Part shown: positions 1 through 64,000 of the stretch, one piece after another
Position numbering within the stretch: the stretch's first letter is position 1
Layout: each line of letters begins with the position of its first letter
Notes under the pieces: generated by a model
Told to the model about the DNA's origin: nothing
What the model saw: only the letters and a program-made list of their open reading frames with translations
Database searches by the model: none
Program-made: the position numbers and the translations under genes
Assembly (NCBI GenBank): GCA_963969345.1
Contig: OZ017770.1
Span: 5,899,246 to 5,963,245 of the forward strand
Direction of reading: 5' to 3'
DNA from: Turbatrix aceti
Taxonomy: Eukaryota; Nematoda; Chromadorea; Rhabditida; Panagrolaimidae
Length of the DNA: 64,000 nucleotides

Positions 1-3000
1 AAAGGCCAATCGGTTAAATTTATGTGTCCAAATTTTTTTCAAATAAAAGTTATTGGAAATAAGAAAGCGAATTTATCAAAGAAAGCGTGCCAAACAGCGT
101 CACAAACCTAAACATGCCCCCAAAGTCCCCCGAAGAGTGATCATTTTCGGTTACGACACACTATGAACAAATTACTTAACAGCTTTTTTAGCGCATTATT
201 TGCAGCTAAAAGAAATTTAATCAAAAAGAATGATAAAAGCAATAAAAATGTGTAAATCGATGCAATAATCACCTAAAAAAAAGTCCCTCAATTTTCATTC
301 GTTCAAATTTCGGGTAAGCCGTAACAAAAAAATAAGCATAAGGAATGGCAAGTTTTTTTTGAAGGCATAAAACGCGCCTACCCGCTGTCTTCATGAAGCA
401 GAAGTTCCCACTCTACAAAAAAAACATAAAGCAAGCAATGAAAAATTAAATATTTGTGATATTCAAGCGGGTTAATTGCAATATTTGCATTTTGATTACG
501 TTTTGCATTGCAGGGTTACAATTCGTGTCAAAAAAAGAGAAAAAGCGTCTGTGATGTATGCAATTTTTGACCTTATTATGTATATTCTAAAGCTCAAAAA
601 GTATTTCCGGGCGCTTGCCGCAACAAGTCACAAAAATCTTTTTAGCGTGTTGCCGGCTCAATCACATGCTCCGGCAACAGATTTGAAAAAATGTGAAAAG
701 GCGAGGACACAAAACCTTCATTTCTTGAAAACCAATAATTGAAAAGCCACTGCACACTACTGTAAAAGTACAAAAAACGCTTTTTTTCTATAAACAATGT
801 GAGCAGAAAAATACAAGTCAGAATAGGAAACAAAGAAAAGTGTAAATATTTCATGAAAACTTTAGGGTTACAGAAAGAAGGTTGCTGGGAAAATCCACAG
901 CCTTATATAGGCCCCCCAATAGCCCTATCAAAAAGCGGTGCAAACAAAACAAATGGCACATTTAATAGATTTTACGTGATTGCATAATCAAGCGTATCTT
1001 TTTGTGGAAGCCAGTCGCCCGGATGCCGGAGACAAAACCATTCATCTTCGCCCCAAAACCGTTGCGCTTCGTCATCTCGAGGACGAGTGCATGCGTACAA
1101 ATGGATCTCAAATTACCGATGATGTGTGCCATAAAAAGAATCCATTTGGATAACTAATCTCAATATGGAAGGTTTTATTAAACAAATTTCCGTACCCCAA
1201 AGAAAATGTAAAAAAAAGTGATATGTAAAATGTTTGTGTCAAAACGTGTGTGACGAAGGCGTATATGAGTCTCTGAGTTCACAGTACTAGAGATGCAAAA
1301 AAAGGCAAGTCACAATAAATTTCAAATACGTTTTTACTCATGGCCAAAAAAAATAAAGGACAACGTAAGTCGCACATAAAGCTTCACAATGCTAATCGTC
1401 CGCTTGACTCTGGCCATACCAGCAGTGAACAAATTCGGTTAAAATCGAAAATCGGTAATTTGAAAGAAAAAAACTCGTTGACAAATTGTGGCCTTTGCCT
1501 CAAAACCAGTCGCGTATGATTTGCATAATCCTCCGCAAAGAAAAAGACATGGGTTTAAAATCGCTCAAAGTAAGAAAAAAAGTACAAGAAAAGGATCAAG
1601 TTGTGATTCTGATGCACTCGAGAAGTTGCAATGTGCAAAAGAAGCACACGGCCATCAATCATAATTTAGCACTTTTTTCATCAAAAAGGGGCATAGCGCG
1701 ACGGAAATAATATCACACAAACGACTTCCATTATTAAAATATGCATATGCTATGCATTAATCTACGGAGTTTGAACGATGAAATACTTTAAAATAAGAAA
1801 ATTAGCAGAGCATATGCCGGTAGAAAGCAGGCACAATGAAAGAAATACATTCTTCTTACGCGCAACTCTACAAATAATAACAAAAGCGCCAACAAACAGA
1901 TGAAAAAAAAACTAATTTTCGAAGTTTGAAGGAAAGAAAAAAAACATAGTTTCCCCACAATGCTCTAGGCAAGCATGATGCATGGACAAAACGCACTCGC
2001 TGCGTGAAACAACAGAATCAAAAACTAGTAGGATTTGTGCAAATGATCTAAAAAATCCTTAAAGCTAAAAATCATCACAAACGAAAATAACAAAATCATG
2101 CGAAATGTGTTGAGTGCGAAAACGACGTCGTTCTCTATCACAGCTCACGCAATATAGTTTGTTTTTGCTTTGCTGCTTTGCGCGACACGGCCGGAACAAG
2201 TGAACAGAAGGTCCAAAGAAGTGCGCATCAAGGAAAGAACTGTACAGTGACGCATGTATGTACGTATCCAGCAGCATAATAGCACACACGCTTCCGATGA
2301 TTGTAAGATTTTAAGCAACTTTTTTTTAACGTATTAGAACAAAAACGTCTCACTGACTTATTTATAAAGCAGAAGCGCATATTCACGTAATGTTTATGAT
2401 GAAAAAAAAACACACACAAAGCTTAATGCAAATACTACAATAGAAACAAATGACACACTGACTTATCCCTGGTCAGGTAAGAAGCACTTGACTGAATCCT
2501 GGGTGTGCATAGGTTGAGAAGAGGTAGCGCTCCTCTCTCCAGCGTGCTCACGAACAAAGTCAGAGTACAAAGCGAAAGGAAAACGATTTTTAACAGATCA
2601 CCAGCCCCCACCACAACCATCTCCTCTTCTCCAACAACAACGTGTGCAAATATTGTATGGCTTGACTCACCTCATTGTTGTCGCGATTCTGATTGTGCCG
2701 GCGATGGAAAACCCGCAGCGACAAGGCAAGAGAGCGAAATTTCATTTTTGGCATTGTGGTTGACGAATAATATCAAATCGGACAATTTGACAACTGCTAC
2801 CTACCGCTACTGTTTTAGTTTTTGGTACGTAGTGCCATGACGCTGCCACCGGTAACCATAGTTAGTGAATGCGAGATGACATTTTTGTACTGAAGTAAAA
2901 AAATTCATTATAATAAAATGTAGTTTTTTGCGGGCAACAAAAAAAACAAACAACTCGGATTCCAACGACAAATTAACGTCAGAGTAGCACGATATCGAGG

Positions 3001-5218
3001 AAATTGTAGGGTTGGAAACAAAAGACACGCGTACTTGTGCGTTAATATCCGTGCAAGCAGCTGGTAATTATCATAAAATGCTACGCTGATGTCAGCGCCG
3101 CGCAGACGTACCATAAGTCAGAAAAAAACGTTTCCCTTGTCCGTGATAAAGTTAAATAACAATCCGTTGCTGGGGTGACACCAGCAACAAATGCGTCCCC
3201 GATTTGTTATACGCTTCAAATGTGCGTGCCGTGGCACGGCGCAAAAGGTTACGTTGACCTGCACCGGCTAAATGCAGTTAGGGCTCCTGTCAAACGTGTT
3301 GCTTAAATTGCTTTCAAATTTGTATTATCCCTGTTAAAAAAATTGCAAAACGATTATAATCAATCGCATTAAGTCCATACAAGCTGGTTAGTGGACGTAG
3401 TCGACGATTGTTAAAAAAAAAGATGCACAAACTTATGGACATAAGTTGATAATGGATTTTTCACCGGAAGGCAAAGTGTTGGTTGCCTTCCACCGTACAA
3501 GCTTTGAGCAATTATCTCTTTGCTGCATGCGGCGTTATTCAAGAGTGCGTAAATGAAACAAACTTCTGGATGGATAAAATCTAGTTTTTTTCATCTTCAC
3601 TTGCTAAGTTGCGAGTGAATGAACGGCACCGTGCAAATGAGTCCATTAAAAAACTTTAACAACATTTCTATAAAATTTCGAAAAAAAAATTTTTGCATGG
3701 AGAAAAAAATGTCCATAAAACTGCGGAATTCTGTGTCAACATTCATTCAATTTTACGATTAAAAAAAAAGTAAAGTAAGTGATAATTTAGTGTCAAATGT
3801 TTGTTTTTACTTCTTTTTGCTTACGGGACAGCAGAAAAGGCACAACGTGCATGCAAACTTTTGGCAATGCAAACAAATAACATGCAAATGTATACAAATA
3901 GCCGAACAACATTATTTAAATAATTTCACGTTGAAATTTGGAAAACAGATGCCTTGGGTAAAGATAATCAAAGTGATAAGTGTTGAAATGTGTGTGCGAG
4001 GTTATTGAATAAAATCTTGGCGACAATATAGACTCACATTTCCGCCGTAACCGACACGCCAAATCAGCTTTGTTACAAGGCACAGAAGCCGTGAGAGATA
4101 AGATGTATCAAAAGTCACTCGCTAACAATGATGACGTACCTATGCTAACTCAGAGACAGGAGCACCACGTATTGGCTAGGAGGAAAAAAAAGAGGTAAAA
4201 TAAGTGGCCGTCACAGTCGTAGTAGATCGCCAAATTTGATAGTAAAAAAAGTGGCGCACGCAACATGACCCTTCATTAAGCAATGAATCGAACTCATTTG
4301 CGCGCACCAGCGGATTTGTGTTGGACAGAAGGCTGTCAATCAAAAAACACCAATATACTACACTTGTTAGCGTACCGTTATTTTTTAAAATAAAAAAAAT
4401 AAAACAAATAGGCTTTAATGACTTATGCTTGCAAGCCAATGTTCAAAGCATACGTCAAGAATAAAAACATTAACATGTTATTGCATTGAAGAAGGAACTT
4501 CTTCGCAATAACAATGTTGCCGAGTTAACACGATGTGAAAAGGTAAAGAAAAGGGCAGACCATAAAAACCTACCAAATGAATGTGAACAAATGAAATATG
4601 GCATTTTGGACTCCCTAATGCATTCAAAAATTAATTGACTTACTCATATTCTACTACCATTTAACTCGAAATTAAGCAACAAATATAACAAATAGGCTGC
4701 CCGTTATAATATTTTTTCATACTTAAGAAACAGCGCGACGCTCACATTTCAAATGCAGTATACAACGCATGGAAGAGACAGATTGGGTCAGATTTATATA
4801 AAAGCGGCTTTACGTAAAATCCAAAAGCTTCAACGATGTCAAAATTTGCACATCAGTATGTCAAAATTAATGGGCTCAATTAAATTTTCAAGTTGTGTCA
4901 ACTACAAATGGTAATCGCTAAACAACGCCTTTCTCTGAAAAATTTTTTGTGCACGTTAAAAAAAACGAAATTACCATGTTTACAAGGCGTTTTGATTTAA
5001 TTTTGCAATTTGCAGTAATGGCCGGACTACGACTTTTTCCCCGTTCGCCAAAACTATGGCTGCCTTATCTTCAGGTTTATAACAAAACTTATAACAAAAA
5101 AATACCAAGGATGGTCTGAAATATTATTTCCACACACATTGGCAGTATTGTAGATACTCCTCTCGTTAACACTGAGCAGGAGACTTAAATAAACAATTTG
5201 GAAAAAAACAAACAGCTA
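1..5218. other. gene-poor AT-rich region
   Basis: I see no gene here that I can support. All open frames are short, start-to-stop chance frames rich in Lys, Asn and Phe, without splice-consistent continuation. The longest (2505-2840 +, 111 codons) overlaps an equally open minus frame (2435-2620) that begins with a hydrophobic stretch, so neither stands out. Homopolymer A and T runs are frequent. It is probably intergenic and possibly regulatory for the gene to the right or one left of the window. Confidence 0.6.
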
Positions 5219-6953
5219 TCAGCTGGTGCAAAAAATAACGGCACAACCGGCAAATTCTTCGGCAAGTACGGCAGAGCATGTTTCCTTGTCTACGCTGATT
5301 ACTAATGCCCCTCGTGCGCAACCACTTGTCGTCGCTGTCTTGTGACAAGTTAAAGATTCGAAAGTCGGCTCGCTGCCATATTGCTCGTTGATTCGACGCC
5401 CGATTTCTTGAATAAGAAGCGGAATAAAAGAACGGCTGCTCATAGAGGCGGGTAGTTGGGCTGCTGACTTTAGAGTGTCGCACTCTGGCGAAGCTAATAA
5501 GTCCCTTGCCAATCTTGAGTAGTCAAAGTAGTCTTCAAAGTCACCGGTATCGTAACTGAACGGTTTTTTGTCGTCCGCTTCGTAGGATGGAAGCTGAAAC
5601 AGGCATTTAGGCATTGCCTGGGTCTTGCGTCACTTACAATGCCTTCTTTATACTGAAAACGGTTGTCGACGAATTCAACGAAGCGTTGCTCCAAACGCTG
5701 ACGTTTTACGAAGTCTACTATTTTCTATAAATGCAGGTTAGTCAATGCCTCCATTGATATAAAATTACCTGTGACGGCTTGAATATGGTATCCGTGTTGT
5801 AGTGGTTCGAGTAAAAAAGCCTGTTTCTCCTCATGATTATGTTGTTTCCGTCAAGAAGCAATGCATTTGTCACAGATTGGGCGGCATCCCTGCCTCGTTG
5901 CACTGACATTTACGAAAGGTTGTTAGAACCAAGTTTTAAGAAAAAAATAACTTACGATTGAATTGACAAACATGCAAGTATTCAAAGTAGCTTGAAAGGA
6001 AGTTTTTAATACGGTAACCGTTGACCTTTGAAAGACCGTCGACGCATTTGGTCTTGCAACGAAGAACCGATGTGAAGATGCTGGTCATTACGATGCTCAT
6101 TTCGGGATTGTCGCCCTGCATTGTTCCCCAATCCAGGAAATCTTCACAGAACAGACGGCATTTTTCAAGTTCTTGAAAGAATTCGCGCTGTGAATGATCG
6201 AAGTCATCCACGCATTGCATCCAGTCTTTTTCTTCGTACGCTTGAACGCCGGCCATGTAGAATTTCTAAGACGACAAAAGGCCAGATGACAAAAAGCAAT
6301 GGAAAAAGCCTTACTTCGTATTTCATCTGCTGGCTATCGACGAGATAGGACGGATCATAGTTTTCCTCGTTCATATAAAACTTCAGATTGTCCAGTGTAT
6401 CCTGGTCATCAGGATTTGCCACCAAAAAAGTGTATGCGCTTTTGACTGCATTTCGAATGTCCCTTTGTTTCCAGTAACAAAACTGCAAGTAATGATACGG
6501 CTTGCGTCCAACAAAGTCTTCATAGATGCTATATTCTGACATCGGTGGACGGTCTTCGGTAAATCGGTCCACCCGGCATCTGCAAAAAAAAGTTGAGTAT
6601 TGGCAAACAAACACTACTGGCGCAAACCTCAGTAAACATAACGCATTCTGTGCCGTGACGAGGGTAATTTCCAGCATAGCCAATTCCAAATCGTTTACTT
6701 GAGTTGTGTATTCTGGGAGCCTGTCCACTTCACGATGACATTTCTCGCGACACCACAGAGTCTCGTCTCGGTAATAATAAAAATCTTCCAGAGCTCTCAA
6801 CATGAAAGCAACACATTCCTGCCAGTTTTCATTAGTGTATTCAGATTTTCCGTAACTGTAGAGTTCCTCAAATGTGAGAGAAGGCTGCTCGGGAGTGGAT
6901 GAAACAATGAGAAGGACAGAATACACAGTGATATAAAACAACACCGCTCGCAT
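5219..6953 (-). CDS. CRTAP/leprecan-family ER protein (no hydroxylase domain)
   Basis: Six exons join in frame: 6953-6628, 6579-6315, 6265-5956, 5902-5769, 5724-5638, 5593-5219, giving 498 codons. The protein starts with a signal peptide (MRAVLFYITVYSVLLIVSS). It then shows the leprecan N-terminal pattern: YGKSEY, a WQECV repeat, paired Cys residues (WCREKC), a second YYLQFCYW-type repeat, then YMAGVQAYEEKDW with CRLFCEDF. In vertebrates CRTAP partners prolyl 3-hydroxylase 1 and cyclophilin B in the ER to modify collagen. Prolyl 3-hydroxylases carry a C-terminal 2-oxoglutarate/Fe dioxygenase domain. Here only about 125 residues follow and I see no HxD...H site, so this is the CRTAP/SC65 type rather than an enzyme. 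No KDEL-type ending is present. Family call is firm; exact subfamily less so. Confidence 0.82.
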
Positions 6954-7399
6954 ATTTTATTCGCAAAATAGTATTTATTACAAAGTCTGATCGCAGTTAC
7001 GATTTTCGTAAGCTTAGTCAGTCAGTGGCAAGGGCTGCTGCTGACCTTTGGGGATCTGGGTCGCCGAGACGCTCCGTCCTGTCCATTGGCGATCAATCAA
7101 TGCTAGAATGCGGCTGCTCTTCCTGGCTTGCAAGACAGAGGACGACCGAGATCGGTTCAAAAAAGTCCACAGCTGGCGTTCGCTCAGCCAAATTGATCGA
7201 GTCCTGCATTTAATCTTAGAAACCGCAAAAAAAACCAAAAATGGAAAGCAAAGTGTACTTTTTCTCAGATTTATAATTAATTATGCGAAAATACACATGC
7301 AAACAACAACGCATAAAAACAGGCCGTAATTGGGGTTTGGAGACAGACAAATTTCTTCAATCATTGGCGTAGGATGATTCGGCGAGAAAACATGATTAT
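6954..7399. other. intergenic, with a GC-richer block at 7020-7210
   Basis: This lies between two minus-strand genes. The 7020-7210 block is clearly more GC-rich than its surroundings and open in several frames on both strands. On the minus strand an acceptor-like site precedes a short frame ending at about 7090, but I find no donor exon to join it. It could be a last exon, a 3' UTR piece or a small unrecognised gene. Confidence 0.4.
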
Positions 7400-9044
7400 T
7401 TACGAAATAGAGCAGTCCTTCTTCTTTTCCTTCGGGTAGTACGGATACTGAGGTCCACCAAGACCGGAGGGGTCGCTAGGTCCCTGGACGTTGGAATTGT
7501 ACGGCGGATTACCGCCATGAGTTGTCGGGTAATTGCCCCCCTGACCGCCAGGAGGTCCCTGGTAATTCTGGTATCCTCCAGGACCCGGTGGGTAGTTCGG
7601 TTGACCGCCATGATCCACCGGATAGCTGGGCTGCCCGTCCCCCGAATAGGGAGCCTGGGGGGCAGGAGAAAAACCCACCGATCCGGGGCCGGAAGGGTAC
7701 GGGACCTGCCCGGAAGGGAAACCTGTGGGACCCCCGGGGTAGGGCGGGGCAGCCTGGTTCAGCGTGCCTCCGGGGTATGGGGCATCGGCCGGAGGGGCCT
7801 GAGGAGCGTGGACAGCCTGCTCGTAGGGCGGGGGGTTAATCAGGTTGATGCCGGAAACTCTAATGATGCGCAGATGGGTGCCGTGCTGAGGCATACCAGG
7901 AAGGGGAACGTCAAAGTCGCCAAAAACATAAACATTGCCTAAAAAACACGTCAAATAAGCTATTTTGTGGAAAATTATAAAACTTACGGTTGCCGCTGTA
8001 AACAACACGAGGCTCGATGAGTGCGGATGACATGTGCGCGGCAATCTGGTTCCACGTGAAAGTCGTCAAGTCCAGGGTCCAGTAGTCGACGAGACGGTTG
8101 ACTTCTCCGTTGTCCAGGACGGTTTCACCGCCAGCAAGGAAAATATTGTTGCCGACAGCGGCCATGCCGGGTTCATTTCGGGGAATCGGGTATCCGCGTT
8201 GAGGGTCAGCGCGAAGATACTCAGTCGAGATGGTCTGAGTGTTGAGCGAGAGAATATGCAGACGCGACGAGTCAAATTGGCCGTTGGGGTAAGCAGAAAG
8301 GAAGTAGACATTCCTAAAAGCTCACCATAAATTCTACAAACTCCCTTAAAAATAAAAACCCACGAGTTATAAACAAAGGAGTCATAAAGGTCGTCAACGG
8401 CAACGTGGGGGATATTGAACTGCTCCATCGGGTCCTGAGGACTCTTCGCCTCGGCATTGATGCGCATGACGTTCAGCGGCGTACCGGAGAGAACAATGAG
8501 TTCCGGCGCGTCATCACGAAGCGTCATGAAGAACGTGCCACCGATAGTCAGAGGGTGGTTTAGGAGGTTCACCGGTGGTCCGGCAACGGAGAGGTTATCT
8601 GCGGTCAGGGTCACCTTCCAGAAGGAATAGTAGCTGTTGGGCTCCTGTTTGATAGCTGTGCCGACGATGAGCTGCGTGCCACCGGTCTGAGGCGACGGAG
8701 ACGGGAGAGCAAAAAGGTAGCTCAATGCGCCGTTCAGATTCAGCGGAATTTCGGTTGTGAAGGCACGCCGAACCGTGTCGAAGACGACAAGGCTAGGAAG
8801 ACCTTTCCGGCCGGCGCTAAAAATTTCTTGGTTTGTATAAAACATTCTGTGAGGGTAAAAAAACCTACGTCGTGATGCAGCGGTCATCTTCGCTGGGTTC
8901 GTAGAGAAAGAAGAGTTTTGAGCCATCGACGGCTTCTGCGGCATCCTGGAAGAGCGCCAGACGCCAGCGACCCAAGGTCTGCTCCGCGGGGTCAGGGGCT
9001 CCACCCCAGTGAATTGTGATATCTTCAGAGTTAACAACAGCCAT
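7400..9044 (-). CDS. kelch-like beta-propeller protein with Pro-rich tail and CaaX box
   Basis: Four exons (9044-8869, 8816-8364, 8313-7988, 7938-7400) give 497 residues. Residues 1 to about 345 contain repeated propeller blades: hydrophobic beta strands with Gly-Gly-Glu turns (FLAGGE), and NVYFLSAYP and NVYVFGDFD strands, the spacing seen in kelch/galactose-oxidase propellers. From about residue 350 the chain becomes a low-complexity Pro/Gly/Tyr tail that begins with a PPxY motif (NPPPYEQ, a WW-domain ligand type). It ends KEKKKDCSIS: a lysine cluster followed by a CaaX box whose final Ser favours farnesylation. I infer membrane tethering. A splice acceptor (CTTTAG) abuts the start codon. 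I do not recognise a named orthologue. Confidence 0.75.
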
Positions 9045-9385
9045 CTAAAGCAAGATATACTATTAACAAAATGTTTTAACTGAAACTAAGTGACGCATCG
9101 CTCGCGACGCGTTTCGAAATCAAGTGACATCATTTGCATACGAATAACAAGTTTTTCACACAGCCAAAGTAAATGCACCGAATGCAACGGCTCGCACGAA
9201 TATCGAAATCATAAAGTACTCTTGTATAATTTACCGAACATTCTTTACTTTTGTATAGAAATAATTCACCAATGACACAAGACGAAGGCACATAAAACCC
9301 ACTAAACATTTTAAAAGCTCTTTGTAATATAGATTATTATTGCACAAGAAACAAAATTAGCGGCCACAAGGGAATATTAAAGTTT
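9045..9385. other. short intergenic region
   Basis: About 340 bases between the TBC1D23 stop and the start of the kelch-like gene, both on the minus strand. It holds no coding signal. The base pair next to the kelch start is a splice acceptor (AG at 9046-9045 on the minus strand), so part of it may be an outron or 5' UTR intron. Confidence 0.5.
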
Positions 9386-11755
9386 TCATTTTTGATCACA
9401 TAAAATCTGTTTAATAGCTTTCGATAAGTCGCCTGATTTCTCCATAACAAACTGCCGAACTCTGGATACTTGTTGTTCACCGGAACGTAGCTCAAAGCCA
9501 AATTGGAATGTCAAAAACTCTGGATATTGTTTTTTGCACGAAATTTTCATCACCGAAGTCAGCGGGTGGCGACCATCGACGCGCACAACGTTCGGCTGAA
9601 ATGTGAAAACAATTCAATAACTGGCGAGTCGTACAAAATGGGGGTTGGTTGAACCGACCTCGTTGTCTACAATGTGGTAAACAACAAACTGCGTTGCAGT
9701 AAGCGCGACATGACACGGCACTGATAGGGTCTTGCTAATGACTTCGGAGCCAGTGAAAGTGAAAAGCGTCTCAGGAGCAGATACCACGTTACTCCACTTG
9801 AGTTTTTCGTTTAGAGACGAAAAATCAGCAGTAATTTCCTCTGAGTCACTGCTGCTGTCGTCTTCGATACTGAACACTGATTGAGAGTTTCTGTAGCGTT
9901 TTTGATGTCGATCGGTGCTGCTCACGTGAAAGGTGGACGAGCCTTTGGCGAAGAAGTCGGTACGTTGGAACAAGTTGGTGATGTTTTTAGCAGCGTCTTT
10001 CAGTCCTTTGCTTTTTTGGTTTACGCTTTCGATCAAAGACTAAAATAATCCATTTCCGATTCAAGGTTAAAAAAGGAACTAAGCAGTGTTGGTTAGTGAT
10101 CGTGCTACGTGGTTGCTACTGTTTTTTTGACAATCCAGTCCTGCGCAAGACAGAAACATGAAACGCACCTGTGCAAAAGAGTCGCCGCCTTCGCTTTCGT
10201 CGCGACAGTGAATGCACGTATCTTTGTTATGATGGTTGTCAAGTTTGCTCAAATTTCCGGTGTCTTTCAACATCGCATGGAAAGCCTTGTACCCGCCTTC
10301 CACGTATGATATGTGATTCACCTTCTGATGCAGGAAGCGGGAGATGACCATGAACATCACCGAGTCGTCTTCCGGGATGCCTGCACCAAAGAAACAAATA
10401 TGGTCCTTCGGGCAGGACTCGGTTTTGTACTTTAACAGCGAGCTCATGGCCATGTTGAATTTTTCGGGGTTATCAATCAGAAGGTGACCACTGAGATTAA
10501 ACGAAGCAGGGAAACTGCCAGCGCAGAATTCGGCTTGGCTCCGAGTATCGATGATAAAATACTCAAATGCGGACTGAAGAGTGAAAAAAAAATATAGATA
10601 AAAACACAAAAAAAACATACCGAAGTAGTGGCATCGAACGCACTCCGGTAAAGCTCCTGAACCGAGATAGGCAAACAGATGAGCGTGTGGAGTGGAATTT
10701 CATTAACTTCCTCCACCATATTAGCACCGAACAACATGCAATGGAAGTCTTCCTGCACCGAAAGAGGAGTGCAAGTCAACTGAACGATACAGATGTCGAT
10801 GAGATCTGCGATATCGGTAATTTCCATCTTTTTGGGCAAATCTCGCAGAAAAGCCACGATTTCTTCCCGGTCGGTGATAGACATGAGTGTCTTCCTGTCC
10901 GCCATAACCAGATTCAAAGCGATGAAAAAAATCAGGAAAGGATCAGCCTTCCGGAAGTAAATTTGCCAAAGCGCGATCAGGCCCTCGATATTGTTTTCTA
11001 TTAGGTCAGCACTCAGCAGAGTCTTGAACCACGTGGCAGAGTAGCTGTAGGGCGAAACCTTCAGGGAATCCAGATGGGAGCAGATTTCGGCATCGTGATA
11101 CTGCAGAATGAGATGGAAAAGATCGTAGACCTTGGCTCCTTCTTGAGTATCCCTATAAAACAGGTTGAACAAAATCCACGTCACCAAAAAGTCCTACTTT
11201 GGGATGTACTTTGTCGTCACCGCATCGAATACATTGAATAGTTGCGAATTTTGGAAACCAGCTTCGATGAGACAAAGCATGACTTCGGTCCATGCAATTT
11301 TGCCAATGTTGTCGATTTTGCGACGCTTGCACCAAAGCGTCATCATGCTTTCCAGAGCAGGCACTGTCACCCGTGATTTGGTGTTGAGCCATGTCGTCTG
11401 GCTCTCGAGAGTCTGAATCAGCTCCTGGCACTGCTTGCGAAGTGTGTTTTGATCCTTGAGGTTGTAGAGGTCATCCCAGTCGCTCAGCTGATCCGGCTTG
11501 TTACGAATTCCCAGCAAGCTCTGAAAAAAAGCCGACATTGATCTTCCTGGCACGAAATCCCACTCACAATCCACTCGTGGTTGCCGCGAAGGGGAGAACC
11601 AGCTGCTGCCTCATTGTTATTGGATAGCTCCGCGCTCGTAACGGCATCGGTGGACTCGCTGAAAATGAAAATATGTAACAATGCCTTTTGAATACACGTA
11701 AAATAACTCACTTTATTGATTGACTCTCAGCAGCACTTTCACTTTCATCTATCAT
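9386..11755 (-). CDS. TBC1D23: TBC1 domain family member 23 (TBC1D23) orthologue
   Basis: Seven exons (11755-11712, 11658-11568, 11520-11198, 11152-10621, 10573-10169, 10039-9635, 9595-9386) give 669 residues, close to the roughly 700 of vertebrate TBC1D23. Order: short acidic N-terminus; TBC/Rab-GAP fold (about residues 50-330); rhodanese-like domain starting at SAFEYFIIDTRSQAEF with no CX5R catalytic Cys; Ser/Asp-rich linker; and the C-terminal domain that in vertebrates binds FAM21 of the WASH complex. I do not see intact IxxDxxR or YxQ catalytic fingers, as in the family, so it is probably a tether rather than a GAP. TBC1D23 links golgin-246/245 at the trans-Golgi to endosome-derived vesicles. 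The intron at 9634-9596 is only 39 bases. Confidence 0.9.
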
Positions 11756-12358
11756 CGTGTTTTACTCAAGCATGCCCCAAGACAAAGCCTCAAAGATTCA
11801 TGAGACACGTGTCGAGCAGAACCACGGGAAATGTTGACAACACGTTTCAGCCAAGAACAGTGTCGGTGGCGTGTCGTTGTTTATAGAAGCCGGAGTGCGC
11901 ACGTGGTGTCTTTTGACGAATATGTCAAACAAGGCAGAGCGCAACTGACGCATACAATGGGCAATAAGACAACCACCTTCGACGAACGGACGGAACAACA
12001 TTGGTGCTTGCTTGTTGCCACAAGAGACTAAATGGCTATCTGACCCTTTAGCCGCAGATGTTGTTTCTCAGTGCAGCATTGTGTTGTTTTTTCGCATAGT
12101 CCATGTTCTTAATGTTTGTTTTTGTTCATAGGGTGTCAACAAAGTTGTAAGAAATCTGGTTTATTCGATAAACAATAAATATACAGGTAGGGCACTCGGG
12201 TGAGTAAAGTGAGCCCTGAGGGTAGGAAATATAAAATGTATGTAATAGGTGAAAATTTGTTAAAGCACTGTAAGTGAGATGGTTAATGTTAGAAAATCAT
12301 AAAATTTGCCACCGTAAGGTAGCCTGAGGTTCTGTGAGGGAATGAATGAATGAATAAA
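11756..12358. other. intergenic region
   Basis: It lies between the TBC1D23 start (minus) and the stop of the WDR82-like gene (minus). On the minus strand an AATAAA (plus TTTATT at 12160-12165) could end the WDR82-like transcript. The plus-strand open frame at 11831-12031 has no supporting context. GAAT repeats occur near 12340. Confidence 0.45.
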
Positions 12359-13825
12359 TTACTCCACCATTTCTGGGGGTTCCATTTTGATTTCCACGTT
12401 GTTACTAGCAAGTTCTTCTTCCAAATTGATATCAACAGGCTCTGGTTTGACGGGTGGTTCTGGCTCTGTTTTGGCATCTTCTTCAGGTTCTGTCTTGATC
12501 AGCAAATCCTCATCAAACTCCGGAGGAAGTTCGTCTTCTGGAGGAAGTTCTTCTGGGGAAAGATTTGGGGATTCAATGTAACCAAAGTCCGGAATCCAGA
12601 ATTCCAGATTTTGAGAGGCAACTGCGAGAAGGCAGTATTTGGGATTGAACGCAATCTGCGTGATTGCACTCGGATGCGAGAAAGAGCCAAAACTGTCCAG
12701 GCTGTACGTATTGAAAGTCGGCATCGGACTGTTTTCGCATTTCATCATCTCTTCTTCGACGCGGTAAACGGAGACGTTGGAGCCGTCGGATCCTAGGAAA
12801 ACATAGTTGCCGCACGACGTGAAATCTCCTCCAATAGGGCTTTTCTAAAATTAAAACCATTTTGAAGATCATACAAAAATTTTAGCTCACATCATCGTTA
12901 GCAATGTTGTCGTAAATTTGAATGCAAGAGTCGATGTTGTGAGTGTAGAGTGATAAGGCGTAGGTGCTGTTAGTGGTAATGAGCGCGACAGTGCCGTCGC
13001 TGTTGAACTTCAAATCGGTCCATTCACTGCCAGGGACTGGGTTGGAGACGGCCTTTTCAAAAAACGGGCCTTCAGTGAGCTTGCGCATGTCGAAGAGACG
13101 AAGACACTCTTCCTTCCAGCTCATGAGGCCGAAACAGATCTCGTCATCGTATGCACCGATGCCTTCGGTGTCAGCGACAACCATGCAGGCACAGGTGTTC
13201 ATTCTCTGATCCCAAACTCGAATGGTTTTGTCTTTTGAGGTGGATATGAATAGATTTTCAGTAGGCGCGATGCTGATGGATATAACCCTGAAATATGTAC
13301 GTTTTTTGTTGTTTTATTTAGCTTACATTACCCAGCGGCCAAAACTCACTCTTCTGTATGCCCGATAAAATACCGAACGTATTTATTCTCTGTAAGTGAC
13401 AGATATCGGATAGTGTTGTCAACTTTCGTAGAGGAATGAAGCACTGCGCTTTCATCGTAGGCAAAACGCACTTTTCCAACGCCGTACTTTTTGCTGTTAA
13501 TCTAAATGGCAAGAGTGAGGGGATGTTTGCGACAAAAAAACCCTCACGGTTCTCATCTTTTTGGCGTTGTCACAGTTGTAAAGTGTAAGGGAGTCATCGA
13601 GAGACGAAACAACGAGATGCTCGCCATCTTTGTGATAATCCAACGAAAACACGGGTTTCGTGTTTTCAGAAAATAACCTTATAGGATGCATTGTCTGGAT
13701 GTTCTTGTGGTCAAACTCGAAGCACGCCAACGCTAAAACAATTTTAAATTGATACTTGCAACAAACAAACAAATTTAAAGTTCACCACTGAACGGATCGT
13801 ATTTAAATTCCTGTTCATCCATCAT
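12359..13825 (-). CDS. WDR82/Swd2-like WD40 protein with SUMO-motif tail
   Basis: Five exons (13825-13786, 13732-13548, 13501-13350, 13287-12891, 12844-12359) give 419 residues. The first 310 or so match WDR82 in order: RLFSENTKPVFSLDYHKDGE, then VVSSLDDSLTLYNCD, an INSKKYGVGKVRFAY block, NTIRYLSLTENKYVRYFIGHT, and a blade with STSKDKTIRVWDQR. WDR82 belongs to the SET1 histone H3K4 methyltransferase complex and to a PNUTS-PP1 complex. The last 90 residues or so are extra compared with the roughly 313-residue vertebrate protein. They are acidic and Pro-rich and hold three psi-K-x-E SUMO consensus sites (IKTE, VKPE, IKME). A splice acceptor sits about 30 bases before the start (exon begins 13856). 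Confidence 0.87.
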
Positions 13826-14268
13826 GATTCCGTGTTAAGGCTACTGCGGTTAATACCTGAAAATAGTTATTAAAAAATTTAGATTAAATTAAAGCCGGAC
13901 TGTGAAAGCAGAATTATGGCACTGTGGTTATTAAAATGCGTATTTTGTATTTATTTCTGTGTAAAGTGACACCTTTAAAAGACTAAAAGCCACTGAAGTG
14001 AAAACTCATTAAAAAATAAATATTACCTTGACGCCCTTTAATGGGAGCAAGGTGTGCGTCGCCACAGGAATAAAGGCACCAATCGATCGAAACAAATCAC
14101 TGGGATGCGAACAAGCGCCGCAATTCGGCTTTCGCAGGAAGCATTTACAAAAATTATAAAATTGGGCGTCTTGAATGGAAAATCGCGTGCTCTCCTCATA
14201 GGCGTGAATGTTGACTTTACCAACTCATCAAATTTTGTACACGTTGTATCGTCACTTAGAGGGCAATT
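13826..14268. other. divergent promoter region between WDR82-like and RAB33 genes
   Basis: About 440 bases separate two head-to-head starts. The minus side has a TTTTCAG acceptor (exon from 13856), so the WDR82-like transcript has a 5' UTR intron or is trans-spliced. The rest is AT-rich; I see no clear TATA pair. Confidence 0.45.
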
Positions 14269-15282
14269 ATGAGCAACATTCCTATTGTGCCGCCTCCGGA
14301 TGTTCGAACGGAAACGGTCATCGTAGATACAACGGGTGCGACATCCACTACTCAGTCAGACAAAGCCACTCCATCCACGCAAATTTCAAAGCCGAAGTTT
14401 GTTCAGTATCCATCCGAGAATGATGCTCAAAAAATTGAGACTGTTCCATCTATTCCACGGATTTTGAAGCCGAACATGAAGATGCACTACGACAACAAGC
14501 GCGTTCTCAAGGTTGGTTTGATCATTAAATTGACACGATGTATCTTTTTTTCTATTCGCAACGTTGCAGGTTATTATTATCGGCGACTCCGGTGTCGGCA
14601 AGACGTGTCTTAGTTTTCGTTTTTGCAACGGACGATTCCCACTACGAACAGAGGCGACAATCGGCGTGGATTTTCGCGAGCGAGCAGTTGCGATCAATCG
14701 CGATCTGATTCGGGTCGGTTTTTATGACCTGAGGCGGTCGTTTTGAACAGGTTTTTCATTCAGGTTCAACTATGGGACACTGCAGGCCAGGAACGTTATC
14801 GTCAGTCTATAGTCGCCCACTACTATCGCAACGTGAATGCCGTGGTATTTGTCTACGACGTCACCGATCCCAGGTCATTCCGGAGCTTGCCGATCTGGGT
14901 TGAAGAATGCCGTAAGCACGGCGTCACTAATTCCGTCCCCCACATTCTGATAGGCAACAAATGCGACCTTAGAAACCCAAACAGCGTACACACCGTGGAT
15001 GCGCAGGTTTGTTAGAAGGATTATTGTTTGTTCACGCAGCACACGTCTCTCTTACAGGTTCTTGCTGATCAGTACGACATGGCTCTCTTTGAGACGTCTG
15101 CGCTCGCTGATTCTGAGAGCGACCACGTGGAGGCCATATTTATGACACTCGTGCATAAGCTTCACCAATGCAAACCCATGCACGTTCAGACAGACGCAGA
15201 GCGCGTTGAGAACGAAAAGAAATTGCTCCTGAAGGCGGAAGAAGCTGCTGACTTGGAGAACGGTGATGGTTTGTGCTGCTAA
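14269..15282 (+). CDS. RAB33: RAB33-type small GTPase
   Basis: Four exons (14269-14511, 14570-14713, 14764-15006, 15058-15282) give 284 residues. After an 80-residue Thr/Pro-rich N-terminal extension come the P-loop GDSGVGKT (86-93), [12 protein letters not shown] (switch I), [12 protein letters not shown] (switch II), GNKCDL and ETSA. The NKCD and SA boxes and the phrase [17 protein letters not shown] are diagnostic of RAB33. The C-terminus is CC, the double-geranylgeranyl site. RAB33 acts at the medial Golgi and, through ATG16L1, in autophagosome formation. The chain is longer than the roughly 230 residues of vertebrate RAB33 because of the N-terminal extension. It neighbours other Golgi/endosome traffic genes. 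Confidence 0.93.
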
Positions 15283-15322
15283 CAACACTTTCTTGCTGAT
15301 TACAATCAAGGGTTATGTGTAC

Positions 15323-15328
15323 AATAAA
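15323..15328 (+). terminator. poly(A) signal AATAAA, RAB33
   Basis: A consensus AATAAA lies 41 bases after the RAB33 stop codon. Confidence 0.6.
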
Positions 15329-15700
15329 GGGTTGAGATGATGAGACCGACGGCGACGCGTGTGAGGCGTAATCATTCGTTGTGTTTCTCGATGTGAATAC
15401 CTAACTCCGTGTTTTTTTATCTTATCTCCAATTTTTCCCCAGGCTATGCTCGCGGGAACTCACGCGTGCTTATACATGCCGTTGCAAGTACGCCTTGAAT
15501 TATTGATTGCACACGTGTCGGCGAGTCATTTTTTTATAAAATAGCATTTCTTACGTCAAGTAAATATATATACCTTTTATTTCACCCGACGCGGACTCGC
15601 CGCTGGCTAGCGCATTGATTCGCTCTCATTTTTTTTTGCCGTGAGCTGCGTGTGCTGCGCGTTTTTAAAAGGTTTGCGCTTTTAGCCAGCTCATTCGGCC

Positions 15701-17757
15701 ATGAAGAAGAAAGATGTGTCGCAGCGAGATGCCCAGCGGCTCCAAGGTTTGTAGTAAGCGTGACAATTTTGTGTGAAAACAGCTGTTTTCAGACGTAATT
15801 CTTGGAGTGTGCAAGATTCGCGACAACTACATCTGCGCAGACTGCTCTGCGACGGCGCGATGGGCTTCGGTGAACATTGGCGTCTTTCTGTGCAGCACGT
15901 GTGCCGGGTATCATCGGGGACTGGGTGTTCATATCACCCAGGTTCGGTCTCTCACCCTCGATACCTGGACTCCGGCTCAGGTGCTCACAATCATGGTCAA
16001 TGGCAACAAATGGGTTAATTCCTACACACAACCCCACGATCCATCTGGCAGACCCATGAAGCCCAGTCTCCAGCAGGTCATCCGACACAAATACGTCGAC
16101 GGTCGGAATAGTAATATCGAGGAACTTGAAAAGTTCTCGAGCTCGTCGTTCACGCGATTGGATGTCAACCGCGTGCTCGGCCTCTACACTTGGGCTCTCG
16201 AAAAATGGATCTCAAAAACCGATCATGGATACGTTCGCCAAGTTTTGCTTCGAGCGGCCGGCTACTCAGGAAATCCCCAGAACAGACCTCCTCGGTGGCC
16301 TATTGATAAACCGTTTTTGCTTGATATGAGACCGGCCGACTTTTTCAACAACGGTAAGTGATTAAAAATGAGTGACAGGTAGAAAAAGGGGGGGGTTTCA
16401 TGTCTGCCCATTTTATGAGCGTTATTTTTTATGGTAGTTAGGGGAAAAAAACTGGAAGATGGCGGTAAGAACAAAAAACTGGAAAAAGCGAAAACACCTT
16501 TATAGGATACGTTATGACAAAAATTAAGTGACAAAAATATAAAGCATTGAGGCGATCATTGAAATTTACTCGCACAGTGAAAAACTAACGATACTGGCAG
16601 TCCAGTTGTATAGCTAACCCAAAAAATGGCATTTAAAAATGCAGCGACAGACTGACATTGCGTGATGGTTATCCCTTTTCAAAGGTGTAGCAGAAAGGCA
16701 GGCTCCGGGTTGGCTAAATTGTGTTTTTTATAGGGTGTGAAATACATTTGCGCGAAGCAAAGCACCCTCTTTTTTTAAATATCAAACATTCTGGAAATTA
16801 CCTTTTTGCATGCTAACGAGCTACCATATTTCAGCGCTCACGACTGCTAAGAAGTCATACGGTGCCTTTGTTGATGACAATCTCGATTCCCTCACTGATA
16901 ACTCCGTCGGCGCTCGCTCCCAGGAAAGCCTTACGGATAATTCGTTCAGTGAATTCTCCTCCGCGCCGCCTACCCAGCAACGCCAAGCATGGCCTGCTGC
17001 CGGCGAAGAATGGCCGACGATTGGTCAGGTGACCTCCAGTGAATGGCCGACGACGCCCGTCAATGGCGGGCCCAATATCTATTCGGAGATGGACCTGTTT
17101 AAGCCGACTGCTGCTGTTTCGTCGGGTGTCTTTGATGCTTTCGGCTCCCCCAATCCCCTCTTCTCCGCTCCGGCCCCGGCTACGGCCCAGGCCACTCTCG
17201 TCGATTTGTTCGGTTTGTTTTACTTTGTTTAAGAAAAAACGGATTTATTTGAATTATTTTTAGACATCACTTCCCGAACTTCTCAAAGTTCGAACTCATT
17301 TACGGAATTCACGCCGTTGCCGACTGCTACGACAACAAATCAGAATCAGAAATCCGACTTCCCGGAGGATTTGTTTTCCACTGGGTTCAACAATGCTCTC
17401 ACACTGGGTCACATCGAGACGCAGAAGCCTTCTCCCATTTTTGGCCCCACTCCCGTTCTCGCTCCCGCTCCTCCTCCGACCACCACAAACAATATCCCTG
17501 ACGACCTGTTCGGTCAGCTGCAGCAGGCGAATGATTTTTGTTCCTGCGCCGAAACCGCTCAGAATCAGAATACTCATTCGCAAAACGGGAATCTCTTTCC
17601 TACTGGACCAACTACCCTGACTCCGGGCATTACCACGTCGACGACTTCCGGTAAGCTTTTGTCGGCTCATCTGACTTTTCTTATGCCTGATATTTTTTCA
17701 GCACCGGCACGCGGCAGCAACGACGTCGATTTCATTCTTAGTTTGTACCGAAAGTGA
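15701..17757 (+). CDS. SMAP-type ArfGAP (stromal membrane-associated protein family)
   Basis: Five exons (15701-15746, 15793-16353, 16835-17212, 17264-17650, 17702-17757) give 475 residues, matching SMAP1/2 (about 430-470). Residues 15-130 are the ArfGAP domain: zinc finger C-x2-C-x16-C-x2-C (CADC...CSTC) followed by AGYHRGLGVHITQVRSLTLD, where the Arg of HRGLG region is the GAP finger. The rest is disordered and Pro/Thr-rich, with repeated DLF motifs (MDLFKP, LVDLFD, EDLFST, DDLFGQ) of the kind that bind clathrin adaptors. SMAPs stimulate GTP hydrolysis on Arf6/Arf1 at clathrin-coated membranes. Intron 2 (16354-16834, 481 bases) is ten times longer than its neighbours. An acceptor-like TTTTAG lies 16 bases before the start. 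Confidence 0.88.
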
Positions 17758-19070
17758 TTCGGGTTACTGCGGTTTGACGTCATTTACTGACTTTTATCTA
17801 TTAACAAGACCTTTCCTTTTTTTTGTGGCATTTTTGCCATCATTGGGTGCAATGTTTGAGTAATCCATATTCTTCATAAAATGGCTATTTGTGGATCAAA
17901 GGAGTCACTGTGTTATCAGAATAACGGGTTATGGCCAGGGCCAGGGGTTTATGTCAGTGACGTGTCTATTTGGGAAAACTCACCTTGAATCGGTTTGCCT
18001 GATTCCACTTACGTCACTCGTCCAGCTGGGTTGCTTTGAGTACCACCTTCAACGAGCGGTGAGTATGAGTGATGTCGTACTATTTTCTGAACGGCGTGTA
18101 CAGAGATTTTGATGAGTCATCTACGTCAACGCAGAGCTCCATCACAATTTAAGGAATGACCGGTTGCGAAGCGAATAGAGGGTGGAGAAGGACGAACGAT
18201 CGCGGGGACACATACGCGCATGATAACTTTCCCACAGGGTATGTTATCGCTTTGAGAATGCGCAGAAAAAAACTTGCTAATGCTATGCTCCTTATTGACG
18301 TTTTCAATATATAAATAAGCGGTCCCAACCTTTATGAATGATTTTACAAATCGGAATGATGCTGAGCAAAGCATCCGTGGAGCGTACAATTTTTTTGTTT
18401 TGACTGCTTGCTTGCTTGATGTTGTGCATAGTTTCGGCACAAAATACGAAATATCTTGTGTTAAGAATCGTTCTGGATTGATGTTGTTTTTGTGTCAGCC
18501 GATGAGACTGACTGCTAAAATCATTGACAAGCTGCGCATTGTTTTAAGCAAACAGGCCCGCCCGCAAGAGTCTCGAAAAGCCACTCGTGAACTGTTCTGG
18601 TTCCTATCAAGTGGCTGTCAGTCAAGATCATCCATGCGGCTAGGTTATTAGAGCGTCATCATTGTTTTAAAAGTCAGCTACCGCGTTGCCTTTTGACAAC
18701 AGGTACCCCCTCCTCTCGCGCAACGAGAACGAGACTGAAAAGGTTGTACCCGATAATACCGCGACCAGACCGATTAATTTATTGATAGATTTTTTGACTC
18801 GTGTGACGCACATCATGACGTCAGATTATCTCTCTAATTGTTGCAATTTTTTAATCGTTTTTGATCCCACCCAGTGAATCGATAGCGTTACAAGTCACAT
18901 TTTCGTTTTTGTCTTTTGTATTGTGGTCGAAATTTTGTCTGTTGCACTCATTATCGAAAGTTACACTGATATATTCCTGTTTTACACACCGCCTTCTATT
19001 GTCTATTTTGTCACGTTTTTACCCTTTGTGTTATCTGGTTTCTCAAATCAAATCGATTCAGTTAATATTT
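17758..19070. other. intergenic region
   Basis: About 1.3 kb between two plus-strand genes. A 105-codon plus frame (18334-18651) is open but has no motif, no splice partner and average composition, so I do not call it. A possible acceptor (GATTCAG) lies 10 bases before the G-alpha start. Confidence 0.5.
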
Positions 19071-20411
19071 ATGGGATTTCTTCCCTGTTGTTCGACTCCC
19101 GATGATCCCCAAACCAAGACAATCGAACGCGAGATTAAAAAAGAAAGACGTAATCTCCGGCGTCAAGTGACTATTTTGTTGCTCGGAGCGGGTGGATCAG
19201 GCAAAACGACTTTTCTCAAGCAAATGGTTATTATCCATGGCGCTGCAGAATTTACAGCGGATGAAGTGCGAGCGTATCGAGCCCAGATTTATCAGGTATT
19301 TGGCTTTTTGTTGTCGTGTCTCGGAATCTTTTCATACGCCGTTGTTGTTTCAGAACATTATCAGTGCAATGAGAATCCTTCTAGATGCCAGACAAAAGTT
19401 AAAAATTCCATTTGAAAAAGAAAACAGACAACGAAACGTTAATGCTATTATAAGGTAAAAAAAAATCTGCCTGAACAAACAAAAAATGCTCTCTTTCAGA
19501 TTTACGGCGAGCGATTTAATGCGCGGTATTGATCAGGGAACATTCCTTGAAGTGGCCCCTATAATATACGATTTCTGGCAAGATTCAGCAGTTCGATTAA
19601 CCTACGATCAACGTAACTTGTTTCAAATCGTTCGTACTTAAGCGGGCTTAGGCTAGATCGCGTAAACAATTTAATTGCAGAGTGAGTCATGCGTTTACTT
19701 TTTTGACAATCTTCCCCGGGTGTCGGCGCCTGACTATTATCCAACAAACAAAGATATTTTGTATTGCCGCAAAGCGAGCAGAACAATCACCGAAAGTGTT
19801 TTCGAAATACAAAAAGTACCCTTTCGGTGAGTTGAAGTGGTTTGCGAAAAAAATAACTGTGAAGGAATTTATGTGCTTCAGATTCATCGATGTCGGAGGA
19901 CAGAGATCACAGAGACAAAAGTGGTTCCAATGCTTCACCGGCGTGACCAGTATCCTTTTTATGGTGGCGTCGTCTGAATACGACCAAGTGATCTTGGAAG
20001 ACAGACGAACGAATCGCGTTGTTGAGTCGAGATCAATATTCGAAACTATCGTAAACAACCGATCGTTCGTTAACGTCTCCATCATCTTGTTTATGAACAA
20101 GAGTGACTTGCTCGCCGGTAATAATTTTTTATTATATTTTTTTCTGTCTCATAACCTTAGTAATCTCTTCAGAAAAAGTCCCTCGCTCAGACGTTCGGCA
20201 GTATTTTGCTGATTTTGTCGGCGATCATCGATCAGTCAGATCAGTTCAACTTTTCCTGCTTGACAAGTTCGAAAAAAGTCGGCGAGATCGCACAGTGCCT
20301 TTCTTTTATCACTTTACTACAGCCGTCGACACCGACAACATTCGACGCGTCTTTGAAGACTGTCGACAGTCAATTTTAGAACAAAACTTAAAAACGTTAA
20401 TGATGCAATAA
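19071..20411 (+). CDS. heterotrimeric G protein alpha subunit, G12/13 class
   Basis: Six exons (19071-19295, 19354-19454, 19500-19629, 19681-19826, 19882-20117, 20173-20411) give 358 residues. Class is set by [16 protein letters not shown] and [10 protein letters not shown] (RSQR rather than RSER is the G12/13 signature) and the C-terminal NLKTLMMQ. It starts MGFLPCCS: Gly2 and Cys6/Cys7 suggest lipidation. G12/13 subunits couple GPCRs to RhoGEFs. Odd points: the P-loop is GAGGSGKT (39-46), with Gly42 where nearly all G-alphas have Glu and Thr46 for the Mg-binding Ser; in switch I the arginine is present (Arg182) but the Mg-coordinating Thr is Ser185. These are conservative or mild, so I infer a functional but diverged subunit. 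Confidence 0.92.
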
Positions 20412-20412
20412 A
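20407..20412 (+). terminator. poly(A) signal AATAAA overlapping the G-alpha stop
   Basis: AATAAA overlaps the TAA stop codon, which implies a very short 3' UTR. Only about 170 bases separate this stop from the stop of the convergent GPCR gene. Confidence 0.5.
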
Positions 20413-20579
20413 CTTGCAATATTTTGCAATTATAAAGCCGGTTCAAAGCAGTAAAAAAAGAAGCTCGTACAATGATGAAGTGATTAAAAAATGATTAGTT
20501 TTGATACCAGCAGCGAATAAATAGCAGCGCATACTCGTAGGGGTTAAAGATTGCCGTAATTAACAAGAAAGCTCTTCTG

Positions 20580-22250
20580 TTACATCGTATTGCCATTAAG
20601 GGTGTTGTCATCCGTATCGATGTCAGGTGACTCCGCGTAGGCGCGTATATTGGTGGTATCCATTTCGGAATAGGAATATTGAGCGCCTGACTTGACATCA
20701 AATGGTTTGGGGTTGTCTGTTGACGAGAGTAATGCCGTCGCAGCTGTAACGTGCCTGCCGTAGTCGTGATTCTGCTGAATTTCAACAAAATCTGGCATTG
20801 AGACCGTGTTTGACTCCGGAACTGGTTTGTTTTTATTTTTCAATGCATTTTGTTTCATTTCCAAGTGAGAAAGAGATCTTGTATGTCCATTCTTATTTGC
20901 CATATTGTAAAGCGGCATGCAATACACCAGCATAAATATTTGCCTTCGAAAGCCATCATTGAGAAGGTAAAAACAAGGCATAAGCACGACTCCGAGCAAT
21001 GCTATCATTGATGTGTAAATGTATAGCGAGAGGGAGTCGTTACTAATAATTTGATAGGCATGCAGTACACCCACGCTAAAAAGCGGTGACCAACAGAGAA
21101 TCTAAAAAACCTTATTATTAACTAACTCTCTTTTTTTTACAGAAGCAAAAGCGATGTGTAATTGTGCTTACCAGAAATCCAACTATAGCTAGCAGCGTCA
21201 GCAGCATACGACGTCTACGGTGTTCAGCTTTTCGAAATCGTTCTCTCGACTGTACGCCTACCGTAGGTCGTCGCCATAGGAAAAATGCCAGATGACCATA
21301 TGCCGGAATCATTACGCATAATGGTATGCCATATTGCGCAATTATTGTAGCCTAAAAATAAATGAATGATGATTATATAAATTGTGACATATGAGAACGT
21401 AGACAAGCGCCTACCGCTTGAAGAAGTCTCTTGCAAGATGGGCAGTCGATGCCGCACTGGACTCTGTCTTGCGGAAGTAAATCCGGAAAAACACTTCGAA
21501 GTGAGATATCAAAAAGCTGTTGATTGCCTAACGTATGTACTTCTCCGCTCAGATAAATGTAAGGCGATGCAATCGTCAGGCATATGACCCAGGCAACCGC
21601 CGTTAGCCAGATGCAATTTCGCTTGGTTAGCCGGGATCGACGACGAAAGATGGCTAGCCAGCGGTCGATTGCGACAAGGGACATAAAGTAAAATGATCCT
21701 GAATAATTGGGGTTACTTAAAATTTTATTAAGAGTATATGCAAATGTTACCAGTTGCAGTGACGTAGACGACGGAGAACGAAGCTTTGCACATAATTGTA
21801 CCTAAAAATAATGACTAAAACTATTCTATGCACTCATAAAACCTACCAAATACCCAGTTCGTTTGCAATATGTAAGTTGACATGAAAAATGGAGGATGAA
21901 AAAACAAAAAAAGAATATTTGACGCTGCTAGGTTAGTCATTAGCATGTGGGTAACGGTGTGCAATTTTTTATTACGCCATATAACGTAGCAAAATGCACA
22001 ATTGAATACCAACCCTGCCAAACCTAAAATGCCGTAAGTGACGGCCGTTACCGCTCTGCATAGTTCCGTATTACAGTTACTGTCAAAAAACGATGTGGAA
22101 TCTTCATTATCGGTAAAGTTCATCAACTGCATCAAATGTTCTTCCAGTCTGCAAAAAAGAACAGGGATTAACAATTCATTAGCATTACCGAAAAAGTACT
22201 AACTTGTTGTCGTCATAGTCCACCAACAAGGGCTTACTATCATTCCCCAT
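20580..22250 (-). CDS. rhodopsin-family peptide GPCR
   Basis: Six exons (22250-22204, 22148-21847, 21801-21751, 21698-21415, 21351-21172, 21101-20580) give 461 residues with seven hydrophobic segments. Landmarks: N-glycosylation site NFT in the N-terminus; TM2-ECL1-TM3 with TNWVFGTIMCKAS (the conserved Trp-Phe-Gly and Cys); DRW at residues 145-147 instead of DRY; TM6 with CWSP; TM7 ending MPCFYLL in place of NPxxY; a long Ser/Thr/Asp-rich cytoplasmic tail with many potential phosphorylation sites. The TM2-TM3 text resembles NPY/tachykinin-type neuropeptide receptors, but I cannot name the ligand. An acceptor (TTTTAG) lies 4 bases before the start. It is convergent with the G-alpha gene. Confidence 0.85.
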
Positions 22251-23949
22251 TAGTCTAAAAGTATAACTTTTAATTTTCAAAACGCAATAATTGGCCGCGA
22301 CGAACACGAACTGAAAAACGATGCTACATGCATGACTAATAATACATTTTTTTAGATTTTGACAAAGATGACAGACAACACGCCGTGGCCAGCGACCAAA
22401 TTCAAACGCCTAAAAAATTCAGACAAAGCGTTGGCAAAAAAGCAGGTAGCCAGAATATATACTAAAGTAAATCAAAATGATAAATATACAATAAGCGCTG
22501 CACATTTTTTATGATTGGTTGTCATTTCACAAAGGAAAACATCCACACCGATGATCGTTGACGAATGCCGACATCTGTGAAAAGCGCTATCACAAGCTAT
22601 CAAAATTACAAAAAATTGGTTATGCATAACGGGCAGAAATGAACGCATCAAGTTCTTCAACAATGCTGCTTCCTACGTCGCAATTACCTAACAAGCGTGT
22701 CTCGGAATGAATGAATGAACTAGCACTACTTCTAGGGGGTTGATACGAGAAGAGCACGCATCCAAAAAAACAAAAACAAAGAAGGAATAGACTCCCATTA
22801 TTAAAGCGCCTGATTTGGCGAAATACGACGTCAGGAAAATAAATACGTTAAAGATGAAGAAAATGCACATGGACGAAGAATTGGGCTTTGTATTGTTTTT
22901 GTCTTCCGGCCGGCGCCGAATGGAAGAGCAATGTGAATAAATCAAGCACGCGTAGCGATGACAATGATTGAAAAAGTAGTTTATCACGGCTAAAATGTTT
23001 CTTCCCGACGGTTAATTTCGGTCTATATTGGAAAACCATGACTGCCGGGGCACGAAAGGACACGGGAAAGAGAAGACGGCTCATTTGGGAGGAAGATGCG
23101 TGGCTCTGTCAAAACGTAACTGTGGGCATAAATGTTCAAAACGTATAACAATGTGAAACAGTAATTTAAGTTTTCAGCGTATTATTGCCAACAAAGGAGA
23201 ATGGATAATAATTATCATTTTTTACTTTAGCGCTCATTCTAAATGAATGCTTCCATTATGGACAAAAAATACTGAATGGGGTGCATTGCCCAAATTGATA
23301 ACACTTTAGCATGAAAAACGATCAGCCAAATACTGAGCTCTTTATTGTCTATATGACAAGCCAAGGGAATAATCGAACGAATAATAAAGACACAAAATTT
23401 ATCCTGATAAACTGAACGTTAATTTTTATGCTATTTAAAAATTCGGAGAGAAAGAGCGACACTATTAATAAAAGATTTATAGTCTAAAAAAAGGCAAAAA
23501 ATCTGTCGAACTTCTCAGACAAGATATGCAACAACGCAACTAGCTAACTAAGTAAGGTACGTTAAGCGTATAAGGGCACCGGTTAACAGCGTTAATGTTG
23601 TTGCAACAACGTGGTGTGTGAATTTTCGTCAATGATAGCAGTACAAGCGAGCAAATAGGAGGAACTGTATTAACGCATAGAAGTTTTTTTTTCTTTTCGA
23701 ATGGCTCTCAGTGGTAAAATAATTAAACAATTAGGCGTTCCAAAAAGTCAAGTTTGATATTTCGACAACAAATAACAAGAGCCCAACTCGGAGAGCAGTC
23801 ATCCTAGAGACGAATTTACCAATATGAAGAATTTCGTATGCTTATCTACTTAAAAATCACAAATTTTGATAAAAACAAGATGGAACGCAATTTAATAAGA
23901 AAGCCTTGAAGGACAACCGAAAGCCTTTTTACGATGTGGTTTTTTGGCA
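22251..23949. other. gene-poor AT-rich region
   Basis: I see no supportable gene. The open frames (for example 22688-22987 minus, Phe/Ser-rich) lack splice partners and motifs. ATGAATGAATG repeats occur near 22708. Confidence 0.5.
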
Positions 23950-24371
23950 CTAATTATCCAGGCTCACAAGTCTACTCGCATAATGGTATATTTCCTGACA
24001 GTGATTGCATTTCCCCATTTCTTTTGGCAATACGCAAGGGCAACCGGATATATATGTAAATTCAGAAAAACGTAATTCACTATTTTTAAAATATTTGGGT
24101 TCCTTGCAATACAATACAGAGTTCTTGCAACACACACCTACGAAAAACTTTCGACACTGATGACTATTTTTGTTTAGCCACATATTGGAGTGCAATCTAC
24201 CATTTTGACTCGTTTTTATAAATATGTAATCAGAAATAAGAGAAATAAATATATGCTCTAGGGGTCTTGAGGACGTAATAGCAACCTGTTGAAAATCATT
24301 CTGCCGAATATTACACATTAGCTCAAAGGTACGTTACCAACCATGAACAAAATTAAAAAAACAACGTGCAT
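23950..24371 (-). CDS. candidate small secreted Cys-rich protein
   Basis: Two exons (24371-24333 and 24285-23950) join in phase 0 across a 47-base intron (GTACCT...TTTTCAACAG) to give 124 residues. The first exon encodes a hydrophobic signal peptide (MHVVFLILFMVGN). The mature part holds eight Cys in the C-terminal half, spaced C-x6-CC-x6-C, then a CPC pair within SGCPCVLP, then C-x2-C near the end (KCNHCQ). This could be a disulfide-bonded ligand; the GCPCV step recalls cystine-knot cytokines such as the IL-17 type, but that is only a resemblance. A TTTTCTCAG acceptor sits just before the ATG. No homologue recognised. An alternative is a single exon starting at 24318 without signal peptide. 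Confidence 0.5.
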
Positions 24372-26534
24372 AACTGAGAAAAAAATATTTTTGTTTTTTT
24401 TTTAATTTAAATATTCGCTTTATTGACTTTTAAAAAATACATATCAGTGCAGTCTTTTTTTCGTAACTTGTATTGACGTCCATGGATGCGAAAAGGACAC
24501 CGCTTATGCTATTCGTCTGTCATATCCGAGTAACGACCGCATTTCAAATTTATTTGTTTTCATGCTCGATTATTATACCTTTGCTCCTTCTTCATCATCG
24601 ATCTCGTTGGAGAATTCGTAATAAATAGCAATTAGCTATCGACTTCATAATTCGTCCAAGCGCATGGTGCGGTAGAAGTAAGGCATTTTATTTTTGTTGC
24701 CTTCTGCACTGCAACAACCAGCAATCAAATTAACTTTTAGGATTTGATTATTGGCCACCAGTACACGTTAGTACAGGTGTTGTCTTACCGGCTGAAAATG
24801 TTTCTTTCAAGCCATTTAAGTGCTAATCAGGAATACACGTTGGCGTAAAACAGGTGTCTCAACTTTCATCAGCAGAATTCTTAGCAGTTTCGTCCCACGC
24901 GTTTTAAACGGCACTCGATCTTGTGAAGGTCAACTAAATACATTAAAAGAAATATGTTTATGCAACTACACTAACAAAAACCAATCAGGGAACTCGATAA
25001 ACTCAAGTTAGTTTTTCAACTTTTGAGTTCAGTTAATGCATACAACCATCAAGGGGGTGGGCTTAAAAAACGTGGGTTTTTCTGATAATTGCAAAGTGCT
25101 CCCTAACTCATGGGTTTTTGAATAAAAAATGCATTGGGTTTTAATCGAACGATCTTTTGTTTTCAAAAATATATCATATTTGTTTTTTTATTGGATTCCA
25201 GGCATCCTTTTTTTCATCAATGCATAAAATATACAGTTGAGTTTATTTTTTATAGAGTCATGTTACAACTTCGAACTACGGCAAAATTGTACCGGCAGTT
25301 TAAAAAAATTTTTAGAAAAGGGCAAGATCATTATCAGACTTTATCCGTCATCAGGTAAAATCATAATTAAAAACCTAATGAAAATCGATCACTTACTCAC
25401 TTATTCTCATTTGAGTCCTCTGAATTAGCAGATGTCAATTTAAGTATGTATGCATGCATCGTTTTTTCAATAACTTTTTTTGTGATGTCATATGTAATGC
25501 TAAGTAATGAGCACAATGAGTCAAGTCACACCAAATCTCACGATACCGCTGCAGCAAATAAAAACAAGGAAGTCTCACCCCAGTACCTTTTTTCGCGTTT
25601 TCAAATTCTCAAAATCTTGAATTATCCGAATAAAAGAACGAACCATATAAAAAAACATATAATATCAATTAAAATTAAAAGCTGTTTTTTAGGAATCAGA
25701 AATCATAACTATATAGACGGTAATATCCGATATTTGAACGGCATTTATGGTATAACTGATTTTTGATTAAATAAAATGCATAATAAAACCAATGGGAGAC
25801 CTTTTTTCAGCTTTTGCACCTTTGGTGCTTTGCCGGAGACAATAATATCTCCATTTGGAACGTCATGACACATCGTTTATTTTTGAAAGCCGTTTACAAA
25901 GGCGGACTTCATGCACGTCCAGGAAGCTGCCGATTTGGTTGGAAGCGAGCGTTTTTGGCGGTTTTATTTTCACAGCACGTTTTGGATATCAGATAAAGAA
26001 AATCATGATAAATGCTGCGCTCGGTTAAATTTTTTTTCATTTGGGTTCGAAGCTTTTTTTTAATATTTACTTATAACTGCTTGGGTGTTTTTGCATGATG
26101 TGTAAACGCTTACTGCGGCATGTCGACTCGCGACAATTCAATTTATGAACATTAAGTTGTGATTTAAAAAGAGATTTTTACTTTGCGGTGAAGTTAAAGC
26201 GCATCTTGATTTGGCTAGTGCACGGACAAATTTCAACTTGTTTTTAAAGCCCAAAAAAATAGTATATGATTATGTTCCCAGCGCAAATATACCTTTTTTT
26301 AAAAGCCTTTTGTGCAATTCACTTCTGTCAACATTTTAAAGATTTTATACATACGTTTGTGAGAGATTTAAAAGTAGACCCAAATTTGTATTTTGTTTCT
26401 GTAAAAGTTAACAATATTTTCTTGGGCATATGGTATAACAAGTACGCCGCATGTGTTTCCAGCGAAATGGCATGAATAAATATATTAATTTTACCAGTCA
26501 CCAAAAGATTGCGCAAAAAAAAGTAAAGCGTTGC
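24372..26534. other. gene-poor AT-rich region
   Basis: I see no gene that I can support. Around 24590-24650 the minus strand has a short acidic open stretch ending in a stop, with an AAG/GTATAA donor-like site, but no second exon is evident. The 25.1-25.8 kb frames are Lys/Ile/Asn-rich chance frames. Confidence 0.45.
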
Positions 26535-26547
26535 TGTTAACTGTTTT
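26535..26547. repeat. target-site duplication, left copy (TGTTAACTGTTTT)
   Basis: This 13-base sequence is repeated exactly at 27348-27360 and flanks the LINE copy. Confidence 0.8.
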
Positions 26548-27347
26548 TTATTATTATTATTTATTTCACCATTACTCAGTGGTTAGTTATCATTAGACCA
26601 GATGTTAGGAGGCACAAATGACGTCCACGTAGGCGTAAATGTCTCGATTCGTTTTGGTCGCGATTTCTTCTTCCCCTCGTCGTTGTGGTCTGTTTTTCGT
26701 CTTGTTGAACACCGAGTTGAGCGAATCGGCCCATCGTAAGGAAGGGTGTCCCACGGGTCGTTTTCCTTGTGGTATCCACAAGGTCAGTCGTCGGGCCCAT
26801 CTGTTTTCGTCTGCCTCCAGGAGCTTTCGCGCGTATGTCCATTTTCGGCGTTCCGCTTCCTTCACCCAGTCTTTGAGTTTTGTTCTTCGTCGGATGATTT
26901 TGTTTCGGACTTTGTCAGACCGTCGCAGCCCGAGGATGGCTCGTTCGACTCGGTGTTGAGCATTGCGCAACGTAGATCTTGCCGTTTCTGTCAGCGCCCA
27001 GGTTTCACAGCCGTACAACACCGATGGCAAGATGCAGGCATGGATCAGGCGGCGCTTCAAGTACATTGGCGTGCGTTTGGAGCGCAGGAGATCTGAGTTC
27101 CGGTAGTAGATGGACCTTGCTGTCGAGATGCGATTACGTATCTCAACGACGTGGTTGCGCGGCCACTGCATCTTTTGGCCTAGATAGATGAACGACTGCA
27201 CCCGTTGGATAACCAGGCCGTGGAGGGAGAGCTCGAAATCATCCTCGATGTCCTTGAGGAGAAGTCCGGAGGAGATAGGTCGCTGATCCCGCCGTTTCTG
27301 TACCATCCACTGCGTCTTCTTGACGTTGACTTCCAGTCCGACGTCTT
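26548..27347 (-). mobile_element. 5'-truncated non-LTR retrotransposon (LINE), RT C-terminal part
   Basis: The minus strand encodes about 250 residues of the C-terminal part of a LINE reverse-transcriptase protein, uninterrupted to its own stop at 26605. Landmarks: FIYLGQK, the RLIHACILPSVLYGCETWALT segment typical of nematode and arthropod endonuclease/RT proteins, then an Arg-rich region and GHPSLRWADS. The catalytic YADD region and endonuclease lie upstream and are missing, so the copy is 5'-truncated and dead. The 3' end has a simple (AAT/AAAT)n tail (plus 26548-26566). Exact 13-base duplications flank it (26535-26547 and 27348-27360). The intact frame suggests a recent insertion. Confidence 0.9.
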
Positions 27348-27360
27348 TGTTAACTGTTTT
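27348..27360. repeat. target-site duplication, right copy (TGTTAACTGTTTT)
   Basis: This is the exact copy of 26535-26547, at the truncated 5' end of the LINE. Confidence 0.8.
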
Positions 27361-28182
27361 GTGGTAACTCAATTTGCACTATTTTATCCGTGCACTTTTT
27401 CTTCGTATACGTCAGGCAGTTTTTTGAAACATTCGAGAGATCTAAAGATCATCTCCAGACTAGAACTTTAAAAGGGTTAACGTGTCTGACTAGCCGTGTA
27501 ATCAAAAACCTAATTTTTAGGCAAATTTTTTTAGATTTTGCTTTTTTTTTATTTTTTTTAGCTCCGTTAGACAAATTTGTCCTACGCTTCTTTTTTTTGC
27601 CATGTTTGCTTTGAGGATCTGGATTTTTCATTGTTTCTTCTGCTTGTTGAGTTTTAGCTATGTCGTCATAAAGGGTAACGCTTTTATTTAAAATGCAATA
27701 AAAAATTTTCAAGAAAAGTAGTAGTTGTATAATTTGTTGTAGTTTAAAAAAAGCAAGCGTCACTGTTTGTTTTGGCCTTTTTCGGTGTGTCAAAAGTTTG
27801 AAAACAGGAGCTGCCAAACAAAACTGAAAAAGATGCTTAGTTATATTCGTGCAGTAGTTCTCACAGAAAATGAACAATTTGGCTAGTTAGCAACCACGCC
27901 TGCTCCCGTAGAAAACAAACGATAACTTTAACACTTAATATTTAGTGCCGTGCTTTTTGACGTCATGTCAAACTTCTTTGGTTTGCCACGAAATGACTTG
28001 ATTAATGCCGTGCATAATTTGACCACTATCTTTTGCCAGGTCATTGCTTCGTTTAATGACAGAAAAAACACAGTACAGATTTTTTGACAACCACTTCATA
28101 CTCCGCTTTTTTTGGCAAAACTACATTTTCATTCACGCATCCAAGCTTGGAAGCGTGAACAGCCTGTGCTTTTCTTCAATTT
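27361..28182. other. intergenic region
   Basis: AT-rich DNA between the LINE and the start of the membrane-hairpin gene. The minus frame at 27449-27877 (Lys-rich) has no motif or splice support. Confidence 0.5.
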
Positions 28183-31100
28183 ATGTGCTGTTGCTGTTGT
28201 AGTCTTCACAGACATCAGATTCATCTTATCAGGTATTTTGCATTTTATCAGGGATATTTTAATTAAAAAAATTTTGTTGCAGTTATGGATGTGTTGCATT
28301 TGGCCTTCTTACTACGGGTTTTGTCTTCACCGTGTTTGCTATATTCTACAAGGATTCCGACATTGGCAAAGGTACACTGAAAAAAATCATGTCAGGAAAA
28401 ACAGCCAAATTTGGCTGTTTTTGTGCTATTTCCAAAAACGACAGTTTTCTCTGACACATTTCTGGCTGTTAAAACTGACACATTTGGCCACAAAAACTGA
28501 CAAATGGGTTTTTCCCGCGCTTTTTCGTTGCCCTGCTTTTTGCCATTGATTACCCCCTATTGTGCCATTCAAACCGTAGTTTACATCATAATTTATCATT
28601 ATCAAACAAATAATCAACAAAAAAGCATACACAAAAAATCAGCGGAATTTGTCGTTCTTGTGGAGCTGTTTGCTCGTCTGTTTCTGTTCTGGAGTGTCAC
28701 CGTGAGGCCAGAGCTTGCAGTAGCCGTTGTCGAGTTCATCATGTCGTCGCCGTCAACGTCGATTTCACCGCTGCCCCTTGACCGTTGATGAAGCCGATTG
28801 GGCCTAAAAATCAAGAAAATTAGCTCGGTTTTCAATTTTTTTCCAAAAACTTACATTTTGCATGCAGGCAAGGATGTCTGAAGGCTGTGTGAAGTAATCT
28901 GAAAGCTTGAAGGACTTACTGAATACAAAATAAAACCCCAGCCATTTTTATCAAAAAATTTGATGCCAACTGCCTTTCAATCATTTTTCACCTTTTTTTG
29001 CAATTGTGAAGCCAAATCTTGGCACCCCAGCTGTCGCAGCGCAATCCTACCTAACAATTTGCAGAACTCTCATGGCACAATCGCATAAAAGGGAAAAAAA
29101 TGATTAAAACTTGGTTGGTATACAAAAAATAGTGAAACCGCCCCAAAACTTGGAAAAATTCAAAAACCTACGTCAGTGGAGGAAGGTTCGCTCGGATAAG
29201 GGTGCCGGTAGGTTGTACATGCTTGGAGGGTGTTGCCGGAAGAGTCTGAAACAAAACCAAAACAATTCACGCTAAAAAACAACAATTACAACACGAACGA
29301 GAAAAAAAGAACATAGACAAAAAAAGAACAAAGTTGGGCTGATCAAGCCGAGCGCTGCGACGCAACATTCGTGTTGAGACTCCTCAACAACGGAAAAGTT
29401 GCAGAACGCGCTATTTGTAAAATTAATTGGACGAAATTTATTTCTAAATTCGAAAACTTAGGTTTTTGAATAGATATTTGTAAGTTTTTTGTTTTGATAA
29501 AATAGAATCAAGTATTGTTGTTCGAACTGGGCTATTGGCGTTTTTCAAAATTTTCATTTTTGACAAAATTAAAGGAGGTGTACTAGAAAATTCATTACTT
29601 GGTAAAAAATAAAGCTACACATGCAGTAAAAAATGAATTCGAAGCGCAACAAAATTCTCTATCCATTAAAAATATGCACATGCTTCACCATATTTTTCAA
29701 ATGCCTGAAAAACTCAAACTTCCAAAATTTTTTTCCGAAAAATGAATTTTCAAAACTTTTTCGAACTGTAATCCAAAAACTAAAATCAGAATCGGATTCT
29801 ACAGTATCTTTTACATCTACACTGATTGTGTCAGAATTTTATATTTTTTCCGCGCGCCAGTGCAAATTTTCTTCTCAACCTCCCTTTTTTTGATGAGCAG
29901 ACACCAAAATTTTTCAAAGTAGGGTTCGGTATAAAAATCGGCATGGATCGCGTTTGAAATGCATTTACGCGAAAAGTTAGGGTCCGGGGCAGAAATGAAC
30001 GCTGAAGCGAATGGCGCACTCAGTTTTTTAAATTGAGTTCTAAAAAGTTCCGAAAACCTAATTTTTCTCAGAAATTTCATTTTTTTCGAAACTTCTAAGG
30101 TGATAAGGTATAGTTTTTTCTTCAAAATCAGTTAGAGAATTTAGTTTCGCTTCAGAATTGCTTTTGATTGCCTTCCTAGCTCATTTTGTTTATGCGCCGC
30201 GATTTTTCTACCATACCTCCTTCGATTTTGTCAATTTTGAACGAATTAAAAAAAAGAATTATGTCAGCATAAAGAACACCCCTGAAACTGTCTGTAAACA
30301 AAATTTCATAAAAAAAACTGAATTTTGGGCTGAGTTACATGTTTTTGTAATTTGGTGCGAAATCCACATCTTCAAAATGCATTGACTCGCGCGCGCAACA
30401 TGCGAAAGCCTCGGCAGTCTGGTGCGCTTTGGAGCTCTGGACAAAAGTCGGTTGAATTAAATTTATTTAAAAAATTCAAAACAATGAGCGTTTATTGTCT
30501 ATTGTCTTCCTTTTTTTGGTACAAATAGAATCAAGCATCATCTTTCAAATGAGGTGATTCCCGTTTTGCAAAGTTGGCATTGGTGACAAATTTGAGTAGG
30601 GTGTACTAGAAAAATCATATTTATGTACGTAATAAAGATCGAAAACCAATCCAAAATGCATTCGACGCGCAACAAAATTTTCTTTCTAACGATTATATTT
30701 AGTCCTACTTTAATGATTAGGCCAGTGCAAGAAAAAATTAAATTTTTGGAATAAAAATTTTGTTTTGAAAATTTCGAAACGTTTTCGAAACCGGATCAAA
30801 AAACCAATATCAAAATTAGATTCCGCAGCATCTTTTACGTCTAAGGGCGGTGTTTCAGAATTTTTTCTCTTTCCGACGCGCCGGTGTATAATTTCTCCTG
30901 AACCCTACTTTTTTTGAGTTCCAGGCAACAAAAATTTTCAAAGTAGGGTTCGGCAAAAAAATCAACAAACGGCGCGTTTGTTATGCATTTTTTTGAAAAT
31001 TTAGGCTCAGGGGTAAAAATGAACGCAGAATACAATGGTGCTATCAGTTTTGTGACTCGGGTTCTAAAAAGTTTCGAAAACCTAATTTTTTTCGGAAATT

Positions 31101-32705
31101 TCAATTTTTTCGAAACTTTCAAAGTGACATAGTGTATATTTTTTTTCAAAATTAGTTAGAGAATTTTATTGCGCTTCAGAATTGCTGTCCCACGCATTTT
31201 TAGCTCTTCTGGTTCACTCACAACGATTTTTTTACCATACCTCCCTCAAATTCGACAATTTTGGCCGATTTCGGCAATCAAAATTGTTCGAACATTTGTA
31301 TTTTTGCTTGCCAAAAAACTAGAAATGCCGAATACAATAGAAAAACACCATAAAAAAAATTTTCGTATTGCGGGACTCGAACAGCACACCCTCAGCTTCA
31401 CAGTCCTACCCCCTACCAGCATCGCTATTTTGGAAAAAGCTGGGCTTTTTTTCATTTTCGCCGCGGCTGAAACCAGATGCCTTATCTCCTATCATTTTCA
31501 CCCAAAGATGATAAATCCACTTTTTAAACGATGCTGGGAACACAAGAAAACATTTGCATATGCAGAATGCCACATAAAACCCTCAACAACCCAGTTTGAA
31601 AAACTGAGCTTTTGAAATATGTCAGTTTTTCCTGACAAGAAAATGGCTGTTTTGAAAACAGCCAAAATTTGGCTGTTTTTTTGTACAAAACGTGTCAGTT
31701 TTGAAAACTGACATAAAAATTTTTTCTCAGTGTAAGTGCCAACTTTAAAGAGATGCTTCATGTCCATTTTTAGTGTGGCTGGCCGGGCCTACGACGATGG
31801 TAGTGGGCCTTGTGCTGTGCGGCAAAGTGTTCATTGATTGGGGGCCTGCAATGCTTCACGCTCGTGAAGGGTCCATTGATTCACGTTTGGGAGGACAATT
31901 AATGTCCACCAACATAGCACTGAATAACATGGCAAATCAGGCCGCTGTTTTTGAAAATACTCAACCTCAACCCCCGGTTTTTAGTAATCAGGCTTCGTTG
32001 AAGTACAACTCGGCTCCAGTCGACGTCAGTAGCTGCCCCCAGCATTGCAATCAAGCCGGGGTGCAGTGCTTCGGGAGTCCTGGACGTGGAGAACCCACCT
32101 ATATGCCATACAGCGGCGAGTTCCACCAAAAAGTTAGAACTTTGTATAAACATTCGTTTTTTTTTTCTTATATTAACCTTTTCAAGCAATTTGAAACTTG
32201 CGAAGGCTTCGTGCCGCCGCAGCAGTCTGCTCCAGTTTCAATGAAACAAATTTACGTCCAGAACCACCACCAAGAGCCGGAGTACTCGACAGAACCAGTG
32301 CGGGTCAAAGCGGGCAGCAGTGTTGACATGGCATCCTACGGCGTATTTATGAACCAACAGATGAACACAGAAAACAATAATCATCATCATTCCTCTCTTC
32401 CTCAATATGTACCGCCGAGAGGAGTGTCAGCTTCTCATACCAATCTCTACACCAGTCCCAGCCAGCTGAATCAGTCGCGAAAAGCTTCGTCTCCGCTGCT
32501 CCATATGACGCATCCTGCCGTGCGAAATATGCCCTATTCCCCACAGCGCAACCGCTTCGATTGCAGTTGTCACAAAAGTGGAGGACCTTCTTCACAGCCT
32601 GTTAATTACGGCAGTGTCCGACGCGCATCCGACCAAGTTCCTTCCAGATCGCACTTATATCAAGGAGAAACATTTGTATACAATGGAAAAAATTATTTCA
32701 TTTAG
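28183..32705 (+). CDS. membrane-hairpin protein with poly-Cys N-terminus (unknown function)
   Basis: Exons 28183-28232, 28283-28371 and 31774-32705 stay in frame (356 residues if 32133-32186 is read through; 338 if that AT-rich 54-base stretch is an intron ending TTTTCAAG, which I favour). The protein starts MCCCCCS, a likely palmitoylation cluster. Two hydrophobic segments follow, VAFGLLTTGFVFTVFAIFY and MVVGLVLCGKVFIDWG, separated by about 20 residues, predicting a hairpin with both ends cytosolic. The remaining 270 residues or so are Ser/Pro/Gln/Tyr-rich and end GKNYFI, compatible with a class II PDZ ligand. The second intron (28372-31773) is 3.4 kb only because a transposon sits in its donor site. 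I do not recognise a family. Confidence 0.72.
28373..28374. repeat. TA target-site duplication, left
   Basis: The TA preceding CACTGAAAAA matches the TA at 31733-31734. Confidence 0.7.
28640..29245 (-). pseudogene. gene-like spliced segment inside the TIR element (possible captured fragment)
   Basis: Three exon-like blocks run on the minus strand inside the element: 29245-29172 (after TTTCAG, before GTAGGT), 28918-28855 (after ATTCAG, before GTAAGT), and from 28803 (after TTTTTAG) to about 28640. They are more GC-rich than the rest of the element, and the middle block reads smoothly (SDYFTQPSDILACMQN). I see no start codon or recognisable domain, and phases cannot be fixed uniquely. It could be a host gene fragment captured by the element or a remnant of a nested gene. 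Confidence 0.35.
29490..31280. repeat. two diverged direct copies of a unit of about 1 kb
   Basis: The 29490-30260 segment aligns with 30510-31280 at a spacing of about 1020 bases. Shared landmarks are AATAGAATCAAG, GGTGTACTAGAAAA, TCTAAAAAGTT, GAAAACCTAATTTTT, GTTAGAGAATTT and TTTTTCTACCATACCTCC. Each copy carries a 102-codon minus-strand frame (29817-30125 and 30841-31149) that align end to end without gaps, with roughly half the residues identical. The arrangement is a tandem duplication inside the TIR element. Confidence 0.75.
31733..31734. repeat. TA target-site duplication, right
   Basis: The TA following the right inverted repeat; the next bases (AGTGCC) continue the original splice donor. 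Confidence 0.7.
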
Positions 32706-32772
32706 CATTCGTTATTGGAGATCAGGCAAAGTATAAATTGACTCATACACGTTTTGTCTGGCAATGCTTGAC

Positions 32773-33710
32773 TCACAGTGATGTAGTTGCGTTGTTCAAA
32801 GGCCGCCGTGCATCGAGCTCGCTGTGGTAATTCTGATTCAGTCCACCGTTGTCCCTGATTTTCGTAAACAGGGTACACACAGTCATGACGACGGTTCCGG
32901 CGAACAGGGACCCCGCAATTGCGTAGAAAGCAAATGAAAAGCCTAATTTGTTAGGCTGGTTGAGAATGATCGAGTCGGAAATGCTCAACTCGATGGCTAA
33001 GAAGAGCGTTACAACGAACGACAATACTGAAAACAATTAATTATCTTTCAAAATAGTGCAGAACGGAGAGATCGCTCACAGAACAGAATATCAACTACGA
33101 TGATAAAAAACCAAAACTTGGCGGCAGTATTGAGCCACTTCCGCCGGGGTGAAATGTACCTGACAGGAGCTGCAATGTTTCAAGTAATTTTAAGTAATAA
33201 AAACAGTGCTGAAAAAGTAACCTGTTCGAGGAAAATAAAAACAGGAAGAAACATGAGCAATAAAGTCGATGATGAGGAGGATCAGAGAAATGTAAAAGAC
33301 GTATTTTGCGTTAAATTCTGCAATTATTTACTTGTGTCAAAACACCCTTCAAATGTTTTGTTTTACCTGAACGAGGTATGTAAGTAGTCTGATAATCAGT
33401 CCACAATTCCAGCTTATTCCTGTCCTCGGGGGTGATACAAATCGGTGCGCCAGTGCCGGCGACTTCATGCAAACAATCGTAACCAAAGAGATCTCTCTGA
33501 AAAGCAGAATCAATAAGAGGCGCGTTGCTTATGACTCCGACTCACGGAAACATAGTTTCTGTCGTTCAGTATAACAGTTTGATACCATAGGTGTTGATAT
33601 CGGGATATCAACATGAACACCAGAGCAAATAATTTTACTACGACCATACCGATGTCGCACCAAAACTCCAATTTGCTACCGCTACCAGCTATGCTGTCTG
33701 TGTCCGCCAT
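32773..33710 (-). CDS. four-span membrane protein (unknown family)
   Basis: Five exons (33710-33546, 33496-33367, 33317-33222, 33169-33080, 33026-32773) give 244 residues. Four hydrophobic segments: MVVVKLFALVFMLI (about 22-37), YVFYISLILLIIDFIAHVSS (about 102-125), FFIIVVDILFLLSFVVTLFL (about 148-172) and FAFYAIAGSLFAGTVVMTV (about 190-215). A loop of about 60 residues with two Cys (YDCLHEV...PICIT) lies between TM1 and TM2, as in claudin- or MARVEL-type tetraspans, but the claudin W-GLW-C-C motif is absent. Both ends are predicted cytosolic. An acceptor (TTTTTTAG) lies 5 bases upstream of the start. The 3' end is convergent with the hairpin gene, 67 bases away. Confidence 0.78.
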
Positions 33711-35025
33711 GATTAACTAAAAATTGACGTTATATTGATAGAATAAAAAAAATGCAGTATCACTTGCACGATGACAGGAGATGCGCGTATTATAAACACT
33801 GTCGCACAAGATAGTTGGTTCTCTTCTACAGCCTGCAGCGTAGCAATAGTGCGCGGCAGAGCGTTGTTTTAACTTTCATCCGAAAGTGCCTTAAACCTTG
33901 ACCAACGTATTGTATTGTCGAAGAGAAAGAAAGACGGAAAGAAATTTCAAGGGCCTGCAAAGACAGGTGAACGCGCAGAGTCGAAAGATAATGCGCGTTG
34001 TCGTCGTCGTTGTACTCAGACTTCAACGGGTTGTTTCTAACGCAATGATGAATTTTAAAATGCCTAATGCGTAATATTGACTTATTTGTGAATTTGGAAT
34101 AACCTTTTCGTGGATTTAACTCAGATTTAAAAATGCTAATTTCACAGTTCAAAATTTAATCACAAATTTCATTCCAAAAGTTTTGTACTGTGTTGACAAA
34201 AATTCTGAGAGGATATAAGTCAGTTTATTTTCGCTTATTGACCGTAAATTGTAAAGCAGATTTTAGGGCAAAGTATAGTTAAGTGTAACAGCAATGCGTC
34301 AAAGCAGTGCACCCCTTAAATGCATAGTTCCTTACTCCGCTTGTGTAGCACATTTTTGCTTGTCGGCGACAAGAATGAGACTCCCAGATGGCATCGATGT
34401 GGTCATTAGTACAGTGAAAAGCACTTGCTTTGTTTGTTGCATGCTTCAAGTTGTCTTTTATGTTTGTTTCTCTTGCAGCAAGCAAATGTAAGCCATATCT
34501 TGCTCGGATTTTACGCTCCCCATTTGATCCCTCAAAAAAACATGTATTTTCGTAAAATTTTTTTTACCGACTTTTGCAAGGAAAGGCATAAGGCTCGACG
34601 CAGTGTTCCCAACGAACAGCAACGAAAGAAAAATAGTTGCTTATACTGACGCCACCTTTTTGACAAAAACGTTTTGACCATTAGCTATAGCCGTTTCTAC
34701 GCCAACTTGACCAAATTATTATTTCAGTGCAAAAAAATAGGCCAATTTTATTGCACAACCAAATTTGACAGAACTGAAGATAAATGACAACTGTTGCGAA
34801 ATCTGAAATCTGTTCATAAAAAAAATTATCAAAAATGATGGCCTGTGAAATATTTATGAGGTGTTCATTTTTGACAGTTAGATTACAAGTTTGTCACTCC
34901 CGTGGACGATTATTCTTGTCAACGATGATGGCTTACTTGGCAGCAATTTTATTATCCGATTTCATGTATTTAAAATGCACGCATTGTACATTACTGTTTA
35001 TGAGGCATCGAAATAAAAGTCAACA
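33711..35025. other. intergenic region
   Basis: AT-rich region upstream of the tetraspan gene. Short frames at 34294-34491 and 34835-35134 (plus) are not supported by splicing or motif. Part of 34910-34970 shares short stretches with 42590-42650. Confidence 0.45.
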
Positions 35026-35070
35026 ATGGTTCAATGCTTTGCAACATCTGTTGTTGGTATGTGATGCGAC
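35026..35070 (+). pseudogene. truncated copy of exon 1 of the six-Cys peptide gene
   Basis: This resembles the end of exon 1 and the donor of the gene at 43044: TGCTTTGCAACATCTGTTGTTG followed by GTATGTGATGCGACACCTC, compared with the 43099-43137 sequence. The reading frame over the shared part is the same (CFATSV), with changes mainly at third codon positions, and the GTATGT donor is kept. The signal peptide part is missing: an in-frame TAA lies 10 bases upstream of the ATG. I find no exon 2. Probably a decayed paralogue. Confidence 0.5.
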
Positions 35071-35719
35071 ACCTCCGGCATTGTTTGCAATTTTGACAAA
35101 AAAACATTTTTTTGATTTTATAACAACTTCGTAAACGCTTATACTGACGCGTCTGAAAACAGAAAATCGTCTGCATCGAACACGTATTGTGTATCTGCGT
35201 TGTATAATGGTTGTGAAGTCGACAGAACTCTTAAGTCTAACAGTTGACAAGATCGGGAATCAAAACTATGCAATAACAGTACTTGACTATGTACGTTGTA
35301 AACAAAAATGCTTTGAAAAAATCATCTTCATCAACCTCGAATCACATCACGAATCATGCCTTTGCTAAAATGTCAAAAAAAACATTCACTCATCATTTCA
35401 AATATTAAGCGTCTCGAAAACTTTCAAATCAGTTGTTTTTACAAACGTTGGATGGAAAATATAAGCATCATGGCACATCTGCTTCAAATTTTGATTCCTT
35501 AGTGTCCTCAGTTTGCTTTCGTTCAGTATTTATTTAAAAAGGCACAAAAGTACAAAAAATGATTAAATGCATTCAATAAACTTTTCAGAGATCACCCTGA
35601 GGACCCATCAACAAGTCACAAACCCGGAATTTGTAACCATTGGAAAAAAAATCAAAAAACGCAGAGTAAAATAAACAGCCCGCGCCGAAACTGCAGAGCA
35701 TAGACGTGTGAAAACCAGG

Positions 35720-36508
35720 TTAGTATCCCATTAGTTCACCCCGGCGAATGTTTTTCATGACCAGCGCGTTGAGAAATTCAAAAGCGGCCTGCGCAGCATC
35801 GTTCTTGGCTTGCGCAGGAGTTACACCCTCGCCGCGGAACGTGTACTTACAGTGAGTTGACGTCGTCATATCCACCGGAGTTGTGTCGACGTCGAAAAAA
35901 AGTAGCGTCGTGTAGAACATTCCTCTATCGACGGAAACCTCGGTAAAAGCAAAACTCGCAGTCTTATCGACAACCGCGCGAACGACTTTCATTGTTTCAC
36001 CATCCTTGAGAAAGTCGGCAGTCTTTTCTGAGTTCAGCGCCTGTTGGCACAACGCCGCGTAGTTTTGATATTTTTTCATGGCTGAAACCATTAAAAAAAA
36101 TAATCAGACAAGTAAGCTAAGAAAACAAACACTCGTCTCGGAGAATGGGGATGGCGATTTCGACAGCCAACTCGAGGGCATCATGGACATTCTTGATATC
36201 GCCGTCGTCCTCGGTGCTAGAAAAAATGAGAAAAAATCACAAAAAAACTTCAAACACCAAACTTACAGTTGCTGGATTTTTTTCAGTCCATAAAAGACGC
36301 TGCACTCATTGTCGTGGCAACTTGGGCATCCCAAACCGGTCGAGTGACTGTTAGTCTTGTCTTTCTCGTCCTCGCCGGTGAGGTCAATGATTTCGGCTGG
36401 TGAATCATTGCGGAGTGAAGGAATCGTATTCGACATCGAGAAACCAGGTACGGGACGAAAAGGTGGAGCACACTTGCTGGCACATATGGTCCGCTTAGTC
36501 CGCTTCAT
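35720..36508 (-). CDS. dsRNA-binding-like protein with SUMO-interaction motif
   Basis: Three exons (36508-36267, 36216-36131, 36081-35720) give 229 residues; the first exon extends to an acceptor at 36518. The N-terminus is MKRTKRTICASKCAPP, shared in pattern with the gene at 38821. Next comes EIIDLTGEDEKDK, a classic SUMO-interaction motif (I-I-D-L-T plus acidic), then CPSCHDNEC. The C-terminal 130 residues end with KYTFRGEGVTPAQAKNDAAQAAFEFL, matching the beta3-alpha2 part of a dsRNA-binding domain (GxGxS-K-AK-AA), preceded by two beta strands. The Lys cluster that contacts RNA is weak. Role unknown; RNA silencing or antiviral defence is possible. Fast-evolving relative to its 5' flank. Confidence 0.65.
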
Positions 36509-36660
36509 ATCAACGTATCTACAAAAATAATAGTTATTATTACAAGAAAGTGAAACAACAAAAAGCACGTTAAACCAGGTCTTGCCAAGTCTTTCATATC
36601 TACAAACAGAACGATAATCACAAAAGGGGAAATACATATGAGAAAAGGTCCAGCAGAGAG
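36509..36660 (-). promoter_or_regulatory. 5' module, copy A (leader, short intron, upstream)
   Basis: About 145 bases (from the acceptor TTTTTGTAG/ATACG up through GACTTGGCAAGACCTGGTTT and GAACGATAATC to TCTCTGCTGG on the minus strand) are nearly identical to 38823-38975. It contains the acceptor before the first coding exon and, upstream, TTTGTAGATATGAAAGACTT. The similarity stops sharply at the outer edge. Confidence 0.7.
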
Positions 36661-36670
36661 TATAAAGCGA

Positions 36671-36966
36671 TTCGACAATTCGGCGACGACTAAATTCAGC
36701 GACCACAATAAAATCGGCGACGTCCAAAATCAGCGACAAAGATGAATGACTAAATTCAGCGACAGCTATATAAAGGATATCTGGGATTCATCTACTTTAT
36801 AAGCACATTAAAGCTGGCTTGATGTCTGATTCTCATACGCGACGAAAAAAATCAGTTCAGATCAGATGGCCGCTAATATCCTCCTCATATCCTCAATAGA
36901 GCTGTCGCTGATTTTGGCTACATTTTTTTGGATGATCGCTGGTTTTTGTCGTCGCCGAATTGTCGT
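36671..36966. repeat. imperfect inverted repeat (short TIR-like element)
   Basis: CGACAATTCGGCGACGAC near 36673-36690 recurs as an exact reverse complement near 36949-36966. Inside, both arms repeat TCAGCGAC/GTCGCTGA units (AAAATCAGCGACA and TGTCGCTGATTTT). Span is about 295 bases. No clear target duplication. It could be a MITE or a local inverted duplication. Confidence 0.5.
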
Positions 36967-37132
36967 TCCGCCCAATCCAGAAAAAAACCATTCCCAAGGA
37001 CCGCGAGCCTTATCTCGCTGCGCTTCACACCTTTTCCGATGGCCCCTCCAGAGAACCCTCTGCTCCTATCGCTGGGAAGTGCCGTACGGCAGTGCAGTCT
37101 CTCTCGATTTGAATGCCGACCTTTTCAGATAA
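36866..37132 (+). CDS. candidate small membrane-anchored protein
   Basis: A single 88-codon frame starts with a strong hydrophobic anchor (LLISSIELSLILATFFWMIAGF) followed by CRRR, the layout of a signal anchor. A TATA-like CTATATAAAGG lies about 100 bases upstream and AATAAA at 37193. The second half is also open in the other frames, so a frame change or intron is possible. The start of the frame overlaps the right arm of the inverted repeat, which lowers confidence. Confidence 0.35.
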   Translation: MAANILLISSIELSLILATFFWMIAGFCRRRIVVPPNPEKNHSQGPRALSRCASHLFRWPLQRTLCSYRWEVPYGSAVSLDLNADLFR

Positions 37133-37192
37133 GCCTGTCCCGCTTTGTAATATAAAGGGTCAGTCTTTGACTGACCTCTTCAGTTGCAAACC

Positions 37193-37198
37193 AATAAA
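37193..37198 (+). terminator. poly(A) signal AATAAA, small candidate gene
   Basis: AATAAA lies 60 bases after the stop of the 88-codon frame. Confidence 0.4.
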
Positions 37199-37969
37199 GT
37201 TGTTGTGTAACTCGCGTTTGGCTATTTTCTGCTTCGACAGACTTCGTACGGCGAAGCCCAACGTTCACCAAATCCTCGTTGACGGCAAAGCCTCAGAGCC
37301 CCCCGCAACGACATCATCTCCAGTCCGGTAGCGTGAAGCGCCGCGAGTCGCTTGTTATATTAAAACTTGTTATATTAAAACAAAATGAGTCGATGACAAG
37401 CGAATATCCCTATTGTGGCCATTCATGGATGGGCTAGGTACGCAGATATTGAGCACCGAAGTCTGTTAAATTTGAATGCAAGGGTAAGGAAAGACATTCA
37501 AATTAAAAGAGTGCGTATTGAAGACTCAATAGATAGTCTCTCTTTCATTCGTATCCTAAATTTCTTATCTATTTCGGATGTAAAAGGATGTAAAAGCTTT
37601 CGTGTTATAGCACAAAAGCACACAATACTTTATGCCTTTAACAACATATTGTTTATAAAACCAATTTGTTAAAGATAATGATAAAACATGTCGATAACCA
37701 GAACTATATATGTGTTACATTACGAACGCAAGCGGTGTGAAAAAAGCAACAAAAAAACAGCCAACAACCATTTTTTATATTTGATATCAAAAACGCTCAA
37801 ATCAGCTGTTCTTACTGCCATTGGAGCAAAATATTACCGCCCTGATGCATATTTTGTTTTCCCTGGTGACTTCAATTTCCTTTCAGACATTATTTATTAA
37901 AAGAACAACACAGTACTACAAAAAAACAACCTGAAAAATCAAACAAACTATCGAAAAAGACTCAGAGAA
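37199..37969. other. intergenic region
   Basis: AT-rich with no supportable gene. GTTATATTAAAAC is directly repeated near 37353-37381. Confidence 0.5.
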
Positions 37970-38821
37970 TTACTCGAGAGCAGACGGAGGGAGGATATTA
38001 GAAAGACGGTCAGTATGAAGCGTAGGTGAAACAACGCAAACGGGGCCTCTGCCATGAGCGAAAGATTGCCAAACGTCAACAATGCTGCTGACTTCCTTCA
38101 CGGTAGTATGTCGACAGAGAATCGGGTTCGTCGAGGTGATGCCTGTGAGGAAGTACTTCATTGGCCGAGCCGCCGAAGTCTGTTCACCGAATGAAGTTGG
38201 GTTGTCACCCAGTAGCGCCTAAAAAACAAAAAAAAATTTAATTCCAATATAAAGTTTTTAAGAACAAATATTGTAAAATATACTGACATCCAGAATCTGA
38301 GGAATCTTTGTTGATTTGAACGTGATCGGAGAGAGATCCTGATCGGCAAACGTGACGTGCCTACCTCGATGAGTTAAAACGAAACGCTGAGAATTGATGC
38401 CGCTGGCGGTGACCGGATGCATTCCATCGGTTTCTTGTTCATCATTTGTTAGATCAATGAGAACTGGAACGTTGGGTGTAGAATGAATGTCGCTGAGATG
38501 CTTAAAATAAAGCGGAAAATCGGTAAACGTCCTCGTGCAAAAAGCACACTTGATCGGCGCCGATGCCTGAGTGAGAAGTGGAACACGATTGTCTACGGTA
38601 ACCGTCGTATCAGTAACCGCGACCGTCTGAGAATTTGTTGAAGTCTCATAATCATCGGGAGACGGCACCTTCAGATTTCGGTGTTTTGAACGATAGTGTT
38701 TCTGTAGACTCAGAAACGTGACGTACATGTGTCGACAATCAAGCTCTTTACAGAAATACTTGCGGCAATAGGGTTTTGGAGGAGCGCACTTGCGGGCGCA
38801 CATTGTTGTCCTCATAACCAT
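37970..38821 (-). CDS. C2H2 zinc-finger protein with SUMO-interaction motif
   Basis: Two exons (38821-38288 and 38218-37970) give 260 residues; the first exon begins at an acceptor near 38824. The N-terminus (TTMCARKCAPPKP) matches that of the gene at 36508. Two C2H2 fingers follow: CKELDC...HYRSKH (about residues 20-45) and CAFC...HLSDIH (about 105-125). Next is VLIDLTNDEQE, a SUMO-interaction motif. The C-terminal 80 residues have no recognised domain. Nuclear function is likely, but the target is unknown. Its coding part is very unlike its neighbour at 35.7 kb although the 5' module is nearly the same. Confidence 0.7.
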
Positions 38822-38975
38822 GTTTCTACAAAAAGAATAGTTATTATTACAAGAAAGTGAAACAACAAAAAACACGTCAAACCAGGCCTTGCCAAGTCTT
38901 TAATATCTACAAACAGAACGATAATCAATCACAAAAGGGGAAATAATATGAGAAAAGGACCAGCAGAGAGCGCAA
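38822..38975 (-). promoter_or_regulatory. 5' module, copy B
   Basis: This copy is nearly identical to 36509-36660, with a few substitutions and small indels (for example ATCAATCACAAAAGG against ATCACAAAAGG). It holds the acceptor used by the zinc-finger gene. Confidence 0.7.
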
Positions 38976-40081
38976 TGCGAGCAGTGGGTTTTTACGACTG
39001 AAAGAATGCTTTGTTGCTTGCATAAAGCACAGTAGCAGCTTTCGCTGTCAGAGAAAAGTGCGCGCGTCCTCGCAGCTCACAGGTTTATTGCAAAACTTCC
39101 AGGAATTCCTTGAGAGTGCAGTATTACCAGCGATAATTTGACACTAAACTGACAATGAGCACAAATGTAAAAACACAAGCAGGTTATGTCCGTGCCAAAA
39201 GAATGTCAATGTGGGGGTGAGAAACCAAAAGCATGTGGATATAACATTACCAAAAACAAGATTTTGAACAAAAAAACAAGAAGAATAAACGGTTATGAAG
39301 CCCTCGCAATTTCAGATTGTTTGAGTTGAAGCAAGCATGGAGTATAAAAGAAAATACTTCCAAAGCGAGCCACATCAGCTCAAAATCCGCCGAAATCAAG
39401 AGAGATCAAAAGCAACCCAGGTCACCTCGAGGATATCCCGAACTTATCAAATCAAAAGCTGATGAATTAAAAGTGGTGATTTATCTGAACATCAATATAA
39501 AAACCATGCGCTTTCTTTTGCAAGCCGTTATCAAAATGTTTCGTGCTAAGACGAAGCAAATACTAAAATTACAAATGTCGTGTTTGTTTGCATTTTTACA
39601 GAAAAACGCAGACACGTAAAAAATGGCCGATTGAACATCTCTGATCTGTGCCATAAGGACGACACGATTTCTTATCGTCATATATATTGCGTGTACATAC
39701 AATCCAGAAAAAGGCCATTATCAGAACTTTTCGCGTCGAGACAATGTCACTGTTAAAACGACAATTGTCACTGTTTTGAATTTTTGAACACACAAGTACA
39801 TCAGGGGTATTCGGGGCACAACTAAGACAAGTTTACGAATACACTGATAACGACACACACAAAAATCGATTGAATGAACATCTCAGATCCGTGTCCGTTA
39901 CGTGTACTCAAACATACAAGATTTACAAAAAAAAGGAGAAACAAGAACGCATCGAACAATCGCACAAAAATGATGACGCTCACTTGGAACATGCGCATGT
40001 CGATATTTGTTGGCCAAATGTGAATGGTCGATCGATCACATCGTGATATTATTCTTGGCTTCTCGATGCGGCTGGGGTGCC
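38976..40081. other. intergenic region
   Basis: AT-rich without supportable genes on either strand. GAACATCTC(T/A)GATC(T/C)GTG(C/T) occurs twice (about 39632 and 39876), which may mark a decayed direct repeat. Confidence 0.5.
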
Positions 40082-40119
40082 GAGCATTCGAGCGAGCGGC
40101 TCGGCTCGCTCGAATGCTC
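40082..40119. repeat. GAGC-rich perfect palindrome (16-base arms, 6-base loop)
   Basis: GAGCATTCGAGCGAGC, a GGCTCG loop, then its exact reverse complement. The flank continues as GCTCG repeats and ends CGACAACTCTG, sharing ACAACTCTG with the right end of the hAT-like element at 45.3 kb. Probably a decayed relative of that element. Confidence 0.7.
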
Positions 40120-41196
40120 GAAATGCTCGGTTCGATGCTCGGCTCGGTCGACAACTCTGTTATAGAGTACTAGCAAAATATTGGTTACAGTTCTGCAATC
40201 ATTCATTTTCCTGATGCCCAGAGCAAATGATTGGTCCGTGAATAGATTAATAGTAGTTCTGTTGATGTGTCTCTTCTCGACAGCAGTGCACCCACAGAGT
40301 TTTGATAAGAGACGACTGTCATACCATGACTTCGACTTCTACAAAATGGCAGAGGCATCGTGCTAAGACAAAATACATCCTGTAAATTCATGCAGCAGAT
40401 TTGCTTTCGTCTGCAAATCGCAATTTGCACAACTAATTTTAGAGCAACTACAGTAACAAAAATACATCAAAACAGTGTACTCTTTGACTTCTTTTTTGTT
40501 GTGACCGCTACTTGTCTTTACGATTTACTCCCGGTGATAAAAACACCTGTAACAAACAATACATAATTACAATACATCAATGAGGGAAATCCTTACCTTC
40601 CGACCGTAACAAGGTAACGCGTCGGAGGTGTAACTACAGGGAGGGTTGACAACACAATCGATACAACAACAATGAGTAAGGAGAATACAATGACAAAGGA
40701 AAGTAACTATGCTAATCATTAGTACTGCACGCACGGTGCAGGTACAACATTTTTTTTGTTGTGTCGCATACATTTTACTTATGTATCTGCTAACTTTCGC
40801 GTAGAATTCTTAGTATACCATCAAAAATACGTGTCTTTCTTGTTACGTGTTTCAAGTAGTAATTCTTGTTAGGTTTCTTAGCCAAAGAACTTGCTCAAAC
40901 GTTGCTCAAGTTTTACGACATGTATATTTTATCGCTAACAAAACTCTGCATTTTTGACAAATGCTTTTTGTCCGACTTTTGCAGTTCTTGAACGCTATAT
41001 TTACCTTAAAATACGGTATCATCATGGCCGTTTTAACTACCATTAGTCACTGCAGGGGACAAAAATATTGTATTCACTGCGTGAAAGGGATTAATCACGT
41101 TGGCGATTCTACGATCTGATTTATTTAGTATTTAATTGCATTTTTTTGTTTGACTTTTGAAAAAAAAACAAATAATTTGAATATTAACAAATCAAT
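40120..41196. other. intergenic region
   Basis: I see no gene. Several stretches of GTTGT/ACAAC and homopolymers occur. ORFs at 40181-40366 (plus) and 40567-40773 (minus) have no support. Confidence 0.5.
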
Positions 41197-41271
41197 AGCC
41201 TTTGTGTTTCCTAATATCTGGTCTAATGATAACTAACCACTGAGTAATGGTGAAATAAATAAAATAAATAA
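41197..41271 (+). mobile_element. very short 3' fragment of the same LINE family
   Basis: ATCTGGTCTAATGATAACTAACCACTGAGTAATGGTGAAATAAATAA-type sequence (41215-41262) is the reverse complement of the 3' end of the LINE at 26.55-27.35 kb, with one or two differences, followed by an (AAAT)n tail. AAATCAAT before (41189-41196) and after (41272-41279) looks like its target duplication. The copy is about 75 bases long. Confidence 0.75.
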
Positions 41272-41424
41272 AAATCAATTACCATTCCTGCGTTTAATTT
41301 TTTGAATCCCTTACATCAAGTGCTGATTGAGAATCTTTAAAAATGACTACCTCGATGCTCCTGATTTATTATTTTATTCAATCTTATTCCAAAAACAATG
41401 GTGCGTGATTTAATTGGATTTAAA

Positions 41425-42063
41425 ATGCTAGAAATTGCCAGTGACAAAGAAGATGGAAGTTGTCAGTCGACGCTTGAGGGGGCGTCGAAGACTCCAGCAA
41501 CGTCGACGACGTCGAAGTGCTTACATTGGAACTCGAGACCATAAGATAATCTCGATGAGTTTTCTTTTCTTGAAGGTGTCGTTTACGTTCCTCGTTGATC
41601 ACTCAAAAAACATGCATTCTTATCACATTTTTATTTACTGAATCTTTATTTACACAAAAGAAGGCGTCAGGTGCGACGCAAAGGTTTTAATTAGTAGCGA
41701 CAAAATAAAAAAAAGTGTGGCTCATACGCCAGTCACAATTCCCTCAGAGCTACTTTTTTGGAAAAAAGTTGTCGCCACGGTTGTTTCTATTCGGACGATC
41801 ATGTGCAGAAGACGTGGAAAAGTATCTTTTATTTTGTATGATGACGCTGCCCAAGGGGCACAGTTAAAACACAATTGGCAGGTTAGTCACTGCAATTTAC
41901 ATAGCATAAGCCAATGTTAAGATCATTCATTTATAATAATTTTGGTTGATAAAAAACGCATTTCTTGCAGTATACTTATCAGTCAAGCAAAAAAATGCAA
42001 AAAGTCATACGTTTCATTAGACGTCTACGACATTTACCTACGACCAAGGCGCAAATGTCTTGA
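41425..42063 (+). CDS. candidate small basic protein (unknown)
   Basis: The most plausible model has exons 41425-41516, 41671-41881 and 41971-42063 (131 residues). The last junction is strong: AACACAATTGGCAG/GTTAGT joined to TTTCTTGCAG/TATACT. The middle exon contains LFWKKVVATVVSIRTIMCRRRG; the C-terminus is basic (RFIRRLRHLPTTK). The first intron is weak (GTGCTT donor, GGCGTCAG acceptor), and another acceptor at 41694 also keeps the frame. The N-terminal exon is Ser/Thr-rich. I recognise no family. It may be part of a larger gene. Confidence 0.38.
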
Positions 42064-43043
42064 ATGATCCAGAAATGACAGGAGTAAGCTGAAAACTAAA
42101 ACGAGGAACTGAAGGTGTCAAAGTTTCTTTTTTTAGAAGCACTAACGCATTTGCAGGCATGTGCAAACTAAATGTACTACAAACTTTTATTCCGAAAATA
42201 ATACAAAAAAAGCACAGTAAGCCCACCAACATCCGTTATCGTTGCAGCTGGAAACAACTGGAAACAACTTTTTAAAAGTCCTAAAAAAGCATTCGCTATC
42301 ACTGCAAACAATGGCTATTTCCAACAACAATGGTTTCACTTTGTATTTGTAGTAAGTTTTCATTTTGTTTTTCATGTCAAGACATTTGACATTTGTGACG
42401 CTGAAAAACCAAAAACAGTGAAAATTGTTGTTACGATGGTAGTAATTTTTAAGAAAAACTGAGAACTAAAAATTAAGACTTTCAAAATTGAGAGAGGCAT
42501 GAAACCAGGGCAAAGTTGTTAGAAGTTGTGCAAACGTTCTTTTTTGGTAGTAAGATAGTATTTATATGTATGACACCGTTTTTTTGTCAAAGACGACGAC
42601 GTTACCTGCCATGTTGGCGTAGATGTAATTTTATCATCCGATTTTAACATATGTTACTGTATTTTGCAGTCATCGGTTACCGTGATGCGTGAAATTGCAA
42701 AACAGGAAATAAATAATCCTTTGTACAAGTAATTGCCATTTTTGCCATTTTTACGAATCGTCAGGTGATAAATTATGCCTTTCAATTGTAAATTGTAATT
42801 TTAAATCTCTGGACTGTAATTTTAGCAGAAAATAATATGTAATGAATTATAAACGATAGCCGTCTACGTCAAAATAAAAAAAGCGGTGTATGCGCCGGCC
42901 CAGGAGAGCACAGTAGGCATTTCTATTTTTTTTTGTTTCTGCTGACGGACAGACAAGTGACAGTCGAGAAAGCTTCATGCCTTATTCGGCAGTTGAGTGA
43001 TTTGCAGCGAGCTTGAGTTTGCGGATTGTCGTAACGACTACTC
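42064..43043. other. intergenic region
   Basis: No supportable gene. The 42590-42650 stretch shares AATTTTAT(C)ATCCGATTT with the 34.9-kb region. Confidence 0.45.
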
Positions 43044-43451
43044 ATGTCATCAGAAATGATTGTCAAACTTTTGTTATGTGCAACGATTATGGCTTCATGC
43101 TTTGCAACATCCGTCATCGGTATGTTATGCGACACCTCTGTTTTGACTATCTGTTGTTTCTGTTGTTTTGCCCTGCCGAATACCCCTGTTTTCAAAAAAA
43201 CTTTTAACAAACGTTTTTTTTTAGATTACGTCGCTATAAGACCAGACGACCTCACCGATGACAGTCCGCTGGCCGATGAAGTAGAGAAGATTCACGCGAC
43301 TCCTCTTGACGTTTTCCTGGATCGTACCGAAGACAGTCAGGAAGCAGGAAAATCACTGAATACCCTGAGAAATCGTCGTCCGATGTGTTTCTGCTGCCGT
43401 ACATTTGTTTGTCACCACCAGCGATGCCCCTGTTCTAAATTCATTCTTTAA
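43044..43451 (+). CDS. secreted six-Cys peptide precursor
   Basis: Two exons (43044-43119 and 43225-43451) give 100 residues. The N-terminus is a signal peptide (MIVKLLLCATIMASCFA from the second Met at 43056; the first Met adds four residues). A 50-residue acidic propeptide follows, then a dibasic site (RNRR) and a C-terminal Cys-rich peptide of about 23 residues with the framework C-x-CC-x4-C-x4-C-x-C (CFCCRTFVCHHQRCPC). The organisation is that of a processed secreted peptide (neuropeptide, antimicrobial or effector); sequence alone does not decide which. A broken relative lies at 35.0 kb. An AATAAA follows at 43548. Confidence 0.68.
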   Translation: MSSEMIVKLLLCATIMASCFATSVIGMLCDTSVLTICCFCCFALPNTPVFKKTFNKRFFLDYVAIRPDDLTDDSPLADEVEKIHATPLDVFLDRTEDSQEAGKSLNTLRNRRPMCFCCRTFVCHHQRCPCSKFIL

Positions 43452-43547
43452 TGTTTTTCATTATCATCTCAACAACAGCAGCAATCCAAACAATAATTCT
43501 TTTCTTCTCTATCATGCGCGCGACATATGCTTTCAATTGTGAACACC

Positions 43548-43553
43548 AATAAA
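43548..43553 (+). terminator. poly(A) signal AATAAA, six-Cys peptide gene
   Basis: AATAAA lies 97 bases after the stop codon. Confidence 0.55.
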
Positions 43554-45271
43554 AGCTTATAAATTGAAATGCCGACAAGTAGCTGGGACATTGGTTTCTC
43601 AGGTAGTCTTGCTACTAGAGAACGTCAAAAACTAGTTTTTCTGCAATAATTTTTTTGCATTTTAATTGATAAGCCAATTGACATCACCTTGTCTTGCTCA
43701 TTGTTGACATCATTATTACCTGTGTGAACCAGAAGTAATTTTCAAAGGTGCACGTTTGCTTATTAGTAAATTGCTTATTAGTAAATGCACTTTAAGCCAT
43801 TCTTAGGCCTGTAATTCCAGTTTTCTGAACTCTAAATTTTTTTACTTTTTTTAACACTGCGGGGGATTTGTTTATGGAGCATTAATAATTTGTGCCAAAA
43901 AATATTCCTTTCCTCTGAAATCCGGTAGTTATGACACGGTTATTTTAACAGAATGCACTCCACGCGTTGGCGTCCACTTTGTCACACCTTAATGCACAAA
44001 GCAAGGGAATGGCGATCAGCGTCCTAAATTTTTTCCCAAAATGCTTTTTATCACGCACTCTTAACTCAAACAAATCGGGCTTTAATGAAATTCAATTTAA
44101 TGAAAAAGTTGGAATGCAAAGCCGACGTCCTGTCTATCAGGCTGCAGCCAGCGAAAGAAGTTAATGCGAATTTCTATTGTCAAACTACCCGTAATGACCA
44201 ATACTTGAACTTGTATTTACTCAGATGAATCTCTGCCAAAGGTACAAAATAGTTTTGCTTGGTAGTGTTGATTGTCACGGGAAGGAGGGTTGTAGTAGTA
44301 CTAAATGCTTACGCGACACTGTTTTCATATCCAAAGCCGTTACGCAGCAACGAAATTCATAGCAAACCTGCTTGGCGCGGTACATACACTATCTCTTAGG
44401 TCAGCAAAAGCTCTACGGACAGCGAGGGAATTGACTAACACCCAACTGACCTCCGACTGCACGCGCGCGATTTACGTTTTATGCGTACTTGCGCATCACA
44501 AGCAAACCTCTGACAAATAAATCTTAATCTTTTTCAAATGCATTTCTAATGAATAAGATGCTTCTTGAAAACAGACGTGATGTGATTTACGCGGGGTCTT
44601 TGAACACGTGTATTTTTTATTCCCTCTCTATTCTTTGGTAGTCGTGAAACATCGCGGCAGAATGAATTTTAATTGTATCGGAGTTGTGAACTTGATTAGG
44701 TCGGAGCCATAACATAATTTTCCGTGTAAGGGCAGTCAAGAAACGATACGGATAACACATCCGTGGTGGTTGTTAAAATTAACGATTAAACTGTTGTGAA
44801 TCGGTGTCACGAACGCTGTGTTTAATTTTTCTTATGTGCTCAAGGACACGTCCCCTATATTCTCGGTTACTCCTTTTTCTTACATGAGTTGGTGATTCAA
44901 GGCTGAAACAACCTGGTCACTTTATTACAAAGATTTAGACGCCAAGACACCCACAAACAGGCTTTTTGATTTTTTTGTAATTGAAAAGAGGGTCTTTTCA
45001 TTTTGCGCCACAGTTTGTGTGATGAGTAATAAATACATGACAAAATTCATGCTGCGTGCGTTCAACGGGCGTATATCCACCAAAATCGTTTTTCTGCTCG
45101 GTGATCAAGTGAGATTTTTTGCGATTGGATCTTTCCTTTTTTTCACATGACATGTCGCGTCGTCAGGTGCTTCCTTTTATGTACAAAAATCATACCGTGA
45201 ATACTCATTCTCACATATACAAGAATGACCGGACGAGGACGGGTCCATGTAAGGATTGAATTTTTCTTTGT
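43554..45271. other. intergenic region
   Basis: AT-rich, no supportable genes on either strand. TTGCTTATTAGTAAA is directly repeated near 43757-43784. Confidence 0.5.
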
Positions 45272-45279
45272 ACTCAGAC
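45272..45279. repeat. 8-base target-site duplication, left (ACTCAGAC)
   Basis: This exactly matches 45820-45827. Confidence 0.75.
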
Positions 45280-45819
45280 CAGAGTTGTTCGATGCTCACC
45301 AAATTGCTCCTGCTCACTGCTCGCTCACTGCTCAGCTCACGAGCGCGAGCGGAGCGAGCGCGAAAAATTGGAGTGCTCAATGAGCGTGAGCAGAGCGAGC
45401 ACGAAAAATTGAATTGCTCAAAGAGCGCGAGCAGAGCGAGCAAGAGAAATTTTTAAAATCAGCACTGCTCACTATAAATTTAGTGCTACAAATACTAAAA
45501 TACTGGTAGTTTCGATCAAAAACACGATGTTGGGGGTATCTCCAAAGAGTATACGGTCTTTCTTTTAGTGAGGAACTGAATTTTGGCTCAAAATTCACTT
45601 TTTTATGTGTGAGCCATGTTTGCTCATTGCTCGCTCCTGCTCAACTCACGAGCGTGAGCAGAGCAAGAGCAGAGAATCTGAGAATAAAAGAGCGCGAGCG
45701 GAGCGAGCGCGAAAATTTTAGGAACTCAAAGAGCATGAGCAGAGCGAGCACGGAAAATTGAATTGCTCAAAGAGCGCGAGCAGAGCGAGCACTGAAAACT
45801 GTCGAATTGAACAACTCTG
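45280..45819. mobile_element. hAT-like non-autonomous element with GAGC tandem repeats
   Basis: The element is 540 bases. It begins CAGAGTTGTTCGATG and its right end reads CAGAGTTGTTCAATT when reverse-complemented, an 11-base inverted repeat of hAT type. An 8-base duplication (ACTCAGAC) flanks it. The interior is two blocks (about 45300-45460 and 45620-45800), each a head-to-tail array of a unit of about 44 bases built from GAGCGCGAGC, GGAGCGAGC, GCGAAAAATTG and GTGCTCAA. No transposase. The Arg/Ser-rich open frames over it are products of the GAGC repeats. Confidence 0.8.
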
Positions 45820-45827
45820 ACTCAGAC
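45820..45827. repeat. 8-base target-site duplication, right (ACTCAGAC)
   Basis: This exactly matches 45272-45279. Confidence 0.75.
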
Positions 45828-46026
45828 ACAAAAGCCGTGTTGTGCTTTTCTTTCTGTTCCCTTTTGAGCAATCGTGTTACTTTGTTTTGAGGTTCTGGAT
45901 TTGTTTTAACCTGTCCGTTGAGTCAGGAATCGTTTTACAATTGAGAAAGTCTCGTTTTGCAGATCACTGTAACGTGCGCCTTTCAATGGTTACTTGACAT
46001 TGCATAACGCGGTATATTGACAAAAA

Positions 46027-49000
46027 ATGCTTTTATCACTACTGCTGAGTATATTTTATTTTGCGGTCACCTGTACAGTATGCGTGAAGTTTGAACCATT
46101 TGTTCCGACCGAGAGCTATAAATGCGGTGTTTTTCTTCACAACTCCGTTGTGGATGCTGCTTCCAGTAACTACTATAACTGGATTAATTATTTTATTCGT
46201 ATCCTTTCAAAACCCTTTCCTCATCAAGGTAAGTATTTAATTTTTTTTACCGAAAACTATTTTCACCCCCTTTCAGATCTCCTCAATCAACAAGCCCTTT
46301 CCGGTGATCAACAAGCTTGGCTAGACTCTTTTACCTATAAATATCCCATAGTGAGTTCATTTTTTTTTCACACATGCACGCAGAACAGAATCAATTCGCA
46401 ACAATTATTTTTTAGTGGCTGCAACACGAACAATGGTGGATAGTTCTCTCATTATCGTGTATCATTGTCAGTTTTGTTTTCACACTTGGCTATGTCCTGT
46501 ATCGGTGCTGTGTTAGATGTTGTCGTCGGAGCAAAAAGCCGCAGACCACGGACCAAGAGTACGACGGCTGCAAGCGGATTTTGTTTGATTTTGTCATCGG
46601 TGTGCTCATTATAATTAACATGTGAGGAAGCTTTGCTCTTTGTACTTTTCCGACTAAATTATATTTGATTTTAAGATTTTCGGCCACAGCCTTGCTAATC
46701 AGCACACAATACAACGAAATTGGCATTGAACAGCTTCCTACACGCATCAATAACTGCATCGATGATCTGAATGTGTACAAAAGAGATACCGATTTGGTTT
46801 GTTTTTGCTTCTGGTCAAATTATGGGAAAACGCGCTATTGTTTCAGCGAATTCGCAAATTACTCATCGATGATGTCCAGCGGCTGAATGAATCGTTAACC
46901 GCGAACATAAAAAACGCGGGTAGTCTTGTTGTCACAAAAATCAAAACCAGTTCAGGTGCAAACGCGATCGAAGGTCTGCTACAGAAATATACAAGTCAGT
47001 TTCTCAGGAGTTTTATCTCAATTAATAATGCCAAAAAAAATTCAGAAGCAAAACTCGCTCGTGACAAGCTTGCGAAAATTCGTTTGGAAATTGAATCAGC
47101 CAAAGAACAGGTTGCTCGATATCCTTCTGAACTCACCCGTCTCAAGAATACAGTGATTCCCGACATTGAATCCTGCATTGAAAATAACATTGATCCGCAA
47201 AAAACTTTTTGCTTGAAGACGCTTGAACTCTTCAACACAATCAATGCCAGCCCGGTTGACTTGGACTTTGTACGCAAAAAATCTGGTCCTTTTATTTTTT
47301 TTTGATTTTATGCTTATTTTTTTCAGGACTTGATCACGAAGGAAAACGAGGATGCGCTTGAAAATATCATGGCAATGGATCTGGTTAACACCTTTGAATT
47401 CGCTGAGCAAGCATTCCGGTACTTAGAGAATGAAATTTCCCAGAAAATTGAAGAAAAAGCAGCGATATCGCTCGACGCGGTCAAGCAGATCGGGGACAAG
47501 CTATTCAGCGTGGCTGCTGATATATCCACTCAAATTCGACAGGTGAACTTTGAAGGACTGTATGACCCGATTAGCCGATTTCAAGGCGAGCAGAGCGTGT
47601 ACCAGAAGTATGCGAGATACAGCTGGTACGCTACCTTGATTTTTGCCGGGGTCTTTATTTTCATCGCTTTTACCTTTCTCATCGGGCTTTTCTTCGGGTG
47701 TTGTGGCAGAAGACCGTCATACTACAACGATGATTGTTGTGTCAGATCCAATGGTGGAAGATTTTTCGAATTCAGCATTTGGATGTGCCTTACGTTCCTG
47801 ACTTTGATGGCTATTCTGACGGGAGCACTCATGCTCATCGGCGCCAATTTGACAAATGTTGTTTGCCTTCCGCTTGAAGATCCTCTGGCCAGGCAGGATA
47901 TGCTATCTGTTAGTTTTATTTTTTTATCAAAACATTTGCATTTATCAATTTTGTTTTCAGCTTGCGGAGCGTTTTATCGATGCTCACCGCTTGAACTTCC
48001 GGCAGGGAGATGTTGACATTTTCAACGATAATCGAACTCTGACGGATATTATCCGGGGCTGCAATCGCAACGATACCTTCTACCACATGCTTGGAATCGA
48101 CAACAAGTACAAGCTGAGTAAACTCAAGGAAGTTTACAAGGATCAGTTCAATGCCGCCGTTGATGAACTTCGTGACCTTATTAAAGTTATCACACCCGAA
48201 GAACAAAAGTTTCAACTGGACATTGACTTCCGCTCGCTTTCGAGCATGCCTACAGTCAATGTTAGCAGCATCAACCCCCGCATTCTGCAGCAACTGCAGT
48301 CACAAATCAATACAATTGACCTCGCTCCGAAGCTCAACGGCTACAACGAACAAACCCGGAACAGCGCTCTCCCTGTCCAGGTCACTCGAGCGTTAGACAA
48401 CCTCAACGAGTTTCAACTGCAAACAACGCAGCCAATGAGCCACGCGCTCGAGGAAATACTGCAGGATCTTATTCAGCTGAACGACTATTTTAGTTTCGGC
48501 TCATTTGACCCTTCGTCGGTTGTTCCAACTCTGCAACATGCACGCGCGTTGCTCGAGGTCGATTTCAAAGGACAGATGGAAACTGCGGCTTCGGACGTCG
48601 TCAAAGCCCTTGCCAGCGAGCTGGAAGACTACATCGAGCACGTAGAAAGGTCTGTCAGCAACGATGTGACCAGCTGTGCTCCGTTGATCGAAATCGGCCG
48701 GTCATCCAGAGCGGCTCTGTGCTCCCACACGATCTACCCGCTGAACGGCGTCTGGATGTCCATGCTCATTTGCATAGTTCTCATGATTCCACTGATTCTG
48801 CTCAGCACCACACTCACGCAGTTGTACAACCAGATGCACGCGTACCCCAAATAGTTAGTGTTTACCTGTTGTCCTTTAAGTGGGGTATCTACCTTTGTTC
48901 TCTTTGCAGCACTGTTCACGAACCCTCGACCGACAACCTATGCAGCTTAGCCACAGACACATACGGTGCTACGCGACTTAAGCAATCGTAAGCAAATTTT

Positions 49001-49122
49001 ATAATACTAATTAAGTTTACACATCTGCATCATGTCTGTTTAGGCCTTACGCCATGACATACAACTACCAGAATTCCTACGCTCCACCTTACCTAGGTGT
49101 GCATCAGAGAAATTATATTTGA
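46027..49122 (+). CDS. prominin-family five-span membrane glycoprotein
   Basis: Nine exons (46027-46228, 46277-46350, 46416-46621, 46676-46796, 46847-47269, 47327-47908, 47961-48853, 48910-48987, 49044-49122) give 885 residues, as in prominins (about 850-870). Order: signal peptide; TM1 (about 99-122) followed by a Cys-rich cytosolic turn (RCCVRCC); TM2 (about 148-170); a large helical extracellular loop; TM3 (about 443-465) with FFGCCGRR; TM4 (about 485-513); a second large loop; TM5 (about 805-828); and a Tyr-rich cytosolic tail. Prominins sit in plasma-membrane protrusions and photoreceptor discs and bind cholesterol. A simple reading ends at 48854, but splicing two further small exons in phase adds a tail ending HQRNYI. 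Confidence 0.9.
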
Positions 49123-49164
49123 CAAAAAGGACAAACGTTATACGACCATGCCTGCAAAAATGAA

Positions 49165-49170
49165 AATAAA
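49165..49170 (+). terminator. poly(A) signal AATAAA, prominin gene
   Basis: AATAAA lies 43 bases after the stop codon of the nine-exon model, supporting the two extra C-terminal exons. Confidence 0.6.
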
Positions 49171-49231
49171 CGTGTTTTTATTTGATTAACTCGAAACAGA
49201 GAGATGCCAATGCCACATAATGAAAACACAG

Positions 49232-50621
49232 TCAACATATACCAACGTTGCTCACTCTACGTATGTTATTATGTTCGAAAATAACCTGCAACCCGTCATG
49301 TCGAATGCAATTGCTTGTTTCTCCGGCATCGTCAGAGGCAGCGGGGTCGTCGTGATTTAGGAGCAACACAGATATCCACGGCGGATTGTCTATACGGTCG
49401 CTCTTAGAAGCCGTCGCATTGGTCTTTTTGTGTTTCTAAAAATAGACACGAATCTGTCAGGTGTGGGAAGAAAAGGTTAAAAAAAACCTTAATATTGTCC
49501 CAACAAAGTAGTTGGTGCCGAATATCTTTGTTTGACCAAACATGAGCAGGACATCTGAGAGCATTCCCAATAACCGTCAGAGCGGAAGCAATATCCGCGC
49601 CCAGTCTGTAGTGGTAGGGGTAATTGCGTTGGAGGAGTCCTAAAAAAACATGGAACAAAAATGAGAAAGCTGTGAGCATTGCCTCACCTGGATGGATATA
49701 CTCCACAAGGGAAATCAAGAGATTAAGAATGTTCGAAATCAAATATATGGAAATAATGACTATAAGAGTGTTTGTAGCTGCTCGTAAAGTTCGTTTTCGA
49801 ATTTTCATTACGTCATGGCCCATTGTCAATTCGGTTATGAGAGAACGAAGTTGTTGTACGTTCTGTTGACGCAACATGAGTACGATACCGCCGTTTAAAA
49901 AAATTAGCGTAACGAACGGTATCATAATCGTAAGCATGTTCAGAAATCCAATTAACCATGACCGGGAACTGTGTTGTCCGACGACGTAGCGGTGGAAGGG
50001 ATATTTGCATTCCGTGCGTACGATGACGATAACTTGCTGGAATCAAAGGGCATATTAACAGCAAAAAAAATTTATGGGCCTTACCATTGCGGTGAATAGC
50101 TTTATGAATATGGCTAATCCAACGAGTGATATGAGTATTATCCATCTTGATCTATACTCAAAACCAGTAAATGTCCAGTGCTTTGTCATGAGATATCGCT
50201 CAAAGCTGGCAACAATGAGAGAAAAAACGGACGCCATTTTGAAGATTTGACCCGAAGAATACAACATGTGTGCAAAATGAGTCCAGACAGTATAAATGCC
50301 AGGCCATTCGAAATACTCGGACATCATTGGAATTGCCTAAAAAACGCGACTTCCTTTTTTGAGTTAATGAGACAGAACCACATGTTAAAATAATCTCACC
50401 AAAAGAAAAATGTATGACAAATCGAGGAGGGTATCAAATGTAGCGACAAATCCAAGGAAGAAGTACGGCGAATGTCGATAGTTGCTTTTGGTTACAAATA
50501 ATTTTGCCAGCAAAGCGTTTGCAATCACTCCAAACAAAGCTGCCGTCCCGCCACAGACAGCTACGATTAGAAAGCGTGACAGATGCAGCGATTGGTGATT
50601 GGAGCTTTCGTCGCATTGCAT
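49232..50621 (-). CDS. rhodopsin-family peptide GPCR, FMRFamide-receptor-like
   Basis: Five exons (50621-50400, 50336-50085, 50036-49688, 49639-49488, 49435-49232) give 392 residues with seven hydrophobic segments. TM3 ends with ASFERY (ERY instead of DRY), preceded by SSGQIFKMASVFSLIVASFERY-type text as in FMRFamide/myosuppressin-type receptors. TM5 contains FLNMLTIMIPFVTLIFLNGG, then a basic third loop (MKIRKRTLRAATN) and TM6. TM7 lies within the fourth exon (GADIASALTVIGNALRCP), where NPxxY is not clear. The tail is acidic and Ser-rich. The ligand is not predictable. An acceptor (CTTTTAG) begins the first exon at 50639. It is convergent with prominin. Confidence 0.82.
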
Positions 50622-52516
50622 TTCCTGTAGCGTTCTAGGCTAAAAGTTAGAGTGTGCCTAGGACTGGTAATAAAGCAACAGTGATAGCTGCCATTTGTTT
50701 TTTTTTCGGTGGCACTAACGGCGATCGTTAAAACAATAAAAAAAAACTGTCCTTTAAAAAAAGAGTAACAGAATTCGTGAAATAAAAAAATGATATGTCA
50801 AGTGTCACTACAGCATATTTGCTTGCCAACTACTGACTACAGGGGGGGAGGTGTTTACATCACGGGGCCGTTTTTGCATCGTGTTCTTTCTACATTGTCA
50901 GTGTTAGGACCTCTATAAGCCTCTGTAACAAGCTAACACTAATTTGAAACTTCAAATAAATACGATTTTTTAATGTCAGTACGAAATATTTGTAACAGCG
51001 AAAAAAAATAATTCGGACAAGCAGAAATATTTATGTTTGTGGTGGCAAAAAAAGTACACCCGCAACCTACGATGTTCATAATGCAGAAATGAGAGGTAAA
51101 AATGTAAAATAACACACATTAGTAAAAACATGCCAACAAAAATTTAACATTATACCTATAGATACTGCATGAGTCCTCCCAGGGGTCTTGGCGACAGGTA
51201 ACGGAAAGTTACGCCGGGAGCTTATGCAAGTGTGGCACTATTCAAAAGACAACAAAATAATGTCAAGCAAATACAACTCGAAATTGAACCTTTCGGGGAC
51301 ACGAATAATCCTAAGACTAGGATGTAGACATGAGTTCTGACACTACTTAGAATTACAAAAAAGAGTTTGAAAGCATCGACGATTTACCCCGGAAAACCAC
51401 CCCCACTTAGGCCTTCCTCCTAGTTCTCACAGGGGAAATACGTGTCTACTACAAAGACTCAAATCGGTTAGCACCGCTTACCTGTCATGTAATGTACATC
51501 AAACAGAATAAAAATAGGAAAAAACGCTTCCATTAAATGAGTTAAAGTAAGATAGTTTTTTAAAATGACTGCTCGACAACATAACCAATGGCACACTAAC
51601 TGTCTAAAAAGCAAAAAAGAAGATGCTGGAGAAGAAGAGCTCAAGCAAAGCGTGCTTTTTGTTTCGGTTTTAAGTCCTTCCGGTAAAGGGGTCCTTGTAC
51701 ATATGTACTGAATACTGAACGCAGTAAAAAAAAATCTATCTACAACAAAACAAACTTTCAGTTGTCTTTATCATCAGAACTCATTGAAACAATCAATTAT
51801 TACAAACGCGATGCTTGAATGCAAATTTTGGAAAAAAACAGCTTGAGTGGTGTATGCATGGTTTATTTGTTTTTATATTTGTCATATACTAATCCTTTGT
51901 TTTTATGAGCAAGGGCCCACTTGTCACAATTGTTTTAGGCTGGGAAAAAGCACGCTTTTAATTTTCAGACAAACATAAAATTCTGGACTTTGAAGGCTAA
52001 TAAACTATATTTTACCACCCCTTTCACGCCACGGCCATAAATAAAATTCATTTTCTATCTTAAAAAAAAATAAAGAGAAAACAACCGGCACTACAATCCC
52101 TCCAAACCTGCGTGAAAAAAAGTAACGGCATTAACACTCAGTATCTTTTTATTAATTCAAAATATTTTGCTTTGCCGTAACGTGTCATGAACAGACACGA
52201 CACTCCTTGCATTTCTGCTTTTGTTTCTATTCAATTGATCAAACCATTTTTTAACGACAGGTTTCGAACATGCTTCAAAACAATGCCACACACAACAAAA
52301 AGCTTAATTTATTCAAGCATATCACTGTATGCACTATGTTTTTTTTTTTACTTTTCGGCAGCTAGGATAACGGTGTTCACAATGAAAAAAATCCAAAAAC
52401 AACATTGCATGTATATATCTGTCAATTTTGAAGTAGTTTGTAGTCACGAGGCTCTGGTATTTTTTCACATCTTGTCACATTCCCTAAAACAACGAAACGA
52501 TCATTGCCAGATCAAT
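50622..52516. other. gene-poor region
   Basis: About 1.9 kb of AT-rich DNA between two minus-strand genes. No supported coding region or RNA gene. The plus frame at 52187-52606 (139 codons) overlaps the last RASGEF1 exon antisense and has no motif. Confidence 0.5.
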
Positions 52517-54264
52517 TCAAGTTTTTTTGAACCCGTACCGAATTCGTTTGTACTCCTCTTTGTCGGCGAGCAAATCTGGCATTTCATAGTCATACGACAG
52601 TCTTGACATGTCTGAAAAGCGGTTGAAAATCATTTTTAGTGGTTTACGATCCCGGCTTACTAATCTGTGAATAGTTGGGTGCAAGCAATAAGTACTGCAG
52701 GATGTGAGAATCCTTTTTGAATGGACATACACGACTTTTCCACGTCAATACGTTTCTCATGTGCTCAGCAAATTGACGGAACATCTAAAAATGCCAAGTA
52801 AATTTTCTCATTGGTCGCGTAATTTTCGACCGGCTTACAGAGTAATCGAGGTGACCGTTGCTAAGTGGTGTGACACAACGTTGATAAATTAAAAACAAAT
52901 CCTTCATTAACAAGCCAAAGAAGGGTATAATTACGTGCTCGGCATCCTCATTAATACTTTTTACACGCCATACGGCAGCCTTCAGCGTAGCACGATAACT
53001 TACAAAATTACTTGAAGGATCCAACTGATGCTGGAGAATTTCCAACTTGCTTTTTTCCACTCTCGACCACTAAAAACAAAAATCGTAAATTATTAAAACC
53101 AGGAAGTAAACAAACCGTTTTTTTAAGACGTCGTATAGGTTGAAGGGACAGACCTGCCACGATAGCCATCATGGAATTGAAATTTCCGATATTTATGCAC
53201 TCTTTTGCGACATCGATGAAAAATTCTATGGTTTTGACACGATGTCGTTTTCGAGAATTCCGGAGAACTTCTGTTGCCACAAGATTTGTCAGCTGGTTGA
53301 ACCAGTCAATGTAGTACTTGACATTTGACTTCCTAGAAGCTGTATAGGTTGTGCCAAAATTTTCGACACCACCGGATTTCAGAATTGTAACGAGCTCGTC
53401 GACACCGATCATGGAAAACCTTTCCTGCAAAAAAAAAGTTGACAGATTGTCAACATCGCATGTTTGTCGAAACCCTTACAAGTTCTATATGGGAAAGTTG
53501 TTGTGCCACCGATGAAGCATCGGAACAAGCTGCTGCAAAGCCACACAGGTGTTCATCGGTCGCCGGGGGGTCTTCAACATTTTGATGCAGACTGTTTATT
53601 GCAACTTCGTAGCGCTCGAGTTTGTTTAGCGTCGCCTTCAAGGCAAACATTAACTGGTCACATTTGCGTTGAGCAGCCGAATCCGTGACGCAGAGGCCAA
53701 AGATTTCGAGCAATCGGTCACGCATTGCTGAATCGACAAAGTCGTAAGGAATGCTTGTGGTCCATTCCCGACAGAAAAACAGCATGTGTTCGAATAATCT
53801 GCTTCGAGACTCTTTTCGGAAATTTTCACTTTTTAGGTTTTGTTCAAACATGCAATGCTGAAAAGTACAAAGATACAAAAAATGCGTCAGTCAGCATTCT
53901 CGTTCTCGTGTTTCGCTTACTTGTAATACTTTTTGTAAGAGATCCCCAGGTGAGACAAAGGCGCGCAAGCTCAACAAAAGCGCAAACGCAGTCTCGCTAG
54001 ATGGACAATAATTGCACGTAGGTAACATCTGACAAAGGAGTGCGTCAGCTGCTCCGCTGACAATGACGCCGTCAGCATCGTAGATAATTTTCTTTAAAAA
54101 AAAAGAAACATTAATAAATCATCAAAGTGTCAAAATTGACAACATACCTCGGCCGCAGTTGATGGTCCTGGATTGTCAGAGGGTGAAAGAGGACAACCAT
54201 TCACGGTGACATGTTTAGGCTGCTCCTTCAGCTGGTCATCAAAAGATGAAACCGATGTAATCAT
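52517..54264 (-). CDS. RASGEF1-family Ras/Rap guanine nucleotide exchange factor
   Basis: Seven exons (54264-54148, 54091-53921, 53857-53480, 53424-53116, 53069-52839, 52784-52661, 52611-52517) give 474 residues, as in RASGEF1A-C. Residues 45-190 form the RasGEF N-terminal module (SGAADALLCQMLPTCNY, ..EWTTSIPYDF); the CDC25-type catalytic domain follows (QQLSHIEL, YIDWFNQLTNLVATEV, KTIEFFIDVAKECINIGNFNSMMAI, RLKKTWSRV, LDPSSNF, IPFFGLLMKDL, LSNGHLDY). RASGEF1 proteins activate Rap2 and some Ras proteins. The first exon opens at an acceptor (TTTTTCAG/ACGGAGGTTATG, 54273), so either the ATG at 54264 is used after a spliced leader or 5' UTR exon, or the upstream exon at 55742 supplies the start. 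Confidence 0.9.
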
Positions 54265-55664
54265 AACCTCCGTCTGAAAAAAAAGTACAATGTCGGTTAT
54301 TTCTAAAGACATAGACACACGACAAAGGGGAGACCACACAGAGCCGCTGCGCTTTTTTCTTTCCCCTCAAACAAGAGTTTATGCGGTTTGGCCAAGCAGA
54401 ATAAATAATTGACAAACCGATTGCGATATGAAACTATTCAAATAATTAGGCGCCAGAATTTTGATTGAATTCGTGAGAGTAAAATTATTTTTATTTTTTT
54501 CGCCCCTTAAAAAACGAAATTGAAAAAAATCAATTATTGCAAATCAAAACAAACAAAGGCAAAACGATGCTAGAAAAACAATGTGTGGCAAAAGAAAAAA
54601 CAAAAGACGTTTCCGAAATGAAGTAGTAGTCTTTTCATTGTTGTGCGCGCTTGCATGGGAATCTCAAAAGCCGGAGAATAAGGAGACACAGCTTGCTGCG
54701 CGGTAGGCTATTGACGCATTAATGTCACAGAAAAAGGCCAACTTTGGGCAATTTTGCTTTTTCTGTGCCTCAAGCAGTAGTTGGCCCCCTCCCCCCTTCC
54801 AAAAATAGGAAACAAAACGGACTACCACTACATGGCTTCCAATTAAAAACTTTATGGCACACCGCTCTCTGAGCCAGCCCGGTTGCCATGTCAAGACAGA
54901 CGGATACCATTACTGCCAGCTGTTTATTTTATCCGTCCCAGGAGCCCTACGGTTAAAAAAAAGGTTACGGTTTTGTGCAGTAATTAGCACCCAAAAAATG
55001 ACAAAATAAAATAACAATGGAAAAAGAAAACTTTTCGACGACGAACAAAACGGTTCATTAATGAGAGATGATGAAAGGTCCTGCCTGCACAATGCATTAG
55101 TAAGCACTAAGTCAAACAAAAAAGGACGTCAGGGGAAATGAAGTTCGATGTGACACGGTGAGAGTTTGCATATGCATAGTAAGTACTTCCCCAGCAGAAG
55201 CGAAAATTATTTGATCCGCGGGCTTTGACAGTTAGTAATCAACCAAACCCTCTAAGTTAGTATGTACGTGTTTAGGTTGAGGTGGTCAAAAAAAATGTTT
55301 TTAATTAGTCAAGAAAAAAAATAATGAATAATGCTTTGCAGTAATTTTAGAGGCATTCACATCACTTTTAATTACCATGGAGTATGAAATCAACAAAATT
55401 GTATTTAAAAAAAAGTAAGTGATTTACAAATTATGCAGTCGTTTCTACAAATGGAGCAGAAGAACCCCACTGCAAAGGAATGGCGAACAGCGATTGTGAA
55501 CGCAGATAAGTCAGCTACGATGGAGATAAATTTCTCAAACAAAAGAACAACACGCTGTTTCTGTAAATGAGAAAGTAAAACAAAACGCGCGCTCGGGAAA
55601 AAGCCCCGTAAGAGGGTGTCGGCATGCAGTAACGGAAAATAGGTATTCACTCACTCATACTTAC
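54265..55664. other. upstream region of RASGEF1, possible first intron
   Basis: Mostly AT-rich with no independent gene. If the exon at 55665-55742 belongs to RASGEF1, this is its 1.39-kb first intron. Confidence 0.4.
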
Positions 55665-55742
55665 ACATCGACCGCTGAACGATGGATCTAAGTTTTTTCG
55701 TCGACCTCGTAGAGTCTTTAGCTTCTTCCACAGAAAATTCAT
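55665..55742 (-). CDS. candidate first coding exon of RASGEF1
   Basis: ATG followed by 26 open codons (MNFLWKKLKTLRGRRKNLDP...) ends in a perfect donor, TGT/GTAAGTATGAG. Phase 0 matches the acceptor at 54273, giving a 503-residue protein with a basic N-terminus. No acceptor precedes this ATG, as expected of a first exon. Transcripts would decide. Confidence 0.45.
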
Positions 55743-56808
55743 GAATGAGGTAAAGTGGATTCGTAGCCGCTGGGCTGGTCTGTGTAGTGTGTGCGAAGAA
55801 CGGCAGCCAACAGCTTGAAGAAAAACTTGCTTATTGCTATGTGATCGTTTAATTTTGAAGGCAATAACGGCAGAAGTAGCACACGGAGGGGTTGTAAACC
55901 GGGGACAGAAGACACGCGCAAATGTTGCTAGTGCTGTCTCTCAGAAATGTCGACAGTGCGCTTTGACAAAAATGTGTTGACTGGTGCGAATCTGTCTTTT
56001 CACAACTCTACCACTTTTTGCCTTGCCAAGAACAACGACCTTCACATTTTTTTTCTCCTTTTTAGTCTACATTGATTCGCTTTTAGTAAAATTTTTAATT
56101 GCACAATAGAAAGTAAAAGCCCTATTAACACTTACAAATAAACTGTGCCTGAAAAAATGGGATAAACGCTTGTCCCAAGGAAGCATTAAAGCCAAAAAAT
56201 GTGCACCTATTGTCCAAAAAAAGGGACTGTGAAAGAGGGAAAAAAGTAGATGACAACGCTTCAAAGCTAAAACACGAATATCATTATCCTCGAAATGGCG
56301 GATGATAAAAAGAATACATTTCAAGACCAAGCAATAATAAATGGTTCTCAACACCGTGGCTGTAGCCAGCACGAACTGGGCCTTTTTATCGGGCGTACCG
56401 TTCTTTTACGATAATTTCCGACAGTGTTTGCCATCGGACATAAAACTATAGTAAACATCTTTCGCTCGTTTTTATTTTTATGATTTTTACAAATGATGCA
56501 CTTGTATAACTATAAATCCTGACGCGCCTTTGGGGAAGAGAGATGATTAAAATCACGCAAAAAAAATAAACAATTTAGCTGCAAATTTTTTTTATTAACT
56601 CGGACCTCTTGGTGCAATTAGCCCCGTTATGCACTTTTTCCCTGGAATGAGCTACTAGGAGCGTTGTTATAACAAAACCATTTTTGTTGTTAGGGGAAGC
56701 CGAGCATTCGCATCGTTCTCGTCTACACACTTGCTGCAGCTCCCAATATCAATAGGCTTCGTTGTTGTAGACCGAGAGCACGGGCACCTCTTTTTTTATC
56801 ACCCCGTC
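55743..56808. other. divergent intergenic region
   Basis: About 1.1 kb between the RASGEF1 5' end (minus) and the next plus gene. No supported gene; short chance frames only. Confidence 0.5.
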
Positions 56809-58273
56809 ATGCGAAAAGCATCGGTCACCGCGCAGCTCAGTCGAACCGCCCGCCGCTTCTCCACCGCAGTGGCCCCCCAGCTGACAAAGCTCGACTTCCT
56901 GCCTACACTTCAGGCAACTGATCAAGTCACGATTCAACTCAAAGATGTGACCCAGGTTTGATAACCAGTTTCGATGTTTTTGAAATAATGCTATCGGTGC
57001 TTGATAGACTCACATAGCGATGGAAAACTACATCCTGCACAACGCAACGAATTTTACCCCAATAGAATTTGAAGTAATTTCAAACACAAATCCACCAGTA
57101 TGCTACCTGCAAATTCAGCTTACAGCAGAAGAAATTCTCATTTCGGAAGGACCAAAACGTGTCATGTCAATTGTCTTTGCCGAAGTTGAGGGATCAGTGC
57201 TTGCGAGAATGAGGCATCCAGTTTCGGGTTGGTTTGTTTGAGTCATTTCTGTTCCCATTGACACGCAGTTGTCTTTTCATTCTGTTCCCACCAAAAAAAA
57301 CTAAACGTAGATATTTTACAAGACAAGGGCAGAAAAGATGTTTACAGAAGAAGAAAAAAAAGTGCACAATCGTTAAGTTTAAAATTCAAAATTATGCCCC
57401 AAGATTGTCTGCACATAAAAAACGACTCAGTTCTCGTTTCCAAAGTGAATTCATAAACAACAACATAAAAAATTACAAGACGAATGCAGGCAGGGCCCGA
57501 AATTGCCTGTCTGTTCAAAAAAAATCAACCACGCCAAATAACTAAAAAATACGCGCGAGCGAGTCATTTCGGTCGTCTTTGATGGTCACTAATGAAAACA
57601 AAAGCACTTTTATGCAAACTTGTTTAAAAACTTTTATCACTTTTATGAAGTCCGTTTTAAAAGCATTTTACCGCAAATTTTTATTTTAATGTAAATTTCC
57701 AAACCTACTTTTTCGATAATTTTAGGTATGAAAATGTTCGAGTTCGCAGATCTGACACACACCGGTAACTACAACGTAATGTCTTCGTTAGACGACTCAA
57801 CTCGATTTACTGTAAACCCGTATTCAAATATCCTTCGACAACTCTTTGGCAGCTGTGGATGCGCTTTCACGGATTCATGGTGGTCCGTTTTCAAGGAAGG
57901 CGTTGTCATAGGAAATGTGAGATCCATGGGAAACTCAAACAGATTACACTCATTAATTGTTTTGTTTTTCAAAAATTCCAAGACAAAAGTTTTGGCAAGA
58001 CGCCAATTTCAAAACATTTTCGCACAACTTTTTTATCGCAAAAGGAAAAATTATACTTTTTTTTGGGGAATTTGCATTTTTAATAATTTTCAGATCGATC
58101 CCAAGACATGGTTCTGGAGAGAAAACACCGTGGCCATAAGCTGGAAAGAAGATGTGGACAATGAGAATCGGCAACTGCTCATAGGCTTCGCCGTTGCCAT
58201 GCTGATCAAGAACGGTTACCCCCGAATATACCAGATTATTAAAAGTCATCGATCGAAGCGCACAACTAACTGA
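56809..58273 (+). CDS. unknown protein, possible tubby/scramblase-like fold, mitochondrial N-terminus
   Basis: Four exons (56809-56955, 57008-57227, 57726-57916, 58094-58273) give 245 residues. The N-terminus (MRKASVTAQLSRTARRFSTAV) is basic with Ser/Thr and an RRFS step, typical of a mitochondrial presequence. The body has alternating beta-strand text (KRVMSIVFAEVEGSVLARM, GVVIGNIDPKTWFWRENT) and ends in a hydrophobic helix (LLIGFAVAMLI) and a basic tail. The layout (beta barrel, then one hydrophobic helix) recalls scramblase/LURP-one proteins, but no diagnostic motif is clear. The second acceptor (TTGATAG/ACTCAC) was chosen because it keeps phase; a nearer AG (57018) does not. Intron 2 is 498 bases. 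Confidence 0.6.
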
Positions 58274-58299
58274 GGCTACGCTCTATAAATTTTGGGGAT

Positions 58300-58305
58300 A
58301 ATAAA
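58300..58305 (+). terminator. poly(A) signal AATAAA
   Basis: AATAAA lies 27 bases after the stop of the gene at 56809-58273. Confidence 0.55.
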
Positions 58306-58408
58306 AACACGCGCGCCAACACAGCAATTGAAGTGTACCTTTTATGTAACTTAAATAAATACCAACAGTTAATACATAAACCGTTTACCAGAGATATGCA
58401 GTGATCGT

Positions 58409-58719
58409 TCAGGGATTCACAAGTTGCGGAGCATCGCCCCACTGCTCATGGATCCACATAATCGTGCGGACAGGGATTTGAGGACCGATAAGCGGGTTCA
58501 ACTGGTGGAGAAAGACGACGATCCAAAATAGATGACAGCACACAGCGGTCAGCACAATCATGGTCTGGATGATGCCTGAAGCAGCCAAAAGGTGGATGCG
58601 TATTTAAAAAAAAATTGAGTCTTACCTTTGTTCGGTCCATGCGGCACGAAGAGCGGCATGCCGGCGCCAATGAGAAGCCAGAAGGCTGTAACGGCCACAA
58701 GCGGAATCCAGACAGACAT
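58409..58719 (-). CDS. ATP6V0E: V-type ATPase V0 subunit e
   Basis: Two exons (58719-58626 and 58575-58409) give 86 residues; the animal family is about 80. Two transmembrane helices: VWIPLVAVTAFWLLIGAGMPLFVP and TMIVLTAVCCHLFWIVVFLHQL. The signature P-x-GPN(K/R)G (FVPHGPNKG) and the segment QLNPLIGPQI are diagnostic. Subunit e sits at the periphery of the V0 membrane ring of the proton pump and is needed for assembly. The exon starts at a TTTCAG acceptor 5 bases before the ATG (58724). It is head-to-head with RNASEK. Confidence 0.93.
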
Positions 58720-59152
58720 CTGGCCTGAAACAAATAAATCGATTGTAAAAATAATACGAGTTGGACGATACGAATACTGATTCGACAAAAAATCACTCCG
58801 AAAAAACCGAAGATCAAAGTGGACAAAATGCTATAAAAAACGACGCGCTAAACTGATCCCCCGCAAAATAAACTGGTGCATCAATTTTTTTCCTGTTCAT
58901 ATGTTGAGAATTCACAGGCAAACAAAAAAGAAGCAACAGAATGATAAGCACGTTTGAAAACGTATTTTTGAAGTCAACGCAGTCCACGCTTCCTCACGCT
59001 TATTTTTTTCGCTTCAAGACGCTTCTCCTTTCCATTTTGAGCTTGACTGCTTTATCGGTTTGCCAACAATTCATCGTGCTTTTTTATTATCCGTTTTCTT
59101 CAGCTAAGATCTCAGGTGTTTAGGGTGCAAGAAGAAGTTGCGTTGATTCAGA
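58720..59152. promoter_or_regulatory. shared divergent promoter region, V-ATPase e / RNASEK
   Basis: About 430 bases separate the two start codons. Acceptor sites on both sides (58724 minus; TGTTTAG at about 59117-59123 plus) shorten the true promoter interval. The plus frame at 58941-59123 is not supported as a gene. Confidence 0.5.
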
Positions 59153-59548
59153 ATGCGGAAGCTCTGCCCTCTTTGTGGTCCCAAATTGTCTGCATTTTGG
59201 TGAGTTCTTGGCTTTTTTGCCGGAATGTTTTTTATTGATCCCTGTTTTATTGCAGCATGATCATGTCAGTCTGGGGCGTCGTTTTTCTCGGGCTCTTGGG
59301 TGTTTTCTTCTACGCTCAGGCTGTCACACTGTTTCCCGACCTTCATATCAGTGAAACTGAAAAGTTCAGCTATGCGTAAGTCATCTGGGTTGCTCGTTAG
59401 GTAATTACTAAGCATCCAACTTTTCAGTGCCGTCGAACAGAAGTACGCCGAGAAGGCTACCCAGTGCTGGATCGCTGCCGGACTCTACCTTGTCACCCTG
59501 GTCGTTGTCTTCTGGCAGAACAAGTACAACAGCAATGCTCTGATCTGA
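59153..59548 (+). CDS. RNASEK: ribonuclease kappa / V-ATPase V0 subunit f
   Basis: Three exons (59153-59199, 59256-59375, 59428-59548) give 95 residues (human 98). The N-terminus LCPLCGPKLSAFCMIMSVWGV and the second helix with CWIAAGLYLVTLVVVFWQ match RNASEK, a two-helix protein. It was first described as an endoribonuclease, and later structural work placed it as subunit f in the animal V-ATPase V0 sector. Adjacent to subunit e, which supports the V-ATPase role. Possible acceptor TGTTTAG about 30 bases upstream of the ATG. Confidence 0.92.
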
Positions 59549-60066
59549 AAGTCAATCTTCCAGTGCCATGTTTTCTCTTTCTTTCCCTCTAATCACTTGA
59601 TACTCGTTCTGTAATTCCGTGTTCTTGCTTATTTGCTAATTAAAACTGTCTATTTTAATTTATTAAAGACGTAGCATAAAAGAGATTTATAGATTTTATA
59701 GTGTGAGTGACAAATTTCTGCCCACAAGCAACAACTAGTGTTTTTTTTCATAAGTGAGAAAAAATGACGAGTGCAAATTAGTCATTTGTTCACTAAAAAA
59801 ATCACGACAAGAAACGTGGCAGGGAAACAAAAATACTAACAACGCATTAGCATGATCAAAGAAGAAAGGTAAGAATGTTTCAATCATGCGTGCGAACGTG
59901 CAACTCCGACAACGAAATCTGTGGTCGCTGCAGAAAAATTTTTTGCAACACACTTTTTTGCGAACTCTCCCGGTTTTACAGCTGTCTTTTTTTACGTTAT
60001 TTGTTGCGTGTTAAAGTTGTTGCTTAATCCAGCGTAACGACGTCGTTTTCAGGGGCGTCTTGTATA
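59549..60066. other. intergenic region
   Basis: Short AT-rich region between two plus-strand genes; an acceptor (CGTTTTCAG, exon from 60053) precedes the MIC60 start by 14 bases. Confidence 0.5.
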
Positions 60067-62345
60067 ATGCTTCGTTATGCCGCTCGTTCGACGGTTCAGC
60101 GAAATGGCAGGGTTTTGCTAACCGGAATCCGACAGGAAAGCTCGTCCGGTCCAGCCAAGTCAGGCGGTGGCGCAGGCAAGAAGCTGGCTCTCACGCTTAT
60201 CACAGGTTCTGCTGTCGCTGGAGGTACTCTGGGATATGCCTACGCCAATCCTGACTTTCGTGATCAGCTGGAGAGCACCGTGCCTCAGGCGAAGGTTGTC
60301 ACCGATGCTGTCCTCGGTCCCGCGTGAGTGATTTTATATCACATATTATACTTATCTCCGTTTTGTTGTTTAGCCCGAAGAAGCATGAACTTCCCACATT
60401 GACTGCTTTGCTTCCGAAGAAACTCCCACAGGTCGAAGCACCTCCGGATCCGCCTCTCGAGCCTGTTGCCGCACCGAAGAAGGTTGTGCACGTCGATCCC
60501 GTGGATGTACACAAACCGTCAGTTGCCGACTCTGCCGCCATTCAAACCGAAAAGAAGCAGCGTGCAAACAAGGATTTGGAAAACCGTCTGCTTGCTGCCA
60601 TCGCCAGTGCCGAGAAGCGGGTTAAGACCGCTTCCGATGCCAAGATCCGAACGATTCAAGCCGTCAACGACCACGCTGTCACGCTGAAAAAGGCCGTAGA
60701 CGACGGCGTCAACGCAAACTGGGAAAGTGTGAGCAATTCGCTGGTCAACGCTGAAAAGCTTGCGACCGTCGACATCTCTGAGGAAAACGACTCTCGCAAC
60801 TTCATCGACAACCTTATCAAGGTCGTCGAGGATGGAAAGAAGTCCGAGTTCACGAAGGGCAATCCTCTACTGGTCAACGCGAAGGAGACGGCGAACAAGC
60901 TCAAACACCAGCTTGACGAGCTCAACAGCCTTGTTCAGAAGGCTCGTAACGAGAGTCGGGTCCTAAACCAGTACAAAGATCTCGTCGACAAGAGCCGCCA
61001 GCAGTTCAGTCTCGAGCTCAAGGCCATTCTCCCGGATGTGGACGTCAACAACAAGAATACTAAGCTAACCGAAGATGAACTCAACGCTTTGATTGCCCAT
61101 GCCCATCTGCGAGTCGATCAACTTCGTCGCCAGCTTACCGAACAGCAGGTGAGCCTTTTGGTTCTTTTTTGCAGTTTTTATATCTATTGTTTGTCACTTA
61201 GGTCCGCGAAGAGCAAAACATCGCCAAGGCCATCGAAGACCAGCGGGCCGCCGATGCCAATCTTGCCAAGCTGCAGCTGAAGACCGAGGTGCAGCGCATC
61301 CAAGATCTGCAGGAAGTGGCTGTCGAACGCGAAGTTGGCAGCCAGCGTGCCCTGTGGGAGAAGGAGCTTGAAGATCGGCTCAAGCGAGCTGCCCAGGCTC
61401 ATTCGGAGCACATCGAACAAGTTGTGCGTACCCAGAAGCAGCTCCACGACATTGAAAACGCTCAAGCCGTCGAGGTTTGTCTCTTTTTTTGCATATTTAT
61501 TTATTTACTTATTCTGGGTGTTTTTTGTAGGAAGCAGTGTCAAAGGAACGCCGCTTGCACAGCAAGCAGGTCGACATCGCTCTCTCCAAGCTTAGCGGTA
61601 TCGAGACAGCGCTACAGAGCCGAGTCGCTTTGGTGAGTCGTCTCATGTAATCAGTATGACAAACCCGGGGTTGTTTTACAGGATGCAGAAAACCGTCGGG
61701 CTAAGCAGTATTGGTTGGCTTGCCAGAACTTGGTGCAGTCCATCATCTACGGACAGAAGGCCGGCGAGACCATCGATGCCCGGCGAAAGCCGTTGCAGGA
61801 CGAGCTCAATGTCCTTCAGAAGGCTTGCGAGAAAGACGAATTTGTTCAGAGTATTCTTCCTTTCTTCACTTCCAACGTGCTTTCTAAGGGTACCTACACT
61901 GAAAGTGATTTGAAAAAGCGTTTCAAGACTGTTCGTTCTTTTTTTATCCACCATGTACCTGTTTTTCACACTCTGAATGCTTTTTCAGGTGTTCAAGTTG
62001 GCCAAGCGTACTGCCAAAGTCGACGAAAATGGCGGTGGAATTGTAGCATATCTCTCGTCGTACATTCAATCCTTCTTCATGCTGGAGCTCTCTCGTCAGT
62101 ACTCCATCGCCGACGTCATCGATGCCAACAACATTGATACGTACGAAATCATCGGTCGCGCCAAAGTCCTCGTCGACGAGGGTGATCTCGAAAATGCGGT
62201 TCGCCTTCTGCAGCTTCTTCGCGGTGAACCCCGTCGGATTGCGAACGATTGGATTTCTGACACCCAGGAGCATCTTGCGACGCGGTTCTTGGCTGAGCTT
62301 CTCGTTGCCCACGCTGCGGCTACCAGCATTCGCTCCGTCTACTAG
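60067..62345 (+). CDS. MIC60: MICOS complex subunit MIC60 (mitofilin)
   Basis: Six exons (60067-60323, 60374-61148, 61202-61474, 61531-61632, 61682-61930, 61989-62345) give 670 residues. The N-terminus is a mitochondrial presequence ([18 protein letters not shown]). A single membrane helix follows ([20 protein letters not shown], about residues 41-60), then a Pro-rich linker, a long coiled coil (about 140-480), and the conserved C-terminal mitofilin domain (LDELxxLQ...[20 protein letters not shown]...[11 protein letters not shown]). MIC60 spans the inner membrane, shapes crista junctions and contacts the outer-membrane SAM complex. The vertebrate protein is about 760 residues; the coiled coil is slightly shorter here. 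An acceptor lies just upstream (60053). Confidence 0.93.
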
Positions 62346-63353
62346 GAATAACAATTGCCCTTTGCTTTTAAAGAAGATACTGTTTTGCGAGTGTAGTAGT
62401 GTTAAGGTGTCATAAATGAGACTTATTACGAATCTGTGAAAGAACAGCGATTTTTGTTTGTATGTTTTTTATTGTCGTTCAGAATTTTCCGGTCAGAGGG
62501 AGTGTATTGAATTGAGCAGAGTATTATTGACAATTATGACTACTATCAGCTGCTATACAAATATACAATATCACGCACGTGAAAAAAACTTGGCAGATAG
62601 GCAACCAAATAAGCCGCTTTTTGTTTCCGATCGTCAAAATATTTTGCCAGTTCAACCGGCCACGTGATTTCATATTTGGCACCACCATGATCTCTGCGAC
62701 CTGTTGCACAACAGCTTGCATTTTCAGTGAGGTCACTAACACTATTGACTGTCCGGTTGCTCCCTTAGACAAAATGCGGAAATCGAAAACTGTTTCGTTT
62801 GATATTTTTTGCTTGTTGTCTTGTATCAAAATGCCTGTGTTTTTTATGCTAACCGGCATTTTGAAAACTCCGTGCATTTTTTTTAATTTTCATAAAAATT
62901 GCACGACATTTTCACGATGCTACCATACTTTTTTACTAGAAAGCTGATTGTGAGGTGTCAATTGATGACTGTCATGTGAAAGTAGCGACCGGACTCAGGT
63001 CTAGATTGACGGTTTGGGTTTTTTGTGACGTTGTTCGATCGTTGCCCTCTTGTAGTAGCTTCTTCCCGGGGCTCACTGATGGTGTGATTTTGGCGGAAGG
63101 CTAAGTTTGTTGATAACGACACGGGCGGTTGTGCTTGTATGTATTGATACGCGATACACCCCAAATAAGATGCGACAAATTGACGGACGGCCGTACTATC
63201 GGTGAGGGAGAGGGCAGCTCTGTCAATCATTACTTATGCCTGCGTTTGCATTGTGAAGAACATTGCCTTGTCTTTTCTGTCTCATCCGTTCGAGTACTAT
63301 TCATTTTTATATCGTTTTTCGAATTTCACAATTTTTTGTATTTTATAGCCAAA
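62346..63353. other. intergenic region
   Basis: About 1 kb with no supported gene. The 62579-62947 plus and 62524-62877 minus frames overlap each other and have no motif. A TTTTATAG acceptor lies 6 bases before the next start codon, so part of it is probably outron or 5' UTR intron. Confidence 0.5.
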
Positions 63354-64000
63354 ATGCTGCAAGAAAATCAGCTACCCAGCGTCGCGCAGGTCTACGAGGG
63401 ACGAACACTCTTCGTCACCGGTGCGTCGGGTTTTCTCGGCAAAGTCATGCTTGAGAAACTGCTGTACTCCACCGAGGTCAAGCATATCTACATTCTTATG
63501 CGGGAACTCAAGGGACACACCGTCGAAGAGAGATGCCGCAAGCTTCTGAGCTCGCCTATCTTTGACCGCTTGCGGCAGTCCGACGCCGGCAAGCTCGACA
63601 GAGTTACTGCGGTAGCTGGTGACTTGCTGCACGATAACTTGGGCCTGAGCGAAGGCAACCTCAAGACACTCAGCGAAGAAGTCTCCATCGTCTTTCACTG
63701 CGCTGCCACCGTGCGATTTGACGAAATCCTCCGCGTTGCCATTCAGATGAATCTGATTGGAACCCAGAGATTACTCAAGATCTGCAAGACCATGAAGAAC
63801 CTTGTGGTGAGTCATTTTCGTGGGTCAGGCATCAATTTTTGATCATTTGCAGTCTCTTGTTCACGCAAGCACTGCTTATGCAAACTGTCATCTCCGGGAA
63901 ACCAAAGAGCACGTGTACAAACCGCCAGTCGATCCTGAAAAGCTGATTGACGGTTTGGAATGGATGAGCGACGACATGATCAAATCCTTGACTCCGCATC
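63354..64000 (+). CDS. fatty acyl-CoA reductase, 5' part (runs off the window)
   Basis: Exon 1 is 63354-63806; exon 2 starts at 63853 and is cut by the window end (200 residues visible). The first part is the NAD(P)H-binding Rossmann fold: TGASGFLGKVMLEKLL (GxxGxxG), then YILMRELKGHTVEERCRKLL, VAGDLLHDNLGLSE, VFHCAATVRFDE, and after the intron VHASTAYANC, which carries the start of the catalytic Ser/Tyr region. The YxxxK lysine and the C-terminal FAR_C domain lie beyond the window. FARs reduce acyl-CoA to fatty alcohols for waxes and ether lipids, usually at peroxisomes or ER. Confidence 0.92.

Follow-up and report, generated by a model that had tools for sequence, protein, structure and literature searches.

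A young EnSpm/CACTA-like insertion divides a splice donor of a conserved nematode gene and may impair its splicing

The window, a stretch of 64,000 nucleotides of Turbatrix aceti, includes a gene on contig C6 of a 59.9-Mb, 28-contig genome. The gene is predicted to encode a conserved nematode membrane protein and is single copy at the sensitivity of our genome search, which returned four exon matches, all at one locus. The 41 homologues of the protein come from nematodes wherever a source is named; four have no source name. When its exons are joined as in Table 1, the spliced reading is MCCCCCSLHRHQIHLIS-YGCVAFGLLTTGFVFTVFAIFYKDSDIGK-VWLAGPTTMVVGL, and exons 1 and 2 encode a conserved start and first membrane segment that are present in most of the homologues. 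The motif IGK[VI]WLAGPT spans the join between exons 2 and 3 in 38 of the 41 proteins, and the other 3 begin at or after it. Because homologous proteins carry this join, protein comparison supports the exon boundary at 28371/31774. A 54-nt stretch inside exon 3 (32133-32186) is an unproven candidate for an in-frame third intron. The host protein matched no Pfam family, and in the window Rfam returned nothing at gathering scores and ARAGORN no tRNA.

Table 1. Features of the host gene and of the insertion, in window coordinates
Feature	Position	Strand	Basis
Predicted coding part of exon 1 (MCCCCCSLHRHQIHLIS...)	28183..28232	+	Start MCC..LHRHQ.HLISYG common to many homologues
Predicted intron 1, 50 nt, GTATTT...TTGCAG	28233..28282	+	HLIS-YGCVAF of homologues requires the join
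Exon 2, ending ...GGCAAAG	28283..28371	+	Homologue comparison, translation
Intron 2 at present, 3,402 nt (42 nt without insertion)	28372..31773	+	Empty-site reconstruction; IGK/V or I-WLAG join in 38/41 homologues
Left donor copy GTACAC, correct position, altered after +3	28372..28377	+	Predicted U1 duplex -5.6 kcal/mol
Target site duplication TA, left copy	28373..28374	+	Sequence, copy comparison
Non-autonomous DNA transposon, CACTG...CAGTG ends, 3,358 bp	28375..31732	+	At least 27 two-ended genome copies, window included
Acceptor-like element end TTTTTTCTCAG, then TG	31720..31730	+	Right end TTTTTTCTCAGTG in 27/27 copies
Full donor GTAAGT, rebuilt from the last G of the element, TA, and AGT	31732..31737	+	Sequence; predicted U1 duplex -9.5 kcal/mol
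Target site duplication TA, right copy	31733..31734	+	Sequence, copy comparison
Original acceptor TTTTTAG	31767..31773	+	Sequence
Exon 3 onward to stop codon	31774..32705	+	Translation, genome search

The second intron of this gene is interrupted at its donor. A sequence-only reading had proposed that a transposon used the TA inside GTAAGT as its target, and its coordinates and sequences were correct to the base. Specifically, positions 28365-31775 now read GGCAAAGG TA (3,358-bp element) TA AGTGCC, and removal of the element with one TA restores GGCAAAG/GTAAGTGCC, a 42-nt intron of the form GT...TTTTTAG that ends at 31773. As had also been noted, the GT at the exon edge survives, now within GTACAC, and the intron has grown to 3.4 kb. 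The same reading held that the donor had been altered, which is true of the exon edge; the intact GTAAGT, however, was not destroyed but was rebuilt at 31732, beyond the element. With the donor duplicated and an element-end acceptor added, the question therefore becomes how two donors and two acceptors are matched to each other, and not only whether the weak donor still functions. The site had further been described as a clean natural experiment, which depends on the existence of an empty allele; the assembly shows the gene at this locus only.

The original intron had been called typical of the genome, and this stands with the qualification that 42 nt falls at the short edge of the length peak. 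We examined intron signals in 204,386 nt that comprised the window minus its element, sequence flanking 26 copies, and six additional loci; the set is small, with some overlapping stretches, other element copies inside it, and parts near contig ends. In this set, distances from GTRAGT to TTTYYAG-like acceptors peaked at 45-64 nt (33 pairs), with 2 pairs in the 40-44 bin. GT sites with G at +5 were in excess 40-55 nt before strong acceptors (122 versus 72.5 expected), and GTA sites without G at +5 were not (61 versus 61.9), nor was GTACAC at intron distance (1 versus 0.9). When all GT sites lacking G at +5 were pooled, they too were in excess at intron distance (324 versus 281.3), mostly as GTT-rich words.

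The inserted sequence belongs to a repeat family. Genome searches with each end as query returned 59 and 39 matches, among them short inner ones; repeat counts from such a search are lower bounds. From 31 fetched stretches and the window we retained 27 copies with both ends, a minimum that leaves out one copy at a contig end (L035), two with the left end only (L036 and L037), and two weak matches (L038 and L039). All 27 have the termini CACTGA...TCAGTG, and 26 are flanked by identical dinucleotides (TA 18, CA 3, AA 3, TG 1, and GA 1), while L030 reads as a 3-bp repeat; the earlier identification of the insertion as a transposon is thus borne out. Because copies without a G on the left still end in G on the right, the last G is the element's own and the target duplication at our site is TA. 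TGTCAG/CTGACA motifs recur near both ends, internal diverged direct repeats are spaced by about 1,024 bases, and the longest open reading frame listed wholly inside the element has 148 aa. The window copy forms a young group with L016, L023, L032, and L015 (identity at least 99.85%). It differs from the closest, L016, by one substitution in 3,358 bp, which is private to the window copy among the five, and on account of this single base we regard the insertion as young. A related group (L044 and L045) is about 90% identical from position 97 on and has the outermost bases in common, with CGTCAG near the ends where the group of the window element has TGTCAG. Among 11 relatives of this second subfamily, 7 had both ends (L044, L045, L051, L053, L055, L059, and L063), with target duplications of 2 bp in 6 and 3 bp in 1 (L059).

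Tc1/mariner elements have a strict TA target. An assignment to that group is unlikely for this family, given that 8 of the 27 copies lie at CA, AA, TG, or GA and one has a 3-bp repeat. By structure the element is EnSpm/CACTA (CMC)-like, a placement that rests on CAC...GTG termini together with a 2-bp duplication, the criteria used in the relevant part of PMC6004678. The elements CMC-NA_1, CMC-NA_2, and ENS1_Cis of that source are likewise non-autonomous, with 5'-CAC...GTG-3' ends and a 2-bp duplication. According to the portion of PMC12730594 concerned with classification, target duplications range from 2 to 5 bp in the wider CMCT clade, the transposase of the CMC superfamily is of the DDE type with C(2)C and H(3-4)H motifs, and EnSpm-like lineages with TA duplications in fungi are also named ESTA. 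No transposase was found; the transposase profile PF02992, the sole family model that we tried, had no match in this genome and none in 14 control genomes, and is therefore uninformative.

An insertion in a donor need not reflect any special targeting. Our estimate was based on the 204,386 nt, in which GTAAGT occurs 77 times on the two strands together (whether or not as a donor) and the dinucleotide TA 12,201 times, and it used 19 insertions, the TA copies numbering 18. The probability of at least one insertion in GTAAGT was 0.11 for 19 insertions and 0.16 for 27, and it rose to 0.24 for 19 when targets were limited to GTA/TAC. One donor hit is therefore unremarkable as a coincidence (about 11-24%). 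G was over-represented before the target (15 of 26 copies; binomial 4e-5 at p = 0.207), and this preference makes donors likelier as targets. Preferential targeting of donors as such is unsupported, since among the 27 two-ended copies GTRAGT on either strand was found only at the window copy. We also rejected a target hairpin as a rule of the family: the fold energy of the 27 empty sites averaged -2.6, versus -2.2 in flanks.

The insertion has left the two donors with different strengths. At the exon edge, G/GTA is retained and is followed by CAC in place of AGT, while the rebuilt donor has the context T/GTAAGT, with T instead of G at -1. Predicted U1 pairing was -11.7 kcal/mol for the empty site, as compared with the values in Table 1 for the two present donors. 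From the rebuilt donor at 31732 to the end of the original acceptor at 31773 is 42 nt. Furthermore, the element brings an acceptor-like sequence of its own, and the mirror form TTTTTTTCAGTG occurs at the opposite end in 26 of the 27 copies, in which the opposite strand of that end reads TTTTTTTCAG/TG. Other donor- or acceptor-like words lie inside the element at 29480 and 31203.

We translated five splicing routes, a set that excludes those via 29480 and 31203. A normal protein resulted from one of them, in which GTACAC is joined to 31773 in a single step (356 aa, or 338 if the candidate third intron is real). Use of the right donor alone (31732 to 31773) and full retention each gave 73 aa. 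Splicing of the element to 31730 gave 47 aa when the small intron was retained; when the small intron was then removed, one extra T remained, and the frameshifted product was 67 aa. Because removing the 31732-31773 intron takes away the correct acceptor, the order of splicing decides the outcome.

The arrangement of sites can be read directly from the DNA, and from it we infer how the transcript would be processed. We lean toward the interpretation that a young EnSpm/CACTA-like insertion split the donor into two unequal copies and that the resulting allele most likely produces mixed transcripts and has lost part of its function. In this scenario, a recently active non-autonomous element entered the TA of the intron 2 donor; since the target duplication is TA and the ends are CAC...GTG, the donor was duplicated unequally, with the weak GTACAC at the correct place (28372) and a full GTAAGT at the far end, one minimal intron from the end of the acceptor. 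Intron definition would readily pair the strong donor at 31732 with the acceptor at 31773, and removal of that short intron would eliminate the sole acceptor with which the weak left donor can yield a correct message. The element would then be retained, leading to the 73-aa truncated product, or it would be removed by splicing between GTACAC and the acceptor at its own end, leading to the extra T and the 67-aa product. Normal mRNA would arise only if GTACAC paired with 31773 first. We favor partial loss of function because the short, strong pair should win under intron definition, and we expect splicing to be mixed and mostly aberrant.

Several observations count against partial loss of function. 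Weak donors may function in this gene, as suggested by the non-consensus GTATTT of intron 1 (-7.3 kcal/mol) and the GTTAGA of the candidate third intron (-1.6), and the excess of GT sites without G at +5 at intron distance was counted on the same side. So were the T at -1 of the rebuilt donor, the predicted end pairing that covers its GU, and the very long exon that retention of the whole element would create. In addition, loss of a conserved single-copy gene may not be tolerated.

It is conceivable, if rather unlikely, that the gene is spliced almost normally. The ends of the element would pair in the pre-mRNA, which would place exon 2 beside the original acceptor and mask both the right donor and the acceptor of the element; GTACAC would then join 31773, and the element would leave within a 3.4-kb intron. 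The predicted end duplex, at -47.3 kcal/mol, lies below both the mean (-20.1) and the lowest value (-31.1) of 200 controls, which were single-letter shuffles only. In the predicted stem, which is lengthened by the flanks TTGGCA (28363-28368) and TGCCAA (31737-31742), the paired bases include G31732, U31733, A31734, and the AG that ends the element's acceptor (31729-31730). At the left donor G28372 stays unpaired, but U28373 and A28374 take part in the stem. Moreover, with 3.3 kb between the arms, folding during transcription may not bring them together. Soybean offers precedents on either side in the portion of PMC4219821 that bears on splicing: in a revertant line, an intron bearing a large CACTA element was spliced correctly with a low transcript level, whereas in the mutable line proteins on the CACTA ends were proposed to disturb intron processing.

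Alternatively, the insertion could have created a new or twin intron, in which GTACAC pairs with the element acceptor at 31730 and the intron from T/GTAAGT to 31773 is removed as well, whichever comes first. This seems improbable to us. The acceptor-like sequence is a constant feature of the right end in all 27 copies, with its mirror on the other strand in 26, and the termini of En/Spm are reported to carry splice sites, as Menssen is said to have described in 1990. Twin introns that split a donor are known in fungi from the relevant part of PMC12403724. With its one extra T, however, this route puts the message out of frame and therefore cannot be the functional one; the geometry is not that of [D1,2], whose split lies between G1 and U2, and the predicted stem includes the element-end acceptor among its paired bases. 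Least probable of all, and very unlikely in our judgment, the insertion may simply be ignored, either because transcripts start downstream or because carriers are rare heterozygotes in which the allele is effectively untested by selection. The youth of the insertion is compatible with this, as is the presence of the gene at one locus only, which means that the assembly has no second allele; the conserved start and first membrane segment encoded upstream of the insertion argue against it.

Should empty alleles exist alongside carriers, two donors of the same intron could be compared in their natural setting: a weak, correct one 3.4 kb away and a full, frame-breaking one 42 nt away. Such a comparison bears on whether nematodes choose introns by proximity or by the exon edge, and on the way in which DNA transposons turn into introns. 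Otherwise, the locus is simply another recent transposon insertion that probably affects a single gene. We consider it quite doubtful that the family is pre-equipped to rewire splicing, with a polypyrimidine-CAG acceptor on one strand at each end, a G-TA rebuilt at the far end by every insertion at TA, and a preference for G before the target, such that a hit in a donor yields a competing donor pair whose winner depends on pairing of the inverted ends, an intermediate to an animal twin intron or introner.

The principle is already known, in that splice sites in transposon termini, Tc1 splicing, the correctly spliced CACTA-bearing intron of the soybean revertant, introners, and twin introns cover the general case. 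In a narrow literature search, we found no description of an unequal donor duplication one minimal intron apart. In maize A2, the termini of En/Spm (dSpm) reportedly served as splice sites, so that a CACTA-type element end provided a splice site as it may here, but there a new intron arose in the gene, whereas here a pre-existing donor was split and duplicated. In Caenorhabditis elegans, Tc1 is said to be removed from pre-mRNA, as attributed to Rushforth and Anderson in 1996. That case also involves a transposon in a nematode gene, and mixed messages were seen: for rsd-3(pk2013), the relevant part of PMC4910058 describes five cDNA clones, of which three kept the frame with 48 bp added and two were frameshifted. 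It differs in that the Tc1 insertion is exonic, the element is of another family, and, in the same part of that source, excision from the transgene array is not excluded. In [D1,2] stwintrons, as described in the passages on fungal cases in PMC12403724, the donor of an outer intron is likewise interrupted by another sequence, but no duplication is seen. At our locus the split follows the third donor base (+3), TA is duplicated, and the two-step product gains one T, and we therefore rejected identity with that class. Introners are recognized by numerous copies that lie within genes and are spliced out as introns; in the present family, the window copy is the one shown to be intronic, it lies in the donor of an existing intron, and its self-contained route shifts the frame. 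Some introners bring a 3' splice site of their own and derive the 5' site from the target duplication, according to the pertinent part of PMC9860276, and in both respects they resemble the present arrangement.

Across the insertion sites of 26 copies of the family, the base preceding the duplicated dinucleotide was G in 15, while the base following it was C in only 8 of the 26. Target preference is therefore one-sided relative to the orientation of the element. At the insertion in the window, the host DNA on both sides of the ancestral donor contains a perfect 6-bp inverted repeat, TTGGCA (28363-28368) and TGCCAA (31737-31742), which, judging from the sequence, would have placed the donor in an 8-nt loop.

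Some copies lie close together. On C6, the Turbatrix aceti contig that carries the window, three family members (L009, L024, and L018) with alternating orientations fall inside approximately 9.4 kb (G000 C6:10116046-10125444), and one of them is shortened to 2,052 bp with an internal rearrangement. Two further features of the window are listed below. The open frame lies outside the element, and by eye we take it to resemble a C-terminal fragment of a LINE reverse transcriptase; a family search with this frame returned no convincing match.

Repeats within the element and an open frame outside it
Feature	Window position	Strand	Description
Direct repeat segments	29427-31150		Diverged, about 70-77% identity, spacing about 1,024 bases
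Open frame	26605-27372	minus	255 aa

The outermost CACTGAAAAAAAT is retained in a related subfamily, namely in the end-matching genome stretches L044 and L045 and in 8 of 9 left-end stretches among L047-L063. Near the ends, however, this subfamily carries CGTCAG/CTGACG in the same places where the window's group carries TGTCAG/CTGACA, as if a putative transposase-binding motif had been switched between the two.
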